Origin: Malaciobacter pacificus
GTDB lineage: Bacteria > Campylobacterota > Campylobacteria > Campylobacterales > Arcobacteraceae
Direction of reading: 5' to 3'
NCBI RefSeq assembly: GCF_004214795.1
Contig: NZ_CP035928.1
Location: forward strand, 1,674,001 to 1,738,000
Length of the DNA: 64,000 bases
Made by a program: the position numbers and the translations under genes. The notes under the pieces are model-generated. The model searched no databases and had not been told where the DNA came from. It saw only the letters and a program-made list of their open reading frames with translations. The stretch's first letter is position 1, and every line of letters begins with the position of its first letter. This document shows positions 1-64,000 of the stretch, piece by piece.

Positions 1-1479
1 AACTTTTTGCTCAATCTCTTTTGCAATTTCAGTTGCTAAGATTACCGATTCATCATCATTTACAAGTTCAGCCTTAACAATAACTCTAACTTCTCTTCCT
101 GCATTAATTGCATAGGCATTAATAACCCCTGGTTTTGAAGTTGAAATATTTTCAACCTCTTCTACTCTTTTTAAGAAGCTTTCTAATACTTCTCTTCTAG
201 CCCCAGGACGTGCAGCGCTTAATGCATCTGCTGCACAAACTGAAGCTGATTCAACATTTATTGGTTCTTCATGTCCATGGTGTGCATAAATTGCATTTAT
301 AACTGTATCACACTCATCATATCGCTTACAAATTTCAGCACCTAAATGTACATGGCTTCCTGGCATTTCATGTGTTAAAGCTTTGCCAATATCATGTAAT
401 AATCCAGCACGCCTAGCTAAAACAGCATCTCCACCCATTTGAGAAGCTAATAAACCAGCTAAATTTGCAACTTCAAGTGTATGAGCTAAAGCATTTTGTC
501 CATAACTAGCTCTATATCTTAATCTTCCAACAAGTTTCATAAGCTCTGGATGCATAGATTTAACACCTAATTCAAGGACTACATCTTCACCCTCTTTTAA
601 GATATTTCTATCAAATTCCGTTTTAACTTTTTTGTAAACTTCTTCAATTCTAGCTGGTTGAATTCTTCCATCTTCTAAAAGTTCTTCAATAGTTTTTGTA
701 GCAAGGGCTCTTCTATATAAATTAAATGAAGAAATAGTAATTGTATTTGGAGTGTCATCAATAATAATATCTACTCCCATTAGCATTTCAAGGGCTTTAA
801 TATTTCTACCCTCTTTACCAATTATTTTACCTTTTGTTTCTTCATCATTGATTGGAATGTTATTTATAAGTCTTTCAGCAGCAAATTCGCCTGCATATCT
901 TGTAACAGCAAGTGATAACATATTGTTAATTTCATTTTTTGCATTCTCTTCTGCAAGTTTATATTTTTTTCTAAAGATTGAAGATATCTCAGCTCTTGCA
1001 TCTTCTTTAACTTTTTTTATCATCAAGTCTTTAGCCTCAGTTTCAGTTAATCCACATGCATTTTCTAAAATTTTAATTGCTTCTACTGTTTTTTCTTCAT
1101 ATATTTTCTTTTGACTTTCTAAACCCGCTTTAATTGTTGTAATTTTTTTATTTTTTTCAATTATTTCATCTTTTTCTTTTCTAATAGCATTTAATTCAGA
1201 TTCAAGATGTTCATTAAGTTCTCTCTCTTTTTTCTCAATTTTGCTAAGCATATGTTCATACTCTTTCTTAGCACTTTTAAACTCTTTATCACACTCAATT
1301 TTTGCTTTTAATTGTGCATCTTTTAAAGCAACTTCTGCTTCATGTTCTATAACTTTTGCTTTTGCTTTTGCTTGTTCGATAAATATTTGAAATTTAGCTT
1401 TATTTAATTTTTTTATGACAAGAATACTCACTAAAGCACTAAGTGCAGCAGCAAGTATAGCTACAATAACGTATTCCAT
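1..1479 (-). CDS. rny: Ribonuclease Y, C-terminal end cut off by the window edge
   Basis: RNase Y is a membrane-anchored endoribonuclease that starts decay of many mRNAs. Reading the minus strand from the ATG at 1479 gives an open frame of 493 codons that leaves the window at base 1. The family is about 510-520 residues, so only the tail is missing. Visible in order are an N-terminal membrane segment (residues about 3-22), a long charged coiled coil (about 30-190), a KH RNA-binding domain around GKIIGKEGRN, and an HD phosphohydrolase domain with LLHDIGKALTHE followed by HHGHEEP. It lies 9 bp after the cyclo-ligase gene on the same strand and is probably cotranscribed with it. All key motifs are present. 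Confidence 0.95.
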   Translation of the reverse strand, partial: MEYVIVAILAAALSALVSILVIKKLNKAKFQIFIEQAKAKAKVIEHEAEVALKDAQLKAKIECDKEFKSAKKEYEHMLSKIEKKERELNEHLESELNAIRKEKDEIIEKNKKITTIKAGLESQKKIYEEKTVEAIKILENACGLTETEAKDLMIKKVKEDARAEISSIFRKKYKLAEENAKNEINNMLSLAVTRYAGEFAAERLINNIPINDEETKGKIIGKEGRNIKALEMLMGVDIIIDDTPNTITISSFNLYRRALATKTIEELLEDGRIQPARIEEVYKKVKTEFDRNILKEGEDVVLELGVKSMHPELMKLVGRLRYRASYGQNALAHTLEVANLAGLLASQMGGDAVLARRAGLLHDIGKALTHEMPGSHVHLGAEICKRYDECDTVINAIYAHHGHEEPINVESASVCAADALSAARPGARREVLESFLKRVEEVENISTSKPGVINAYAINAGREVRVIVKAELVNDDESVILATEIAKEIEQKV

Positions 1480-1488
1480 ATTCAAACC

Positions 1489-2028
1489 TTATGTTGTAAT
1501 TATATAATCAGCTTGAATATCATAATTATTTGAAAGTATTTTATCACTTTTACAAAGTATTAATTGTGTAAAAACCATAGTTGGTTGATAGTTTAACCTA
1601 TCAAAAAATCTATCATACATTCCTTTTCCAAAGCCTATTCTTTTTCCAATAGCATCTATACCCACAACAGGAATAATTGCTATATCAATTTTTTTTGGCC
1701 TGCAAAAAGAGTTATTTGGTTCTTTAATACCAAACTTCTTTTTGTTTAAAGGTAGTCTATACTTAACAATTTTAAAACTATCCCCTTGCATAAATGGGAC
1801 ATACACTTCTTTATTTTTGAGTTTTCGCAGCTCATTTAGTAAAGGTGTAACATTAACTTCCATATTCATTGGAATGTAAAGTAATATGTTTTTACCGTCT
1901 TTTTCTTCTATAAATTTTTTTAAATTTTTAACAATAATTTTATTTCTATAATACTTTGAAAACTGGCTATAAAACTTTAATCTTTCAATTGATGATATTC
2001 TAAAATCACTTTTGTGATCATTTTTCAT
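1489..2028 (-). CDS. 5-formyltetrahydrofolate cyclo-ligase family protein
   Basis: This family converts 5-formyltetrahydrofolate to 5,10-methenyltetrahydrofolate using ATP, returning a storage folate to the one-carbon pool. The 179-residue product has the usual family length. The C-terminal signature is present as KRIGFGKGMYDRFF (about residues 128-141), matching the G-x-G-x-G-x-Y-D-R phosphate-binding loop, and is preceded by the conserved stretch IAIIPVVGID. The ATG at 2028 has a GAGG ribosome site just upstream on the minus strand. An inverted repeat at 2042-2079 lies between this gene and the divergent lipoprotein gene. Confidence 0.9.
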   Translation of the reverse strand: MKNDHKSDFRISSIERLKFYSQFSKYYRNKIIVKNLKKFIEEKDGKNILLYIPMNMEVNVTPLLNELRKLKNKEVYVPFMQGDSFKIVKYRLPLNKKKFGIKEPNNSFCRPKKIDIAIIPVVGIDAIGKRIGFGKGMYDRFFDRLNYQPTMVFTQLILCKSDKILSNNYDIQADYIITT

Positions 2029-2041
2029 ATTTAAGCCTCAC

Positions 2042-2079
2042 TTGGGTAAAATTCCTACCCAACAAAATATTTTACCCAA
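2042..2079. promoter_or_regulatory. Inverted repeat between divergent genes, abutting a ribosome site
   Basis: TTGGGTAAAAT at 2042-2052 is exactly complementary to ATTTTACCCAA at 2069-2079. An inner TACCCAA at 2056-2062 can pair with the same left arm, so two hairpins exclude each other. The right arm runs into the AAAGGA ribosome site (2078-2083) of the lipoprotein gene. The left arm lies a few bases upstream of the ribosome site of the cyclo-ligase gene on the other strand. It could be a repressor operator or an RNA switch; the sequence alone does not decide. Confidence 0.5.
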
Positions 2080-2089
2080 AGGACTTAAA

Positions 2090-2656
2090 ATGCAGTTTAA
2101 AACTATTGCTGTTTTATCAATTTTATCACTATTATTTTTCAATGGGTGTGATTCAAAAGAGAGTACTAAAACTTCAGATGAAAATGAAAGTACAAAACAA
2201 GAAGTAATTAAAGAAAAAACAAATTTTACACTTACAACTATAGATAATAAACAAATCAATATCAAAGTAACTGATAATAAAATAACATTAGAAAACAACC
2301 CAGAAAAGATTGTTTTATTAAACTTTTTTGCTACATGGTGTCCTCCTTGTAAAGCAGAAATTCCAAACTTAATTAAACTACAAAATGATTATAAAAATGA
2401 TTTACAAGTTATATCAATTTTATTGGAAGATAATAAAACAAATGAAAGTGTTCAAGCTTTTATAAATGAATATAATATTAACTATGAAATCACTAATTCT
2501 AGTGAAAATTTTGAATTTGCAAAGTCATTAGGTGGAATTAAATCAATCCCAACAATGTATCTAGTTTCAAAAGATTCATCTATATTCCAAAAATATGTTG
2601 GTCTAGTACCATCTGAAATGATGGAAATTGATATTAAAAAACTACTTTCTAAATAA
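2090..2656 (+). CDS. TlpA/ResA-like thioredoxin-fold lipoprotein
   Basis: A periplasmic thiol-disulfide oxidoreductase, probably serving protein disulfide reduction or cytochrome c maturation. I take the ATG at 2090 because AAAGGA (2078-2083) sits 6 bases before it; the frame is open further upstream without a good ribosome site. The 188-residue product starts with a lipoprotein-type signal ending LLFFNGC, with Cys20 as the likely lipidation site; the lipobox is slightly unusual. A low-complexity linker follows, then a TlpA-type thioredoxin fold with NFFATWCPPCKAEIPNL carrying the CxxC redox pair, and the cis-proline region KSIPTMYLV. ftsY follows after 9 bp and may be cotranscribed. Confidence 0.88.
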   Translation: MQFKTIAVLSILSLLFFNGCDSKESTKTSDENESTKQEVIKEKTNFTLTTIDNKQINIKVTDNKITLENNPEKIVLLNFFATWCPPCKAEIPNLIKLQNDYKNDLQVISILLEDNKTNESVQAFINEYNINYEITNSSENFEFAKSLGGIKSIPTMYLVSKDSSIFQKYVGLVPSEMMEIDIKKLLSK

Positions 2657-2665
2657 GGATAATTG

Positions 2666-3694
2666 ATGTTTAGTTTTTTTAAAAAGAAGAAAGAAGAAAA
2701 AAAAGAAGAACTTGAAATAAATGAAGTAGTTGAACAAGAATTACCAAAAGAAGAAGAGCCTTCAAATAGTATAGAAGAAACTTATGCAAACCCTGTTGAA
2801 GTTAAAGAAGAAAAAAAAGGTTTCTTTGCTAAAGCTTTAGAAAAAACTTTTGGAAATATTAAGTCTGTTATTCCCCAAAGAAAAGAAAAAATCGCTTTTG
2901 ATGATATAGAAGAGATGCTAATTGAAGCTGATATGGAATATGAAATTATCGAAAAAGCTATGGATGGACTTCCAGAAGAAATTACAAGAAAACAATTAAG
3001 ACACAGACTTGTAATGCTTTTTGAACATGCACCTGATGTAGATTTAACAAACCTTCCAAAACCATTTGTAAGACTTATCATTGGTGTAAATGGTGCTGGT
3101 AAAACTACTACAATTGCAAAGTTAGCTAATAAAACAAAAAAAGAAGGTAAATCTGTAATATTAGGTGCAGGAGATACTTTTAGAGCAGCTGCAATTGAGC
3201 AACTTTCAACTTGGGCAGAAAAAATTGATGTACCAATAATAAAGACAAAACAAGGACATGATGCTAGTGCAGTAGCATATGATACTATCTCTTCAGCAGT
3301 TGCTAGAAATATTGATAATGTAATTATTGATACAGCAGGAAGATTACAAACTCAACAAAACTTAAATAATGAATTAAAAAAGATTGTTAAAGTTTGTGGA
3401 AAAGCGTATGAAGGAGCACCTCATCAAAAGCTTATGATTTTAGATGGAACACAAGGAAACTCTGCAATAGCTCAAGCAAAAGCATTTAATGAAATAGTTG
3501 GGGTTGATGGAATCATTGTTACTAAACTTGATGGTACAGCAAAAGGTGGAGCATTGTTCTCAATTTCAAATCAATTAGAATTACCAATTTTTTATGTTGG
3601 AGTGGGTGAGAAACAAGATGACTTAATCGAATTTAGCCCTGATGATTTTGTAGATTCTTTACTAGATGAAATCTACACACCTGAAGAAAAATAA
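2666..3694 (+). CDS. ftsY: Signal recognition particle receptor FtsY
   Basis: FtsY is the membrane-associated SRP receptor GTPase that docks ribosomes carrying nascent membrane proteins. I place the start at the ATG at 2666, six bases after AAGGA (2655-2659); an in-frame TTG directly before it is too close to that site. The 342-residue product has a Lys/Glu-rich A domain (about 1-50), the helical N domain, and a complete SRP-type G domain: GVNGAGKTTT (P-loop, about 140-149), DTFRAAA, DTAGR (about 222-226) and TKLDGTAKGG. A perfect inverted repeat overlaps its stop region. Confidence 0.97.
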   Translation: MFSFFKKKKEEKKEELEINEVVEQELPKEEEPSNSIEETYANPVEVKEEKKGFFAKALEKTFGNIKSVIPQRKEKIAFDDIEEMLIEADMEYEIIEKAMDGLPEEITRKQLRHRLVMLFEHAPDVDLTNLPKPFVRLIIGVNGAGKTTTIAKLANKTKKEGKSVILGAGDTFRAAAIEQLSTWAEKIDVPIIKTKQGHDASAVAYDTISSAVARNIDNVIIDTAGRLQTQQNLNNELKKIVKVCGKAYEGAPHQKLMILDGTQGNSAIAQAKAFNEIVGVDGIIVTKLDGTAKGGALFSISNQLELPIFYVGVGEKQDDLIEFSPDDFVDSLLDEIYTPEEK

Positions 3695-3715
3695 AGAGTT
3701 ATCAACTCTTTATTT
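3689..3715. terminator. Bidirectional terminator between ftsY and the esterase gene
   Basis: AAATAAAGAGTT (3689-3700) and AACTCTTTATTT (3704-3715) form a perfect 12-bp stem with a 3-base loop. The A/T ends give a U-run in either direction, and it lies between two convergent genes, overlapping both ends. Confidence 0.75.
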
Positions 3716-4268
3716 AAACCCCTAAAAAACTACCAATTTTTCTAAAATAGCTTTCAATATTTTCAAAAGAGTGATTTCCACCCTCTTCAATAACTAATTC
3801 ACTTTCACTTAATTTTTCTTCAGCTTGAGTATAATCCAAAACCTCATCCTCAGTTTGTAAGAGTGTTAAAAAATTTTCTTGGCTTTTTATATTTTCAACT
3901 TCATAGCTTTTTAAACTCTCTATATGATTTCTTGTAACTTCAAAACTACTTCCATCATAATAATTAGTTGCCATTCCTATCTTATCTAAAGTCTTATATG
4001 GATAAATTGCTGGATTAATTAATACAGCTTTTAAATTGTATTTATTTGCTAAATAAATAGAATAATATCCTCCAAGAGAAGAACCAACTAAACCAACATT
4101 TTCTCCTTTTTCTAAAAGCATCTCAATTATTTGTTCTAATGTATCAATAGCTAAGTTAGGAACATAAGATAAAGAAGGAGTTATAACCTCATCTTCAAAA
4201 TACTCTTTAAAAAGTGTCGCTTTACCACCATGTCCACTACTACCAAATCCATGTATATAAAGTATCAT
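3714..4268 (-). CDS. YqiA/YcfP-type alpha/beta hydrolase (esterase)
   Basis: The 184-residue protein has the small alpha/beta hydrolase layout of the YqiA/UPF0227 family. The N-terminal strand and oxyanion loop read MILYIHGFGSSGHGGKA, the nucleophile elbow is GSSLGGYYS (Ser about residue 64), an acidic residue lies in LLQTEDEVLDY, and the catalytic histidine is in GGNHSFENIE near the C terminus. These give a full Ser-Asp-His triad. YqiA of E. coli hydrolyses short acyl esters; the natural substrate is unknown. It converges on ftsY across a shared terminator. Confidence 0.85.
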   Translation of the reverse strand: MILYIHGFGSSGHGGKATLFKEYFEDEVITPSLSYVPNLAIDTLEQIIEMLLEKGENVGLVGSSLGGYYSIYLANKYNLKAVLINPAIYPYKTLDKIGMATNYYDGSSFEVTRNHIESLKSYEVENIKSQENFLTLLQTEDEVLDYTQAEEKLSESELVIEEGGNHSFENIESYFRKIGSFLGV

Positions 4269-4387
4269 TTATTTTTCTCTTTTTTAAATTTTAATTTGTA
4301 TTGTAAAGTATTTTAGCTTTTAATTAGTACTTTTTCTATAGAATTAAGTTTATTTGAGAAAATTACTGATTTGTTAAAAGGAATGTT

Positions 4388-4981
4388 TTGAGTGCAAAAA
4401 TAAGATCTTTTTTTGAAGACATGATTATTATTTTAATTGTTGTTGCAATTATATATGGTATTTATTACTTCTTTTTTTATGATAAAGAAGAGATTAAAGA
4501 GATGACACCTATGGTAAAAGAAGAAAAGATTGTTAAGGAAATAAAAAAAGAGCCTTTAACTAGTGATAATATTATAAAAGCAAAAGAGATAATTCAAGAA
4601 AATAGTATAGAAGAAGAGATTAATGAGACTAATAAGAGTGATAATATCTCAATTGTTGAAAATATTACTAATGAAGAAATTAAAATACAAAATGAAACTG
4701 AAGAAATTCAAGAGACAGAAAATTTAGAAATTGAAGCAAAAAAAGAAGAAGAATCGGTAGAAGAAGAAACAAAAGAAGTTCAAGAAAAAAATGAAGGAAT
4801 TACAACACAACTAAAAACAAATATTTACTATTTAAGATCTAAACCAAACTCAAAAAGTAAAAGCATCAGAAAAATTGTAAAAAATGATTCTGTTGTAATT
4901 GAATCATGTGATAGATTTGGATGGTGTAAACTATTAAATGAAGAAGCTTATGTTCCTAAGTTTGTATTAAAAGAGTTTTAA
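4388..4981 (+). CDS. Membrane-anchored bacterial SH3-domain protein
   Basis: A 197-residue protein read from TTG at 4388, with AAAGGA (4377-4382) five bases upstream. It has one N-terminal membrane helix (about residues 11-31), a long Glu/Lys/Ile-rich spacer (about 35-140) and a C-terminal SH3-like domain of about 55 residues with the pattern TNIYYLRSKPNSKSKS, ending in a GWCKLLNEEAYVPKFVL strand set. Bacterial SH3 domains on such anchors usually bind cell-wall peptides; here that is inference. Its stop codon overlaps the stop of the convergent RNase H-like gene (TTAA at 4978-4981). Confidence 0.75.
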   Translation: MSAKIRSFFEDMIIILIVVAIIYGIYYFFFYDKEEIKEMTPMVKEEKIVKEIKKEPLTSDNIIKAKEIIQENSIEEEINETNKSDNISIVENITNEEIKIQNETEEIQETENLEIEAKKEEESVEEETKEVQEKNEGITTQLKTNIYYLRSKPNSKSKSIRKIVKNDSVVIESCDRFGWCKLLNEEAYVPKFVLKEF

Positions 4982-5457
4982 TACAAGCTTTTTCTTAAAA
5001 TATTTCTACTAGCTTTATCTACGATATTAAATATCTTATCAATTTCATCTTTTAAACTATTTTTCTTATGACCTTTTACTTTTACAAAACTAATTTCATA
5101 GCTATCTAATAAAGCAAAAAATTCTTTATATAACTCAGCATTGTTTAATAATTTCCCTGTACTTGAGTGATAATTTAAAGCTTGTAGCTTTTCTTTTCTT
5201 GATGGTAGATTTATGATATTTTGACAGTCTGTATATACTTCTATCACACTATCTTTTGAAGCAATATCTTCAATAGAAAAAATAAATGTTTGAAGTTCAA
5301 GCTTAGTAGAACTTGTATCGCTAAACTCTTTGCTTATGACTTTTGATTTTAACTCTTCTAAGTCATAAGTTTTATCTTCAAGTAAAAGGTAAGAACCTAT
5401 TCCTAGCTTTTTTTGAGGATTGCAACTTCCATCGATAAATAGTTTTATTTTTTTCAA
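4978..5457 (-). CDS. RNase H-like fold protein
   Basis: The 159-residue protein starts with KIKLFIDGSCNP, the first strand of an RNase H fold with its catalytic aspartate. It continues with KLELQTFIFSIED (matching the second, glutamate-bearing helix), VIEVYTDCQNI (third acidic residue, D in the TD motif) and SFVKVKGHKK, the strand before the last acidic helix DEIDKIFNIVDKASR. So all four acidic positions of RNase HI appear to have counterparts, but the sequence is far from classical RnhA. It may cleave RNA in RNA/DNA hybrids; that is inference from the fold. Confidence 0.7.
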   Translation of the reverse strand: MKKIKLFIDGSCNPQKKLGIGSYLLLEDKTYDLEELKSKVISKEFSDTSSTKLELQTFIFSIEDIASKDSVIEVYTDCQNIINLPSRKEKLQALNYHSSTGKLLNNAELYKEFFALLDSYEISFVKVKGHKKNSLKDEIDKIFNIVDKASRNILRKSLY

Positions 5458-5542
5458 ATGTTTTGTACCATCTTTAGTTTTTTAATTAATTCCAATTAAA
5501 TCTATAGTAATATCACACCAATAAAAAATTTTAGGAATTATT

Positions 5543-6382
5543 TTGACAAAAGACATTATATCTACACTTATATTATCAGTAGTTTTTATCTCACTTACAT
5601 TTTTTGCTTTTACTTCATATAAAAATGCAAAAGTCTATGAAGATACTTATAAACAATACGCCCAAGAACAAACAATCTCAAATAGTGTAGAAAAAAACAC
5701 AAAAGAGATGTTAAATGGTTTTATAGGAGCACTTTTAGGACAAAAGCCAAACTCATCAAAAAGTGAAACACCATCAAAAAAACAAGAACTAGAAAACCTA
5801 AAAGAAAAACCTATAGAATATATCACTATCTACGCAAGCATAATCGCCCTATCACTTCTAAGCTTTTTTGTTGTTTCAAAAAAAGTCTTTCTAACATACA
5901 TACATAGTGTTACACTTCTAAGTTTATTTTTTGGACTTATTAGTCCTATATTTATGATGTATATATTGCTAGATTATAATTTTCAAAATATAGTAAATAT
6001 AAAAGATGCAATATTACAATTTGAATCCCTAAGCTTACTAGAATCTATAAACAAACTAATATCTATCCAAGAAAAATACTTCGTAGGTGGAATCATCCTA
6101 CTTTTTTCAGTGATTTTTCCACTTATTAAAACTCTGCTTTCATTTGTAAATGTTTTTATAAATCATTTTTCAATACTGAATAAAAGCACAAAACTACTCT
6201 CAGCTCTTAGTAAGTGGTCTATGACAGATGTGTTTGTATTATCAATATTTTTAGTATATCTATCATCAGTAAATAGTGGTATGTCAAAAATAGTGACTGA
6301 GATAGAAGTTGGTTTTTACTTCTTTTTTATATATGTAGTTCTTTCTATTGTTCTTAGTTTTTTTAATAGGATTAAGATTTAA
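5543..6382 (+). CDS. PqiA-like (paraquat-inducible protein A domain) membrane protein
   Basis: A 279-residue protein starting at TTG (5543) after TTAGGA (5531-5536). It has an N-terminal membrane helix (about 8-25), a polar loop of about 65 residues, and then four or five more helices. The C-terminal half carries the PqiA signature: a helix with VIFPLIKTLLSFV followed by SKWSMTDVFVLSIFLVYL. PqiA works with the MCE protein PqiB in lipid traffic between membranes in E. coli, but no MCE gene lies nearby. The one-domain size is about half of classical PqiA. It is the last core gene before the accessory island. Confidence 0.75.
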   Translation: MTKDIISTLILSVVFISLTFFAFTSYKNAKVYEDTYKQYAQEQTISNSVEKNTKEMLNGFIGALLGQKPNSSKSETPSKKQELENLKEKPIEYITIYASIIALSLLSFFVVSKKVFLTYIHSVTLLSLFFGLISPIFMMYILLDYNFQNIVNIKDAILQFESLSLLESINKLISIQEKYFVGGIILLFSVIFPLIKTLLSFVNVFINHFSILNKSTKLLSALSKWSMTDVFVLSIFLVYLSSVNSGMSKIVTEIEVGFYFFFIYVVLSIVLSFFNRIKI

Positions 6383-6393
6383 GATTTATTATC

Positions 6394-6663
6394 TTATTCT
6401 CCATAGTGTGACCACATCCTAGAGATTCTTATAACCTTGTCATCTTCCCTTACTTCATAAACTAATCTGTGTTGAATATTTATTCTTCTTGAGTATGAAC
6501 CATTTAAATTTCCTACTAATTTTTCATAAGGAGGTGGATTTTTAAATGGATCTTTTTTTATGATTTCAATAAGTTCTTTAGCTTTCTTATCTAAATTTGC
6601 ACTGACAAGTTTTTTAGCATCATTTAGTGCAAATTTACTATAAAGTATTTTATACTCTACCAT
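6394..6663 (-). CDS. yoeB: YoeB-family mRNA interferase toxin
   Basis: The 89-residue protein matches the Txe/YoeB toxin family, ribosome-dependent RNases that cut mRNA in the A site. The core pattern SRRINIQHRLVYEV (about residues 58-71) and the C-terminal RMWSHY (His86, Tyr87) correspond to the catalytic arginine, histidine and terminal His-Tyr of E. coli YoeB. Glu47 sits where the catalytic glutamate is expected. The gene overlaps its antitoxin by 7 bases (ATGGTAG), typical of translational coupling. It looks intact. Confidence 0.93.
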   Translation of the reverse strand: MVEYKILYSKFALNDAKKLVSANLDKKAKELIEIIKKDPFKNPPPYEKLVGNLNGSYSRRINIQHRLVYEVREDDKVIRISRMWSHYGE

Positions 6664-6902
6664 TCAATATCTTCACTAAACTCGCTATCATCTGCATTCA
6701 TTGATTCTTGGATTGAAGATGCCATATTAGTTATAGAGTTCAAATATAGTGTTTCTTCTATTGCATTCCAATCTTCTTGAGAAAGCATCACTACATTGTT
6801 TCTTTTTCCTGTGATAAGTATAGGCTCATGAGTTAGTGCAGTTTCATCCATAACATTATAAATATCTGCCCTAACTTGACTTACTGACATAATTCTAGTC
6901 AT
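6657..6902 (-). CDS. yefM: YefM/Phd-family antitoxin
   Basis: The 81-residue protein begins MTRIMSVSQVRADIYNVM and continues with EPILITGKRNNVVMLSQEDWNAIEETLYL, the standard Phd/YefM DNA-binding fold. The C-terminal third is acidic (DDSEFSEDIEW) and would wrap the toxin. AAGG lies about 6 bases before the ATG at 6902. The antitoxin comes first in the operon, as is usual for this family, and would repress its own promoter, which overlaps two GTAC palindromes upstream. Confidence 0.92.
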   Translation of the reverse strand: MTRIMSVSQVRADIYNVMDETALTHEPILITGKRNNVVMLSQEDWNAIEETLYLNSITNMASSIQESMNADDSEFSEDIEW

Positions 6903-6928
6903 GTTTAACCTTTTTATTTATTTTTAAT

Positions 6929-6958
6929 ATTGTACTAAATATCGTACGTTTTTGTCAA
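6929..6958 (-). promoter_or_regulatory. yefM-yoeB promoter with a two-palindrome operator
   Basis: On the minus strand a -35 TTGACA (6953-6958) is followed after 18 bases by TACAAT (6929-6934). Two palindromes centred on GTAC lie at 6932-6935 and 6944-6947. Their centres are exactly 12 bp apart, the spacing I recall for the paired TGTACA sites bound by the E. coli YefM-YoeB complex. One overlaps the -10 and one lies in the spacer, so binding would block RNA polymerase. Confidence 0.7.
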
Positions 6959-7006
6959 GATGCGATAATTTTTAAGATAAAGTTTGAGTTGAGAAATATT
7001 TGATAG

Positions 7007-7090
7007 AAAAGGGGACTCGTCGAGAAAGAGAAAAGTGAGAGAAAAGGGGACTGTCCCCTTTTTTTGCTTTTTTTTTGTCCCCTTTTTTTC
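7007..7090. repeat. Nested AAAAGGGGAC repeats forming hairpins
   Basis: AAAAGGGGAC occurs at 7007-7016 and 7042-7051; its complement GTCCCCTTTT occurs at 7053-7062 and 7077-7086. The inner pair is a perfect 10-bp stem with one loop base, followed by a T-run, and so could act as a terminator on the plus strand. The outer pair could enclose it. A further small palindrome (CTCG-T-CGAG) sits at 7016-7024. It lies downstream of the split restriction gene and upstream of the toxin-antitoxin promoter. Function unknown. Confidence 0.55.
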
Positions 7091-7132
7091 TTTTTTGTTT
7101 TTTGTAATTTAAATTGTTATCAATTATAAGCA

Positions 7133-7652
7133 TTATCCTACAGACATTTTTGCAATATTTTTCCATAAAAATGGAGGTATTTCATTTTCTAATTCCCAAA
7201 TTATACTCATAGGTTGCGCTCCATAATGACTTTTATAAAAACATTTTCCTAAACAAACATAAGTCATAGTCTTTTTCTCATTATTATGATTAGATTCTCT
7301 TACAAAAAGTATAATATTCTTATTATTTTTCTGATGATTAATATAACTTAACCCCTTAATAGAATCTGGCTTTGTTGAATTTTGAGATTGCCAATGAAAT
7401 AATTTTTCACTTATTGCATAATCATCATACATAGTTGTGGGAGAATATTTATCTTCTGTTTTTTCCAATGTAACAAATAACAACTCTGTATTTTTATCTT
7501 TCATATTTAAAACACCTTCTCTACTACTTGATTTTTTATTTATTGTATTTTGTTCAAAAGCTGATAATATTTGTTCTCTTGTATATCTTGAATGAATTTT
7601 AATGGGACATGAATAAGGTAAATTTAAATCATTTTCTAAATAATTTATTTTA
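7133..7652 (-). pseudogene. DUF3427 C-terminal part of the IS-split type IV restriction gene
   Basis: This is the severed 3' end of the gene whose 5' part lies at 9212-11833. Joining the two at the 8-bp target duplication gives an unbroken frame reading LLIDKINYLENDLNLPYSCP, so 170 residues of the original protein are encoded here. They begin the DUF3427 domain (SCPIKIHSRYTREQILSAF), which in SauUSI-like enzymes is thought to recognise modified DNA. The fragment is open from a GTG inside the IS end (7664-7666), but no ribosome site precedes that codon, so translation is doubtful. Confidence 0.85.
7645..7652. repeat. Target-site duplication, left copy
   Basis: TTATTTTA at 7645-7652 directly precedes the left end of the IS element and is repeated exactly at 9217-9224 beyond its right end. 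Eight bases is within the range known for IS4-family subgroups. Both copies are still identical, which suggests a recent insertion. Confidence 0.9.
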
Positions 7653-7821
7653 CTTAACTTTCGCACGTTAAATTGATTAAAATTGTAGCTAAATCTCCCT
7701 AAAACATTACTCCTTTAGTTAATAATCTTATCCTTGTTGACATAAAAATAATTTAGTTGTTTTTCTATGATATTTTTCTATTTTGAACTCTCAATAAAGC
7801 CCTTAAATAGGCACTTTTAGC

Positions 7822-7827
7822 TATAAT
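7822..7827 (+). promoter_or_regulatory. Probable -10 element of the transposase gene
   Basis: TATAAT at 7822-7827 lies 23 bases before the transposase ATG. AAAGGG at 7840-7845 is the ribosome site, 5 bases from the start. No clear -35 is seen at the right distance, which is common in this phylum. Confidence 0.5.
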
Positions 7828-7850
7828 ATCTATTATATTAAAGGGTAAGA

Positions 7851-9215
7851 ATGCAGATAGAATCCAAGATCATCGGTATTATAAACGATAAGTTAAAAAA
7901 TCCAATCTATGAAACATTACGTTTGTTAAATATGAAAACTATTTTAACCAAGAGCAATTTTTCTAAAAAAGAGGGAGTTGCTGTTCATATGGTTGTATTA
8001 CATTTTGTATATATGCTGGTTATGAATAAAAAAATATCAACCTTTATGGATCAAAGTAATGATAGTTTCAAAAAAGATGTATATTATCGATTACTTTCCA
8101 ATACTTCTTATAATTGGAGAAAACTATTATCTCTTAGTTCTTTAAAGATCTTATCACTACTTCATAAAGTGCAAGATTCAAAGCTAGTAAGAGTTCTTAT
8201 ACTTGATGATACTGTTGAAGATAAAGTTGGTAAAAATATAGAGGGAAGTTGTGACAACCTTTGGAGCAATAAAGCAAAGAGAAAAATCAGAGGTGTAAAT
8301 GTTGTATCACTAAACTATAGTGATGGTTATTCAAATTTTATGTTGGACTTTGCAATTGCTATGAACAGTTATGCAAGGGTAAAGATAGAAGAGTTTACAA
8401 ATATTATTGATCATCGAACCAATGCACATAAGCGAAGATTGGAAAGCTTAAAAGGGAAATCACAAATTGCTATAGAGATGATTAAAAGAGCAGTAGCTAG
8501 TGGTATATATGCAGATTATCTGCTTGTAGATAGCTGGTATTCTAAACCTGTATTTATAGAAACTATGAATGAACTTGGATTGCAAGTCATTTCAAGAATG
8601 GTAAACAATGACAGGATATGGAATTTTACAGGAGAGAAAAAGACCCTTGATGGCATCTATAACAAATTTAAAAAGCTTAAATCTATCAAGATGGGTCAAT
8701 ATGGCAAAAAGATAAAGTTTGAGTATTTTTCAACCATAGTTGAACATAAAAAAGCTGGTAAATTAAAAATTGTTTTTATAAAAACAAAAGAGAATTTAAT
8801 ACCAATCGTATCAACCAATCTTATACTTAGTGATGAAGAGATTATAGATATTTATAAAAGACGATGGGATATAGAACAAGGGTATAAAGAACTTCGTGAA
8901 CACTTTGGATTCGGAAAAGAAGAGAATCGAATCTATGAAGCTTTGATAGCCAGAATTACACTATCTTTTTTTACATACAATGTTGTTAGCTATATAAATC
9001 GTATCAGCAATGAACCTAAAACAATTGGTGGATTGTTTAAAGATTTAGAATGTGAACTTCATACTCTAGCAATAGCTATGCAAGCATTTTTAGCTATTTT
9101 AGATGAGATTGCAAAAATTGAAGAAGTTGTCAATAGAAATGAGGATTTTACAGCTATCATTGATCTATTAAGAGATGTGACTGGAAAATTGCTTGGTTTT
9201 AGGTGCGAAAGTTAA
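7851..9215 (+). CDS. IS4-family DDE transposase
   Basis: The 454-residue protein carries the cut-and-paste DDE triad: Asp119/Asp120 in LILDDTVED, Asp227 in LLVDSWYSKP, and Glu342 in YKRRWDIEQGYKELRE. The last stretch fits the Y-(2)-R-(3)-E signature of the IS4 family, with Arg in place of the usual final Lys. It is read opposite to the restriction gene it interrupts. Length and frame are intact. The last codons, RCES and stop, are encoded by the right terminal inverted repeat. Confidence 0.93.
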   Translation: MQIESKIIGIINDKLKNPIYETLRLLNMKTILTKSNFSKKEGVAVHMVVLHFVYMLVMNKKISTFMDQSNDSFKKDVYYRLLSNTSYNWRKLLSLSSLKILSLLHKVQDSKLVRVLILDDTVEDKVGKNIEGSCDNLWSNKAKRKIRGVNVVSLNYSDGYSNFMLDFAIAMNSYARVKIEEFTNIIDHRTNAHKRRLESLKGKSQIAIEMIKRAVASGIYADYLLVDSWYSKPVFIETMNELGLQVISRMVNNDRIWNFTGEKKTLDGIYNKFKKLKSIKMGQYGKKIKFEYFSTIVEHKKAGKLKIVFIKTKENLIPIVSTNLILSDEEIIDIYKRRWDIEQGYKELREHFGFGKEENRIYEALIARITLSFFTYNVVSYINRISNEPKTIGGLFKDLECELHTLAIAMQAFLAILDEIAKIEEVVNRNEDFTAIIDLLRDVTGKLLGFRCES

Positions 9216-11833
9216 GTTATTTTATCTATCAGTAATTTTAAAACTTGTTTCATTTCATTTACTAATAATTTATTTTGACCTATATATTTTATTCCTTCTT
9301 CTAATGTTTCAAATTTCTTAGGTTCTTGCCAAAAATCATAATAAAGCATCATAAGCATTAACTCTTCTGTTTTTGTTTTTATAAAATTTAAATCAAATTT
9401 ATTCTCTATTAATTTTAAAATAAATTCAAAATAAGTTATTGATTTTGATAAAAGCCATTTTTTTGATATTGTTCTTACTACTTCTATTTCATTAATCTCA
9501 TCATAATTTTTTATTTCACCAGCTTCATAACAAAGCTTTGTAAAACTATCATTTTTATATAAATTTTCCAATGATATATGATTTATTTTCATAAAATTAT
9601 CTATTGTCAAGGGCAAGATTGTATGATTTTTAAAATTCCGAATTTTTGAGATTAATCTTTTTCTTCCAAAAGATGTAGCTTTTTTTATATTATTTAAAAT
9701 ATGTTCTTTTGCTTTCTTTTCTAATACAATTGAGCAACCTAATGGTAAATGAGGAAATTCATTCTCTATTTCATCTTTTACTGAGTTTGTAGTTTTTCCA
9801 ATTAAACTTCTAAATTTACCTTCAAAATCATACTCATCTCTCGCATTTCCTACAAAATCAAGTATCGTTAAGCACTCTTTATTGTCAGCAAATCTAAGAC
9901 CTCTTCCCAATTGTTGTAGAAATACTGTTAAACTCTCCGTTGGACGTAAAAATAAAATTGTATCAATTTCAGGAATATCCACACCTTCGTTAAAAATATC
10001 AACTACAAAAAGATAATTAATCTCTTTTTTTAATAATCTTGATTTTACATTATCACGATTATTACTACCACTTATTAAATAATCAGCTTTTAATCCAGAT
10101 TCGATAAATTTGTCACTCATATATTTTGCATGATCTTGTGTTACACAAAAACCTAATGCAATAACTTCATTTATATTAGTTAAATATTCTTCACATTTTT
10201 GTATTATATCTTGAACTCTATTTTGTGTCGTAAAGGCATCAGTTAATTCACTTGCTTGATATTTTCCATTTTGCCATTTAATATTCTTTAAATCTACATT
10301 ATCACTTATTCCAAAATATTGAAATGGACAAAGTAATTTTCGATTTAAAGCTTCTGGAAGTCTTATTTCTGAAGAAATAACTCCACAAAAATCATCTAAA
10401 ATATTTTCATTATCCATTCTTTCAGGGGTTGCTGTTAATCCTAAAAGTATTTGTGGTTCAAACTTTTCTAAAATTGGTCTATAACTTTTTGCAGCAATAT
10501 GATGAACCTCATCTATAATTATAAAATCATAATAATTTTTACTCAACTTTATCTCATTTATATTATTTTGTAAAGTTTGAACAGAAGCAAAAACATATTC
10601 ATTTGAAGTAGGTGTGACACCATCAAACCAAAGTTCACCAAAATTATTATCTCGGAGTATTCCTTGAAAAGATGCTCTTGCTTGAATTAAAATTTCTTTT
10701 CTATGTGCAATAAAAAGAAGTTTTGCGCTACTATTTTGATTTTTAAATCTTTTGTAATCAAATGCACTAATTACAGTTTTACCAGTACCTGTGGCTGCAA
10801 CTACTAAATTTTTATATCTATTATGAATTTTTCTTTGGACTTGTAACTCTTCTAAAATTTCTTCTTGATAATGAAATGGTTTTATTTCAAAATATGTAAC
10901 TGCACTATTTTTATCAATAATTGAATCATTTTTCAATGCATTTTGAAGTTTTAAAGTATCTGCTTTACTAAAGAGTTCAAACTCTTTATCTTCCCAATAT
11001 GTTTCAAATGTTTTTTCAAATTTTTTAATAATATGAGATATTTCACTGGATGTAACTTTTAAATTCCATTCTAAACCACTTGTAAGTGCACTTTTTGAAA
11101 TATTTGAAGAACCAATATATCCAGTATGGAAGCCTGTATCTCTAAAAAATAGATAAGACTTTGCATGTAATCTTTCATTAGCTGTGTTATATGAAACTTT
11201 TATTTGAGTATTAGGTAGACTTGAAAGAAACTCAACCGCTTTTAAATCAGTTGCTCCCATATATGAAGTTGTGATAACTTTTAATTCTTTTCCTGAATCA
11301 GTAAACTCCCTTAACTCTTTTTCAAAAATTCTTATTCCGGACCATTTTATAAAAGAGACTAAAAAATATATTTTATCACTTGAAAGAATCTCTTTTTTTA
11401 TTTCACTTTCTAATGATACACTAGCATTACTACCTGTAAAAAGTTCACTTTGGGTAAGTCCAGTATAAGGTGTAATTTCTTTAATAAAACTATCAAAATT
11501 ATTAATTTTAGAATCTATTCTTGGTAAAACTGCTTTTAAAATTAAAGTATTTGTATCTAGTAAATTTTGTTCAAAGTTTTGTTTCTCAATTTCATCTTTT
11601 AATAAAAGTATTATTTTATTAATAAGATTTATCTGTTTTTCAATACTATCTTCCCCACTAATTAAATTTAATCCTAAATTTAATATTTTTGATAAATATT
11701 GTGTTAAAACTATTGAAGCTTCATTCTTATCTAATTGAGTTGTTTTTAAATAAAATTGATTACTATCTAGTTGATTTAATTTATTTGAAATAAAACTATT
11801 AATTAGTTGTTCATAGATACCAAACTGAAACAT
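9212..11833 (-). CDS. SauUSI-like type IV restriction enzyme (PLD nuclease + helicase), truncated by IS insertion
   Basis: The 873-codon frame is the 5' part of a larger gene. Residues about 130-255 are a phospholipase D-type nuclease domain with His223-Ala-Lys225 and GSSN (241-244). Residues about 315-650 are a superfamily 2 helicase with ATGTGKT (347-353), DEVHH (about 441), LTATPER and QLGRGLR (about 641). The remaining helical region leads to DUF3427, which is cut off. The stop is formed by the joined target duplication and IS end; only the last residue, Thr, differs from the ancestral frame. PLD-helicase-DUF3427 is the architecture of SauUSI, an ATP-dependent enzyme that cuts methylcytosine-containing DNA. 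Without the recognition domain it is probably inactive or unspecific. Confidence 0.88.
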   Translation of the reverse strand: MFQFGIYEQLINSFISNKLNQLDSNQFYLKTTQLDKNEASIVLTQYLSKILNLGLNLISGEDSIEKQINLINKIILLLKDEIEKQNFEQNLLDTNTLILKAVLPRIDSKINNFDSFIKEITPYTGLTQSELFTGSNASVSLESEIKKEILSSDKIYFLVSFIKWSGIRIFEKELREFTDSGKELKVITTSYMGATDLKAVEFLSSLPNTQIKVSYNTANERLHAKSYLFFRDTGFHTGYIGSSNISKSALTSGLEWNLKVTSSEISHIIKKFEKTFETYWEDKEFELFSKADTLKLQNALKNDSIIDKNSAVTYFEIKPFHYQEEILEELQVQRKIHNRYKNLVVAATGTGKTVISAFDYKRFKNQNSSAKLLFIAHRKEILIQARASFQGILRDNNFGELWFDGVTPTSNEYVFASVQTLQNNINEIKLSKNYYDFIIIDEVHHIAAKSYRPILEKFEPQILLGLTATPERMDNENILDDFCGVISSEIRLPEALNRKLLCPFQYFGISDNVDLKNIKWQNGKYQASELTDAFTTQNRVQDIIQKCEEYLTNINEVIALGFCVTQDHAKYMSDKFIESGLKADYLISGSNNRDNVKSRLLKKEINYLFVVDIFNEGVDIPEIDTILFLRPTESLTVFLQQLGRGLRFADNKECLTILDFVGNARDEYDFEGKFRSLIGKTTNSVKDEIENEFPHLPLGCSIVLEKKAKEHILNNIKKATSFGRKRLISKIRNFKNHTILPLTIDNFMKINHISLENLYKNDSFTKLCYEAGEIKNYDEINEIEVVRTISKKWLLSKSITYFEFILKLIENKFDLNFIKTKTEELMLMMLYYDFWQEPKKFETLEEGIKYIGQNKLLVNEMKQVLKLLIDKIT
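9217..9224. repeat. Target-site duplication, right copy
   Basis: TTATTTTA at 9217-9224 directly follows the right inverted repeat of the IS and matches 7645-7652. It lies in the coding sequence of the interrupted restriction gene. Confidence 0.9.
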
Positions 11834-11916
11834 TTAAGAGATCCTTTGTTAATATAGTTTTGTTATTGTAATTAAAAAACATTTAACATATGTTTTTTAT
11901 AAAACAAAGGTAAATC

Positions 11917-12147
11917 GTGAATTATAAAACTATAATAAAACTAAAAAATAAACTTGATGAAACAGGACAAATAGAATTTGAACATAGTAATCTATATTAT
12001 GAAATATTTATTAGCGATGATGATTATGTAATAAATATATACTCATCAAATGAAAAAGATGAAGATGATGAATATATAATTGAAAATATAGTTGATGGAG
12101 GAGTATATTCAGGAGATTCATTAGATGCTATCAAATTTATGTTATAG
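11917..12147 (+). CDS. Small acidic protein of unknown function
   Basis: A 76-residue frame starting at GTG (11917) with AAAGG (11906-11910) six bases before it. I do not recognise the family. It looks real: the start is well placed, it lies between other coding blocks, and the composition resembles a soluble mixed alpha/beta protein with an acidic middle (SDDDYVINIYSSNEKDEDDEY). It is divergent from the restriction gene across about 80 bases and might share its regulation. No toxin or antitoxin motif is apparent. Confidence 0.5.
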   Translation: MNYKTIIKLKNKLDETGQIEFEHSNLYYEIFISDDDYVINIYSSNEKDEDDEYIIENIVDGGVYSGDSLDAIKFML

Positions 12148-12160
12148 AAATTGTCTCAAA

Positions 12161-12325
12161 TGAGACCCTTAACTATATTTTGTGAGACCCTTAAAAAATC
12201 TGTGTCAAATAACTAGTTTACACCTCTAAAAAATCATCTAACCTTCCCTCGAAAATTATAACCAATTGTTAGAGAGTGAGAGTTTAGGCTAAAGATAATT
12301 TACACAGTTTAATTTACAGGGTCCC
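12161..12325. mobile_element. Paired inverted ends resembling an IS256-type element (relic or MITE)
   Basis: A left end around 12184-12213 (GAGACCCTTAAAAAATCTG onward) and a right end around 12294-12325, read on the minus strand as GGGACCCTGTAAATTAAACT onward, match imperfectly over about 30 bases. They share GACCCT, TAAA, CTGTGT and AAAT blocks. Only about 80 bases lie between them, with no gene. TGAGACCCTTAA also occurs a second time at 12161-12172. The end sequences look like those of IS256-family elements. I see no convincing target duplication, so it is probably an old deletion derivative. Confidence 0.4.
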
Positions 12326-12362
12326 TAATAACCATTGATTAATATTTAACAAATAATTTAAA

Positions 12363-12644
12363 TCAACATATACTTCTTAATATTTTTTCTTTTATTTCCT
12401 TTGGTTCAAAACACTCTCCATCAACTTGAAAAATCCATAACTTTTTAAAGTCATGTATATCTTCATTTTTTCTATGTATATGAAATTATAGTTGCTCACT
12501 TTTGTTTTTTAAGAATTGAATAAAATTATACTTCTGTTTAAATCTGTAGCATCTTTTAGAAACACTTTTCCTCCAATTGATTTATCTAAATTACCTCAAT
12601 TTACTGCTGTATGATTACTCTTTTGAGATAATTTTTCTATTCAT
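12363..12644 (-). pseudogene. Decayed open reading frame of unknown family
   Basis: On the minus strand this stretch contains protein-like segments broken by stops and frameshifts. The 3' end reads DFKKLWIFQVDGECFEPKEI and runs on to a TGA at 12363-12365. The same frame upstream has a stop after KYNFIQFLKNKSEQL, and another frame contains NLDKSIGGKVFLKDATDLN. I do not recognise the family. The rest of the 12148-12750 gap holds the IS-like ends and the radA promoter. Confidence 0.35.
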
Positions 12645-12745
12645 ATAATATTCACTCTTTTTAATTTAAAACATTAAAATAAAAATATTTAAACAAATCA
12701 ATCTTACAATCTGTCATATTTTTTATCCCTTTAAATTTTTTTTAT

Positions 12746-12751
12746 TATAAT
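12746..12751 (+). promoter_or_regulatory. Probable radA -10 element
   Basis: TATAAT at 12746-12751 follows a T-rich stretch, the usual form of sigma-70 promoters in Campylobacterota, 29 bases before the radA start. Confidence 0.5.
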
Positions 12752-12780
12752 TGCACCATAAAATAAAAAGGTTTGAAGAA

Positions 12781-14130
12781 ATGGCTAAGAAAAAATCATC
12801 ACTTTTTGAGTGTCAACATTGTGGAGAACAAAGTACAAAATGGCTAGGTAAATGTCCAAATTGTGGTTCATGGGATAGTTTTATTGAACTAAACCAAGAC
12901 CAACAAGAAGTACTAAAACAAACTGCAAAGGTAGTAAATACTACTTCAAAAGCTACTCCAATCACTCAAATAAAACAAGATGATGTTACAAGATTTTCTT
13001 CACACAATGATGAGTTTGACTTAGTTTTAGGTGGAGGTATTGTTCCAGGAAGTTTAACTCTTATTGGTGGAAGTCCAGGGGTTGGTAAGTCAACCCTACT
13101 TTTAAAAGTAGCAGGAAGTATCGCAAGCTCTGGTAAAAAAGTTTTATATGTATCAGGTGAAGAGAGTGCTGGTCAAATAAAACTGCGAGCAAATAGACTT
13201 GAAGCAAACAATGACAACATGTACTTACTTAGTGAAATAAAACTTGAAGAGATTCAAGATGAGTTACTAAGACAAGATTATGAAGTATGTATCATCGACT
13301 CTATTCAAACTATCTATTCATCAAACCTTACTAGTGCCCCAGGAAGTGTATCTCAAGTACGTGAAATCACATTTGAGCTTATGAGAAAAGCGAAAGATAG
13401 TGATATAGCTATGTTTATCATTGGACACATCACAAAAGATGGTTCAATAGCAGGACCAAGAGTACTTGAACACATGGTTGATACAGTTTTATACTTTGAA
13501 GGTGAAGCCTCAAAAGAACTTAGGATGTTAAGAGGTTTTAAAAACAGATTTGGTTCAACTTCAGAAATCGGTATTTTTGAGATGAGTGCAGAAGGACTTA
13601 TAAGTGCAAAAGATATCGCTTCAAAATTCTTTGATAAAAGCAAAGCCCAAGCAGGTTCAGCCCTAACAGTTTCTATGAAAGGAAGTCGTGCAATCATACT
13701 TGAAGTTCAAGCTTTAGTAACAGAAAGTACATATCCAAACCCAAAAAGAAGTGCCACAGGATTTGATGCAAATAGACTTACGATGCTTTTAGCCCTATTA
13801 GAGAAAAAGATTGATTTACCACTAAATCACTATGATGTATTTATAAATATCTCAGGTGGCATAAAAATCAAAGAAAGCTCAGCAGACTTAGCAGTGATTG
13901 CAGCGATTATCTCAAGTTTTAGGGATAGACCTATTTCTAAAGAGTCAGTATTTATCGGTGAAGTTTCTCTAACTGGTGAGATTAAAGATGTTTATTCATT
14001 AGATTTAAGATTAAAAGAAGCACAAGCACAAGGTATCAAAAAAGCAGTAATCGCTCAAAAGCCATCACTAAAACTTGATATCAAAACATTTGCAGTGGAC
14101 GAAGTTCCTAAAATGATAGAGTTATTTTAA
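12781..14130 (+). CDS. radA: DNA repair protein RadA
   Basis: RadA is a RecA-like, DnaB-like motor that helps branch migration in recombination. I take the ATG at 12781, giving 449 residues; the longer frame from 12751 lacks a ribosome site, while AAAAAGG lies about 9 bases before 12781. The N-terminal zinc finger has Cys11, Cys14, Cys25 and Cys28. The ATPase core has GGSPGVGKST, and the RadA-specific KNRFGS motif is present in RGFKNRFGSTSEIG. The C-terminal Lon-like domain follows (FINISGGIKIKESSADLAV). The stop codon lies inside a perfect 25-base palindrome. Confidence 0.96.
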   Translation: MAKKKSSLFECQHCGEQSTKWLGKCPNCGSWDSFIELNQDQQEVLKQTAKVVNTTSKATPITQIKQDDVTRFSSHNDEFDLVLGGGIVPGSLTLIGGSPGVGKSTLLLKVAGSIASSGKKVLYVSGEESAGQIKLRANRLEANNDNMYLLSEIKLEEIQDELLRQDYEVCIIDSIQTIYSSNLTSAPGSVSQVREITFELMRKAKDSDIAMFIIGHITKDGSIAGPRVLEHMVDTVLYFEGEASKELRMLRGFKNRFGSTSEIGIFEMSAEGLISAKDIASKFFDKSKAQAGSALTVSMKGSRAIILEVQALVTESTYPNPKRSATGFDANRLTMLLALLEKKIDLPLNHYDVFINISGGIKIKESSADLAVIAAIISSFRDRPISKESVFIGEVSLTGEIKDVYSLDLRLKEAQAQGIKKAVIAQKPSLKLDIKTFAVDEVPKMIELF

Positions 14131-14140
14131 ATAACTCTAT
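14116..14140. terminator. Palindromic terminator over the radA stop codon
   Basis: ATAGAGTTATTT (14116-14127) and AAATAACTCTAT (14129-14140) are perfectly complementary around a single central base. The palindrome includes the radA stop codon and ends just before the convergent thioesterase stop, so it can serve both directions. Confidence 0.6.
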
Positions 14141-14544
14141 TCTTTCCCTACTCTTTTATTAGCTCCACTCATAAGTCTATCTTCTGTTACGATAGCTCTA
14201 GTGTGAATACAAGTTCCTATAAGTCCCCCAGAATCTTTTGCTTCGATTTCAAACTTATATAGTTTTCCCTCCATTCCTACAAAAGTTGCAGTTGATGATA
14301 CAGTATCGCCTTCAAGTGTAGGGGCAAGATGTTTTAGACTAACTTCAACACCAACAGATAGCTTACCATTACCAAGTAGTGGTTTCATAGCTTTTGCAGC
14401 ACTACACTCCATAAGTGCAGTCATTCTAGCAGTTGCCATAACAGGGGGAAAGTTATCATCACTAGATATCTCAAGATTTTTTGCTAAATCTTTGTTTTTT
14501 ACTACATAATCAATAGTAGCTTTTGTACCTATTTCTAATTCCAT
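14137..14544 (-). CDS. Hotdog-fold thioesterase, FlK-like family
   Basis: The 135-residue protein has the hotdog thioesterase pattern seen in the fluoroacetyl-CoA thioesterase (FlK-like) family: a conserved FPPVMATARMTALMECSAAKA helix region, then VGVEVSLKHLAPTLEGDTV strands and a C-terminal GGLIGTCIHTRAIV. The glutamate in MECSAAK sits on the catalytic helix. It probably hydrolyses an acyl-CoA; the substrate cannot be told from sequence. It is a lone gene converging on radA. Confidence 0.75.
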   Translation of the reverse strand: MELEIGTKATIDYVVKNKDLAKNLEISSDDNFPPVMATARMTALMECSAAKAMKPLLGNGKLSVGVEVSLKHLAPTLEGDTVSSTATFVGMEGKLYKFEIEAKDSGGLIGTCIHTRAIVTEDRLMSGANKRVGKE

Positions 14545-14631
14545 AGTTTCTCCTCATAATTTGTCTTATTTTATATTTATAAAACTTAAAATCAAAAATC
14601 TCCCTTTATGTATAAATATGATTTTTTTAGA

Positions 14632-14637
14632 TACAAT
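14632..14637 (+). promoter_or_regulatory. Probable ybeY -10 element
   Basis: TACAAT at 14632-14637, after a run of T, lies 22 bases before the ybeY start codon, with AAAGG as ribosome site between them. Confidence 0.45.
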
Positions 14638-14658
14638 CGCGACATTAAAAGGTAGAAA

Positions 14659-15078
14659 ATGATTGAATTAGAAAATAATACAGAATTTAACTTAGATTTA
14701 AAAACTATTGAAACAATAACTGATACATTAACATCAAGAGATGTTGAATTAATTGTTGTTAAAAATGATGAAATTCAAAAATTAAATAGTGAACATAGAA
14801 ATATAGACAAAGCAACTGATGTTTTGAGTTTTCCTATGGATTTTGATTTTCCCAATATGCCCCTTGGCTCTATAGTAATCTCGACAGATTTCGTTGAAGA
14901 AAAAGCAAAAGAGTACGGACATAGTTTTAATGAAGAGTTTACTCTATTGTATATCCATGGTATTTTACACTTATTAGGATATGACCATGAAGTTGATGAT
15001 GGTGAACATAGAGAAAAAGAAGAAGAGTTAATTAATCAATTCAATCTACCTAAAAGTTTAATTGTAAGGAATTCATAA
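14659..15078 (+). CDS. ybeY: Endoribonuclease YbeY (rRNA maturation factor)
   Basis: YbeY is a zinc-dependent RNase involved in 16S rRNA 3' end processing and ribosome quality control. The 139-residue product has the diagnostic HGILHLLGYDHE motif, giving the three zinc-binding histidines (H-x3-H-x5-H), preceded by the family stretch TDVLSFPMDF. The antiporter gene begins two bases after its stop, so the two are probably cotranscribed. Confidence 0.95.
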   Translation: MIELENNTEFNLDLKTIETITDTLTSRDVELIVVKNDEIQKLNSEHRNIDKATDVLSFPMDFDFPNMPLGSIVISTDFVEEKAKEYGHSFNEEFTLLYIHGILHLLGYDHEVDDGEHREKEEELINQFNLPKSLIVRNS

Positions 15079-15080
15079 TT

Positions 15081-15998
15081 ATGGATATTTTAATTTTTAT
15101 TGTCTCTATGGGAGCTTTAATTTATGGTGCTGATTTTATTATTGAACAAAGTGAAAAAATTGCACTGAAATATAATATCTCTCACTTCGTAATTGGGGCA
15201 ACATTAGTTGCTCTTGGTACAAGTTTACCAGAAATGGCTGTGTCTATGTCAGCTTCAATAAAGGGAAGTGCAGATATTGCAGTTGCTAATGTTATAGGAA
15301 GTACTATCTTTAATATTTCATTAGTTCTTGGTGTTGTATTTTTAATAGCTAAAAAAATCTCTCCAGATAGAGACCTATTTGCAAAAGATTCAGCTTGGGC
15401 ACTTTTTCCTATATTAATTTTTATTTTAATGGGAATTGATGGGAAACTATCTATGGTTGATGGTATTTTATTTTTATTATTAATGGGAGCTTATTTACTA
15501 TTTTTGATTAAATCAAATCAAGTTGAAGAAGTAGAAGATGATGAAGAGGCAGAGTTTTCATGGGCAAAATCTATTTCATTATTACTTGTAGGATTTGTAT
15601 TTGTAATTGGTGGTGCAGATTTTGCCATTGATAGTGCTGGAAATATTGCAAGAGAGTTTGGTATTAGTGAATGGATTATTGGATTATTCTTAGTTGCATT
15701 TGGTACATCACTTCCTGAACTTATGATTTCAATAAAAGCAGCTTTAAAAAATAATGCAGATTTAGCAATAGGAAATATTATTGGTTCAAATGTTGCAAAC
15801 TTTACTATGGTTTTAGGATTAGCATCAATTGTAAATCCACTAAATGTAGATTTTAGTACATATTTCTTTGATATCGCAGCAGCTACTATTGTATCACTTA
15901 TGTTAGTATTTATAACTGCAAATAAACTTTATAATAAATCAGCTGGAATTGCTTTAATGGTAGTTTTAGCATTAGTAATTCAAAACACTCTAGCATAA
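15081..15998 (+). CDS. Calcium/sodium antiporter (YrbG family)
   Basis: An inner-membrane cation/Ca2+ exchanger of 305 residues with about ten membrane helices in two homologous halves. The alpha repeats are seen as GATLVALGTSLPEMAVS (about 39-55) and LVAFGTSLPELMIS (about 205-218), each carrying the GTSLPE ion-binding signature. An acidic loop (EEVEDDEEAEF) separates the halves. It lies directly after ybeY, and a stem-loop follows. Confidence 0.9.
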   Translation: MDILIFIVSMGALIYGADFIIEQSEKIALKYNISHFVIGATLVALGTSLPEMAVSMSASIKGSADIAVANVIGSTIFNISLVLGVVFLIAKKISPDRDLFAKDSAWALFPILIFILMGIDGKLSMVDGILFLLLMGAYLLFLIKSNQVEEVEDDEEAEFSWAKSISLLLVGFVFVIGGADFAIDSAGNIAREFGISEWIIGLFLVAFGTSLPELMISIKAALKNNADLAIGNIIGSNVANFTMVLGLASIVNPLNVDFSTYFFDIAAATIVSLMLVFITANKLYNKSAGIALMVVLALVIQNTLA

Positions 15999-16007
15999 AG
16001 CTAGAGT
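15987..16007. terminator. Stem-loop after the antiporter gene
   Basis: ACTCTAGC (15987-15994) and GCTAGAGT (16000-16007) form an 8-bp stem with a 5-base loop containing the stop codon, followed by ATTTCAAATTT. It probably terminates transcription between two convergent genes. Confidence 0.6.
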
Positions 16008-16024
16008 ATTTCAAATTTAAAGTT

Positions 16025-16426
16025 TTATTGACACTTAGGACAAGTGCCACTTAAAACTATATCAGTAGAATCAAGTTTGAATCCACTGTTTTGTGAAGCT
16101 TCACTGAAAATAGTACTAACATCTAATACTATATCTTCAATATGTCCACACGAAGAACACACTAAATGAGCATGCTCAGCTTTCACTAGCTCATATACTG
16201 ATTTTGCATTTGGTATTTTTACCTCTGATAAAAATACTTTCTCAACCATTGCATTTATATTTTTATAAATCGTAGCTAATGATACTGATGGGAATTTTGA
16301 TAATAATTTTTTGTATAAATCATCAATATTCATATGTCCATTTGTGTAAAGTTCTTCAACTATTGCTACTCTTTGTGGAGTAACTTTTAAATCATATTCT
16401 TTTAATAATCCTGAATAGTTCATCAT
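16025..16426 (-). CDS. Fur-family regulator, PerR-like
   Basis: A 133-residue Fur-family metalloregulator. The N-terminal winged helix carries KVTPQRVAIVEELYTNGHMN and SLATIYKNINAMVEK. The C-terminal dimer domain has HAHLVCSSCGHIEDI and ends in GTCPKC, giving two CxxC pairs for a structural zinc. I favour PerR over Fur because it is short, has the PerR-like core, and is divergent from two peroxide-reducing rubrerythrin genes, which are typical PerR targets. The regulator type is inference. Confidence 0.82.
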   Translation of the reverse strand: MMNYSGLLKEYDLKVTPQRVAIVEELYTNGHMNIDDLYKKLLSKFPSVSLATIYKNINAMVEKVFLSEVKIPNAKSVYELVKAEHAHLVCSSCGHIEDIVLDVSTIFSEASQNSGFKLDSTDIVLSGTCPKCQ

Positions 16427-16683
16427 CTTTACATCCTTTCGGCGGAATTCTACTATATTAAACCTTTTATTTTTACATAATTTATATAGGATATATCTAT
16501 TTTATGTTTAAAAAGTCAATATTCAGTATTATAACATAAATTTTATTAAATGATAAACTTTTTCTTTAGATAATTAAAGCTTAAGCTAAATCTAAGAAGT
16601 CTTAGCCTACAATTCTTCGTCTAAAGGAAAAAAATTATCCTTTAATAAAATATATTAATTATCAAAATCAAAAAGGAAATATA

Positions 16684-17346
16684 ATGAGACAATATGAAAC
16701 TTACAAATGTAATTCATGTGGATGTGAAGTTGAAGTTCAAGTAACAGGAGAAAATGCAAAATTATCATGTTGTGGACATGAAATGGAAATGATTACTGAA
16801 AATTTAACAGCAGTTAACTTAATGAAAGCATTTGCAGGTGAGTCAATGGCTAGAAATAAATATGAGTTTTTTGGAGATTTAGCATTTGAAGAAGGTTTCC
16901 ATAGAATTGCAAGATTCTTTAAAGAAGCTGCATTAAATGAAAAATATCATGCAATGGCTGAATTCAAAGCATATAATAAATTAGTAAAAAATATAGAATT
17001 AGATAGTACAAAAAATAATATCCAATATGCTGCAGATGGAGAAAAATATGAGCATGAAGAGATGTATCCAAACTTTGAAGCAATAGCGAAAGAAGAAGGA
17101 TTAAAAGAGATTGCAAGAATGTTTAAAGCTATTGGAAAAGTTGAAGTTGAACATGAAAAAGAGTACTTAGAATTAAAACAAGCATTAATCGATGAAGGTT
17201 TCTTAGAATCAGATGAAGAAGAAGAGTGGGTATGTGAAGTTTGTGGTCACGTTCATAGAGGTAAAAAGCCACCAAAACAGTGTCCATTGTGTGCAGTTGA
17301 AAAAGAGTATTTCAAGAAAAAACCTAATGATGTAACAGCAGGATAA
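16684..17346 (+). CDS. Desulforubrerythrin, first copy
   Basis: A 220-residue non-haem iron protein with three parts: an N-terminal desulforedoxin-like domain (residues about 1-36; CNSCG and SCCGHEM), a rubrerythrin four-helix di-iron domain (about 45-180; AGESMARNKYEFF, EKYHAMAE, EVEHEKEY) and a C-terminal rubredoxin domain (WVCEVCGHVHRG and CPLCAVEKEYF). This is the layout of the Campylobacter jejuni desulforubrerythrin, a peroxide reductase. It is divergent from the PerR-like gene. A second copy starts 61 bases after its stop. Confidence 0.92.
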   Translation: MRQYETYKCNSCGCEVEVQVTGENAKLSCCGHEMEMITENLTAVNLMKAFAGESMARNKYEFFGDLAFEEGFHRIARFFKEAALNEKYHAMAEFKAYNKLVKNIELDSTKNNIQYAADGEKYEHEEMYPNFEAIAKEEGLKEIARMFKAIGKVEVEHEKEYLELKQALIDEGFLESDEEEEWVCEVCGHVHRGKKPPKQCPLCAVEKEYFKKKPNDVTAG

Positions 17347-17377
17347 TAATTTTTACTTAAGTTAATAGTGGTAGAAT

Positions 17378-17395
17378 TAATAATTAAAATTATTA
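17378..17395 (+). promoter_or_regulatory. Perfect inverted repeat before the second desulforubrerythrin
   Basis: TAATAATT and AATTATTA flank a central AA, upstream of the ATG at 17408 and overlapping the ribosome site AGGAG. The A/T dyad resembles Fur/PerR operators (consensus of the TTATAATnATTATAA type), but the centre is two bases instead of one. A PerR site is possible, given the PerR-like gene nearby. Confidence 0.4.
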
Positions 17396-17407
17396 GGAGA
17401 ATAAAAT

Positions 17408-18061
17408 ATGAGACAATATGAAAGTTATAGATGTAGTGTATGTGGAAATGAGGTTGAATTATCAAAAGTTGGTGGAGGAGAACTTCACTGCTGTGGTAAG
17501 AAAATGGAGTGTATTACTGAAGATTTAACATCAGTTGTTCTTATGAAAGCTTTTGCTGGTGAATCAATGGCAAGAAATAAATATGAGTATTTTGCAAAAA
17601 TTGCTCAAAAAGAGGGTTATAGAGATATAGCTGAACACTTCCAAAGAGCTGCTAATAATGAAAAGAAACATGCTCAACTAGAACTTAAAGCTTATAATGT
17701 ATTAAATTATGACAAAGAGTTTGGAAATACAGTTGAAAACCTACAAATTGCAATTGATGGTGAAAGTTATGAAAATATAACAATGTATCCTGATTTTGCA
17801 AAAGTTGCAAAAGATGAAGGTCATGCAGATATTTCAAGAATGTTAAGCATGATTGGTAAAATAGAAATTGAACATGAAAATATGTACAGAAGATTAAAAG
17901 ATAGACTTGAAAGTGGAAATGAGTTTATCAGCGATAACGAAGATGAAGAGTGGATTTGTGAAGTATGTGGACATGTTCACAGAGGTAAAAAAGCTCTAAA
18001 AAAATGTCCAGTATGTGACCATCCACAAGAATATCAATCAAGATTAAATTCTCAAAAATAG
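17408..18061 (+). CDS. Desulforubrerythrin, second copy
   Basis: A 217-residue paralogue of the preceding gene with the same three domains: desulforedoxin-like N terminus (CSVCGNEVE, HCCGKKM), di-iron core (AGESMARNKYEYF, EKKHAQLE, EIEHENMY) and rubredoxin tail (WICEVCGHVHRG, CPVCDHPQEY). By eye roughly half the residues match copy one, so the duplication is not recent. Iron ligands are kept in both, so both are probably active in peroxide removal. Confidence 0.92.
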   Translation: MRQYESYRCSVCGNEVELSKVGGGELHCCGKKMECITEDLTSVVLMKAFAGESMARNKYEYFAKIAQKEGYRDIAEHFQRAANNEKKHAQLELKAYNVLNYDKEFGNTVENLQIAIDGESYENITMYPDFAKVAKDEGHADISRMLSMIGKIEIEHENMYRRLKDRLESGNEFISDNEDEEWICEVCGHVHRGKKALKKCPVCDHPQEYQSRLNSQK

Positions 18062-18135
18062 TTTTTTAAACTAATTTTACCTATTAAAAATAATATCTTC
18101 GGTAATATAAGAAAAATATTTACCGGAGATACTAC

Positions 18136-19713
18136 TTGTATAAACTACTTTTTTTATTACTTTTATGTATAAATGCCTTTTCTCAAAATTTTAAAGTTGC
18201 TTCTTATAATGTTGAAAACCTTTTTGATTTAACAAAACAAAATAGTGAGTATAAAGAGTTTATACCAAATACAAACTCAAATTGGAATAGTAAAACATTT
18301 AATATAAAACTAAATAATGTAATAAAAGTAATTAAAGAAATTGATGCAGATATAATAGCTTTACAAGAGATTGAAAACAAAGCTGTTTTGCAACAACTGT
18401 TTAAAAGATTGCCTCAATATAAGTACTACTCATTTGCAAAATATCCTAGAAGTGCTGTTGGAGTAGCTTTTTTATCAAAAATTAAAATCAGAGATAATAG
18501 ACAAATAGATGTAAAGTTTAGAAATAAACTATTTAGACCAATTTTAGAATCTACATTTGAAATTGATAATCAAGAGTTTAAAATTTTCAATAATCACTGG
18601 CCATCAAAAGCTGTTCCTGAAAGCTATAGAGTAACTTATGCAAAAGAGCTACAAGATAGATTAGTTAAACTTCCAAAAGATTATGACTATATACTACTTG
18701 GGGATTTTAACTCAAATTATGATGAGATGTTTTCAATAAAATCAAATAGAAAACTAAATAACACTGATGGAATTACAGGTATTAATCAAATTTTAAATAC
18801 AAGTTATAATAATAAACTCATCACTTATAGTGATATTTCTAAAATTGATAGAAGAGTACATATAAATTTATGGCAAGAACAATCAAATAAAAATAGATTT
18901 TCAAATAAATACAGAGGTGGAAATAATACACCAGATAATATTATACTTTCAGCTGCTTTATTTGATACAAAAAAAATTTCATATATTCCTAACTCTTTTG
19001 AAGTTTTTAAACCAAGCTATCTATATAAAAATAACTACATCAATAGATGGCAAATGATTGGAAATCACTCAAATAGAAAACATAAAGGTGAAGGATATTC
19101 AGATCATCTTCCTATTTATGCAACTTTTTCTACAAGTGAAGAAGATAGAAATATAGTAAAAGAATTAAAAAAAATTGATCACTTTAAGATTAATAATATT
19201 CAAGATTTATATTTAAAAGAGAAGTTAAATAAGTCAATAATTTTAAAAGATGTTACTGTTATATACAAAGCAAGCTCTTCGGCTGTAATTAAAGATAATA
19301 CAAGAGCTATATATCTTTATAAAAATGCAAAAAATTTAGAACTAGGCTATAAATATGATTTAGAGATCAAAGAAATAATTAATTACAATGGATTAAAAGA
19401 AGTAACTGAATTTTCAATTCTAGATAAAAAGAGTAAAAATTATAATTATAAAGACTTATATCTAAATGGGCAAAACATTAATATTTTAAAAGAAAATTAT
19501 CAAAATGAAATTGTAGAAAATTTAGAAGGTATAGTAAAAAATAGAAAACTATATTTTCAAGAGGATATTTATATAAAACTTTATGCAAAAAATAAAAATG
19601 ATTTGCCAAAAAATGGCGAAAAAGTTTTATTTACAACTGCACATTTAACTGAGTATAAAGGAACACCTCAAATATTAATTCACTCAAAAAATGATTATAA
19701 AGTAGTAAAATAG
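18136..19713 (+). CDS. Secreted endonuclease/exonuclease/phosphatase-family protein
   Basis: A 525-residue protein from TTG 18136, with GGAG seven bases upstream. It begins with a signal peptide (KLLFLLLLCINAFSQ, cleavage near 17). Residues about 20-340 are a DNase I-like EEP domain: FKVASYNVENLFD, IIALQEIENKAV, FNNHWPSKAV, YILLGDFNSNYDEM and YSDHLPIYA supply the Asn, Glu, His, Asp and terminal Asp-His catalytic set. The remaining 180 residues look like OB-fold type DNA-binding strands. It is probably an extracellular or periplasmic nuclease. Its stop directly abuts the murJ ATG. Confidence 0.85.
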   Translation: MYKLLFLLLLCINAFSQNFKVASYNVENLFDLTKQNSEYKEFIPNTNSNWNSKTFNIKLNNVIKVIKEIDADIIALQEIENKAVLQQLFKRLPQYKYYSFAKYPRSAVGVAFLSKIKIRDNRQIDVKFRNKLFRPILESTFEIDNQEFKIFNNHWPSKAVPESYRVTYAKELQDRLVKLPKDYDYILLGDFNSNYDEMFSIKSNRKLNNTDGITGINQILNTSYNNKLITYSDISKIDRRVHINLWQEQSNKNRFSNKYRGGNNTPDNIILSAALFDTKKISYIPNSFEVFKPSYLYKNNYINRWQMIGNHSNRKHKGEGYSDHLPIYATFSTSEEDRNIVKELKKIDHFKINNIQDLYLKEKLNKSIILKDVTVIYKASSSAVIKDNTRAIYLYKNAKNLELGYKYDLEIKEIINYNGLKEVTEFSILDKKSKNYNYKDLYLNGQNINILKENYQNEIVENLEGIVKNRKLYFQEDIYIKLYAKNKNDLPKNGEKVLFTTAHLTEYKGTPQILIHSKNDYKVVK

Positions 19714-21018
19714 ATGTTAATAAAATCAATTTTTACAAATAGTTCTGGAATTTTAGTATCAAGAATATTAGGATTTATTAGAGATTTACTAACAGCTTCA
19801 ATTTTAGGAGCAAATATATATTCTGATATATTTTTTGTAGCTTTTAAACTACCAAACTTATTTAGAAGAATATTCGCTGAAGGTGCTTTCACTCAAGCTT
19901 TTATTCCTGCATATGCAAAATCAAATCATAAAATTAGATTTTCATCAATTGTATTTTTACAACTATTTGGATTTTTGATTATATTATCTTTATTAGTAAC
20001 AGCATTCTCACATTTAGTAGCAAAAGCAATAGCAATAGGATTTGATGAAAAGACTATAGACCTAGCAGCACCACTGTTTGCTATAAACTTCTACTATCTT
20101 CCAATGATATTTATAGTAACATTTATGGCTGCCCTACTTCAATATAAACACCACTTTGCAACAACAGCATATGCAACTGCATTACTAAATATTGGGATGA
20201 TAGGTGCACTACTAATCTCTCAAAACATGGATAAATACACAATTGCCTTTTATTTATCATATGGAGTTTTAGTTGGAGGTATTTTACAAATATTTGTTCA
20301 TGTTATTGCTATAAAAAAACATGATTTATGTAAAATTTTTCATTTTAAAAAACATAAGAAAAAAGAAGAAAACAAGTTTTATAAAAACTTTTTTGCAGCA
20401 ACAGTAGGTTCTTCAACTGCTCATATATCAGCTTTTATAGATACTTGGTTGGCATCATTTTTAATGACAGGTTCTATTTCATATTTATATTATGCAAATA
20501 GAATTTTTCAACTTCCATTAGCCCTTTTTGCTATTGCAACTTCAATAGCACTATTTCCAATGATTGCAAGAGCAATAAAAAATAAAGATGAAGATAAAGC
20601 ATTAAATTTAATGAAAAAATCATCTCTTATTTTATTAGGTTTATTAAGTTTTGCAATGTTTGTGGGAATAGTTTTTAATGAATTTATTGTGTGGCTTTTA
20701 TTTGAAAGGGGAGCATTTACTTCTGAAGATACAGCAAATACGGCGTTGATTTTAACTATGTATTTAATAGGTCTTTTACCATTTGGTATAGCAAAAATAT
20801 TTTCACTATGGCTTTATGCAAAGGAACAACAAGGAAAAGCTGCAAAAATATCAATGCAAAGTTTAGGTTTTAATATCATTTTCTCACTTGCATTAATACA
20901 ACCTTTTGGAGCTGCTGGACTTGCATTTGCAAGTACACTAAGTGGGTTTGTACTATTTTTCTTGACAATTAAAGCCTTTGGTTTTGAAAAATTTAAAAAT
21001 ATGTTTAAAATACAGTGA
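19714..21018 (+). CDS. murJ: Lipid II flippase MurJ
   Basis: MurJ moves lipid II across the inner membrane for peptidoglycan synthesis. The 434-residue protein has about 12-14 membrane helices, with the family N terminus SSGILVSRILGFIRDLLTA and the conserved loops FRRIFAEGAFTQAFIPAY and FERGAFTSEDT. The ATG follows the stop of the nuclease gene with no gap, suggesting translational coupling. Confidence 0.93.
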   Translation: MLIKSIFTNSSGILVSRILGFIRDLLTASILGANIYSDIFFVAFKLPNLFRRIFAEGAFTQAFIPAYAKSNHKIRFSSIVFLQLFGFLIILSLLVTAFSHLVAKAIAIGFDEKTIDLAAPLFAINFYYLPMIFIVTFMAALLQYKHHFATTAYATALLNIGMIGALLISQNMDKYTIAFYLSYGVLVGGILQIFVHVIAIKKHDLCKIFHFKKHKKKEENKFYKNFFAATVGSSTAHISAFIDTWLASFLMTGSISYLYYANRIFQLPLALFAIATSIALFPMIARAIKNKDEDKALNLMKKSSLILLGLLSFAMFVGIVFNEFIVWLLFERGAFTSEDTANTALILTMYLIGLLPFGIAKIFSLWLYAKEQQGKAAKISMQSLGFNIIFSLALIQPFGAAGLAFASTLSGFVLFFLTIKAFGFEKFKNMFKIQ

Positions 21019-21052
21019 GGCCTTACTACTTAGCTATTAATCAATATTTCGA

Positions 21053-21058
21053 TATAAT
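21053..21058 (+). promoter_or_regulatory. Probable msbA -10 element
   Basis: TATAAT at 21053-21058 lies 38 bases before the msbA start, in the gap after murJ. The ribosome site is TTAGGA at 21085-21090. Confidence 0.45.
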
Positions 21059-21096
21059 CAATCCTTATTTAGGTAAATATTTTATTAGGATTGATA

Positions 21097-22806
21097 TTGA
21101 GAGAGTTTTATAGACACTATATCCCATATATTAAAGAGTATAAATTAAAATTTTTCTTTGCAGTTATTGGAATGTTTTTAGTTGCAAGTGGAACAGCAGG
21201 AACTGTATATATTATTGAACCACTTTTAGATGATATTTTTATTAATAAAGATAAAGATATGCTATTTATTATGCCCTTTGTTGTTGTTGCAATTTATTCA
21301 GCTAAAGGTATTGGTGGTTATATTCAAAAATACTACATATCTTATATTGGACAAGATATTGTTAGAAGAATTAGAGACAAGCTTTTAACTCATATATTAA
21401 ATTTAGATATGGCTTTTTTCCATAAAAATCATGGTGGAAAACTTATTTCAAGAATAACAAATGATATCAATAGAATTCAACTTGCCGTTTCAAACTATGT
21501 AGCAGATATTATAAGAGAAGCTCTAACCATTATTGGTTTAGTTGCTGTTGCTATTTACCAAAGTGCAGAACTTGCTTTTTATGGTTTAGTTGTTTTGCCA
21601 ATTGCATTAATTCCCCTTTCAAAACTTGCAAAAAAAATGAAAAAATTATCATTTAAATCACAAGAATCAATATCTGATATAACATCTCATTTAAGTGAAA
21701 CATTTAATAATGTTGAGTTAATTAAGGCTAATTCAACTAATGAATTAGAGATGAAAGATTTCAAAAAACACAATCAAAACTTTTTTGCAGTAACATTAAA
21801 AACAGTAAAAACAAATGCCCTAGTATCTCCCCTTATGGAAATAATTGGTTCAATCGGCTTTGCTGTAGTTATAATTGTGGGTGGAACACAAGTTATAAAT
21901 GGAACATTAACAACGGGTTCTTTTCTATCATTTACAACAGCCCTATTTTCACTTTATACACCAATAAAAAGGTTATCTTCACTATTTAACCAACTACAAG
22001 ATGCAATCGCAGCTGATATTAGAATAAAAGAGGTTTTTGCCCAAGAAGCAAGTATAAAAGATGGAGATAAACAATTCCCTAAAAATATAGAAAAAATAGA
22101 ATTCAAAGATGTAGAACTAAAATATGATGATTATGTAGCATTAAAAAACATCAATTTTGAAGTATCAAAAGGTGAAACATTTGCACTAGTTGGTGATAGT
22201 GGTGGAGGAAAGTCTTCTGTTATAAATTTATTAATTAGATTCTATGATATTTCAAAAGGTAGTATAGAATTTAATGGCATTGATATTAAAGATTTTAAAT
22301 TAGAATCTCTAAGAAATAATATATCAGTTGTTACTCAAAGAGTATATATTTTTAATGATACAGTCGCAGCAAATATCGCTTACGGATATGAAATAGATGA
22401 ACAAAAAGTAATAAAAGCTTTAAAACAAGCTCATGCCTATGATTTTATTTCAAACTTAGAAAGTGGTATTTATACAAAACTTGATGAGTTTGGAACAAAT
22501 CTAAGTGGAGGTCAAAGACAAAGAATTGCAATAGCAAGAGCTTTATACAAAGACCCTCAAATATTAATATTAGATGAAGCTACATCTGCACTTGATAACG
22601 AAAGTGAATCAATCATTTCTGAAGTTATAAAAGAAGTGAGTAAAGATAAAATTACTTTTGTTATAGCTCATAGATTAAGTACTATTAAAAACTCAAACAA
22701 AATTGCAGTATTTAAAGAAGGTCAAATAATTGCAATAGATACAGAACAAGAATTACTTAAATCTTGTAAAGAGTATCAAAGACTTCATAACTTAGCGAAT
22801 ATATAA
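21097..22806 (+). CDS. msbA: MsbA-like ABC transporter (membrane and ATPase domains fused)
   Basis: A 569-residue half-transporter. I place the start at TTG 21097, six bases after AGGA; a TTG at 21091 touches that site and is less likely. It has six membrane helices (about 15-310) and an ATPase with GDSGGGKSS (Walker A), LSGGQRQRIAIARA (signature), ILILDEATSALD (Walker B) and AHRLSTI (H-loop). By family and context (upstream of pyrD, as in Campylobacter) it flips lipid A-core or other lipids at the inner membrane. Confidence 0.88.
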   Translation: MREFYRHYIPYIKEYKLKFFFAVIGMFLVASGTAGTVYIIEPLLDDIFINKDKDMLFIMPFVVVAIYSAKGIGGYIQKYYISYIGQDIVRRIRDKLLTHILNLDMAFFHKNHGGKLISRITNDINRIQLAVSNYVADIIREALTIIGLVAVAIYQSAELAFYGLVVLPIALIPLSKLAKKMKKLSFKSQESISDITSHLSETFNNVELIKANSTNELEMKDFKKHNQNFFAVTLKTVKTNALVSPLMEIIGSIGFAVVIIVGGTQVINGTLTTGSFLSFTTALFSLYTPIKRLSSLFNQLQDAIAADIRIKEVFAQEASIKDGDKQFPKNIEKIEFKDVELKYDDYVALKNINFEVSKGETFALVGDSGGGKSSVINLLIRFYDISKGSIEFNGIDIKDFKLESLRNNISVVTQRVYIFNDTVAANIAYGYEIDEQKVIKALKQAHAYDFISNLESGIYTKLDEFGTNLSGGQRQRIAIARALYKDPQILILDEATSALDNESESIISEVIKEVSKDKITFVIAHRLSTIKNSNKIAVFKEGQIIAIDTEQELLKSCKEYQRLHNLANI

Positions 22807-22819
22807 ACTTTTATATTCG
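22796..22819 (+). terminator. Stem-loop at the end of msbA
   Basis: CGAATATA (22796-22803) pairs with TATATTCG (22812-22819) around the stop codon. There is no strong T-run after it, so it may only attenuate transcription before pyrD. Confidence 0.4.
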
Positions 22820-22878
22820 TAAAGTTATATTTACTAACTTTTAGATAAAATATCACAATTTTACAAAAGGGATTAACA

Positions 22879-23937
22879 TTGTCAAAATATCAAATGCTTA
22901 AAAAAGTTTTATTTAAGTTTGAACCTGAAACTGCTCATCATATTGCAGAAACTGGATTAAAATTATTAGGGAACTGCAAAATTGGGAAAAAGTATATGGA
23001 AAAAAGAAATTTCATATCTGATTCAAAATTATCACAAGAAATTTTTGGAGTAACTTTCCCAAACCCAGTTGGTTTAGCAGCTGGATTTGATAAAAATGCA
23101 ACAATGATAAAATCTATGAAATCTTTAGGATTTGGTTTTACTGAAATTGGAACAGTTACTCCAAAACCTCAAGATGGAAACCCAAAACCAAGAATGTTTA
23201 GATATCCAGAAGTTAACTGTGTACAAAATGCAATGGGTTTCAATAATGAAGGAATTCATACAGTTTTAAAAAATTTAAAAAAACTTTATCCTTTTGAAAT
23301 ACCAATTGGTGGAAATGTAGGAAAAAACAAAATTACACCAGAAGAGTTTGCACTTGAAGATTATAAAGTTTTAATCAAAAAAATTAAAGATTATTGTGAT
23401 TATTTAGTGATTAATATTTCAAGTCCAAATACTCCAAATCTTAGAGATTTACAAAATGAAAAGTTTATTACAGAACTTTTTACAATGGCAAAAGAGATTA
23501 CAAATAAGCCGATTTTATTAAAAATTGCTCCAGATATGGAAGCAGCTCAAGCGATTGAACTTTGTAAGACTGCTGTAAATTCTGGAGCTGCTGGGATTAT
23601 AGCTACTAATACAACAATTGATTATAGCTTAGTTCCAAATTGTCAAGATTTTGGTGGATTAAGTGGTACGTGCTTAACTGAAAAATCTTATTTACTTTTC
23701 AAAGAAATTGCTAAAGAGTTATATGGTAAAACAGTTTTAATCTCAGTAGGTGGTATTTCAAATGGGCAACAAGCTTATGATAGAATCAAAGCTGGCGCTT
23801 CATTAGTTCAAATCTACACAGGTCTAATATTTGAAGGTCCATCAATGGTAAAAAAAATAAATGAAGAGTTATTAGAATTACTTGCCAAAGATGGTTATAA
23901 CAATATCAGCGAAGCAATCGGAGCTGATTTAAAATAA
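22879..23937 (+). CDS. pyrD: Dihydroorotate dehydrogenase (quinone), class 2
   Basis: PyrD oxidises dihydroorotate to orotate in pyrimidine synthesis and passes electrons to the quinone pool. The 352-residue product from TTG 22879 (ribosome site AAAGGGA at 22866-22872) has the class 2 membrane-binding helix at the N terminus, then FPNPVGLAAGFDKN, YLVINISSPNTPNLRDLQ with the catalytic serine region, and the FMN phosphate loop ISVGGISNGQQAYDRI. The order msbA-pyrD-M16-dapA matches Campylobacter. Confidence 0.96.
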   Translation: MSKYQMLKKVLFKFEPETAHHIAETGLKLLGNCKIGKKYMEKRNFISDSKLSQEIFGVTFPNPVGLAAGFDKNATMIKSMKSLGFGFTEIGTVTPKPQDGNPKPRMFRYPEVNCVQNAMGFNNEGIHTVLKNLKKLYPFEIPIGGNVGKNKITPEEFALEDYKVLIKKIKDYCDYLVINISSPNTPNLRDLQNEKFITELFTMAKEITNKPILLKIAPDMEAAQAIELCKTAVNSGAAGIIATNTTIDYSLVPNCQDFGGLSGTCLTEKSYLLFKEIAKELYGKTVLISVGGISNGQQAYDRIKAGASLVQIYTGLIFEGPSMVKKINEELLELLAKDGYNNISEAIGADLK

Positions 23938-23954
23938 ATAAAAAGGAAGTAAAA

Positions 23955-25280
23955 ATGAATATTCTAAAAAAATCTATTTTATTTGTTTCATTTTTTACTA
24001 TTTTCGCAGGAGAATTAATGAGTAGTAATAGTTTACCAAAATATTATACTAAAACATTAGAAAATGGATTACAAATTGTTGCAATTCCAATGGATAATGG
24101 ATCAAATGTTGTATCAACTGATATTTTCTACAAAGTAGGAAGCAGAGATGAGAAAATGGGTAAAAGTGGTATTGCACATATGCTTGAACACTTAAACTTT
24201 AAATCTACAAAAAACTTAAAAGCTGGAGAGTTTGATGAAATAGTAAAAGGTTTTGGTGGTATGAATAATGCATCAACATCTTTTGACTACACACATTACT
24301 ATATTAAATCTAGTTCAAAAAATATGGATAAATCTTTAGAACTTTTTGCAGAATTAATGCAAAATTTAACTCTAAAAGATGAAGAGTTCCAACCTGAACG
24401 AGATGTAGTAGCAGAAGAGAGAAGATGGAGAACTGATAATAATCCTATGGGATATCTACAATTTAGGTTATTTAATAATGCTTATATTTATCACCCATAC
24501 CACTGGACTCCAATTGGATTTATGAGTGATATCCAAAACTGGACAATTGAAGATATTAGAGATTTCCATAGTACTTATTATCAGCCAAAAAATGCAATTG
24601 TAGTAGTTGCAGGGGATATAAATAAAGATGATGTATTTTCTTCAGTAAAAAAGTATTTTAAAAATATTAAAAATACAAAAGAGATTCCATCAAAACTTCA
24701 TACAGTTGAACCAAAACAAGATGGAGCAAAAAGAGTTACTATAAAAAAAGATAGTGCTGTGGAGATGATTGCAATATCTTACCATATTCCTAATTTTGAG
24801 CATAAAGATCAAGTTGCACTTTCTGCACTTAGTGAATTACTAAGCTCAGGTAAAAGTTCAATTTTACAAAAAAGATTAGTTGATGAAAAGAGATTAGTTA
24901 ACTCAGTTTATGCTTATAATATGGAATTAAAAGACCCTGGAGTTTTCCTTTTTGTTGCAGTTGCAAATGAAGGTATTAAAGCTAAAGAAATTGAAAAAGA
25001 AATTTTAGATATAATTCACGATTTAAAAAAGGGATCTATTTCAAAAAGTGATATTGAGAAATTAAAAATCAATACAAAAGCTGATTTTGTTTTCTCATTA
25101 GAGAGTTCTAGTTCTGTTGCTTCTCTTTATGGTTCTTATTTTGTAAGAGACAATATTAAACCTCTACTAAAATATGAAAAACAAGTAGAAGAGCTTACAA
25201 AAAAAGATTTAATAAAAGTTGTAAATAAATATTTAAACAAAGATAATTCAACAACAGTTATTTTAAAACAAGCCAAATAG
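23955..25280 (+). CDS. M16-family zinc peptidase, exported
   Basis: A 441-residue protein with a hydrophobic N-terminal signal (residues about 7-22). The inverted zinc motif HxxEH is present as AHMLEHLNF, followed by the distal glutamate in VVAEERRWRTDNNP. The second M16 half (about 220-435) lacks a zinc site, as normal for one-chain processing peptidases. It lies between pyrD and dapA, as in Campylobacter. The substrate is unknown. Confidence 0.88.
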   Translation: MNILKKSILFVSFFTIFAGELMSSNSLPKYYTKTLENGLQIVAIPMDNGSNVVSTDIFYKVGSRDEKMGKSGIAHMLEHLNFKSTKNLKAGEFDEIVKGFGGMNNASTSFDYTHYYIKSSSKNMDKSLELFAELMQNLTLKDEEFQPERDVVAEERRWRTDNNPMGYLQFRLFNNAYIYHPYHWTPIGFMSDIQNWTIEDIRDFHSTYYQPKNAIVVVAGDINKDDVFSSVKKYFKNIKNTKEIPSKLHTVEPKQDGAKRVTIKKDSAVEMIAISYHIPNFEHKDQVALSALSELLSSGKSSILQKRLVDEKRLVNSVYAYNMELKDPGVFLFVAVANEGIKAKEIEKEILDIIHDLKKGSISKSDIEKLKINTKADFVFSLESSSSVASLYGSYFVRDNIKPLLKYEKQVEELTKKDLIKVVNKYLNKDNSTTVILKQAK

Positions 25281-25343
25281 TGAAATACCCTGTAAATATA
25301 AATTAGAATTAGAAGATTTAGTAGTAGAGAAGAAAGGATAACT

Positions 25344-26231
25344 ATGGAAATAATTACCGGTGCTATGACCGCACTTATTACACCATTTAAAGATGGAAAA
25401 GTTGATTTAGAAAAATATGAATCATTAATTAAAAGACAAATTGAACAAGGTATTGATGTAGTAGTTCCTGTTGGTACAACAGGAGAGAGTGCAACATTAT
25501 CACATAATGAACACAAACAATGTATTGAAGTTGCTGTTGCTACTTGTAAGGGAACAAATACAAAAGTAATTGCTGGTGCTGGTTCTAATGCAACTCATGA
25601 AGCATGTGATATAGCAAAACATGCTCAAGGTGTTGGAGCAGATGGAATTTTATCTGTAACTCCATACTATAATAAGCCAACTCAAGAGGGATTATATCAA
25701 CACTATAAAGCAATTGCACAATCTGTAGAAATTCCATTTATGTTATACAACGTACCAGGAAGAACTGGTGTAGCAATTGATACAGAAACTATTGTAAAAC
25801 TATACGATGATGTAGAAAATATTTATGCAATCAAAGAAGCAAGTGGAGATATTAATAAAATAGTTGAACTTCAAAGTTTAAGAAAAGACTTAATTCTTGT
25901 TTCTGGTGAAGATGCAATTGACTTTCCAATTTTAGCAAGTGGTGGTAAAGGTATTATTTCTGTTACTGCAAATATTTTACCAAACTTAAAATCTAAACTT
26001 GTTCATGATTTAGAAAAAGGTGATTGGGAAAGTGCAAAGAAAATAAATGAAGATTTATTTGAATTAAATAGAGTGTTATTCTGTGAGAGTAATCCTATTC
26101 CAATCAAAGCTGCTATGTATATAGCTGGTTTACTAGACACTTTAGAGTTTAGATTACCATTAACTGCTCCAAGTGCAGAGACTATGAAAAAACTTGAAGA
26201 AACTTTAAAAAATTATGAGGTGATAAAATAA
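25344..26231 (+). CDS. dapA: 4-hydroxy-tetrahydrodipicolinate synthase
   Basis: DapA condenses pyruvate with aspartate semialdehyde in the lysine/meso-diaminopimelate pathway. The 295-residue product has [13 protein letters not shown], Tyr135 in [12 protein letters not shown] and the Schiff-base lysine Lys164 in [10 protein letters not shown]. The supplier of its substrate, asd, is also in this window at about 58 kb. Its stop shares one base with the next start (TAATG). Confidence 0.97.
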
Positions 26232-27010
26232 TGAGCAATGAAATGAAGGGAAAAACATTAGTAGTAACTGGTGGAACAAAAGGTATTGGTAAAGAGTGTG
26301 TATATAAATTTGCTTCAAATGGTATTAATGTAGCGTTTACTTACAATTCAAATGCACAAATAGCTGAAGATATTTGTAAAGATGTTGAAGATAAATTTGG
26401 TGTAAAATGTAAATGCTACCCATACAATATTTTAGAACCAGAAACTGCAAAAGAGTTATTTGCTGAAATTGACAAAGACTTTGACAGAATTGATTTCTTT
26501 ATTTCAAATGCTATGATTTATGGTAGAGCAGTAGTAGGTGGATATGGTAAATTTATGAAACTAAAACCAAGAGGATTAAACAACATCTATACAGCAACTG
26601 TAAATGCATTTGTTTGTGGAGCTCAACAAGCTGCAAAAAGAATGGAAAAAGTTGGTGGTGGTTCTATAGTTTCTTTATCTTCTACTGGTAACTTAGTATA
26701 CATTGAAAACTACTCAGGTCATGGTACAAATAAAGCTGCAGTTGAAGCAATGGTTAGATATGCAGCAACTGAGCTTGGAGAAATGGGAATTAGAGTAAAC
26801 GCAGTATCAGGTGGTCCTATTGATACTGATGCATTAAAAGCATTTACAAACTATGAAGAAGTTAAAGCAAAAACTGCTGAATACTCTCCATTAAATAGAA
26901 TTGGTCAACCTGAAGATTTAGCACAATCATGTTACTTTTTATGTACATCTGATGCTTCATGGATTACAGGTCACACATTAATTGTTGATGGTGGGACAAC
27001 TTTTAAATAA
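26231..27010 (+). CDS. FabL-type enoyl-[acyl-carrier-protein] reductase / SDR
   Basis: A 259-residue short-chain dehydrogenase. The NAD(P)-binding loop is TGGTKGIGKE. The catalytic stretch is ENYSGHGTNKAAVEAM, where Tyr and Lys are six residues apart as in enoyl-ACP reductases (FabI/FabL) instead of three as in classical SDRs. VNAVSGGPIDTDALKAFTNY closely resembles FabL of Bacillus. It probably does the last reduction in fatty acid elongation, fitting its place beside pgsA. In Campylobacter the position is held by an unnamed dehydrogenase. Confidence 0.8.
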   Translation: MSNEMKGKTLVVTGGTKGIGKECVYKFASNGINVAFTYNSNAQIAEDICKDVEDKFGVKCKCYPYNILEPETAKELFAEIDKDFDRIDFFISNAMIYGRAVVGGYGKFMKLKPRGLNNIYTATVNAFVCGAQQAAKRMEKVGGGSIVSLSSTGNLVYIENYSGHGTNKAAVEAMVRYAATELGEMGIRVNAVSGGPIDTDALKAFTNYEEVKAKTAEYSPLNRIGQPEDLAQSCYFLCTSDASWITGHTLIVDGGTTFK

Positions 27011-27552
27011 TGAAGAAAACTTTAAATCTTCCAAATACTCTAGCACTATTTAGGATAGCATTAGCTCCGCTAATGCTATGGTTTTTAGTGGATAGAGACT
27101 CTTCAATTTTCGCTTCTTGGCATCCTTCTTGGCTTGATTATTTTGCTGGACTTATTTTTGTTATAGCTTCTGTTACAGATTTTTTTGATGGTTTTATAGC
27201 AAGAAGTTGGGATCAAATGACAAAGCTTGGTGGTATTTTAGATCCATTAGCAGATAAGATGTTAATGCTTGCAGGTTTCTTAGGTCTAATGGTAATTGAT
27301 AGAGCAAGTGCTTGGGCTGTTTTTTTAATACTTTCTAGAGAGTTTTTTATAACGGGACTTCGTGTTGTTGCAGTTGCTGAAGGTAAAAGTGTAGCTTCTA
27401 CAATGGCAGGTAAAATCAAAACTGTAATACAAATGATTGCAATTGGATTTTTAATTATGAATTGGCCATTTGCAACTGAGCTTTTATGGATTGCTGTTAT
27501 TTTAACAATTTACTCTGGTTATGAATACACTAGAGACTATTTTAGAGTTTAA
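27010..27552 (+). CDS. pgsA: CDP-diacylglycerol-glycerol-3-phosphate 3-phosphatidyltransferase
   Basis: PgsA makes phosphatidylglycerol phosphate. The 180-residue membrane protein has the complete CDP-alcohol phosphotransferase motif, D-x2-D-G-x2-A-R-x8-G-x3-D-x3-D, in TDFFDGFIARSW and GGILDPLADKM. It starts at the ATG that overlaps the FabL-like stop by one base. Confidence 0.95.
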   Translation: MKKTLNLPNTLALFRIALAPLMLWFLVDRDSSIFASWHPSWLDYFAGLIFVIASVTDFFDGFIARSWDQMTKLGGILDPLADKMLMLAGFLGLMVIDRASAWAVFLILSREFFITGLRVVAVAEGKSVASTMAGKIKTVIQMIAIGFLIMNWPFATELLWIAVILTIYSGYEYTRDYFRV

Positions 27553-27561
27553 GGTTATTTC

Positions 27562-28620
27562 TTGGGTACAATTACTTTTTTATTAGTTTTATCTTTCTTA
27601 GTATTTTTTCATGAATTAGGTCACTTTTTAGCGGCAAGATTTTTTGGAGTAAAAGTAAATGTTTTTTCAATAGGATTTGGAAAAAGAATTTTTGCAAAAG
27701 AGTGGAAAGGTACAACTTGGCAGTTTGCATTAATTCCACTTGGTGGATATGTTCAAATGAAAGGTCAAGATGATACTAAACCAGGTCTTGTAGAAGAAGG
27801 AAATGATTCTTATAATACAAAAAGACCATGGCAAAGAATTATAATACTTTTTGCTGGTCCTTTTGCAAACTTTTTATTAGCAGCAATTTTATACTTTGCT
27901 ATAGCAATAATGGGAGCTACTACATTAGCTCCACAAGTTGGAAAAGTACAAGAAAACTCACCTGCTTTTAAAGCAGGAATATTACCAAATGATGAAATTC
28001 TAAGAATAAATAACACTGAAATTAAATCATGGGAAGAGTTAGGTAAAATTATTACAACTACTCAAGGTTCATTAAACTTTTTCATAAAAAGAGACAATCA
28101 ATTTATTTCAAAAACAATAAATCCATATATTTCTGATAGTGAAAATATGTTTAAAGAAAAAATCAAAAAAAGAATGATAGGAATATCACCATCAGGGAAA
28201 ATAGTAAATCTTGATTTATCTTTTACTGAGTCAATTGTATATGCTTATGAAAAAACTATATTTGCATCAACTATGATTTTTCAAGGTGTTCAAAAACTAA
28301 TTCAAGGAATAATCCCAAGTAGTGAAATTGGTGGTGTTATTACTATTGGAAAAGTGATTTCTGATGCGAGTGAATCTAGTATCATTGCACTATTTGCAAT
28401 AACAGCATTGATTTCTGTAAACCTTGGTGTATTAAATCTACTTCCTATTCCTGCACTTGATGGTGGACATATTATGTTTAACCTATATGAAATGATTGTT
28501 AGAAGAAAACCAAGTGATCAGGTTTTTATGTTTTTAACAATAATGGGATGGGTAATACTAGGAAGTTTAATGCTTCTTGGTATTTATAATGATATAAATA
28601 GAATATTTTTAAAAGAGTAA
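27562..28620 (+). CDS. rseP: RseP-like site-2 membrane metalloprotease
   Basis: A 352-residue intramembrane protease from TTG 27562. The zinc motif HELGH (His17-His21) lies in the first membrane helix, one PDZ domain lies in the middle (GKVQENSPAFKAGILPNDEI), and the second active-site motif is LLPIPALDGGHIM near the C terminus. In other bacteria RseP cuts anti-sigma factors or remnant signal peptides; the target here is not known. One PDZ domain instead of two is typical of this phylum. Confidence 0.92.
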   Translation: MGTITFLLVLSFLVFFHELGHFLAARFFGVKVNVFSIGFGKRIFAKEWKGTTWQFALIPLGGYVQMKGQDDTKPGLVEEGNDSYNTKRPWQRIIILFAGPFANFLLAAILYFAIAIMGATTLAPQVGKVQENSPAFKAGILPNDEILRINNTEIKSWEELGKIITTTQGSLNFFIKRDNQFISKTINPYISDSENMFKEKIKKRMIGISPSGKIVNLDLSFTESIVYAYEKTIFASTMIFQGVQKLIQGIIPSSEIGGVITIGKVISDASESSIIALFAITALISVNLGVLNLLPIPALDGGHIMFNLYEMIVRRKPSDQVFMFLTIMGWVILGSLMLLGIYNDINRIFLKE

Positions 28621-28630
28621 AAGAGAAAAA

Positions 28631-29311
28631 ATGAACAAACAAATAGCAACACAAAATTTAGATAAATTGATTACAAAAGTTGAAGCTGCTAGACTTAGAG
28701 TTTCTGAACATCATATCGTAAAAATTATTGGTGTTAGTAAATACTCAACAAGTGAAGATGTAGCTACGCTTTATGAAGCGGGACAAAGAGCTTTTGGAGA
28801 AAATAAAGTTCAAGATTTAAAAGATAAATCAGTCGCTTTAGATGAATTGCCAATTGAATGGCATTTTATTGGAAGATTACAAAAGAATAAAATTAATAAT
28901 TTAATTGATTTAAGACCTTCATTAGTTCAATCTATTGATTCACTTGAATTAGCGCAAGAATTAAACAAAAAATTAGAAGCTAAAGGGAAAAAATTAAATG
29001 CCCTACTTCAAATAAACTCTGCAAAAGAAGATTCAAAAGCAGGTGTAATGCCAGAAATTGCAATTGAAACTTATCAACAAATAATTCAAACTTGCCCAAA
29101 TATCAAATTAAAAGGTGTTATGAGTATTGGTGCACATGTTGAAGATAGAGATATTATTAAAGAATCATTTTTAACAACTAAAAAAATATTTGATGAACTT
29201 AAACCTTTAGGAGCTAAATATTGTTCTATGGGAATGAGTAGTGATTATGAACTTGCAATTGCATGTGGTTCAAATATGATCAGAGTTGGCTTTACACTAT
29301 TTAAAAATTAA
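28631..29311 (+). CDS. YggS-family pyridoxal-phosphate homeostasis protein
   Basis: A 226-residue alanine-racemase-fold protein that binds pyridoxal phosphate. IIGVSKYSTSED holds the PLP lysine, AFGENKVQDLKDK and WHFIGRLQKNK are family marks, and CSMGMSSDYELAIACGSNMIRVG is the phosphate-binding C terminus. It follows rseP by 10 bases. Confidence 0.93.
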   Translation: MNKQIATQNLDKLITKVEAARLRVSEHHIVKIIGVSKYSTSEDVATLYEAGQRAFGENKVQDLKDKSVALDELPIEWHFIGRLQKNKINNLIDLRPSLVQSIDSLELAQELNKKLEAKGKKLNALLQINSAKEDSKAGVMPEIAIETYQQIIQTCPNIKLKGVMSIGAHVEDRDIIKESFLTTKKIFDELKPLGAKYCSMGMSSDYELAIACGSNMIRVGFTLFKN

Positions 29312-29313
29312 GA

Positions 29314-29319
29314 TATAAT
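29314..29319 (+). promoter_or_regulatory. Probable -10 element before the GNAT-nitrilase gene
   Basis: TATAAT at 29314-29319, right after the YggS stop and 31 bases before the next start. Confidence 0.4.
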
Positions 29320-29349
29320 AATTCCATATATTTTAAAAAAGAGAATAAT

Positions 29350-30873
29350 ATGGAAGAACAAATTGACAAAATAGAACTTGTCTATCTAAAAAAAGAGGAT
29401 CACCAAGATATTGTAAAACTTATGGAAGATGAGTATAGATATCTTGATGACTCAGTTTGGACTCAAGAAGAGTTTTACTCACTAATTGAAAAGTTTCCCG
29501 AAGGTCAAGTTGCAATAAAAATAAATGATAACTTAGCTGGTTTTGCATTAAGTATCATTGTTGATTATAATAAATTTGATGATACCCACAGTTATAAAGA
29601 AATCACTGGTAATTATACTTTCAGCACCCATGATAACAATGGGAATATGCTTTATGGAGTTGATGTATTTATTAATAAAAAGTTTAGAGGTCTTAGACTT
29701 GGTAGAAGACTTTATGAATTTAGAAAAGAGTTGTGTGAAGAGAAGAATTTAAAAGGTATTATATTTGGAGGTAGAATTCCAAATTATTCAAAATATGCCA
29801 ATGAAATTACACCCAAAGAGTACATACAAAAAGTAAAATCTAGGGAAATTTATGACCCTGTTCTAAACTTTCAATTATCCAATGACTTTTATGTAAAAAG
29901 AGTCATAAAAAACTATTTAGAAGGTGATATTCACAGTAAAGATTATGCATGTCTTTTAAAATGGGATAATATCTATTATTCTAAACCTACAAAAGAACCA
30001 ATGAGTGAAAAAACTGTAATTAGACTAGGACTAATACAGTGGCAAGTAAGACCTTATAAAAATATTGAAGAAGTACTAGAACAAGCTGAATATTTTGTAA
30101 ACTCTGTATCTTCATATAGAAGTGACTTTGCCTTATTTCCTGAGTTTTTTAATGCACCATTAATGGCAAAATATAATCACTTAAGTGAAGCAGATGCAAT
30201 TAGAGAACTTGCAAAATATACACCTCAATTTAAAGATGAATTTTCAAAACTTGCAATTTCATATAACATTAATATAATTACAGGAAGTATGCCTGAACTA
30301 ATTGATGGAGTGTTGTATAATGTTGGTTTCTTATGTAAAAGAGATGGTACAACTGAAAGATATGCAAAAATACATGTAACACCTGATGAAGAGAAAGTTT
30401 GGGGATTAAAAGGTTCAAATGAGATAAAAACATTCGATACAGACTGTGGAAAAATTGGAGTATTAATCTGTTATGATTCAGAGTTCCCAGAACTTAGCAG
30501 ACTTTTAGCAAAAGAAGGGATGAATATACTATTTGTACCATTTTTAACTGATACACAAAATGGTTACTCAAGAGTTAGATTATGTGCACAAGCAAGGGCA
30601 GTTGAAAATGAATGTTATGTAGCAATAGCAGGTTGTGTTGGGAACTTACCAAAAGTAGCAAATATGGATATTCAATATGCTCAATCAGCTGTATTTACAC
30701 CTTGTGACTTTGCATTTCCTGCAAATGGAATAAAAGCAGAATCTACTCCTAATACAGAAATGATACTTATTGCTGATGTAGATTTATCACTATTAAATGA
30801 ATTACATAATATTGGAAGTGTTACTAACTTAAAAGATAGAAGAACAGATATTTACGATGTAGTTAGAAAGTAA
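29350..30873 (+). CDS. GNAT acetyltransferase fused to a carbon-nitrogen hydrolase
   Basis: A 507-residue two-domain protein. Residues about 8-210 are a GNAT domain with the acetyl-CoA loop FRGLRLGRRLYEFRK. Residues about 225-500 are a nitrilase-superfamily amidase with the full Glu-Lys-Cys triad: FPEFFNAP, YAKIHVTPDEEKVWGLKG and VLICYDSEFPEL. The fusion occurs in several bacterial groups; the substrate is not established as far as I know. It could act on an acylated amide or a metabolite repair product. A terminator hairpin follows. Confidence 0.88.
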   Translation: MEEQIDKIELVYLKKEDHQDIVKLMEDEYRYLDDSVWTQEEFYSLIEKFPEGQVAIKINDNLAGFALSIIVDYNKFDDTHSYKEITGNYTFSTHDNNGNMLYGVDVFINKKFRGLRLGRRLYEFRKELCEEKNLKGIIFGGRIPNYSKYANEITPKEYIQKVKSREIYDPVLNFQLSNDFYVKRVIKNYLEGDIHSKDYACLLKWDNIYYSKPTKEPMSEKTVIRLGLIQWQVRPYKNIEEVLEQAEYFVNSVSSYRSDFALFPEFFNAPLMAKYNHLSEADAIRELAKYTPQFKDEFSKLAISYNINIITGSMPELIDGVLYNVGFLCKRDGTTERYAKIHVTPDEEKVWGLKGSNEIKTFDTDCGKIGVLICYDSEFPELSRLLAKEGMNILFVPFLTDTQNGYSRVRLCAQARAVENECYVAIAGCVGNLPKVANMDIQYAQSAVFTPCDFAFPANGIKAESTPNTEMILIADVDLSLLNELHNIGSVTNLKDRRTDIYDVVRK

Positions 30874-30890
30874 GAGTTTTACTCTTACTT
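30868..30890. terminator. Bidirectional terminator
   Basis: AAGTAAGAGT (30868-30877) pairs with ACTCTTACTT (30881-30890) across a TTT loop, between the convergent GNAT-nitrilase and trpC genes. Confidence 0.7.
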
Positions 30891-31676
30891 ACAAGCATTT
30901 TTGAAGTTTATTAATTCTTCTTGAATTGAAGGAACTCTCATAAAGTGTTCACCAATTAAAAATGCATCAGCACCTACTTCACTTAAATTCTTTATGATTT
31001 CAGTGTTACTAACTCCACTTTCTGCAACAATTATTTTGCCATTTGGAATAAGAGGAATTAGTCTTTCACATAAAGTCATATCCATTTCCATAGTTTCTAA
31101 ATTTCTATGATTAATACCAATAATAGTAGCGCCACATTTAATAGCTTTTGTTAAATCTTCTTTATCATGTACTTCTACTAAAACTTCTAATCCTAAATAA
31201 ATTGCATAATCATATAACTCTTTTAACTCTTTTGTTCCAAGTGATTTGGCAATAAGTAAAATAAAATCAGCTCCATAAACTAAAGCTTCTACAATTTGAT
31301 ATTTATCTAAAATAAAATCTTTTCTTAAAAGTGGTGTTGGTACATATCTTCTAATAGCACTTAAATATTCTATATCACCTTTAAAATAGTGAGGCTCTGT
31401 TAAAACAGAAATAGCATTTGCTCCATTTGCACTGTACTCTTGTGCTATTTTAATTGGATCAAAATCCTCTTTTATAATTCCCTTACTTGGACTTGCTTTT
31501 TTTACTTCAGCAATTATTCTAATAGGTTCTTCTGTTGTTGAAGTTAAAAAAGGCTTCACATCTCTTGGTGAATAAGGATTAGAAGAAAGAGTTCTTCCTA
31601 ATAAATCCAATGGTATTTCTTTTTTTCTTTTTTCTAAATCTTCTAATGTTCTTTTATTTATTTCATCTAAAATCAC
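30885..31676 (-). CDS. trpC: Indole-3-glycerol phosphate synthase
   Basis: TrpC closes the indole ring in tryptophan synthesis. The 263-residue barrel has [29 protein letters not shown] and [14 protein letters not shown], covering the catalytic lysine and glutamate positions. It starts at GTG, overlapping the TGA of the TPR lipoprotein by 4 bases (GTGA). trpF lies 7 kb away in another operon, so the trp pathway is scattered. Confidence 0.96.
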
Positions 31677-32992
31677 TTACTGCACTCCTTAATTTTTTCC
31701 CAATGTAATTTAACTTCACTATCTTCTAATCCAACTTTATCCACAACTTTTTTCATTAATTTTAAAGCAATGTCACAATTATTAAGCTTGTATTCACCCC
31801 ATGCTAAAGTGTCAATATATGCTAGGTTATCAGGTTGTTTTTTTAAAGCTTTATTAACTAATGTAATTCCTTTTTTAACATCAATATCATAATCAATTAG
31901 TAAATAAGCAAAATAGTTTTCATATACATGATTAGAGATATTCTCTAAAGTTTTTTCGAATTTTACTATAACAGAGTTTAAAACTGATTGTTTATTTTTA
32001 GCTTTCTCAAACTCAATAACAGCCATTTCTCCTAAATATCTGTAGTCATTAGTTTCTTTAAACATTTTTTCAATTAAAATATAAGCTTCATTAGCTTTGT
32101 TTGAACTCTTATATAAATCTAATAAAATTTCATCACTTTCGTTATTTTCTTTTACAAAAATAATTGCTTTTTCTATGTCTTTTTGTGCAATATAAGTAAT
32201 TAATAAATCTCTAACTTTTTTATAAGCAATCTCTTTTTTCTCATTTTTATACTTGTTATATAATTTAGTTAATAAATTTAAAACTTTTTCTTCCTCTTTA
32301 TCTTTTTCATAAAAAGTTAATAATTGTAAAGATAAAGCATAATGTTCACCATTTTCTTCCATATACTTTGCAATTGTATTCTTTGCTTTTTCATTTTGCT
32401 TTAAATAAAAATATTGAATATTTGTTAATGTTAATAAAGTAGAATCAGAGTTATTAATTTTAAATGATTTTTCAAATTCATTAAATGCTTCTTGATAATT
32501 CTTTGAGTCAAGATATATACTTCCTAGAAGTTCATGATTTACATCACTTGGGTCAAGTTTTAATACTTTTTTTGCAAAATATATTGACTCATCTTTCTTA
32601 TCCATTTTCATTAATGAAAAAGAATAAACTCTTAATATAGTTTCCTCTTGTTTTATCCCTTTCATTTGTTCTAAAACATTTGGAGTAATAATTTCAAGTA
32701 TAGACTTATAATCTTTTTGATGAAAACTTAATGAAACAAATCTTTCTAAATATTCATAATTATTAGTATTTTCAAATAGTTTTTTATAAATTGATTTAGC
32801 ATAAGGATATCTTCCTTGGTTTTCGTACTCCAAAGCAAACATTACATATGAAATTTCATATGGATACTCTTTTGTTTCAATACTTTTATAACTTTTAATA
32901 TCTTTAGTTTCAAGATTTATTGTATCGTTACTACAAGCTGTAAAGCTTGCTAACAATAAAGTAAAAACTAAAGTGTTCTTATAGCTGGACAC
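31673..32992 (-). CDS. TPR-repeat lipoprotein
   Basis: A 439-residue protein from GTG 32992. The N terminus is a lipoprotein signal ([15 protein letters not shown]; Cys20). The rest is built of about ten tetratricopeptide-like helix pairs, such as [20 protein letters not shown] and [20 protein letters not shown]. It starts inside the preceding YkgJ gene (25-base overlap) and overlaps trpC by 4 bases. It is probably a scaffold at the periplasmic face of a membrane. Confidence 0.82.
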
Positions 32993-33351
32993 TCTTTTAC
33001 TACCTCTTCAATATTTTCTTTAAAATAGTCCCAAAAAGGAAATGTTCTACACTGAACTGGTCTAACATCATATATAGAACATTGTTTTTTATTTAAATCA
33101 AAAAAACAACATGCATAATTATCTTTAGACAATTGTATCTCTTTTATACTGTATTTATATGAGACCTTGTTTAAATATTTTACTTTTAGCTCTTCACTAC
33201 TAATTTTTAAATGTATTGCTAACTTTTCTATTTCAGTTGGATTTATCCAAATATAGCCACTCTCCCCAATGCAACAATTTCCGTTACAACTGTTACATCC
33301 ACTAGGATCAAAAGCAAAATTAAAACCGCTTTTTTTTATCAATTCACTCAA
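32968..33351 (-). CDS. YkgJ-family cysteine-cluster protein
   Basis: A 127-residue protein of the YkgJ/zinc-or-iron-chelating family. It has an N-terminal cluster CNSCNGNCC and a second group, CCFFDLNKKQCSIYDVRPVQCRTFPFW, matching the family pattern with the RPxxCRxFPF motif. It probably binds a metal ion; no function is established. The TTG start overlaps the end of the methyltransferase gene by 8 bases. Confidence 0.85.
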   Translation of the reverse strand: MSELIKKSGFNFAFDPSGCNSCNGNCCIGESGYIWINPTEIEKLAIHLKISSEELKVKYLNKVSYKYSIKEIQLSKDNYACCFFDLNKKQCSIYDVRPVQCRTFPFWDYFKENIEEVVKECPAIRTL

Positions 33352-34060
33352 ATTCAGCCTTTATACTATGTGTTCCACAATGTTCATAAATTTCATTTAC
33401 TTTTTCTGTAAAATTACCCTCTTCATCAAATACAACCAAAGGATTTAAAACTTTAGTCAAAGATTTAGAATCTTTTCTTGCATAAACTAGAATCAATGTT
33501 GCATCTTTTGAACTCTTAGGATGAACAAATTGTAGTGCCTCTAAATTAAATTTATATTTCATCAAGTAAAGTAATATTTCATTAATTTGTTTCACATCGT
33601 AACAAAAGAAGATTTTACCACTACTATTTAATATTTCTGAACTTTTCTTGATAAAGGATTCTAAAGGCATACTATCATTATATCTTGCAATTTTCAAACT
33701 TTTATTTTCACTTTTTATTACATTTGAATGATAAAAAGGAGGATTTGAAACACAAATATCAAATCTCTTATCAAATTCGAAATCTAAAAAAGAGCCTTTA
33801 TATAAATTATTATCTAGTTTATTTGTTTGTGAATTTTTAGATGTTAAAAATTGAAACTCTTTTTGAATTTCAATTTGATTTAAATTTATTTTTTCATATT
33901 CTCTTTTAACCAATAAACCTAAAACACCACTTCCACTACCAATATCCAGTAACTCACCTTTTACATTTTTAAATTTTTTTAAATTTTCGTAAATAAAATT
34001 AAATAAAAAATGAGTGTCACTATTATAACAATAACCGTTCATAGGTTGATATAAAACCAA
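33344..34060 (-). CDS. TrmN6-like tRNA adenine methyltransferase
   Basis: A 238-residue class I methyltransferase. The SAM loop is LDIGSGSGVLGLLVKREY and the catalytic motif is SNPPFYHSN, the N-P-P-F form used to methylate exocyclic amino groups. This matches the TrmN6/YfiC family that modifies A37 of tRNA-Val. It heads a four-gene run with overlapping ends (methyltransferase, YkgJ, TPR lipoprotein, trpC). Confidence 0.82.
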   Translation of the reverse strand: MVLYQPMNGYCYNSDTHFLFNFIYENLKKFKNVKGELLDIGSGSGVLGLLVKREYEKINLNQIEIQKEFQFLTSKNSQTNKLDNNLYKGSFLDFEFDKRFDICVSNPPFYHSNVIKSENKSLKIARYNDSMPLESFIKKSSEILNSSGKIFFCYDVKQINEILLYLMKYKFNLEALQFVHPKSSKDATLILVYARKDSKSLTKVLNPLVVFDEEGNFTEKVNEIYEHCGTHSIKAEFE

Positions 34061-34342
34061 ACAAATTCCTTTATTAAATTTATATATTATATCTAAGTAA
34101 AATAAATGTGTGTTTTAGGATATTCTTAATATAATTTTAACTTTTTAAATTAATTATATAAACTTATTTTTTAAACAGCTAAAGAAACATTAATTAATCG
34201 TGTTGCAAAATGTAACAAGAGTAAAATTCAATGAATAAATGGTGGGATTTATTTTTTAATTAGATGATAGATAGGTTATCATTCAACAATAATATATTGA
34301 GTTTAATCAAATATTCATATCAACAAAAAATAAGGGGATATT

Positions 34343-34669
34343 ATGTCTAATATGGAAGCTCCTGCAAACACTCCTGTATGGGTAAACGAAGCTAGATGTA
34401 AAGCATGTGATAAATGTGTATCTGTTTGTCCAGCTGGTGTACTTGCAATGAGACAAGAGGTTACTTCAACTTTAGGATCTATGATTAAAGTAGTTCATCC
34501 TGATTCATGTATCGGATGTACTGACTGTGAATTAGCATGTCCAGATTTTGCAATCTATGTTGCAGATAGAAAAGAGTTTAAATTTGCTAAGTTAACTGAT
34601 GAAGCAAAAGAGAGAAAAGAGAGAGTTATTAAAAATAACTACAGAATTTTAGATGAAGATGAGGCGTAA
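34343..34669 (+). CDS. oorD: 2-oxoglutarate:acceptor oxidoreductase, ferredoxin-type delta subunit
   Basis: The 108-residue subunit carries two [4Fe-4S] cluster motifs, CKACDKCVSVCP and CIGCTDCELACP. With the next three genes it forms the Oor complex, which converts 2-oxoglutarate to succinyl-CoA and reduces a low-potential acceptor, replacing the dehydrogenase of the TCA cycle in microaerophiles. The strong ribosome site AAGGGGA lies 7 bases before the ATG. The 282 bases upstream are A/T-rich and hold no gene. Confidence 0.95.
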   Translation: MSNMEAPANTPVWVNEARCKACDKCVSVCPAGVLAMRQEVTSTLGSMIKVVHPDSCIGCTDCELACPDFAIYVADRKEFKFAKLTDEAKERKERVIKNNYRILDEDEA

Positions 34670-34678
34670 GGAGAATAA

Positions 34679-35809
34679 ATGGCAAGAGAATTAATTTCAA
34701 CAGGAAATGAATTAGCAGCAAAAGCTGCATTAGACGCAGATTGTGAATTTTTTGGTGGTTATCCAATTACTCCTTCATCAGAAATAATGCACGTATTATC
34801 TTCAGCTCTTCCAGCAAGAGGTAAAGCATGTATTCAAATGGAAGATGAAATTTCTGGAATTTGTACAGCACTTGGTGCAGCAATGTCTGGGAAAAGAGCA
34901 ATGACAGCATCTTCAGGACCTGGTATTTCTTTAAAAGCAGAAAACTTAGGTGTTGGATATATTTCAGAAGTTCCTTTAGTAGTAGTAAATGTAATGAGAG
35001 GTGGTCCTTCAACTGGTTTACCAACAAGGGTTGCACAAGGTGATTTATTACAAGCTAAGAACCCAACTCACGGAGATGTAAAATCAATTACATTATGTCC
35101 AGGTAATTTAAGTGAATGTTATACTGAAGTTGTAAGAGCATTTAACTTAGCAGATAGATTTATGCAACCTGTATTTGTTTTATTAGACGAAACAATTGGA
35201 CACATGAGTGGTAGAGCTAAAATTCCTGATTTAGAAGAAGTTGAAGCAAACAAAATCTCTAGAAAAAGATTCGATGGAGACAAAAAAGACTATAAACCTT
35301 ACGAAGTAGCTGAAGATCAGCCAGCAGTGCTAAATCCTATGTTTGAAGGATATAGATACCACTTTACTGGATTACACCATGGACCAACTGGTCACCCAAC
35401 AGAAGATGCAGATGTTTGTGATGCATTAATGAAAAGATTATTTAAAAAAGTTGATGCTCATACAGATGAATTAGAATTAAATGAAGAATATATGTTAGAT
35501 GATGCAGATATTATGATTATTGCTTATGGTTCTGTTTCATTAGGTGTAACTGAAGCAATTAATAGATTAAGAGCTGAAGGAATTAAAGTTGGTATGTTTA
35601 GACCACTTACAATTTGGCCAAGTCCTGCTGAAAGAATTAAAGAATTAATGGGTAAATTTGACAAAGTATTAGTTACTGAGTTAAATATGGGTCAATTTGC
35701 GGATGAAGTACAAAGAGTTTCAGGAAGAAGTGACTTTGATACATTATTTAAAGTAAACGGAAGACCATTATCTCCATTAGAGATTATTGAAAAAGTGAAA
35801 GGAATGTAA
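34679..35809 (+). CDS. oorA: 2-oxoglutarate:acceptor oxidoreductase, alpha subunit
   Basis: The 376-residue subunit holds the pyrimidine-binding half of the thiamine diphosphate site and the transketolase-type C-terminal domain. FFGGYPITPSSEIMHVLS and MEDEISGICTALGAAMSGKRAMTASSGPGISL are highly conserved in this family. Gap to oorD is 9 bases and to oorB 2 bases. Confidence 0.96.
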   Translation: MARELISTGNELAAKAALDADCEFFGGYPITPSSEIMHVLSSALPARGKACIQMEDEISGICTALGAAMSGKRAMTASSGPGISLKAENLGVGYISEVPLVVVNVMRGGPSTGLPTRVAQGDLLQAKNPTHGDVKSITLCPGNLSECYTEVVRAFNLADRFMQPVFVLLDETIGHMSGRAKIPDLEEVEANKISRKRFDGDKKDYKPYEVAEDQPAVLNPMFEGYRYHFTGLHHGPTGHPTEDADVCDALMKRLFKKVDAHTDELELNEEYMLDDADIMIIAYGSVSLGVTEAINRLRAEGIKVGMFRPLTIWPSPAERIKELMGKFDKVLVTELNMGQFADEVQRVSGRSDFDTLFKVNGRPLSPLEIIEKVKGM

Positions 35810-35811
35810 TT

Positions 35812-36645
35812 ATGGCATTTAATTATGACGAGTATTTAAGAACTGAAAAAATGCCAACACTATGGTGTTGGGGATGTGGTGATGGTGTTATTTTAAAATC
35901 TGTAATTAGAGCCATTGACAAATTAGGATGGAACATGGATGATGTTTGTGTTGTTTCTGGTATTGGATGTTCAGGAAGATTTTCTTCTTACATCAACTGT
36001 AATACAGTACACACAACTCACGGTAGAACATTAGCTTATGCAACTGGTATTAAATTAGCAAACCCAGATAAAAAAGTAATCGTTGTTGGTGGAGATGGTG
36101 ATGGTCTTGCAATTGGTGGTAACCACACAATTCATGCGTCAAGAAGAAATATTGATTTAAATTATATCATTATTAATAACTTTATTTATGGATTAACAAA
36201 TTCTCAAACTTCTCCAACTACTCCTCAAGGTATGTGGACAGTTACAATGAGTAGAGGTAACATTGACCCAACATTTGATGCTTGTAAATTAGTTGAAGCA
36301 GCAGGTGCATCTTTTGTTGCAAGAGAAACTATGTTAGATCCTAAAAAACTAGAAAGAACTTTAGCTAAAGCATTTGAGCATAAAGGTTTCTCATTTATTG
36401 AAGTATTCTCTAACTGTCATGTTAACTTAGGAAGAAAAAACAAAATGGCAACGGCTATGGCTAACTTAGAGTGGATTGACTCAATCTCATTAGCTAAAGC
36501 TAAATTTGAGAAATTAGAGCCTGAGGATCAAGTAGGTAAATTCCCAACAGGTATTTTAAAACACGACAAAGACGCTCAAGAGTACTGTGAAGCTTATGAA
36601 AAAGTTAAAGAAGCTCACAAAAATAAAACAGCAGTTGAGCTATAA
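35812..36645 (+). CDS. oorB: 2-oxoglutarate:acceptor oxidoreductase, beta subunit
   Basis: The 277-residue subunit binds thiamine diphosphate: the motif GDGDGLAIGGNHTIHASRRN with following NNFIYGLTNSQTSPTT is the TPP/Mg2+ signature. CWGCGDG near the N terminus and the later cysteine in SGIGCSGRF are cluster or redox-associated positions. Third gene of oorDABC. Confidence 0.96.
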   Translation: MAFNYDEYLRTEKMPTLWCWGCGDGVILKSVIRAIDKLGWNMDDVCVVSGIGCSGRFSSYINCNTVHTTHGRTLAYATGIKLANPDKKVIVVGGDGDGLAIGGNHTIHASRRNIDLNYIIINNFIYGLTNSQTSPTTPQGMWTVTMSRGNIDPTFDACKLVEAAGASFVARETMLDPKKLERTLAKAFEHKGFSFIEVFSNCHVNLGRKNKMATAMANLEWIDSISLAKAKFEKLEPEDQVGKFPTGILKHDKDAQEYCEAYEKVKEAHKNKTAVEL

Positions 36646-36660
36646 GAAGGAGTAATCATC

Positions 36661-37236
36661 ATGGCAGCTAATAGAACATTAATGAGATTTACAGGTGTAG
36701 GTGGACAAGGTGTACTTCTTGCAGGTGCGATTTTCGCAGCTGCAAAAATTAACAATGGTGGATATGGTTTAAAAACTGCAACATATACATCTCAAGTTAG
36801 AGGTGGTCCAACAGTTGTTGATATTACACTACAGGATGAAGAGATTTTATATCCTTATGCAAATGATGGTGAAATTGATTTCATGTTATCAGTTGCAGAC
36901 GTATCTTACCACCAATTTAAAAATGGTGTTAAACCAGGTGGAACAATCGTAATTGAGCCAAACTTAGTTAACCCAACTGATGAAGATAGAAAAAAATGGA
37001 ATATCGTTGAGATTTCAATTATTACTATTGCAAAAGAAGAAGTTGGAAATGTTATTACTCAATCTGTACTAGCTTTAGCAATTGCTAACTACTTTACAGG
37101 AGATACAATTCCAGCAGAAAAACTAAGAGAAACTATGCTTTCAAAAGTACCTGAAAAAGTACATGATATAAATAACAAAGCATTTGATTTAGGTTACAAA
37201 TACGCAAAAGAAGCTCAAGCAGCTCAAGCTTCATAA
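36661..37236 (+). CDS. oorC: 2-oxoglutarate:acceptor oxidoreductase, gamma subunit
   Basis: The 191-residue subunit has the family N terminus RFTGVGGQGVLLAGAIFAAA and the TSQVRGGPTVVDITLQD stretch. It completes the four-subunit complex and ends the operon, followed directly by a strong terminator. Confidence 0.95.
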   Translation: MAANRTLMRFTGVGGQGVLLAGAIFAAAKINNGGYGLKTATYTSQVRGGPTVVDITLQDEEILYPYANDGEIDFMLSVADVSYHQFKNGVKPGGTIVIEPNLVNPTDEDRKKWNIVEISIITIAKEEVGNVITQSVLALAIANYFTGDTIPAEKLRETMLSKVPEKVHDINNKAFDLGYKYAKEAQAAQAS

Positions 37237-37239
37237 TTC

Positions 37240-37268
37240 TTTAAGTAACTCAAAATGAGTTACTTAAA
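37240..37268. terminator. Terminator after oorDABC
   Basis: TTTAAGTAACTCA (37240-37252) and TGAGTTACTTAAA (37256-37268) form a perfect 13-bp stem with an AAA loop. It lies between convergent genes and can serve both. Confidence 0.75.
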
Positions 37269-37270
37269 CA

Positions 37271-37759
37271 TTATAATAAATTTTCTATCTTTTTTTCTAA
37301 TCTTTGAGATAGATATAAATTAGAATTTTTCAAACATGAAAGAATAAATTTAGATTCTTTTAATGTAGTATTATTATTTTCAATTTTAATAATTTGATCT
37401 GCTAATTTAATCATTTGAATTTCGTAATCCAAAGTCAAAATTTGATTTATATTTTCTTGTAACTGATTTTTATTTTTCAACATCTTATTAAGACTTAAAG
37501 ACTCTAAAGCTTCTGCGATTTCAAAGCCAAAATCATTAAAGATATCATCATAAACAAGATTTGATTTTGAAAAGACATCAATTAAGCAAGATAAAGTAAT
37601 CAAAAAATTTGTCTTATCACTATCAAGTTTACACTCAATACAAGTATACAAAACTTCTGTAGAAACTGAAATAGAATGTTTAAAACTTTCTATATCATCT
37701 GAATATACCTTTGAAATATAATTTATAACTTTTAAATAATTATCTTGACTAAACATCAT
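37271..37759 (-). CDS. Degenerate HD/RelA-SpoT-hydrolase-like helical protein
   Basis: A 162-residue all-helical protein of uncertain family. Several stretches follow the hydrolase domain of RelA/SpoT-type proteins: FKHSISVSTEVL, then DDIFNDFGFEIAEALESLSLNK, then IQMIKLADQIIKIEN, like the common KLADRLxN motif. The HD metal motif itself is missing (LSCLIDVFSKSN at its place), so hydrolase activity is unlikely. It overlaps the exonuclease gene by 11 bases. Confidence 0.5.
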   Translation of the reverse strand: MMFSQDNYLKVINYISKVYSDDIESFKHSISVSTEVLYTCIECKLDSDKTNFLITLSCLIDVFSKSNLVYDDIFNDFGFEIAEALESLSLNKMLKNKNQLQENINQILTLDYEIQMIKLADQIIKIENNNTTLKESKFILSCLKNSNLYLSQRLEKKIENLL

Positions 37760-38573
37760 TCTTTACTCTATTTTTTTTATTAATAATATTATCACTTTTA
37801 GAAAAACACAGTAATTCTTCTGTTGTAGAGATACTATTAGTATCAATATTTTTAAAACACTCTTTTAAGACTATTGCAGTTGTTAATGCGTCATAATAAG
37901 CTCTATGGTGATTATTAACATTTATATTTAAGACTTCTTTTAAAGAACTAAGTCCATATTTTTCTGCTTTTATTGTTCTTTTTGCTAAATCAATAGTACA
38001 TAGTTTTCTATTTTGTAATTTGCCTAAATCATATTTTTCAAGAGAATCTGAAATAAAAGTGTAATCAAACTTAATATCATGTGCTACAAACACATCATCT
38101 TCCAAAAAGATTTTAAATTCTCTTAAAACTTTATCTAAAACAGGAGCATTTTCTAACATTTTAGGTCTAATATTAGTAACCTCTTGAACATAAGGAGGAA
38201 TCTCTTTTGCATAAACTAAGGATTCAAATTTATCTATTATCTCACCATTTTTTATTTTAACTGCACCTAGTTCAATAATTTGAAAACCTTTTTTCACAGA
38301 ACCACCATTAGTTTCAATATCAACTACACAAAATACTTGATCATTGAAATTCGTTTTAGTAGTTTTCATATAAACACTATCATCATGAAAATCTAAAGGT
38401 AAACCATTTGCAACTAAAAGCTCTAATTCTAATTCAGGATTATCAAAAAAACTATCTGTACAGTTTGATAATTTATCTAGAAATTCATCAATAAGTATTG
38501 GTTCTTTTAATAAATGATTTATTAGTTTTTGCTGATTTAGTTTAGGAACTATTGTTCTTTTAAATGATTTCAT
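37749..38573 (-). CDS. DnaQ-type 3'-5' exonuclease
   Basis: A 274-residue protein with a DEDDh exonuclease domain at about 80-255: FCVVDIETNGGSVKKG (Exo I), VFVAHDIKFDYTFISD (Exo II) and NNHHRAYYDALTTAIVL (Exo III with the active-site histidine). The N-terminal 80 residues are not classical. It is either the polymerase III epsilon subunit or a related repair exonuclease; I do not decide. It overlaps trpF by 14 bases. Confidence 0.82.
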   Translation of the reverse strand: MKSFKRTIVPKLNQQKLINHLLKEPILIDEFLDKLSNCTDSFFDNPELELELLVANGLPLDFHDDSVYMKTTKTNFNDQVFCVVDIETNGGSVKKGFQIIELGAVKIKNGEIIDKFESLVYAKEIPPYVQEVTNIRPKMLENAPVLDKVLREFKIFLEDDVFVAHDIKFDYTFISDSLEKYDLGKLQNRKLCTIDLAKRTIKAEKYGLSSLKEVLNINVNNHHRAYYDALTTAIVLKECFKNIDTNSISTTEELLCFSKSDNIINKKNRVKNDV

Positions 38574-39153
38574 TTGCCTCTTTTACAAACTCAATCATCT
38601 TTAGTTTACTTTTCTTTCCTTTAAACTCTTCTACACCACTGCTAACATCAACTCCATAAAATCCATATCCAGATAACTCATTTAAATTTTTAGATGTTAA
38701 TCCACCTGCAATAATTAGTTTTGAGCAATCTATTTTATCAAACCATTCCAAAGCAAGTCTTTTACCCTCACCTCCAAATCCTTCAACAAAAGCATCCACT
38801 AAAGCAAAATTATCATCTATTAGATTTAAATCATTTTTTTCTTTAATTCTTAGAACTTTTATATATTTTACATCTAGTATTTCAAAATCTGTGTAATTAA
38901 AATCATCAATTATTTGAGCTAATTGCATTTTAGCATTTGCACAAACTTGATTAATATAGTGTTCATTTTCATTTACAAATAAACCTACTGTTTGAACAAA
39001 AGGAGGAATTGCATCAACAATTTTTCTAGCTTCAAAAGGGTCAATATATCTAGGACTTTTTGAATAAAAAACAAAGCCTAAAGCATCTGCACCTGCTTCA
39101 ATAGCATCAAGAGCATCTTGTAAATTTGTAATACCACAAATCTTGATTTTCAT
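38560..39153 (-). CDS. trpF: Phosphoribosylanthranilate isomerase
   Basis: TrpF rearranges phosphoribosylanthranilate in tryptophan synthesis. The 197-residue barrel opens with KICGITNLQDA (catalytic Cys), has the ADALGFVFYSKSPRYI loop, and near the C terminus LIIAGGLTSKNL and GVDVSSGVEEFKGKKS for phosphate binding. It is two bases after rpe and overlaps the exonuclease gene. Confidence 0.96.
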   Translation of the reverse strand: MKIKICGITNLQDALDAIEAGADALGFVFYSKSPRYIDPFEARKIVDAIPPFVQTVGLFVNENEHYINQVCANAKMQLAQIIDDFNYTDFEILDVKYIKVLRIKEKNDLNLIDDNFALVDAFVEGFGGEGKRLALEWFDKIDCSKLIIAGGLTSKNLNELSGYGFYGVDVSSGVEEFKGKKSKLKMIEFVKEANEII

Positions 39154-39155
39154 TT

Positions 39156-39797
39156 TTAAACCTGTAAACTCTTAATTGCTTTTGAATAATCATCATTACC
39201 AAATACATACGATCCAGCAACAACTACATCAACTCCCGCATCTTTTAATTCATGGATGTTTTTATCATTTACTCCACCATCAACTTCTATTAAACAGTTT
39301 GGATTTCTTTTATTAATTAACTCTTTTAATTTTTTAGCTTTTTCAACTACACTTGAAATAAATTTTTGACCACCAAATCCTGGATTAACAGACATCAATA
39401 AAACCATATCTAAATCTTCTAATAGATACTCAATTGATTCAGGAGTTGAATGTGGATTTAAAACAATCGCTGGCTTAATTCCATAAGATCTAATTTTTTG
39501 AATGAGCCTATGAGGATGCTTTTCACTTTCAATATGAAAAGAGATATATTCAGGTTTTAAAGGAGCAAATAACTCTACAAAAAATGTATTATTTTCAACC
39601 ATTAAATGAACATCAAGTGGTTTAGTTGCAGCTTTAGCTACAGGATTTACAACAACGGGACCAATTGTCATATTTGGGACAAAATGACCATCCATAACAT
39701 CTACGTGTATTAGATCACATCCACCATCACAAATAGCCCTAATTTCCTCATCTAATTTTCCAAAATCTGCTGATAATATTGAAGGAGCAACAAGCAT
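39156..39797 (-). CDS. rpe: Ribulose-phosphate 3-epimerase
   Basis: Rpe interconverts ribulose 5-phosphate and xylulose 5-phosphate in the pentose phosphate pathway. The 213-residue barrel shows APSILSADFGKL, HVDVMDGHFVPNMTIGP, MSVNPGFGGQKF and EVDGGVNDKN, with all metal-binding His and Asp positions. It heads the run rpe-trpF-exonuclease-HD-like gene. Confidence 0.96.
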   Translation of the reverse strand: MLVAPSILSADFGKLDEEIRAICDGGCDLIHVDVMDGHFVPNMTIGPVVVNPVAKAATKPLDVHLMVENNTFFVELFAPLKPEYISFHIESEKHPHRLIQKIRSYGIKPAIVLNPHSTPESIEYLLEDLDMVLLMSVNPGFGGQKFISSVVEKAKKLKELINKRNPNCLIEVDGGVNDKNIHELKDAGVDVVVAGSYVFGNDDYSKAIKSLQV

Positions 39798-39888
39798 ATT
39801 ATAACCTTTTTAATTTATATTTCGCGATTATATCATTTATACTTTTTATACTCTATAAAATGTATATTAGATTAGTTAAGAAAAGTAG

Positions 39889-40326
39889 TTATTTTAAATT
39901 CTGAATATAATAATAAATTCCATCAATCTCTTCATCTACTAAAAAATAAGTTGGCATCACATTAGCATAATAAATAAGTTTTTCACAAACTTGCTCTTTA
40001 GTAAACTTTTTATTTGGATTTTTCTTTTGATTTATTTTATTTTTAAATGTTTCATAATCTGTTTCAGTAATACTAGGAATTATCATACTACATTTATACT
40101 CTTTATTTTTATACTTATGTACAAAATTTACAAGTTTTTTTCCCTCAGCTTTTTCTCCATGACACTTATTACAACCAATACCCCTTGGATTATGATATAA
40201 CATTTTTCCGTATTCAAACTTTGTTATAAAAGAGTTATCTATATCTACAACTTTTTTTGAACTTATTGTTTCTTGCGCAAAACTTACATAAAAAATAGAA
40301 ATAATAAATAATAAAAATTTTTTCAT
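39889..40326 (-). CDS. Small c-type cytochrome
   Basis: A 145-residue exported protein with a signal peptide (residues 1-17, FLLFIISIFYVSFA) and one haem c site CNKCHG (Cys52, Cys55, His56). The Met in ANVMPTYFL is a candidate sixth ligand. It is probably a periplasmic electron carrier. It starts at the base where the Nudix gene ends. Confidence 0.85.
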   Translation of the reverse strand: MKKFLLFIISIFYVSFAQETISSKKVVDIDNSFITKFEYGKMLYHNPRGIGCNKCHGEKAEGKKLVNFVHKYKNKEYKCSMIIPSITETDYETFKNKINQKKNPNKKFTKEQVCEKLIYYANVMPTYFLVDEEIDGIYYYIQNLK

Positions 40327-40907
40327 TAAAACCCTAATTTTTCTTTATTTTTTAAAAACCAATATAAACTAAACATCAAGCCTGGTGTTTTTGCTTTTGA
40401 TTCATCAAAAATGAATTCATCAATATCATCAATTGGTAAAAACATTGTTTCAATATACTCATCATTTATTCCACCACCTTCATGTATTTTCATGCTTTCA
40501 TCAATTTTAGCAAAATAAACGCTTTGGCATCCTCCGCTAACCCCTACATTATTGTAAAACTGTGCAATTTTTGATATATTTTCAACTTTTACATCATATC
40601 CACACTCTTCATCAATCTCTTCTTTTACAATATTTTCTAACGGTATATCTTTATCAACTAAACCTGCACATAATTCATAGGTAAATTTTTTTCTTTTATC
40701 ACTTAAATATACGGGAGCTCTAAACTGATTTACTAGTAAAAAAGCATTTTTTTCAGTATGATAAAGTAATACAGCTACACTATCATGACTTCTTACAGCT
40801 TCCCAACTTTTATCTTTTCCATTTAGATTATACGTAACTCTAACAGGATGTATAAACTTAGTATTTTCTAAATCTTGTACTTTAAAATCTTTTAACTCTA
40901 TATTCAT
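40326..40907 (-). CDS. Nudix hydrolase, nucleoside-diphosphate-sugar type
   Basis: The 193-residue protein has a Nudix box, GLVDKDIPLENIVKEEIDEECGY, with Lys for the usual Arg before the first catalytic Glu. The N-terminal part (VRSHDSVAVLLYHTEKNAFLLVNQFRAPVY) fits the ADP-ribose/UDP-sugar pyrophosphatase group. It probably hydrolyses nucleotide sugars; the exact substrate is unknown. Confidence 0.85.
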   Translation of the reverse strand: MNIELKDFKVQDLENTKFIHPVRVTYNLNGKDKSWEAVRSHDSVAVLLYHTEKNAFLLVNQFRAPVYLSDKRKKFTYELCAGLVDKDIPLENIVKEEIDEECGYDVKVENISKIAQFYNNVGVSGGCQSVYFAKIDESMKIHEGGGINDEYIETMFLPIDDIDEFIFDESKAKTPGLMFSLYWFLKNKEKLGF

Positions 40908-40973
40908 ATATTATTCTTTTTATAAATTTTTATTATTCTAACTAAAAAAATAAAAAACTCTTTTTAAGTAAAA

Positions 40974-42143
40974 TTAGACTTGCTTTATTGATGAAAAATC
41001 CACAAAAAAAGTACTTCCATTATTTAGTTGTGATTTTAATCTTAATTTTAAATCATACTCTTGACAAACTCTTTTAACAATATCTAAACCTATTCCAAAA
41101 CCGCCTTCAATATTGTTACCTCTTTTATATCTTTTAAATATTTCAGCTTGTTCACTTGGACTAATACCTATACCAAAATCTTCAACACTAAATATATTAT
41201 CTTTTAAGCTTATATTAATTGATGAATTTGATTTGCTATATTTAATTGCGTTTGAAATTAGATTATTAACTAATTTTTGAGTTTTAGTTCTATCCATTTT
41301 AATTAAACAGCTTTCTAAATTTGAATTTAATACAATATTTTTTGTAATAGAAATATCTTGAAAAAACTCTACACTTTCACTAATTAAATCTTTTAAATCA
41401 AACTCTTCATATACATCTTCATTTATTTCATTAAAGGCAGAAAAATGAATATCATTATATATTTGAGATATTTGTTTTGAACTACTTAAAATATATTTCA
41501 TCATTTTTTGAGGATTCTTTCCTTTTTTTAACATACTAACAGAAGTCATTAAAACAGATACTGGTGTGTTTAATTCATGGGCAGAATCTTTTATAAACTT
41601 ATCCATTGATTCAACTCTTGCTTGAGCTGGTTTCAATAAAGTTTTAGCTAAGAAATATGCTATAAATACTATAAAAATAATACTAATAATAAATGAAATT
41701 AAAATATATACTTGAAGTCTTTTTTTATCTTCATAGTTTTTGCAAGTTTCCATTACTATATATCTAATAGGCAAATTATCATCAATAACAGTTGTTATAA
41801 AATAATCAAAGTGTTCACTAGTATATAAAGCTTTCTCCAAATCCACAAATTTTTCATTTTCTAAATATGAATAGATTAATTTTTTATCTTTATCATATAA
41901 TGCATATTTTAATCTCTTATCTTTAAGTTTTTCAGGATTGAATTTTTCATGTTTCATATGTGAATCTAAAATTTCATTTTTTAATTGCATAGTTGCACTA
42001 CTCATCCACATATTACAGTGTTCTTTTAAAAGCTTCACTTCTTTGTTGTAATATAAATAAAGCATAATGGCAACTAAAAAAACACCTGAACCTATATAAA
42101 TAACTAAGAATTTTACTAGTGCACTTTTTTCATCTCTATTCAA
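40974..42143 (-). CDS. Two-component sensor histidine kinase
   Basis: A 389-residue membrane kinase. It has a membrane helix at about 13-33, a short periplasmic sensor region with two cysteines (about 35-140), a second helix at about 147-167, then the H box KDSAHELNTPVSVL with His189, the N box LVNNLISNAIKYSKS, and G boxes EDFGIGISPSE and GGFGIGLDIVKR. It overlaps the response regulator gene by 8 bases, so the two form one system. The signal is unknown. Confidence 0.93.
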   Translation of the reverse strand: MNRDEKSALVKFLVIYIGSGVFLVAIMLYLYYNKEVKLLKEHCNMWMSSATMQLKNEILDSHMKHEKFNPEKLKDKRLKYALYDKDKKLIYSYLENEKFVDLEKALYTSEHFDYFITTVIDDNLPIRYIVMETCKNYEDKKRLQVYILISFIISIIFIVFIAYFLAKTLLKPAQARVESMDKFIKDSAHELNTPVSVLMTSVSMLKKGKNPQKMMKYILSSSKQISQIYNDIHFSAFNEINEDVYEEFDLKDLISESVEFFQDISITKNIVLNSNLESCLIKMDRTKTQKLVNNLISNAIKYSKSNSSINISLKDNIFSVEDFGIGISPSEQAEIFKRYKRGNNIEGGFGIGLDIVKRVCQEYDLKLRLKSQLNNGSTFFVDFSSIKQV

Positions 42144-42795
42144 ACTTGTATCCTATTCCTCTAATAGTTGTAATTCTATCTTTACCTACAATTTCTCTAA
42201 GGTTTTTTATATAAACTCTAATTGTAGCATCAGTTGGCATCTCTTCATAAATCCAAATATTTTGTAATAACTCTTCACTAGAAATTACTCTGTTCTTGTG
42301 TGTACAAAAATACTTCAGAATATCTCTCTCTTTTTGAGCAATTTTTATACTTTTTTCATTTTTTATAATTTGACATAAAGATGGATAAAAAACAATATTT
42401 TCATTAATTTTTATACTACTATCTTGCTCAATATTAAACTGTCTACATATTTTTTGTATTCTTTGATCTAATTCTTCTAAATCAAAAGGTTTTTTAATAT
42501 AATCATCAACACCATTTTCAAAAGACTCTTTTAAATGTTTTGTATCTTGATAAGCAGTCAAAATGATAATAGGAATATTTTTCTTATAATCAGTTCTAAT
42601 TGTTTTTAAAACATCTATTCCACTCAAACTTGGAGTATTAATATCAAGTAGTGCTAAATCAAATTTTTCATCGATAAGTTTTTCTAAAGCATCTTGTCCA
42701 TCTAAACAAACAGCAAGCTCAAAACCCTTGTCTTCTAAATGATCACTTAGCAAATCATTTAATGCAATATCATCTTCTAATAATAAAACTTTCAT
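42136..42795 (-). CDS. OmpR-type response regulator
   Basis: A 219-residue regulator with a receiver domain (acidic pocket EDD at 7-9, phosphoacceptor Asp51 in ALLDINTPSLSG, Thr in ILTAYQD, Lys in YIKKPFD) and an OmpR/PhoB winged helix ending TTIRGIGYKFE. It precedes its kinase in the operon. Confidence 0.94.
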   Translation of the reverse strand: MKVLLLEDDIALNDLLSDHLEDKGFELAVCLDGQDALEKLIDEKFDLALLDINTPSLSGIDVLKTIRTDYKKNIPIIILTAYQDTKHLKESFENGVDDYIKKPFDLEELDQRIQKICRQFNIEQDSSIKINENIVFYPSLCQIIKNEKSIKIAQKERDILKYFCTHKNRVISSEELLQNIWIYEEMPTDATIRVYIKNLREIVGKDRITTIRGIGYKFE

Positions 42796-42854
42796 ATCTA
42801 AATCCTATTTATAATATCAATTGTATTAGAAATTTGTTTATTTTATGTGTATTA

Positions 42855-43646
42855 TCAATTTACTAATTTAAAATATTTTAATAGTTTAGTTTGAATTACA
42901 ATATAAACTACACTTAAAAATAAAGATACTAAAGTTCCATAAAATACTCCAATGGTACCATAAGTAAAAAATACACTTAGTGAATATATAACCACTGAAC
43001 TTAATCCAAATGGAGTATTTTTTATAATCGTTCTAGCTTGTAAATTACTATGTCTTAAATGAATTATAAGTAGTAATGGTAGTAAAATAGTTGGAAATGC
43101 AGAAAAAATACCTGCTATATTTTGGGGAACATAATTAGGTAAAGAAGTAACTAATAAAAAGATACTTATAGTTAAAACTGATCTAAATATAATATCCCAA
43201 ACTGAAGTTTTTATACTTTTATTAATAGCAAAATTCTCTTTTTTAGCAAAATAAATAGATGAACCTATCATTAGAACTATTACAATTAAAGGAGTAAATA
43301 CTATATGAGGAGGTATCAAAGATAAAACTAATGCAATAATTACATAAGATAAAAATGAAATCATTAAACTTAAAAAAATACCTAATTTTCCACTATAAAA
43401 TGTACTTAAATAATAGCCATAAGAGAAAGCAAGAGCTGCAAATAATCCATGAATATTATATAAAGCTACATTTGTAACATAATCTACACCATTTTCTATA
43501 GCAAAAAACAATAATGTAATTGAACTTCCAACAGGAAGTCCAGAAAGTATTCCAGAAATTTTTGGACTTAGTTTTTCAGCAATATAACTTAATGCTAAAA
43601 CTAAACTAACAACTGAAATTGCTTTTATAAATATAAGTTCTATAAT
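42855..43646 (-). CDS. Polytopic membrane protein with a non-standard start codon
   Basis: A hydrophobic protein of about 262 residues with eight or more helices. It contains a loose internal repeat: PKISGILSGLPVGSSI near the N terminus and PQNIAGIFSAFPTILL past the middle. The first standard start in frame is the TTG at 43511, but clear coding continues upstream (IIELIFIKAISVVSLVLALS) to a stop at 43647-43649. No ATG, GTG or TTG lies between. AAAGGA sits just before, three bases from ATT (43644-43646) and six from ATA (43641-43643). Either a rare start is used or one base is inserted. Function not recognised. Confidence 0.7.
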   Translation of the reverse strand: MIELIFIKAISVVSLVLALSYIAEKLSPKISGILSGLPVGSSITLLFFAIENGVDYVTNVALYNIHGLFAALAFSYGYYLSTFYSGKLGIFLSLMISFLSYVIIALVLSLIPPHIVFTPLIVIVLMIGSSIYFAKKENFAINKSIKTSVWDIIFRSVLTISIFLLVTSLPNYVPQNIAGIFSAFPTILLPLLLIIHLRHSNLQARTIIKNTPFGLSSVVIYSLSVFFTYGTIGVFYGTLVSLFLSVVYIVIQTKLLKYFKLVN

Positions 43647-43709
43647 TCATCCTTTAAAAGACGAATTATATATTAATTATTTAAAAGTTAGTCAAAAATC
43701 TAATTAATT

Positions 43710-44207
43710 TTATCTAAAATTATCAAATACTAATGGTGCTTTTAAATCTAAACTTTTAAGATGTCTCATAATCGATTGTAAATCATCTAAGTTCTTACCA
43801 CTTACTCTAATTTCATCACCTTGATTAACAGCACTTACTTTTAACTTTAAACCTTTTATTTCAGTTTGAATCTTTTTTGCTTCATCTTTTTCTATACTAT
43901 CAATAATTTTAAAACTATATTTTCTATTAGCCCCACTTGAGTCCTCTTTTTTTAACTCCTCAAGTGAATTAATAGAAATACCTCTTTTATTCATTTTAGA
44001 TATTAAAATATCTTTCATTGCATCAACTTTATTATCACTTGCACTTGTAATAGTAATTGTTTTTGCCGTTTGATTAAAATCAATCTCTTTTGTTATACCT
44101 TTAAAATCATATCTATTGTCAATCTCTTTTTGTGCTTGAATAACTGCATTTTTCATCTCTTGTAAATCTAATTTTGCTGATATATCAAATGAATGTTCTT
44201 TTGCCAT
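43710..44207 (-). CDS. YajQ-family nucleotide-binding protein
   Basis: The 165-residue protein matches YajQ end to end: the N terminus FDISAKLDLQEMKNAVIQAQ, NRYDFKGI, and the C terminus SVNQ-type region AVNQGDEIRVSGKNLDDLQ with LKAPLVFDNFR. Members bind cyclic di-GMP or nucleic acids in some bacteria; the role here is open. A diguanylate cyclase gene is in the window but not adjacent. Confidence 0.93.
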   Translation of the reverse strand: MAKEHSFDISAKLDLQEMKNAVIQAQKEIDNRYDFKGITKEIDFNQTAKTITITSASDNKVDAMKDILISKMNKRGISINSLEELKKEDSSGANRKYSFKIIDSIEKDEAKKIQTEIKGLKLKVSAVNQGDEIRVSGKNLDDLQSIMRHLKSLDLKAPLVFDNFR

Positions 44208-44218
44208 ATTTTCTCCTT

Positions 44219-45022
44219 TTATTTATCTTTATCTTTTAAATCTTTTATTTCTTCTCTTAAAGCTTTAACTTCTTCTAAAAGAATATCTAATTTTAAATGA
44301 TCTTCATGAATTTCATCTTTCATCTCTGCTTCTTGAAGTTTTTGCATCTCTCCAATAATAACTGCAACAAAAAGATTGAAAAATACAAATGCTGCAATAA
44401 TTACAAATGAAACAAAGTAAACCCATGCCCAAGGATAAACTTCCATTGCTTCATACATAACATCAGTCCAATCTTCAAATGTTAATACTCTAAACAGTGT
44501 TAACATAGAGATTAAAAAGTCTTTCCATAAGCCAGAAGGTAAATCAACAAAGAAGAAACTTCCAATAATTGCATAAATATAAAATATTATAAACATTAAT
44601 ATTACAATATCAATAATTGATGGAATAGCTTTAATAAGCATATCTATAATTGCTTTAAGCTCAGGCCGTGCTGTAAACAATCTTAAAATTCTAAATACTC
44701 TCATAAGTCTAGCAATTGCAGCAAAACTTGAAGACTCCAAAGGAAGTAAAGTTATTACAACAATAATAAAATCAAATACATTCCAACCTGATTTAAAGAA
44801 ATTTAAAAATCTTTTTTCAGCAACCATTTTAATTGCTAACTCAAACACAAAGTAAATTGTTACAAAATAATCTGCAAACCTTAAAAACATATCATATTGA
44901 GATTCTACTTCATCTAAAGTTTTAAAACCTAAAATAGAAGCATAAGCAATAATAATTATTGTAGTTAAATTAGAAAACCATCTAGAATCTCTTATTTGCT
45001 CTAGTTTTTGAATAGCTGTCAT
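44219..45022 (-). CDS. Voltage-gated cation channel of the NavAb/BacNav type, with a Ca-like filter
   Basis: A 267-residue one-repeat channel with six membrane helices. S4 carries arginines at 105, 108, 111 and 114 in ARLMRVFRILRLF, the voltage sensor spacing. The pore helix and selectivity filter read LFRVLTFEDWTDVMYEAM. Against the NavAb filter TLESWSM the residues are T181-F-E183-D184-W185-T186-D187, so aspartates replace Ser178 and Met181 of NavAb. S6 is FVFFNLFVAVIIGEM, followed by a charged C-terminal coiled coil (about 227-267). It probably forms tetramers. The acidic filter suggests calcium or mixed permeability; that is inference. Confidence 0.92.
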   Translation of the reverse strand: MTAIQKLEQIRDSRWFSNLTTIIIIAYASILGFKTLDEVESQYDMFLRFADYFVTIYFVFELAIKMVAEKRFLNFFKSGWNVFDFIIVVITLLPLESSSFAAIARLMRVFRILRLFTARPELKAIIDMLIKAIPSIIDIVILMFIIFYIYAIIGSFFFVDLPSGLWKDFLISMLTLFRVLTFEDWTDVMYEAMEVYPWAWVYFVSFVIIAAFVFFNLFVAVIIGEMQKLQEAEMKDEIHEDHLKLDILLEEVKALREEIKDLKDKDK

Positions 45023-45026
45023 TTAA

Positions 45027-45416
45027 TTATTTGTCCTTAAGAATAGAGTATGTTGCCATTAACCATGCAATAATTAATAATGTTCCTCCAATAGGAGTAA
45101 TTGCACCTAATATGGGAATATTTAAAATAACTAGCAAATATAACGAAATAGAAAAAATCAATAAACCTATAACCATAAGCCAACATGCAATAATAAGCTT
45201 TTTGTTATTCTCTTTAAAATTAATAAAAATAGAAAGAGCAAATAAACCTAAAGTATTATAAAAGTGATACTCAACACCAGTATTATAAATTTTTAACATA
45301 TCATCTGTTACTATTGATTTTAATCCATGTGCCCCAAAAGCACCTATTGCAATAGCTAACGCCATTAAAAATGAGGCTATTGCAAAAAAGTTTTGTGAAG
45401 TTTTATTTAAAGTCAT
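45027..45416 (-). CDS. DUF423 (YgdD-like) membrane protein
   Basis: A 129-residue protein with four membrane helices. The N-terminal stretch AIAIGAFGAHGLKSIV and the next YNTGVEYHFYNTLGLFAL are the conserved marks of DUF423. The family function is unknown. It lies four bases before the channel gene on the same strand. Confidence 0.9.
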   Translation of the reverse strand: MTLNKTSQNFFAIASFLMALAIAIGAFGAHGLKSIVTDDMLKIYNTGVEYHFYNTLGLFALSIFINFKENNKKLIIACWLMVIGLLIFSISLYLLVILNIPILGAITPIGGTLLIIAWLMATYSILKDK

Positions 45417-45461
45417 TTAATATCTTTCCTAATTTTTTGGGAAGTATATCAAATTTCTGTT

Positions 45462-45749
45462 TTATTTATCTTTTTTCTCTTTTTTTTCTTTTGACTCTTT
45501 TTTACTTGAAAATCCAGCACCTTTTTTTTCTTTCTTTTTTAATTCAAGACTAGAAATCAGTTCTTTATAATCCATACCTTCTTGATTCATCTTTGCAAAA
45601 CAAGCAGCAGCAACCGCTATAGCATTAGGTACCTCTTTTTTCTTCTTATATGCTTGAATGTTTTTTTCACTAACTTTAATTAAAGCAGTAAATTTTGGTA
45701 TGGTTAATTCAGCATCTAATAAAAGTTTTTTAAATTCGATAAAAGTCAT
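45462..45749 (-). CDS. Small HTH-like protein with a lysine-rich tail
   Basis: A 95-residue protein from ATG 45749, chosen over a longer frame from 45785 because GGGAAG lies shortly before it. The first 60 residues look like an XRE-type helix-turn-helix (LTIPKFTALIKVSEKNIQAYKKKKEVPNAI). The last 25 are almost only Lys, Glu and Ser, a flexible basic tail likely to contact nucleic acid. No gene name can be given. Confidence 0.6.
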   Translation of the reverse strand: MTFIEFKKLLLDAELTIPKFTALIKVSEKNIQAYKKKKEVPNAIAVAAACFAKMNQEGMDYKELISSLELKKKEKKGAGFSSKKESKEKKEKKDK

Positions 45750-45805
45750 GTTCTTCCCAAGTAATAAATTTGAAAAATTATACACATAACTTTTTAAAAT
45801 AATTC

Positions 45806-46252
45806 TTATACAACATCAACTTCCCAAAAAAAATCAATCCATTCATTAGCTTCTCTTACTGAATAATCAGGCTTTAATACTGCTGTTCCTTTATAAAAAA
45901 GTGTTGCTAACTTAAAATCTACATTAGGAAACTTTTCATTTAATAACTTTAATATTGCCTCCATAGTTTCTCCTGAATCAACAATATCATCAATAATTAA
46001 AACTCTTTTAGCATGTGATATATCAGGAATATTAAAAATATTAAAAGTATCTAACTTTAAATCACCTTCATAATGAATAGAATTTAATGTATACAAATTT
46101 CTCATATCCATAGCTTGAGCCATACAATGAGCTAATGTCAAACCACCCCTTGCAACTGCCAATAAAATATCTGGTTCATAGCCTCTACAACTATCAACTA
46201 ACTTTTGTGTATCTTTTTTAAACATGTCATAACTATAATATAATTTTTCCAA
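45806..46252 (-). CDS. Purine phosphoribosyltransferase
   Basis: The 148-residue protein has the type I phosphoribosyltransferase loop VLIIDDIVDSGETMEAIL that binds PRPP, and the early DILLAVARGGLTLAH loop. Size and the C-terminal EWIDFFWE fit xanthine/guanine or hypoxanthine enzymes. It lies 9 bases after a purine permease gene, which supports purine salvage. Confidence 0.85.
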   Translation of the reverse strand: MEKLYYSYDMFKKDTQKLVDSCRGYEPDILLAVARGGLTLAHCMAQAMDMRNLYTLNSIHYEGDLKLDTFNIFNIPDISHAKRVLIIDDIVDSGETMEAILKLLNEKFPNVDFKLATLFYKGTAVLKPDYSVREANEWIDFFWEVDVV

Positions 46253-46261
46253 ATATAATCC

Positions 46262-47554
46262 TTATAAAATAAATGCTAATGCACTAATTATTGTAATAAC
46301 CAATATACCTAAATTTAAATCTTCAAATTCTCTTTTTACTAACTTAATAATAGTATAAAATAAAAAACCTGCTGCAATTCCATTTGTTATAGAAAAAGTT
46401 AATGGCATTAATATAACAATTAAAAACGCAGCCGCACAAGTAGCTAAATCAGCCTTTTCAAAATTGATTTTTCCAAGTTCAGTAAACATAAGTACTCCAA
46501 CAACAACTAAAACTGGATAAATAGCATTTGATGGAATTGATTTAAATAATGGCAACAAAAATAAAGTTCCAATAAAAAACAATGCAGTAAAAACAGCAGT
46601 TAAACCTGTTCTTCCACCCTCTTCAACTCCACTAGCACTCTCTATAAAAGATGTAGTAGTTGAAACACCAATTAAACTTCCTGCTGTTGTAGCAACTGCA
46701 TCAGCTTCTAATGTTTTTTGCAAAGACTTATCATCTTTATTATTCTCTTGAAATAACTTAGCTCTAGTACCAACACCAGTTAAAGTACCTAAGGTATCAA
46801 ACATATCAGTAATTAAAAAAGTAATAATTACAGGTAATAATGATAATGATACAGCACTTAGAATATCTAATTTAAATAATATTGGTTCAATTGAAGCGGG
46901 AATTGAAATAAACTCTTTAGGAAAATCGCCAATACCAATTATCCATGCAGTTATTGAAGTAATCAAAATTGATAAAATGAAAGCTCCACGTAACTTATAT
47001 GCATAAAAACTAAAAGATAAAACTAAACCTAAAACTCCAATCAATACTTCTGGTTTAGAAAAATCTCCTAATTCAACTAACGTAGCATCATTGCCAACAA
47101 TCATTCCCATTTGTTTTAAACCAATAAAAGCAATAAAAGTTCCAATACCAGCACTAATTGCACGTCTTAAATTCATTGGTATTGAAGTCATAATCCAAAC
47201 TCTAAAATTAGTTAAGGATAAAATAACAAATAATATACCCGATAAAAAAACGATCCCTAAAGCAGTTTCCCATGGTATTTTCATACCTAATACTAAACCA
47301 TATGAAAAATAAGCATTTAAACCCATTCCTACACTCATTGCAATAGGAGTATTAGACCATAGTCCTGAAAACAAAGTTGATAATATTGTTATCAGTGCCG
47401 TTGCTGTAATTACAGCATCAATTGGTAAACCTGCATCTGCTAATATAAATCCATTTACAGGAACAATGTACATCATCGTTAAAAAAGTTGTAAAACCTGC
47501 AAAAAATTCTGTTCTTACATTAGTATTGTGTTGAGATAATTTAAATAAGTCCAT
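46262..47554 (-). CDS. NCS2-family purine permease
   Basis: A 430-residue transporter with about 13 membrane helices. NTNVRTEFFAGFTTFLTMMYI, ANTPIAMSVGMGLNAYFSYG-like region and GVSTTTSFIESASGVEEGGRTGLTA identify the AzgA/PbuG branch that takes up adenine, guanine or hypoxanthine. It heads an operon with the phosphoribosyltransferase. Confidence 0.92.
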   Translation of the reverse strand: MDLFKLSQHNTNVRTEFFAGFTTFLTMMYIVPVNGFILADAGLPIDAVITATALITILSTLFSGLWSNTPIAMSVGMGLNAYFSYGLVLGMKIPWETALGIVFLSGILFVILSLTNFRVWIMTSIPMNLRRAISAGIGTFIAFIGLKQMGMIVGNDATLVELGDFSKPEVLIGVLGLVLSFSFYAYKLRGAFILSILITSITAWIIGIGDFPKEFISIPASIEPILFKLDILSAVSLSLLPVIITFLITDMFDTLGTLTGVGTRAKLFQENNKDDKSLQKTLEADAVATTAGSLIGVSTTTSFIESASGVEEGGRTGLTAVFTALFFIGTLFLLPLFKSIPSNAIYPVLVVVGVLMFTELGKINFEKADLATCAAAFLIVILMPLTFSITNGIAAGFLFYTIIKLVKREFEDLNLGILVITIISALAFIL

Positions 47555-47717
47555 GACTTAATCCTTAAGAGAAATAAGAGGAAATTATATAGAAAAACAA
47601 ATGAAAATATAGAATAAGTCTGTATAAAATATAGGAAATAAACTAAATAAAAATGTAAGACTAAATAGTAAAAAAGGGAATAAAAAAGAGAATAGCAGAA
47701 TTAATAAAAAAGCTGCT

Positions 47718-47766
47718 AAAAAAAAGCCTACCTAAACAGACTTAAAAAAGAATGCTTAGATAGGCT
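47718..47766 (-). terminator. Terminator of the rRNA operon
   Basis: On the minus strand AGCCTATCTAA (from 47766) pairs with TTAGGTAGGCT (to 47725) with one mismatch, followed by eight T. It lies about 17 bases after 5S rRNA. The rest of the gap to the permease gene is A/T-rich and shows no gene. Confidence 0.8.
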
Positions 47767-47782
47767 ATTTGTAAACTCAAGA

Positions 47783-47898
47783 GCTGGCAGCGGCCTACGT
47801 TTCCACACCTGAAAGGTGCAGTATTATCAGCGATGAAGTGCTTGACTTCCAGGTTCGGAATGGAGCTGGGTATTTCCACTTCTCTGTAACCACCAGCA
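47783..47898 (-). rRNA. rrf: 5S ribosomal RNA
   Basis: The minus strand reads from TGCTGGTGGTTACAGAGAAG to CGTAGGCCGCTGCCAGC, with the conserved CCGAACCTGGAAGTCAAGC core; the ends pair (GCTGG/CCAGC). About 116 bases. Last gene of the rRNA operon. Confidence 0.95.
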
Positions 47899-48200
47899 AT
47901 ATGAGTAAAGAAGATACTTATAAAGTATACTCTTTACTCACATCAAGATAGTCTTGAGTGTAAAGATAATGTTAAAGTCTTAAGCTCTTAAAAAAATTGA
48001 CATTTTTTCAAGGTAACGCTTTACAATTTTACACTGTTTATTTATTAAGTAATTTCACACGTTAGATTTAAAGGACAACGGACATTTATGATACCTTCGT
48101 ATACATAAATCTCTTTATTTCCTAAAAATGACAAGCAGTTGTCATTTTCTTAACGTAAATAAACTTAATAAGATAGTAAACCAAGAAATTTATAAAAAAA
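47899..48200 (-). other. 5S-23S spacer
   Basis: About 300 bases without a gene. It has short hairpins, among them TGAGTAAAGA/TCTTTACTCA (47903-47941) beside 5S, and ATTTATG/CATAAAT near 48090, probably used in processing of the rRNA precursor. Confidence 0.6.
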
Positions 48201-51121
<2,921 letters not shown>

Positions 51122-51410
51122 ATAACTTAGTAAACTAAGCTACCTTTTTTCTTAATAGTATTTCTACTATTTTTTGAATAATTATTCCTTGGCTACTATC
51201 TTATTAAATTTACATTTAATAAATATAGTTGTGTTTTAAATTGTTTCTTTATTAACTTATATCTATATCGCTATAAATATTCGCTAGAAAAATTTTAAGA
51301 CTTTAACATTATGTTTTTAAATATCGTATTACCATCTCTAGTAATTCTTAGGTTTAAAACCTAATATAAATCCAAATATATTTGAACTTATATTAAGTTT
51401 TATAGGTATA

Positions 51411-51486
51411 TGGTGGAGATAAGCGGGATCGAACCGCTGACCTCCTGCGTGCAAGGCAGGCGCTCTCCCAGCTGAGCTATATCCCC
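51411..51486 (-). tRNA. tRNA-Ala (TGC)
   Basis: The minus strand folds as a cloverleaf from GGGGATATAGCTCAGCTGGG to a genome-encoded CCA. The anticodon loop is TTGCACG, anticodon TGC. It lies in the 16S-23S spacer. Confidence 0.97.
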
Positions 51487-51524
51487 ATATATGCTGAGTT
51501 AATCTTTTTTTACAGATTATTTAA

Positions 51525-51601
51525 TGGTGGGCCTACCAGGACTTGAACCTGGGACCTCACGATTATCAGTCGAGCGCTCTAGCCAGCTGAGCTATAGGCC
51601 C
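51525..51601 (-). tRNA. tRNA-Ile (GAT)
   Basis: The minus strand runs from GGGCCTATAGCTCAGCTGGC to an encoded CCA, with anticodon GAT in CTGATAA. It is transcribed between 16S and tRNA-Ala, the usual spacer order. Confidence 0.97.
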
Positions 51602-51698
51602 CTATTACCTATTTTAAATAATCTTTATAAACTGAATATATCAATTAGTTTTTCTATAAATGTTTCGAGTTAAGAAACGAATCTTAACTCTTTCTCTG

Positions 51699-53213
<1,515 letters not shown>

Positions 53214-53525
53214 AAGTGTTTGAAACTGACAACTTTATGTAACTTTGCATTCTAAAAAAATTTGCATTTTTTCAGAGTACTGCAATTTTAGTTACAAAAT
53301 TATCACTCATTGTTTAGCTTAAAGCTAAAAATAAAATTTTTACATTCTATTTAATAGACAAGAATTTTTATTCTTGTTTTTTTATTTAACATTTATTTAA
53401 TTATCTTATTGATAATATTCAGTTTATAAAGATTACTCTTCTTTAAACTTTATTTCTTTTTAAAGATCGTTAACTCTCAACTCATCTCTCTTCCGTTTGA
53501 TGTGTCTCAGTCAATTTGGACGGGA
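53214..53525 (-). other. rRNA operon leader
   Basis: About 310 bases between the promoter and 16S. It has no gene. A GATCTTTAAAA stretch on the minus strand near 53457-53467 resembles a boxA antitermination site, and A/T-rich hairpins near 16S probably form the processing stalk. Identification of boxA is tentative. Confidence 0.5.
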
Positions 53526-53554
53526 ATTATAATAGATTCCTGACCCTTTGTCAA
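53526..53554 (-). promoter_or_regulatory. Consensus rRNA operon promoter
   Basis: On the minus strand TTGACA (53549-53554) and TATAAT (53526-53531) are separated by exactly 17 bases: a perfect sigma-70 promoter, unusual in a phylum that mostly lacks clear -35 boxes. It lies about 310 bases before 16S. Confidence 0.9.
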
Positions 53555-53634
53555 GGGGTTTTTTGTTTTTTTATTAAATTTAAGCTAAATTTAAATAAAA
53601 ATAAGGTTTTTACTAGTTTATATTAGTATTTTAT

Positions 53635-54648
53635 TCAGATAATTTCTAAACTAAATCTATTTCTTCCCTCTTTTTTTGACTCATATAGTTTTCTATCTAT
53701 TCTATCATACAATTCATCTTTAAAATTTTGATTGTTTAAATCAATATTTTCTATAAAACCTAAACCAATTGAGACTGTTAAAAAATCGGAAACACTTTGA
53801 TTATATGTTTCTATTTTTTCTGAACTGATATTTTCAATTAATTTTTTTATTATTTTAATTGCATTCTCTACTTTATCTACATCAAATAAAATACCAAACT
53901 CTTCACCACCAAGTCTAAATTGATAATCATTTGCTCTGTTAAATGTCTTTTTTAAAATTAATGATATTTTTTTTAATGTTTCATCACCTTTTAAATGACC
54001 AAAACCATCATTATAGTCTTTGAAATAATCCACATCAATAATAGCAAAACAAAAGGGTTTTTTTTCTCGATTTAATTTTTCTATTTTTTTTTGAAACATT
54101 TCCTCAAAATACCTTCTATTATATAAGTTCGTTAATTCATCAACTATACTTAATTTTTTTAGTTCTAGATTCTTTTTTTCAAGTTCTATCTGAATGTTTT
54201 TATAAGTTGTTACATCTAACATTACACCAACAAGACCTAATACTTTATTTTCTTCTGACATAAATGTTGCTTTATAAAAATTAAAATATCTTAATTTTTT
54301 ATCTGCACATTTAACTTTTGCTTCATAAAATTGGGTTCCAGGATTAGAGAATAACTCTTGGTCTTTATTAGAATATATATCCGCTAATTCTGTTGGTATA
54401 TATTCAGGTAAATCATATAAAGACTTGCCTATTATTAATTCTTTTTCAACACCTATAATCATTTTTGAAAATGAGTCATTACAATGTTGATATATTCCAT
54501 TTATATCTTTATAAAATACTGGGTTTGGAATCGTGTCTAAAAGTAGTTGTAAAAAGGATTGATTATACTGTAATTGATTTCTTAAAGTATTTAATGTCTC
54601 TAAATTTTTTTGTGTGAATATTTGATTTTCTAATAAGTTTTCATTCAT
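53635..54648 (-). CDS. Diguanylate cyclase with a PAS domain
   Basis: A 337-residue cytoplasmic protein. A PAS domain (about 25-150; TIPNPVFYKDINGIYQHCND) precedes a GGDEF domain (about 170-335) that makes cyclic di-GMP. The active loop is GGEEF, and RxxD (RAND) lies five residues before it, so the product-inhibition site is kept. No membrane helix is seen. It is the last gene before the rRNA operon, on the same strand but upstream of its promoter region. Confidence 0.93.
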   Translation of the reverse strand: MNENLLENQIFTQKNLETLNTLRNQLQYNQSFLQLLLDTIPNPVFYKDINGIYQHCNDSFSKMIIGVEKELIIGKSLYDLPEYIPTELADIYSNKDQELFSNPGTQFYEAKVKCADKKLRYFNFYKATFMSEENKVLGLVGVMLDVTTYKNIQIELEKKNLELKKLSIVDELTNLYNRRYFEEMFQKKIEKLNREKKPFCFAIIDVDYFKDYNDGFGHLKGDETLKKISLILKKTFNRANDYQFRLGGEEFGILFDVDKVENAIKIIKKLIENISSEKIETYNQSVSDFLTVSIGLGFIENIDLNNQNFKDELYDRIDRKLYESKKEGRNRFSLEII

Positions 54649-54715
54649 TATTTATACCTCAAAGGAATAATAATCTAAATATGTTAAAAGTAAGTTTAGA
54701 GAAATAATTTTTTAG

Positions 54716-54790
54716 TGGCTCCGGCACCTGGATTCGAACCAGGGACCAAATGATTAACAGTCATCTACTCTACCACTGAGCTATGCCGGA
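54716..54790 (-). tRNA. tRNA-Asn (GTT), copy 1
   Basis: The minus strand forms a cloverleaf from TCCGGCATAGCTCAGTGGTA to an encoded CCA; anticodon GTT in CTGTTAA. Identical in all 75 bases to the two copies upstream. Confidence 0.97.
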
Positions 54791-54820
54791 ATTTGTAAGT
54801 TTTGAAACAATTTATTTAAG

Positions 54821-54895
54821 TGGCTCCGGCACCTGGATTCGAACCAGGGACCAAATGATTAACAGTCATCTACTCTACCACTGAGCTATGCCGGA
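54821..54895 (-). tRNA. tRNA-Asn (GTT), copy 2
   Basis: Same 75-base sequence as copies 1 and 3, 30 bases from copy 1. Confidence 0.97.
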
Positions 54896-54938
54896 ATCTT
54901 AATAAATTAGTTTGAAAAGGTATTTTAAAAAAAGTTAG

Positions 54939-55013
54939 TGGCTCCGGCACCTGGATTCGAACCAGGGACCAAATGATTAACAGTCATCTACTCTACCACT
55001 GAGCTATGCCGGA
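54939..55013 (-). tRNA. tRNA-Asn (GTT), copy 3
   Basis: Same 75-base sequence, 43 bases from copy 2. The spacers differ from each other, so the copies are separate units and not a longer duplicated block. Confidence 0.97.
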
Positions 55014-55077
55014 ATCTATCTTTGTTTCAAAATGGACTGGAATTATAGTCAAAAAAATAGTCTTTGTCAAGACTTTT

Positions 55078-55995
55078 TCAAGCTTTTTTATAAAATTCTA
55101 CACCTGCACTAGATACTAGTGAAATAAGACCATTATTTACTAGTTTTTCCAAGTTTTTTATACTGTTCTCATCAAACATATTTGAAATATCTTCTTTAGT
55201 AAGTGGTCTTCTACTTAAAGTTGTTAAAATTTCTTTTTCATTATAAGATTGAAGAAGTTTTGGTCTATTTTTATAAACTATGTTTACATTAATATTTTCA
55301 AATCTTTTTGCAATAGATTCTAAGAACTCAAAACTAACAGGTTTTACATCATAAGCTGGTGGTCTATCAATAGTACCAATATCAACTCTTAATGGATTAA
55401 TACTTTTTATAGCATCATAAAGTAGTGTAATTTCTTCATCTTTGTCATTTAATGTTTTAACAAATAAAATTTCTAATACAAAATCATTTTCAGTTTGATT
55501 TGAAAACTCACACATAGAAGGAATAATTTTATCTATCTCAATACTATTATCTTGTCTATCAAGTTTCTTAAAACATTTTTCACTAACACAATCTAACGAA
55601 AGTTTAACAATATCGATTTTTAATAAGGTATTAAATACTTTATTCTTATAAATTGTACTACCATTAGATAAAATCAATGTTTTAGTTTCACCCTTAATTT
55701 CATTAATTTTATCTACTAATTCATCTAGTTTTGGATACAAAGTTGGTTCACCATTTGCAGTTAAAGTTATTACATCAATTTTTGGATGTTTAAGATATGA
55801 TTTTTTAATTTCATTTATAACTTCTTCAACATTTGGATATTCATCCATACTACTTACTGTTTTTGCACCTTCAAGCTCACAATATAAGCAATCAAAATTA
55901 CACTGTTTTTTAGAAGGACTTAAATCTACACCTAAAGATATACCAAATCTTCTTGATGGAACTGGACCAAAAGTTATTGAGTTTGAATAAGACAT
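55078..55995 (-). CDS. Radical SAM protein
   Basis: A 305-residue radical SAM enzyme. The N terminus is FGPVPSRRFGISLGVDLSP, followed by the cluster motif CNFDCLYC (Cx3Cx2C) and TANGEPTLYPKLDEL, the SAM-binding GE region. It fits the COG0731-type Fe-S oxidoreductases distantly related to wybutosine enzymes; the reaction is not known. The last 60 residues look like a winged helix (LTTLSRRPLTKEDISNMF), perhaps for nucleic acid or protein contact. Confidence 0.82.
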   Translation of the reverse strand: MSYSNSITFGPVPSRRFGISLGVDLSPSKKQCNFDCLYCELEGAKTVSSMDEYPNVEEVINEIKKSYLKHPKIDVITLTANGEPTLYPKLDELVDKINEIKGETKTLILSNGSTIYKNKVFNTLLKIDIVKLSLDCVSEKCFKKLDRQDNSIEIDKIIPSMCEFSNQTENDFVLEILFVKTLNDKDEEITLLYDAIKSINPLRVDIGTIDRPPAYDVKPVSFEFLESIAKRFENINVNIVYKNRPKLLQSYNEKEILTTLSRRPLTKEDISNMFDENSIKNLEKLVNNGLISLVSSAGVEFYKKA

Positions 55996-56069
55996 ATTAA
56001 ATACTTTCGAAAGATTAAGTAGGAAGATTCCTACTTAAATTAATTTGAGATTTTAGAGATAATACTCTA

Positions 56070-57107
56070 CTATTTTTTAGAAACTCTTTGACACTCTTTT
56101 ACAAAGTGAATTGCATTTTCAACTGGAACATCAGGTAAAATTCCATGACCTAAGTTAAAAATATGACCTTCACCTTGCATTATATTTTGAATTGCTTCTA
56201 CACACTCTGTAGTTCGCTCTTTTGAGTAAAGTCTTGTTGGTTCCATATTACCTTGAAGAACATATCTATCACCTAGCTTTTCTTTAGCTAATGCCATTGG
56301 TGTTCCCCAATCAACTCCAAATACATCAAAGTTTCCGTAAACTAAACCTCTTTCAATAAATGCAGCAACTCCTTTAGGGAACATAATTACTGGAATATGA
56401 GGATATTTTTCTTTAATAAACTCTGCAATTTCAACCATGTATTTCCAAGAAAACTCATCATATTTACCTGGTTCAATTGCAGCTGCCCATGAGTCAAAAA
56501 TTTGAACAACATCAGCACCTGCTTGAATTTGTTTTTCCATATAAAACTTAACTACATCAGTTACTTTTCTTAAAATATTATGTAAAAGTTCAGGGTTAGA
56601 ATACATCATTTTTTTACAAACATTATATGTTTTAGTCCCCTGGCCTTCAATCATATAAGTTGCTAGTGTCCAAGGAGCTCCTGTAAATCCAATTAATGCT
56701 TTATCTTCAGGAAGTTGTTGTTTTAATAACTTGATTGTTTCATAAACATAAGTTAATTTATTAGCAGCCTCTTCTCCTCCTAATAAATTATCTAATTCTT
56801 CTTGTGACTTTAAAGGATCTTTAAATACTGGTCCTTCACCTTTAATAAACTCTAAATGCATACCCATTTCATTTGGAATAACTAAAATATCACTAAATAA
56901 AATAGCTGCATCAACTCCAACTATATCAAGAGGTTGAATAGTTACTTCAGCTGCCATCTCAGGATTATGGCAAAGGTTTAAAAAATTACCAGCTTTTGCT
57001 CTAACTTCCATATATTCAGGTAAATATCTACCAGCTTGTCTCATCATCCATACAGGAGTATAAGGAGTCTCTTTTCTAAAACATGCATCTACAAATATTT
57101 TTGACAT
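56070..57107 (-). CDS. hemE: Uroporphyrinogen decarboxylase
   Basis: HemE removes four carboxyl groups from uroporphyrinogen III in haem synthesis. The 345-residue product has the N-terminal [15 protein letters not shown] signature, [29 protein letters not shown] and the C-terminal [14 protein letters not shown]. Its start is the base where the YqhA-like gene ends. Confidence 0.97.
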
Positions 57108-57640
57108 TAGTGTCCTTCTTTCTTATATTCTTTTTTACCAACTTTACCTAAGAAGTAAAGTCCTATTGAAAGTACCATTATAGATATTGCAAAATATAGC
57201 ATCTCTAAAGCACCATCATATTTAGTATGAAGTACTCTTTGGAAAAAACCAACTACAAGTACCATAACAACAACCTTTGCAATTTTATCTTTTAATTGGT
57301 CAAGAGAAGTTATTGCTAATATATTTTGTTCTTTATTTGAATCTTCAGCTACATCAATTTTAGAAATAAACAATTCATATAAACCAAAAGCGAATATTAA
57401 CATTACCACAGCAATTAAATAAATATCTACTGCACCTATTATTTTACTAACTATTACTTCATGAAAATCTTTTGGATGTAATCCATTTGAATATACATTA
57501 ACTACATAAGTTAAAACTTCAAAAATATCAACTGAACCAACTATAAAAAGAATCATTGAACCTATTAGTCCAAAAATGACTGCAAGGAGAATTAACATCC
57601 TTGTTCGCCACATAGCTCCTTCAAAAAGCTTTTCAATCAT
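57107..57640 (-). CDS. YqhA-family (UPF0114) membrane protein
   Basis: A 177-residue protein with four membrane helices, at about 13-36, 68-90, 126-145 and 150-168. The N terminus [24 protein letters not shown] is conserved in UPF0114. Function unknown. It is wedged between asd and hemE with one-base overlaps on both sides, so the three are translated from one message. Confidence 0.85.
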
Positions 57641-58677
57641 TAAATGTCATTCTCCATTTCAATCCATTTAAGACCAATTCTAACTGCATTTGTAGCAGCT
57701 CCTACTCTAACTTGGTCTGCAACATTGAAATAATGTAATACATTTGGAGCATAAACATCTCTTCTAATTCTTCCAACATAAGTAATATCAGTATCAGTTG
57801 ATACAATTGGCATTGGATAAGCATTATTTGCTAAATCATCAATTACTTCCACATCATCAAATGCAGCTAATGCATCTCTTGCAGCATCAACATCAACTTC
57901 TACACCATCTTCAAAAGTTACAGTAATAGATTCTGAATGTGATCTTAGAACTGGAACTCTAACACAAGTTGCAGCTACTTGAAGCTCTTTGTGCATAATT
58001 TTTTGAGTCTCTAAAACCATTTTCATTTCTTCTTTAGTAAATCCATTTGGTTGAGCTACATCAATTTGAGGAATTACATTTAGAGCAATTTGGTGTGCAA
58101 ATGCTTTGATTTCTGTTTCATCTAATTTAAATGCGAAAAAGTCTTGCATTTGTTTTACAAGCTCTTCCATACCAGTTTTACCAGCACCACTTACTGCTTG
58201 GTAAGTTGATACATCAACTCTTTTAATTCCATATAAATCATCTAATGGTTTTAAAGATAATACCATTTGAATTGTTGAACAGTTAGGATTTGCAATAATT
58301 CCTGTTTCTCTCCAATTTACAATATCTTCAGGATTTACTTCTGGAACTACTAATGGAACATTTGGATCCATTCTAAAGTGACTTGTATTGTCAATTACAA
58401 CAGCACCTGCTTCCACTGCAAATTTTGCAAACTTTTCAGAAACTGAACCACCTGCACTAAAAAATGCAATTTCTACATCATTTTCTTCAAAACATGTTTC
58501 TGTCAACTCTTTTACAGTGTACTCTTTATTTTTAAATTCAATTGTTGAACCCGCACTTCTAGAACTTGCTAGTGGTACTAAATTATTGATAGGAAAATCA
58601 TACTCAGCTAAAACTCTAAATAACTCTTCACCAACGGCACCAGTAGCCCCAACAACTGCAACATTAAATTTTCTCAT
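57640..58677 (-). CDS. asd: Aspartate-semialdehyde dehydrogenase
   Basis: Asd reduces aspartyl phosphate to the semialdehyde feeding lysine, threonine and methionine synthesis. The 345-residue product has the NADP loop VVGATGAVGEEL, the catalytic Cys133 in ANPNCSTIQM, QAVSGAGKTGMEEL, and the active-site His in RVPVLRSHSESI. gyrA ends 3 bases before its start. Confidence 0.96.
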   Translation of the reverse strand: MRKFNVAVVGATGAVGEELFRVLAEYDFPINNLVPLASSRSAGSTIEFKNKEYTVKELTETCFEENDVEIAFFSAGGSVSEKFAKFAVEAGAVVIDNTSHFRMDPNVPLVVPEVNPEDIVNWRETGIIANPNCSTIQMVLSLKPLDDLYGIKRVDVSTYQAVSGAGKTGMEELVKQMQDFFAFKLDETEIKAFAHQIALNVIPQIDVAQPNGFTKEEMKMVLETQKIMHKELQVAATCVRVPVLRSHSESITVTFEDGVEVDVDAARDALAAFDDVEVIDDLANNAYPMPIVSTDTDITYVGRIRRDVYAPNVLHYFNVADQVRVGAATNAVRIGLKWIEMENDI

Positions 58678-58680
58678 TTA

Positions 58681-61296
58681 TTACTCTTCCTCGTCTTTAT
58701 TTTCTTCTAAATTATCTATTAATGATGGTGTATCATTTTCTTTCTTAACTTCATTAGAAGGGGTTGTAGATTCACCACTTTCTAAATCAATAGACTCGAT
58801 AATTTCACCATCTTCGTTATATCTAATAACATTTCCATTTTCATCAACTTCAATCTCTTCATCCTCTTTTGGACATTTTGCAATTGAAACAACTTTATCA
58901 TCTTTATCAACATTTACAATAATAACTCCAGAAGTATTTCTTCCAGCTTTTCTAATTGTATTCATATCAACTCTAATCATTTTTCCAATAGAAGTTAATA
59001 GCATTAAGTCTTGTGTATCATCAACTAAAACTTCTCCAATAACATTTCCAGTTTTTCCAGAAAGTTTCATAGAAATTACACCTGAACCTGCTCTATTTGT
59101 ACATCTATACTCTTCTACTTGAGTTCTTTTTCCAATACCTTTTTCAGATACTGTTAATAACTCTTGTTCTTCATTTGTAATAGCATCTGCATCAACTACG
59201 AAGTCAGTATCGTGTTTGAACTTAATACCTCTAACACCTCTTGTAGATCTTCCTTGTTCTCTTGTTTTGTCAACTTCGAATCTAATACATTGACCAAGAC
59301 TTGTGAAAATCATTAAGAACTGTGTTTCAACATCTGTAATCTTAGCTGTAACAATTTCATCTAAATCATCAAGAACAATTGCTCTTACACCATTACTTCT
59401 AATGTTACTAAACTCTGATAAATTAGTTCTTTTTACAATACCATTTCTAGTAAAGAATGCTAAAGATTTAGACTCATCAAAATCAGGTGTTGGAATAATT
59501 GCCATGATCTTTTCTTCAGGTCTTAAATTAATTAAATTAACAACTGCTTTACCTTTAGCCGTTCTAGATCCTTCAGGGATTCTGTAAACTTTTAACCAAT
59601 ATAATTGACCCATATTTGTAATAAACATTAATGTGTCATGGGTATTAGATACAAAGAATTTTTCAATAAAGTCATCATCATGTGTAGTAACAGCTACTTT
59701 ACCTTTACCACCTCTTCTTTGTTTTTCATAAGATTTAATTGGAACTCTTTTTACATATCCATTATGAGTAATAGTTACTACCATTGGTTCATTTGGAATT
59801 AAATCTTCAATATCAATTTCATCATACGAATCTTCAATTTCAGTTCTTCTATTAGTTGAGAATCTATCTTTAATGTCAGTTAATTCTTCTCTAATAATTT
59901 CATTTAATTTTTCTTCAGATTTTAAAATAGCTTCAAGTTCTGCAATTAAGGCTAGTAACTCTTGATATTCAGCTTCTAATTTTTCTATATTAAGACCTGT
60001 TAATCTTCCAAGTCTCATATCTAAAATAGCTTGAGCTTGAATAATAGATAAATCAAATCTACTCATTAAGCTATCTTTAGCCTCTTGGTCATTAGAAGAA
60101 GCTCTAATAATTTTAACTACTTCATCAATATTATCAACTGCAATTTTTAAACCTTCTAAGATATGTGCTCTTGCTTTTGCTTTTTCTAAATCAAAAATAG
60201 TTCTTCTAATAATTACTGTTTTTCTATGCGATAAGAAAACATTTAAAAGTTGTGGTAATGTAAATACTTTTGGTTCTTTGTTATGCACTGCAAGTAAAAT
60301 AATACCAAATGTAGTTTCCATAGGAGTTGATTTATAAAGATTGTTTAAAACAATCTCACTCATTGCATCTTTTTTAAGCTCAATTACAACTCTAATACCT
60401 TCTCTATCAGACTCATCTCTAACTTCTGAAATACCTTCAATTTGCTTATCTTTTGCCAGATTTGCAATTAACTCAATAAGTCTTGATTTATTAACTTGGT
60501 ATGGTAGTTCATCTAAAACGATAATCTCTTTTTTACCTCTAGTTTCAATGTGGTGTTTAGCTCTAATTCTAACTCTTCCACGTCCAGTATTATATGCATC
60601 AATAATACCACGTCTACCAAAGATAGTACCACCTATTGGGAAATCTGGACCTTGGATAAATTCCATTAATTCATCAGCTGTAGCACTTGGATTATCAATT
60701 ACATGTAAAACAGCATCTAATAACTCACTTAAGTTATGAGGAGGAATTTTTGTAGCCATACCAACTGCAATACCTTCACTTCCATTTAATAAAAGTGTTG
60801 GAACTCTTGTTGGAAGAACAGCAGGTTCTTTCATAGTATCATCATAGTTAGCAACAAAATTTACAGTATCTTTATCAATATCTCTTAAAACTTCTTCAGA
60901 AATCTTAGTCATTCTAGCTTCTGTATATCTCATCGCGGCAGCATTATCACCATCAATAGAACCGAAGTTTCCTTGACCGTCAACAAGTGGTGCTCTCATA
61001 GAGAAGTCTTGTGCCATTCTTACTAATGCATCATAAACAGATGTATCTCCATGAGGGTGATATTTACCAATAACATCTCCAACAATTCTTGCAGATTTTT
61101 TATATGCAGATTTTGAAGAGATATTTAAATCATGCATAGCATAAAGAATTCTTCTGTGAACTGGTTTTAGTCCATCTTTAGCATCAGGTAGTGCTCTACC
61201 GATGATTACACTCATAGAATAATCTAAATACGAAGCTTTAACCGAGTCTTCAATATTAATGTCAATAATATCTTGATTTTCGAAAAGGTTTTCCAT
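58681..61296 (-). CDS. gyrA: DNA gyrase subunit A
   Basis: GyrA is the DNA-cutting and wrapping subunit of gyrase. The 871-residue protein has the active Tyr124 in AMRYTEARM, the quinolone-determining region [17 protein letters not shown] with Thr85 and Asp89 unchanged from the sensitive form, and the GyrA box QRRGGKG that starts the DNA-wrapping beta-pinwheel. The last 60 residues are an acidic tail. The start at 61296 follows the terminator of the upstream small gene. Confidence 0.97.
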
Positions 61297-61378
61297 AAAA
61301 AAAGGCCTTTGGTTATAAAATTAAGATATTTTATCTAAAAAGCCCTTAGTATAACTTATAACAGTTTTAATTACATAA

Positions 61379-61415
61379 AAAAAGGGGCTAAAAGTTGAAC
61401 TTTTAGCCCCTTTTT
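61379..61415. terminator. Perfect 37-base palindromic terminator
   Basis: AAAAAGGGGCTAAAAGTT and its exact complement flank one central G. With its A and T ends it can terminate in both directions. It lies downstream of the YdcH-like gene and upstream of gyrA, so it separates these two units. Confidence 0.85.
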
Positions 61416-61438
61416 AAACTATTGAGAAAGTATAAAAA

Positions 61439-61654
61439 TTATTTACTATTTTTGTACTTTATAATTGCATCATAAACTTCATCTTTTAATTTAAGTTTCT
61501 CTTTTTTTAATGACTCTATTTCAAACTGATCAGCATGTTTTTTCTCTAACTCAACAATTTGATCATCTAATGCATTATGCTTATCAAATAATTTGTGAAA
61601 ATGCGCGTCTTTTTGTTTTAATTCTGAAATTAAATCTCTATATTCATGAAACAT
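61439..61654 (-). CDS. YdcH-like (DUF465) small protein
   Basis: A 71-residue, almost wholly helical, charged protein: FHEYRDLISELKQKDAHFHKLFDKHNALDDQIVELEKK matches DUF465. It probably forms a coiled-coil dimer. Function unknown. The terminator 24 bases downstream implies a separate transcript. Confidence 0.88.
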   Translation of the reverse strand: MFHEYRDLISELKQKDAHFHKLFDKHNALDDQIVELEKKHADQFEIESLKKEKLKLKDEVYDAIIKYKNSK

Positions 61655-61719
61655 AGTCGTATCCTTTTATTTATATTGTAAAATTATTATACAAATTTAG
61701 TACTTAATAATTTTTAAAT

Positions 61720-62901
61720 TTACGTTCTATAATCTGCATTAATTTCTACATATTTGTAACCTAAATCACAACCATAAGCTGTAAATTTTCCTTCTCCTAA
61801 ACCAATATCACAAGTAATTTTATATTTATCATTTTGTAAAACTTTTCCAGCTTTTTCCTCAACTTCAGGAGTAAAACATAATTCACCCTTGTTATAAACA
61901 ATAACATCATTATATGAAATAACAAGTTTTTCTTCATCACTTGCAATTTTACTAGCACCTATTGTTGAAGCGATTCTTCCAAAGTTTGGATCTTCACCAA
62001 ACAGTGCAGTTTTAACTAGTAGTGAGTTTGATAAAGCTTTTGCAGCAATTTGAGCATCTTCATCACTTAAAGCATTAATAACTTCAAACGCAGCTACTTT
62101 TTTTGCACCCTCACCATCAGCTACCATTAACATTGCCATATCATGCATAACTAATCTTAATGCTTCAAAGAATGCATCTTTATCATACGCATTTGATTTT
62201 CCATTTGCAAGTAACATAACTGTGTCATTTGTTGAAGTATCACCATCAACTGAAATAGCGTTAAATGTTGAATCACTATTAACTTCTAAAGCCTCTTTCA
62301 TATCTTGAGAAGAAACTTTTGCATCAGTACAAATAAAACAAAGCATCGTTGCTAAGTTTGGATTAATCATCCCTGCACCTTTAGCAACAGCACCTATTTT
62401 AAAAGAGCTTCCGTCTTCAAGCTTTACTTCATACATACATGTTTTAGGATACGCATCAGTTGTCATAATAGCTTTTGACAGTTCTTCTCCATTTTTTGCA
62501 TTTAAATCAAAGCTTTTTGCACCATTTATTAATTTTTCCAATGGTAGTGGATTTCCAATAACTCCAGTACTACTCATAATAGGGTTTATTAAATCAAAGT
62601 CTAAAGATGAAAAAAGAGTATCAATATCTTGAATACCTTTTTTACCTGTTAATGCATTTGCATTTTTTGAATTAATAAGTACAAAATTTGTTTGAAAATT
62701 TTTTTCATAGTTTTGAAAATGTTTTAAAGGTGCTGCTTGAAATCTGTTTTCTGTGAAGATAGCTTGAACATTACAGGCTTCTTTTGTGTAAATAAACCCT
62801 AAATCATTATTTCCATTTGGTTTTAAACCTGCATGAATTCCATCACAATAAAATCCATCAATTTGGTCAATAAAACCTTTAATAGGTAAAATAGTAAACA
62901 T
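61720..62901 (-). CDS. argJ: Bifunctional ornithine acetyltransferase/N-acetylglutamate synthase
   Basis: ArgJ recycles the acetyl group from N-acetylornithine to glutamate in arginine synthesis. The 393-residue proprotein cuts itself before a threonine; here Thr185 in NPNLATMLCFICTDA. VDGDTSTNDTVMLLANG and the C-terminal GYKYVEINADYRT are also family marks. It starts one base after the stop of the channel gene. Confidence 0.96.
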   Translation of the reverse strand: MFTILPIKGFIDQIDGFYCDGIHAGLKPNGNNDLGFIYTKEACNVQAIFTENRFQAAPLKHFQNYEKNFQTNFVLINSKNANALTGKKGIQDIDTLFSSLDFDLINPIMSSTGVIGNPLPLEKLINGAKSFDLNAKNGEELSKAIMTTDAYPKTCMYEVKLEDGSSFKIGAVAKGAGMINPNLATMLCFICTDAKVSSQDMKEALEVNSDSTFNAISVDGDTSTNDTVMLLANGKSNAYDKDAFFEALRLVMHDMAMLMVADGEGAKKVAAFEVINALSDEDAQIAAKALSNSLLVKTALFGEDPNFGRIASTIGASKIASDEEKLVISYNDVIVYNKGELCFTPEVEEKAGKVLQNDKYKITCDIGLGEGKFTAYGCDLGYKYVEINADYRT

Positions 62902-62902
62902 A

Positions 62903-64000
62903 TTATAATTCCTCTGGTTGTTTAGTTAAATTTATCATTCTTTTTGCTCTTGAAATACCCTTTTGAGAACCAACTAAAAGTAATTTACAATTAGCATTTA
63001 TTTGAGTTGTACCTTTTGGCATTTGAACAAATTTTCCTTTATGTTCAGTTATTCCAATAATTGATACTTTTAATCTATCCCTTAAGTGTAAATCTTTTAT
63101 TTCTCTATTTACAACCCAAGACTCTTCATTTACATAAATCTCTTCCATATCAATTGGTGTATCTTTTTTATACAAAAACTCATCTAGAACATTTTCCATA
63201 TCTGGTCTAATCGCCATTGCACTAACTCTTTTTGCCATAAGAGATGGTGTTGCAACTACTTTATCAGCACCAAGTTTCATAAGTCTAATTTTTTCATTTT
63301 GCGTTTCTGCATTTGAAATGATTAAAAATGGGTTTCTTCCAAGCTCTTTTTCATAAAGTCTAACTGATGCAATTAATGTAATATTATCTGAAATGTCTTT
63401 TGATAGTGTTATTGCACCCCTTGCTGAACTTAAATGTGATTTTAAGAAAGCTACCTCTTTATATGGTTCTTCTTTGACAAAATAAGGATAATTGTTCTCT
63501 TTTGCTATTTCTTCTATATCTTCACTTGGGTCAACAACCACAAATGGAATATGATTAGCCCTAAATTGTTTAGCTAATTGAGCTGTATATTCATTATGAT
63601 AACAAATAACAAAATGTCTTCTTAATCTAGCAATTCTATATAACATTCTTCTTTCCTTAAGTAATTCCAATAAAGAACCATTAGCAATAACATCAATTAC
63701 AATACCCACAGAAAATGTAAGTACAGCAAATCCCATAAGCATCAGTGTTACAGTAAATACAATACCTTGGTTACTAAAATTGGCTTCATTTAAAGCACCA
63801 AATCCAGTAGTTGTAAATGTATAAGCTGATTGAAAAATTGCATGCATAATTGAATAATCTTCAATATATACATAACCTAATGTTCCAATTAACATTATTG
63901 CTTGTATTAAAATTAAGGGTAATCTAAAGGGTTTTAATTGAGAATATATTTCAGTATTTAAATCGTATTCTGGTTTGACTGTTCTAATTTCCCAGCCAAG
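62903..64000 (-). CDS. Potassium channel with an RCK/TrkA-type domain, N terminus beyond the window
   Basis: The frame is open to the right edge (365 codons seen), so the true start is outside. It shows a membrane helix (LPLILIQAIMLIGTLGYVYI), a pore loop with filter TFTTTGFGAL, a second helix, then a TrkA-N/RCK domain from RHFVICYHNEY to about residue 230 and a TrkA-C domain. The usual GxGxxG nucleotide loop is replaced by CYHNEYTA, so NAD binding may be lost. Campylobacterota such as Helicobacter have a comparable K+ channel. Confidence 0.88.
   Translation of the reverse strand, partial: LGWEIRTVKPEYDLNTEIYSQLKPFRLPLILIQAIMLIGTLGYVYIEDYSIMHAIFQSAYTFTTTGFGALNEANFSNQGIVFTVTLMLMGFAVLTFSVGIVIDVIANGSLLELLKERRMLYRIARLRRHFVICYHNEYTAQLAKQFRANHIPFVVVDPSEDIEEIAKENNYPYFVKEEPYKEVAFLKSHLSSARGAITLSKDISDNITLIASVRLYEKELGRNPFLIISNAETQNEKIRLMKLGADKVVATPSLMAKRVSAMAIRPDMENVLDEFLYKKDTPIDMEEIYVNEESWVVNREIKDLHLRDRLKVSIIGITEHKGKFVQMPKGTTQINANCKLLLVGSQKGISRAKRMINLTKQPEEL

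Follow-up and report, generated by a model that had tools for sequence, protein, structure and literature searches.

The stretch of DNA analysed here, referred to below as the window, comprises 64,000 nucleotides of the Malaciobacter pacificus genome. It carries a gene for a single-domain voltage-gated cation channel, the features of which, together with both flanking genes, are given below in window positions.

43710..44207, minus strand: YajQ-family (DUF520) gene (PF04461, E 3e-53), downstream of the channel, seldom adjoining it elsewhere
44219..45022, minus strand: single-domain voltage-gated cation channel gene, 267 AA, six transmembrane helices and a C-terminal helix (from the open reading frame, Ion_trans match and model)
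44225..44344, minus strand: S6 cytoplasmic extension, neck and predicted coiled-coil, residues 227-266, within a single unbroken model helix (H199-266)
44438..44461, minus strand: start of the P2 pore helix, VMYEAMEV, missing the Gly and Arg present in canonical BacNavs (GIVRP) and one residue shorter
44462..44482, minus strand: selectivity filter TFEDWTD, residues 181-187, in frame in the open reading frame 44219-45022
44483..44518, minus strand: P1 pore helix, ending SMLTLFRVL, residues 169-180 (model helix H169-180, block pLDDT 92-95)
44669..44983, minus strand: voltage-sensor domain S1-S4, residues 14-118 (model helices H14-34, H37-68, H79-92, H99-118)
44681..44710, minus strand: S4 gating charges R105, R108, R111 and R114, at every third residue
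45027..45416, minus strand: DUF423 membrane protein (PF04241), 4 bases upstream of the channel gene, a conserved Arcobacteraceae neighbour

The channel open reading frame matches Pfam Ion_trans (E 5e-44, residues 13-232) and is the only one in the 2.66-Mb genome to do so. The codons ACA TTT GAA GAT TGG ACT GAT encode the filter TFEDWTD, and a degenerate DNA pattern for this motif matched once in the window and not at all in 100 dinucleotide shuffles. The original prediction had placed the motif at 44461-44483; its presence in frame was confirmed, while the interval proved one base too wide at each end. In the AlphaFold monomer model (mean pLDDT 78.9, pTM 0.56, pore region above 90), which was used for the fold alone as filter geometry is not readable from a monomer, S1-S4 are followed by S5, two pore helices and a long S6 running to the C terminus. 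The best Foldseek matches of the model were NavAb, CavAb, NavMs and NaChBac (probability 1.00), and the nearest single-domain solved structures to the protein were NavRh, NaChBac, NavMs and NavAb. High phmmer scores to human T-type Ca2+ channels were discarded as evidence on Ca2+, being summed over repeats each of which scored below NavRh or NaChBac.

The six-helix, single-domain Ion_trans architecture, the S4 arginines, the P1-filter-P2 pore and the C-terminal helix are those of the BacNav superfamily, which bears out the earlier description of a BacNav-type voltage-gated channel, from the bacterial family of NavAb, with three acidic filter residues. Judged from sequence and model, voltage sensor and pore look intact. 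R105, R108, R111, R114, E61, D84 and the entire filter were invariant in a 37-member alignment, the relatives in which had been gathered partly via the filter motif.

Upstream of the channel, the gene order is kept in Arcobacteraceae (window 45027-47554) and comprises a xanthine/uracil permease, a phosphoribosyltransferase, an unknown 107-AA protein, DUF423 and the channel. The genes of the channel neighbourhood, when checked for a hint of the ion conducted, gave no clue. Elsewhere in the window, a CaCA-type Na+/Ca2+ exchanger, common in bacteria, is encoded at 15087-15974 (two PF01699 repeats in one 314-AA frame), and three tandem tRNA genes of equal Rfam score lie at 54719-55013, near the rRNA operon.

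Two channel paralogues in Arcobacteraceae

Whole-genome searches revealed orthologues of the window channel, 67-91% identical, in 51 of 104 Arcobacteraceae genomes, its own counted. The TFEDWTD motif was exact in all 56 Campylobacterota orthologues read and was encoded by 21 different DNA 21-mers; since many synonymous 21-mers specify one filter, its conservation acts at the protein level, and the sequences indicate that it is under strong constraint. A second channel group, 30-39% identical to the window protein, occurs in 39 of the 104 genomes and has the NavAb filter TLESWSM in 38 of 38 distinct proteins read. An apparent TLESWSG filter in this paralogue was rejected as a local-alignment artefact hiding an inserted Met, the true filter being TLESWSM. 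Both channel types co-occur in 23 genomes, each with its own fixed filter; the genome of the window has the TFEDWTD type alone, and one genus (group g2) has mostly the NavAb type or neither. The window protein is about 31-37% identical to NavAb orthologues, and sequence comparison identifies it as a paralogue distinct from NavAb and not as NavAb with changed residues. The label "NavAb-type", applied to it originally, was therefore too close, the NavAb orthologue being the other, TLESWSM-bearing paralogue.

The channel types differ also in the register of P2. TFEDWTD and TLEDWTD channels have 10 residues separating the filter Trp from the xP..W turn ahead of S6, canonical TLESWSM channels 11, and MAFFT sets the alignment gap directly after the filter Trp. 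Canonical channels bear GIVRP in P2, whereas P2 of the window channel starts with VMYEAM. The 22 residues spanning P1, filter and P2 carry a net acidic charge of mostly 3-4 per subunit, compared with 1 in canonical channels. Because P2 is one residue shorter than in NavAb, residue-by-residue mapping is unsafe: the proposed Asp at the position of NavAb Met181 is found by counting (D187 = M181) but not by alignment, which leaves one residue fewer after the Trp.

Phylogeny and spread of acidic filters

A careful maximum-likelihood tree of 67 proteins was built after exclusion of long-branch rows (L124, L125, L276, L293 and L296). The NavAb reference sequence is an exact match to PDB 5yua. The window channel grouped with its Campylobacterota orthologues (support 100/99) and belonged to a 30-member clade (100/99), which also has channels of Halomonas, Marinobacterium, Alteromonas, Methylophaga, Thiomicrorhabdus and others. 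This clade is separate from the canonical one of 27 rows (100/95), which includes NavAb, NavMs and NaChBac. A second acidic group, mostly TLEDWTD, fell between the two with weak attachment (80/14). The original prediction had asked whether an alignment of homologues would set such channels apart, and the window channel does indeed lie in its own clade, away from NavAb and NaChBac. Besides its position outside the canonical clade, it differs from canonical NavAb-like BacNavs, which are marked by TLESWxxG, in reading TFEDWTDV, without Gly at position 8.

Acidic filters of this kind were also surveyed by HMM searches, with no selection on the filter. Counts were 29 TFEDWTD and 17 TLEDWTD in the class sample (gammaproteobacteria) and 9 and 14, respectively, in the phylum sample, with a scatter of other filters in each; outside the canonical group these are the two usual filters. 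Such acidic filters are therefore common in proteobacteria and not special to the window. Pattern scans of genomic and viral contigs were left out of the conservation evidence, as TFEDWTD was itself a search pattern and the counts are biased.

Two IMG/VR contigs (L206, L207) have TFEDWTD channels; since the L206 channel nests within those of Halomonadaceae, its contig may derive from the host or from the flank of a provirus. The long-branch Campylobacterales channel L125 (G378) has the filter TFESWSE and by similarity falls outside both main groups.

Orthologues in the genus Halomonas (L317-L346; the genus of the Halomonas halmophila genome G392) take two forms, TFEDWTD-VMYA (11/30) and TFESWAT-AVLYP (19/30), the latter with an inserted residue. 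When the filter and P2 columns were removed before tree building, the change of filter appeared as a single event (100/100) nested within acidic-filter channels, which suggests that TFESWAT is the derived form. The two most similar proteins on either side of it share 86% identity and offer a natural test of the acidic rings and of a one-residue P2 change, better than comparison with NavAb.

Shimomura et al. (2020; PMC7041947) described AnclNavs as widespread channels, apart from the NavAb-like and Bacillus ones, some phyla having both, and noted that the filter predicted for the BacNav ancestor is that of NavPp, TLEDWTD. By their definition TFEDWTD is an AnclNav filter, being TLESW-like with extra acidic residues and near the ancestral TLE(D/S)WTD, and the window clade is a branch apart from the NavAb-like and Bacillus (NaChBac) groups. 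It groups with Halomonas channels, and one published AnclNav comes from Halomonas (H. elongata YP_003896792); the tree covers other species of that genus. Matched by filter definition and tree position, the window channel appears to fit the AnclNav group, within the Campylobacterota branch of a TFEDWTD clade that includes gammaproteobacterial channels. It would widen that group by a large branch with a fixed TFEDWTD filter in the family of NavAb, and often in the same genome as NavAb.

Predicted ion selectivity

Tetramer, gating, selectivity and role we infer as follows. Each subunit would contribute an S1-S4 voltage sensor and an S5-P1-filter-P2-S6 pore, and on depolarisation S4, with its four arginines, would shift and the tetramer open. 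Four TFEDWTD filters would form three carboxylate rings (E183, D184 and D187), that is, three carboxylates per subunit and 12 per tetramer if the channel is tetrameric like its family. These rings may draw, concentrate and bind hydrated cations, Ca2+ among them. Given the Asp and Thr at positions 4 and 6, respectively, Ca2+ would be bound and not passed efficiently, and the outcome would be a Na+ current with Ca2+ block or slowing, or with modest Ca2+ entry, from a channel that is not highly Ca2+-selective. Its role might be to let cations back into marine bacteria in response to voltage, a task other than that of the NavAb paralogue. BacNavs of alkaliphilic Bacillus serve Na+ re-entry for pH homeostasis and have a role in motility (PMC4225499); a comparable Na+ re-entry task in marine Campylobacterota would be a guess by analogy.

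By analogy with published channels, the window channel is most likely modestly selective, Ca2+-binding and Na+-permeable. In its full form, we hold it somewhat probable that the protein is a homotetrameric, depolarisation-activated channel of the AnclNav kind, permeable to Na+ and modestly selective, with Ca2+ binding and partly permeating or blocking (PCa/PNa below about 10).

The original prediction went from the acidic filter to a possible natural calcium or mixed channel. In a calcium-selective channel the three acidic rings would act as in engineered NavAb and NaChBac mutants. This precedent holds in part: NavAb TLEDWSD and NaChBac TLEDWAD are described as Ca2+-selective (PMC7041947), and a review credits NavAb S178D alone with an about 100-fold gain in Ca2+ permeability (PMC10120453). 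The ungapped filter-P2 stretch, too, has more residues identical with human Cav2.2 domain II (11/18) than with NavAb (7/18). However, TLEDWSD or TLEDWAD introduced into NavPp gave no Ca2+ permeation (PMC7041947), and the reports on NaChBac LEDWAD conflict (Ca2+-selective in PMC7041947, non-selective in PMC8002053). Native NavPp, with TLEDWTD, prefers Na+ over Ca2+, K+ and Cs+ (PCa/PNa 0.308) and shows low-affinity Ca2+ block, while in CavMr the determinant of Ca2+ selectivity is Gly at position 4, and Asp there lowers it (PMC7041947). Position 4 is Asp in the window channel and in 56/56 Campylobacterota orthologues, and the P2 register is unlike that of NavAb. The step from acidic filter to calcium channel thus finds no support in NavPp and CavMr; by this comparison a calcium channel is possible but disfavoured, and we judge a calcium-selective one improbable. 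We give as little credence to the idea that the TFEDWTD channel of Arcobacteraceae works alongside NavAb in one cell as a native voltage-gated channel that prefers Ca2+. Were it so, some Arcobacteraceae would pair a voltage-gated Na+ channel with a voltage-gated Ca2+ channel, and TFEDWTD would be a natural version of TLEDWSD/TLEDWAD, with a selectivity determined by a backbone and P2 register that differ from those of both NavAb and NavPp.

While the calcium half of the proposed "calcium or mixed channel" is not upheld, a mixed channel is possible, as TLEDWTD placed in the CavMr backbone (CavMr-Pp) gives a PCa/PNa that has fallen to 13.8, with poor discrimination of K+ and Cs+. A non-selective channel for Na+, K+ and Ca2+ of that sort, favouring Ca2+ by a factor of about ten or more, nevertheless seems unlikely to us, given that the same filter in native NavPp favours Na+. 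At the other extreme, a plain Na+-selective equivalent of NavAb, in which the extra aspartates are without effect, would agree with the shared overall fold and with the odd filter of NavRh, which is Na+-selective once grafted into NaChBac (PMC4225499). Yet Asp at position 4 alters Ca2+ handling in the channels and mutants cited here, and 23 genomes retain both filter types, which makes such equivalence very unlikely.

Since TLEDWTD yields a PCa/PNa of 0.3 in NavPp vs. about 14 in the CavMr backbone, a forecast from NavPp is weak, and such dependence on the backbone means that filter charge alone is no predictor of a calcium channel here. A later paper, citing NavPp, states that how many acidic residues a filter has, and which ones, no longer suffices to predict selectivity (PMC8002053). 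The window channel is a warning against inferring ion selectivity from filter charge.

Comparison with known channels

A full-text literature search for FEDWTD found no paper, and no recorded current from the window protein or any TFEDWTD channel was found in the literature. No current could be detected from the AnclNavs of H. elongata and T. turnerae (YP_003073405), whose filters resemble that of NavPp (PMC7041947). The window channel appears to be a member of an already described, widespread bacterial channel group, in which the TFEDWTD branch seems to be uncharacterised.

Compared by filter, the AnclNav NavPp of Plesiocystis pacifica is, like the window channel, single-domain and voltage-gated with the same three carboxylates (PMC7041947), and Leu vs. 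Phe at position 2 is the sole filter difference. Phe at this position occurs in some BacNavs and AnclNavs, and NavAb L176F, with Phe for Leu, created no Ca2+ block (PMC10349818). CavMr of Meiothermus ruber, a native prokaryotic Ca2+ channel, also belongs to the AnclNav group and shares the acidic residues at positions 3 (Glu) and 7 (Asp), but in its filter TLEGWVD the Ca2+ selectivity is carried by the Gly and Val at positions 4 and 6, where the window channel has Asp and Thr. Gly at position 4 was seen in L308, L309, L310, L314 and L315 (TTEGWPT, TMEGWPD, TLEGWVE), inside the canonical NavAb/NavMs clade, L309 and L310 being adjacent genes on a single contig (G803:C135); by the CavMr rule these would be likelier than the window protein to be natural Ca2+ channels.

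NavRh (HIMB114, PDB 4dxw) is the top-scoring single-domain PDB chain against the window protein. Its filter, printed TLSSWET-, is likewise without a residue after position 7, but unlike in the window filter, neither position 3 nor position 4 is Glu or Asp. NavAb (Arcobacter butzleri) comes from the same bacterial family and has the same fold; it is the other paralogue, about a third identical, with the filter TLESWSM and a P2 one residue longer that contains Gly and Arg. The engineered CavAb has Asp at positions 4 and 7, as in the window channel. The AnclNav-like channels of gammaproteobacteria (Halomonas and others) belong to the same clade as the window channel, are 40-50% identical and mostly have TFEDWTD, the derived Halomonas subclade differing by TFESWAT and a longer P2.
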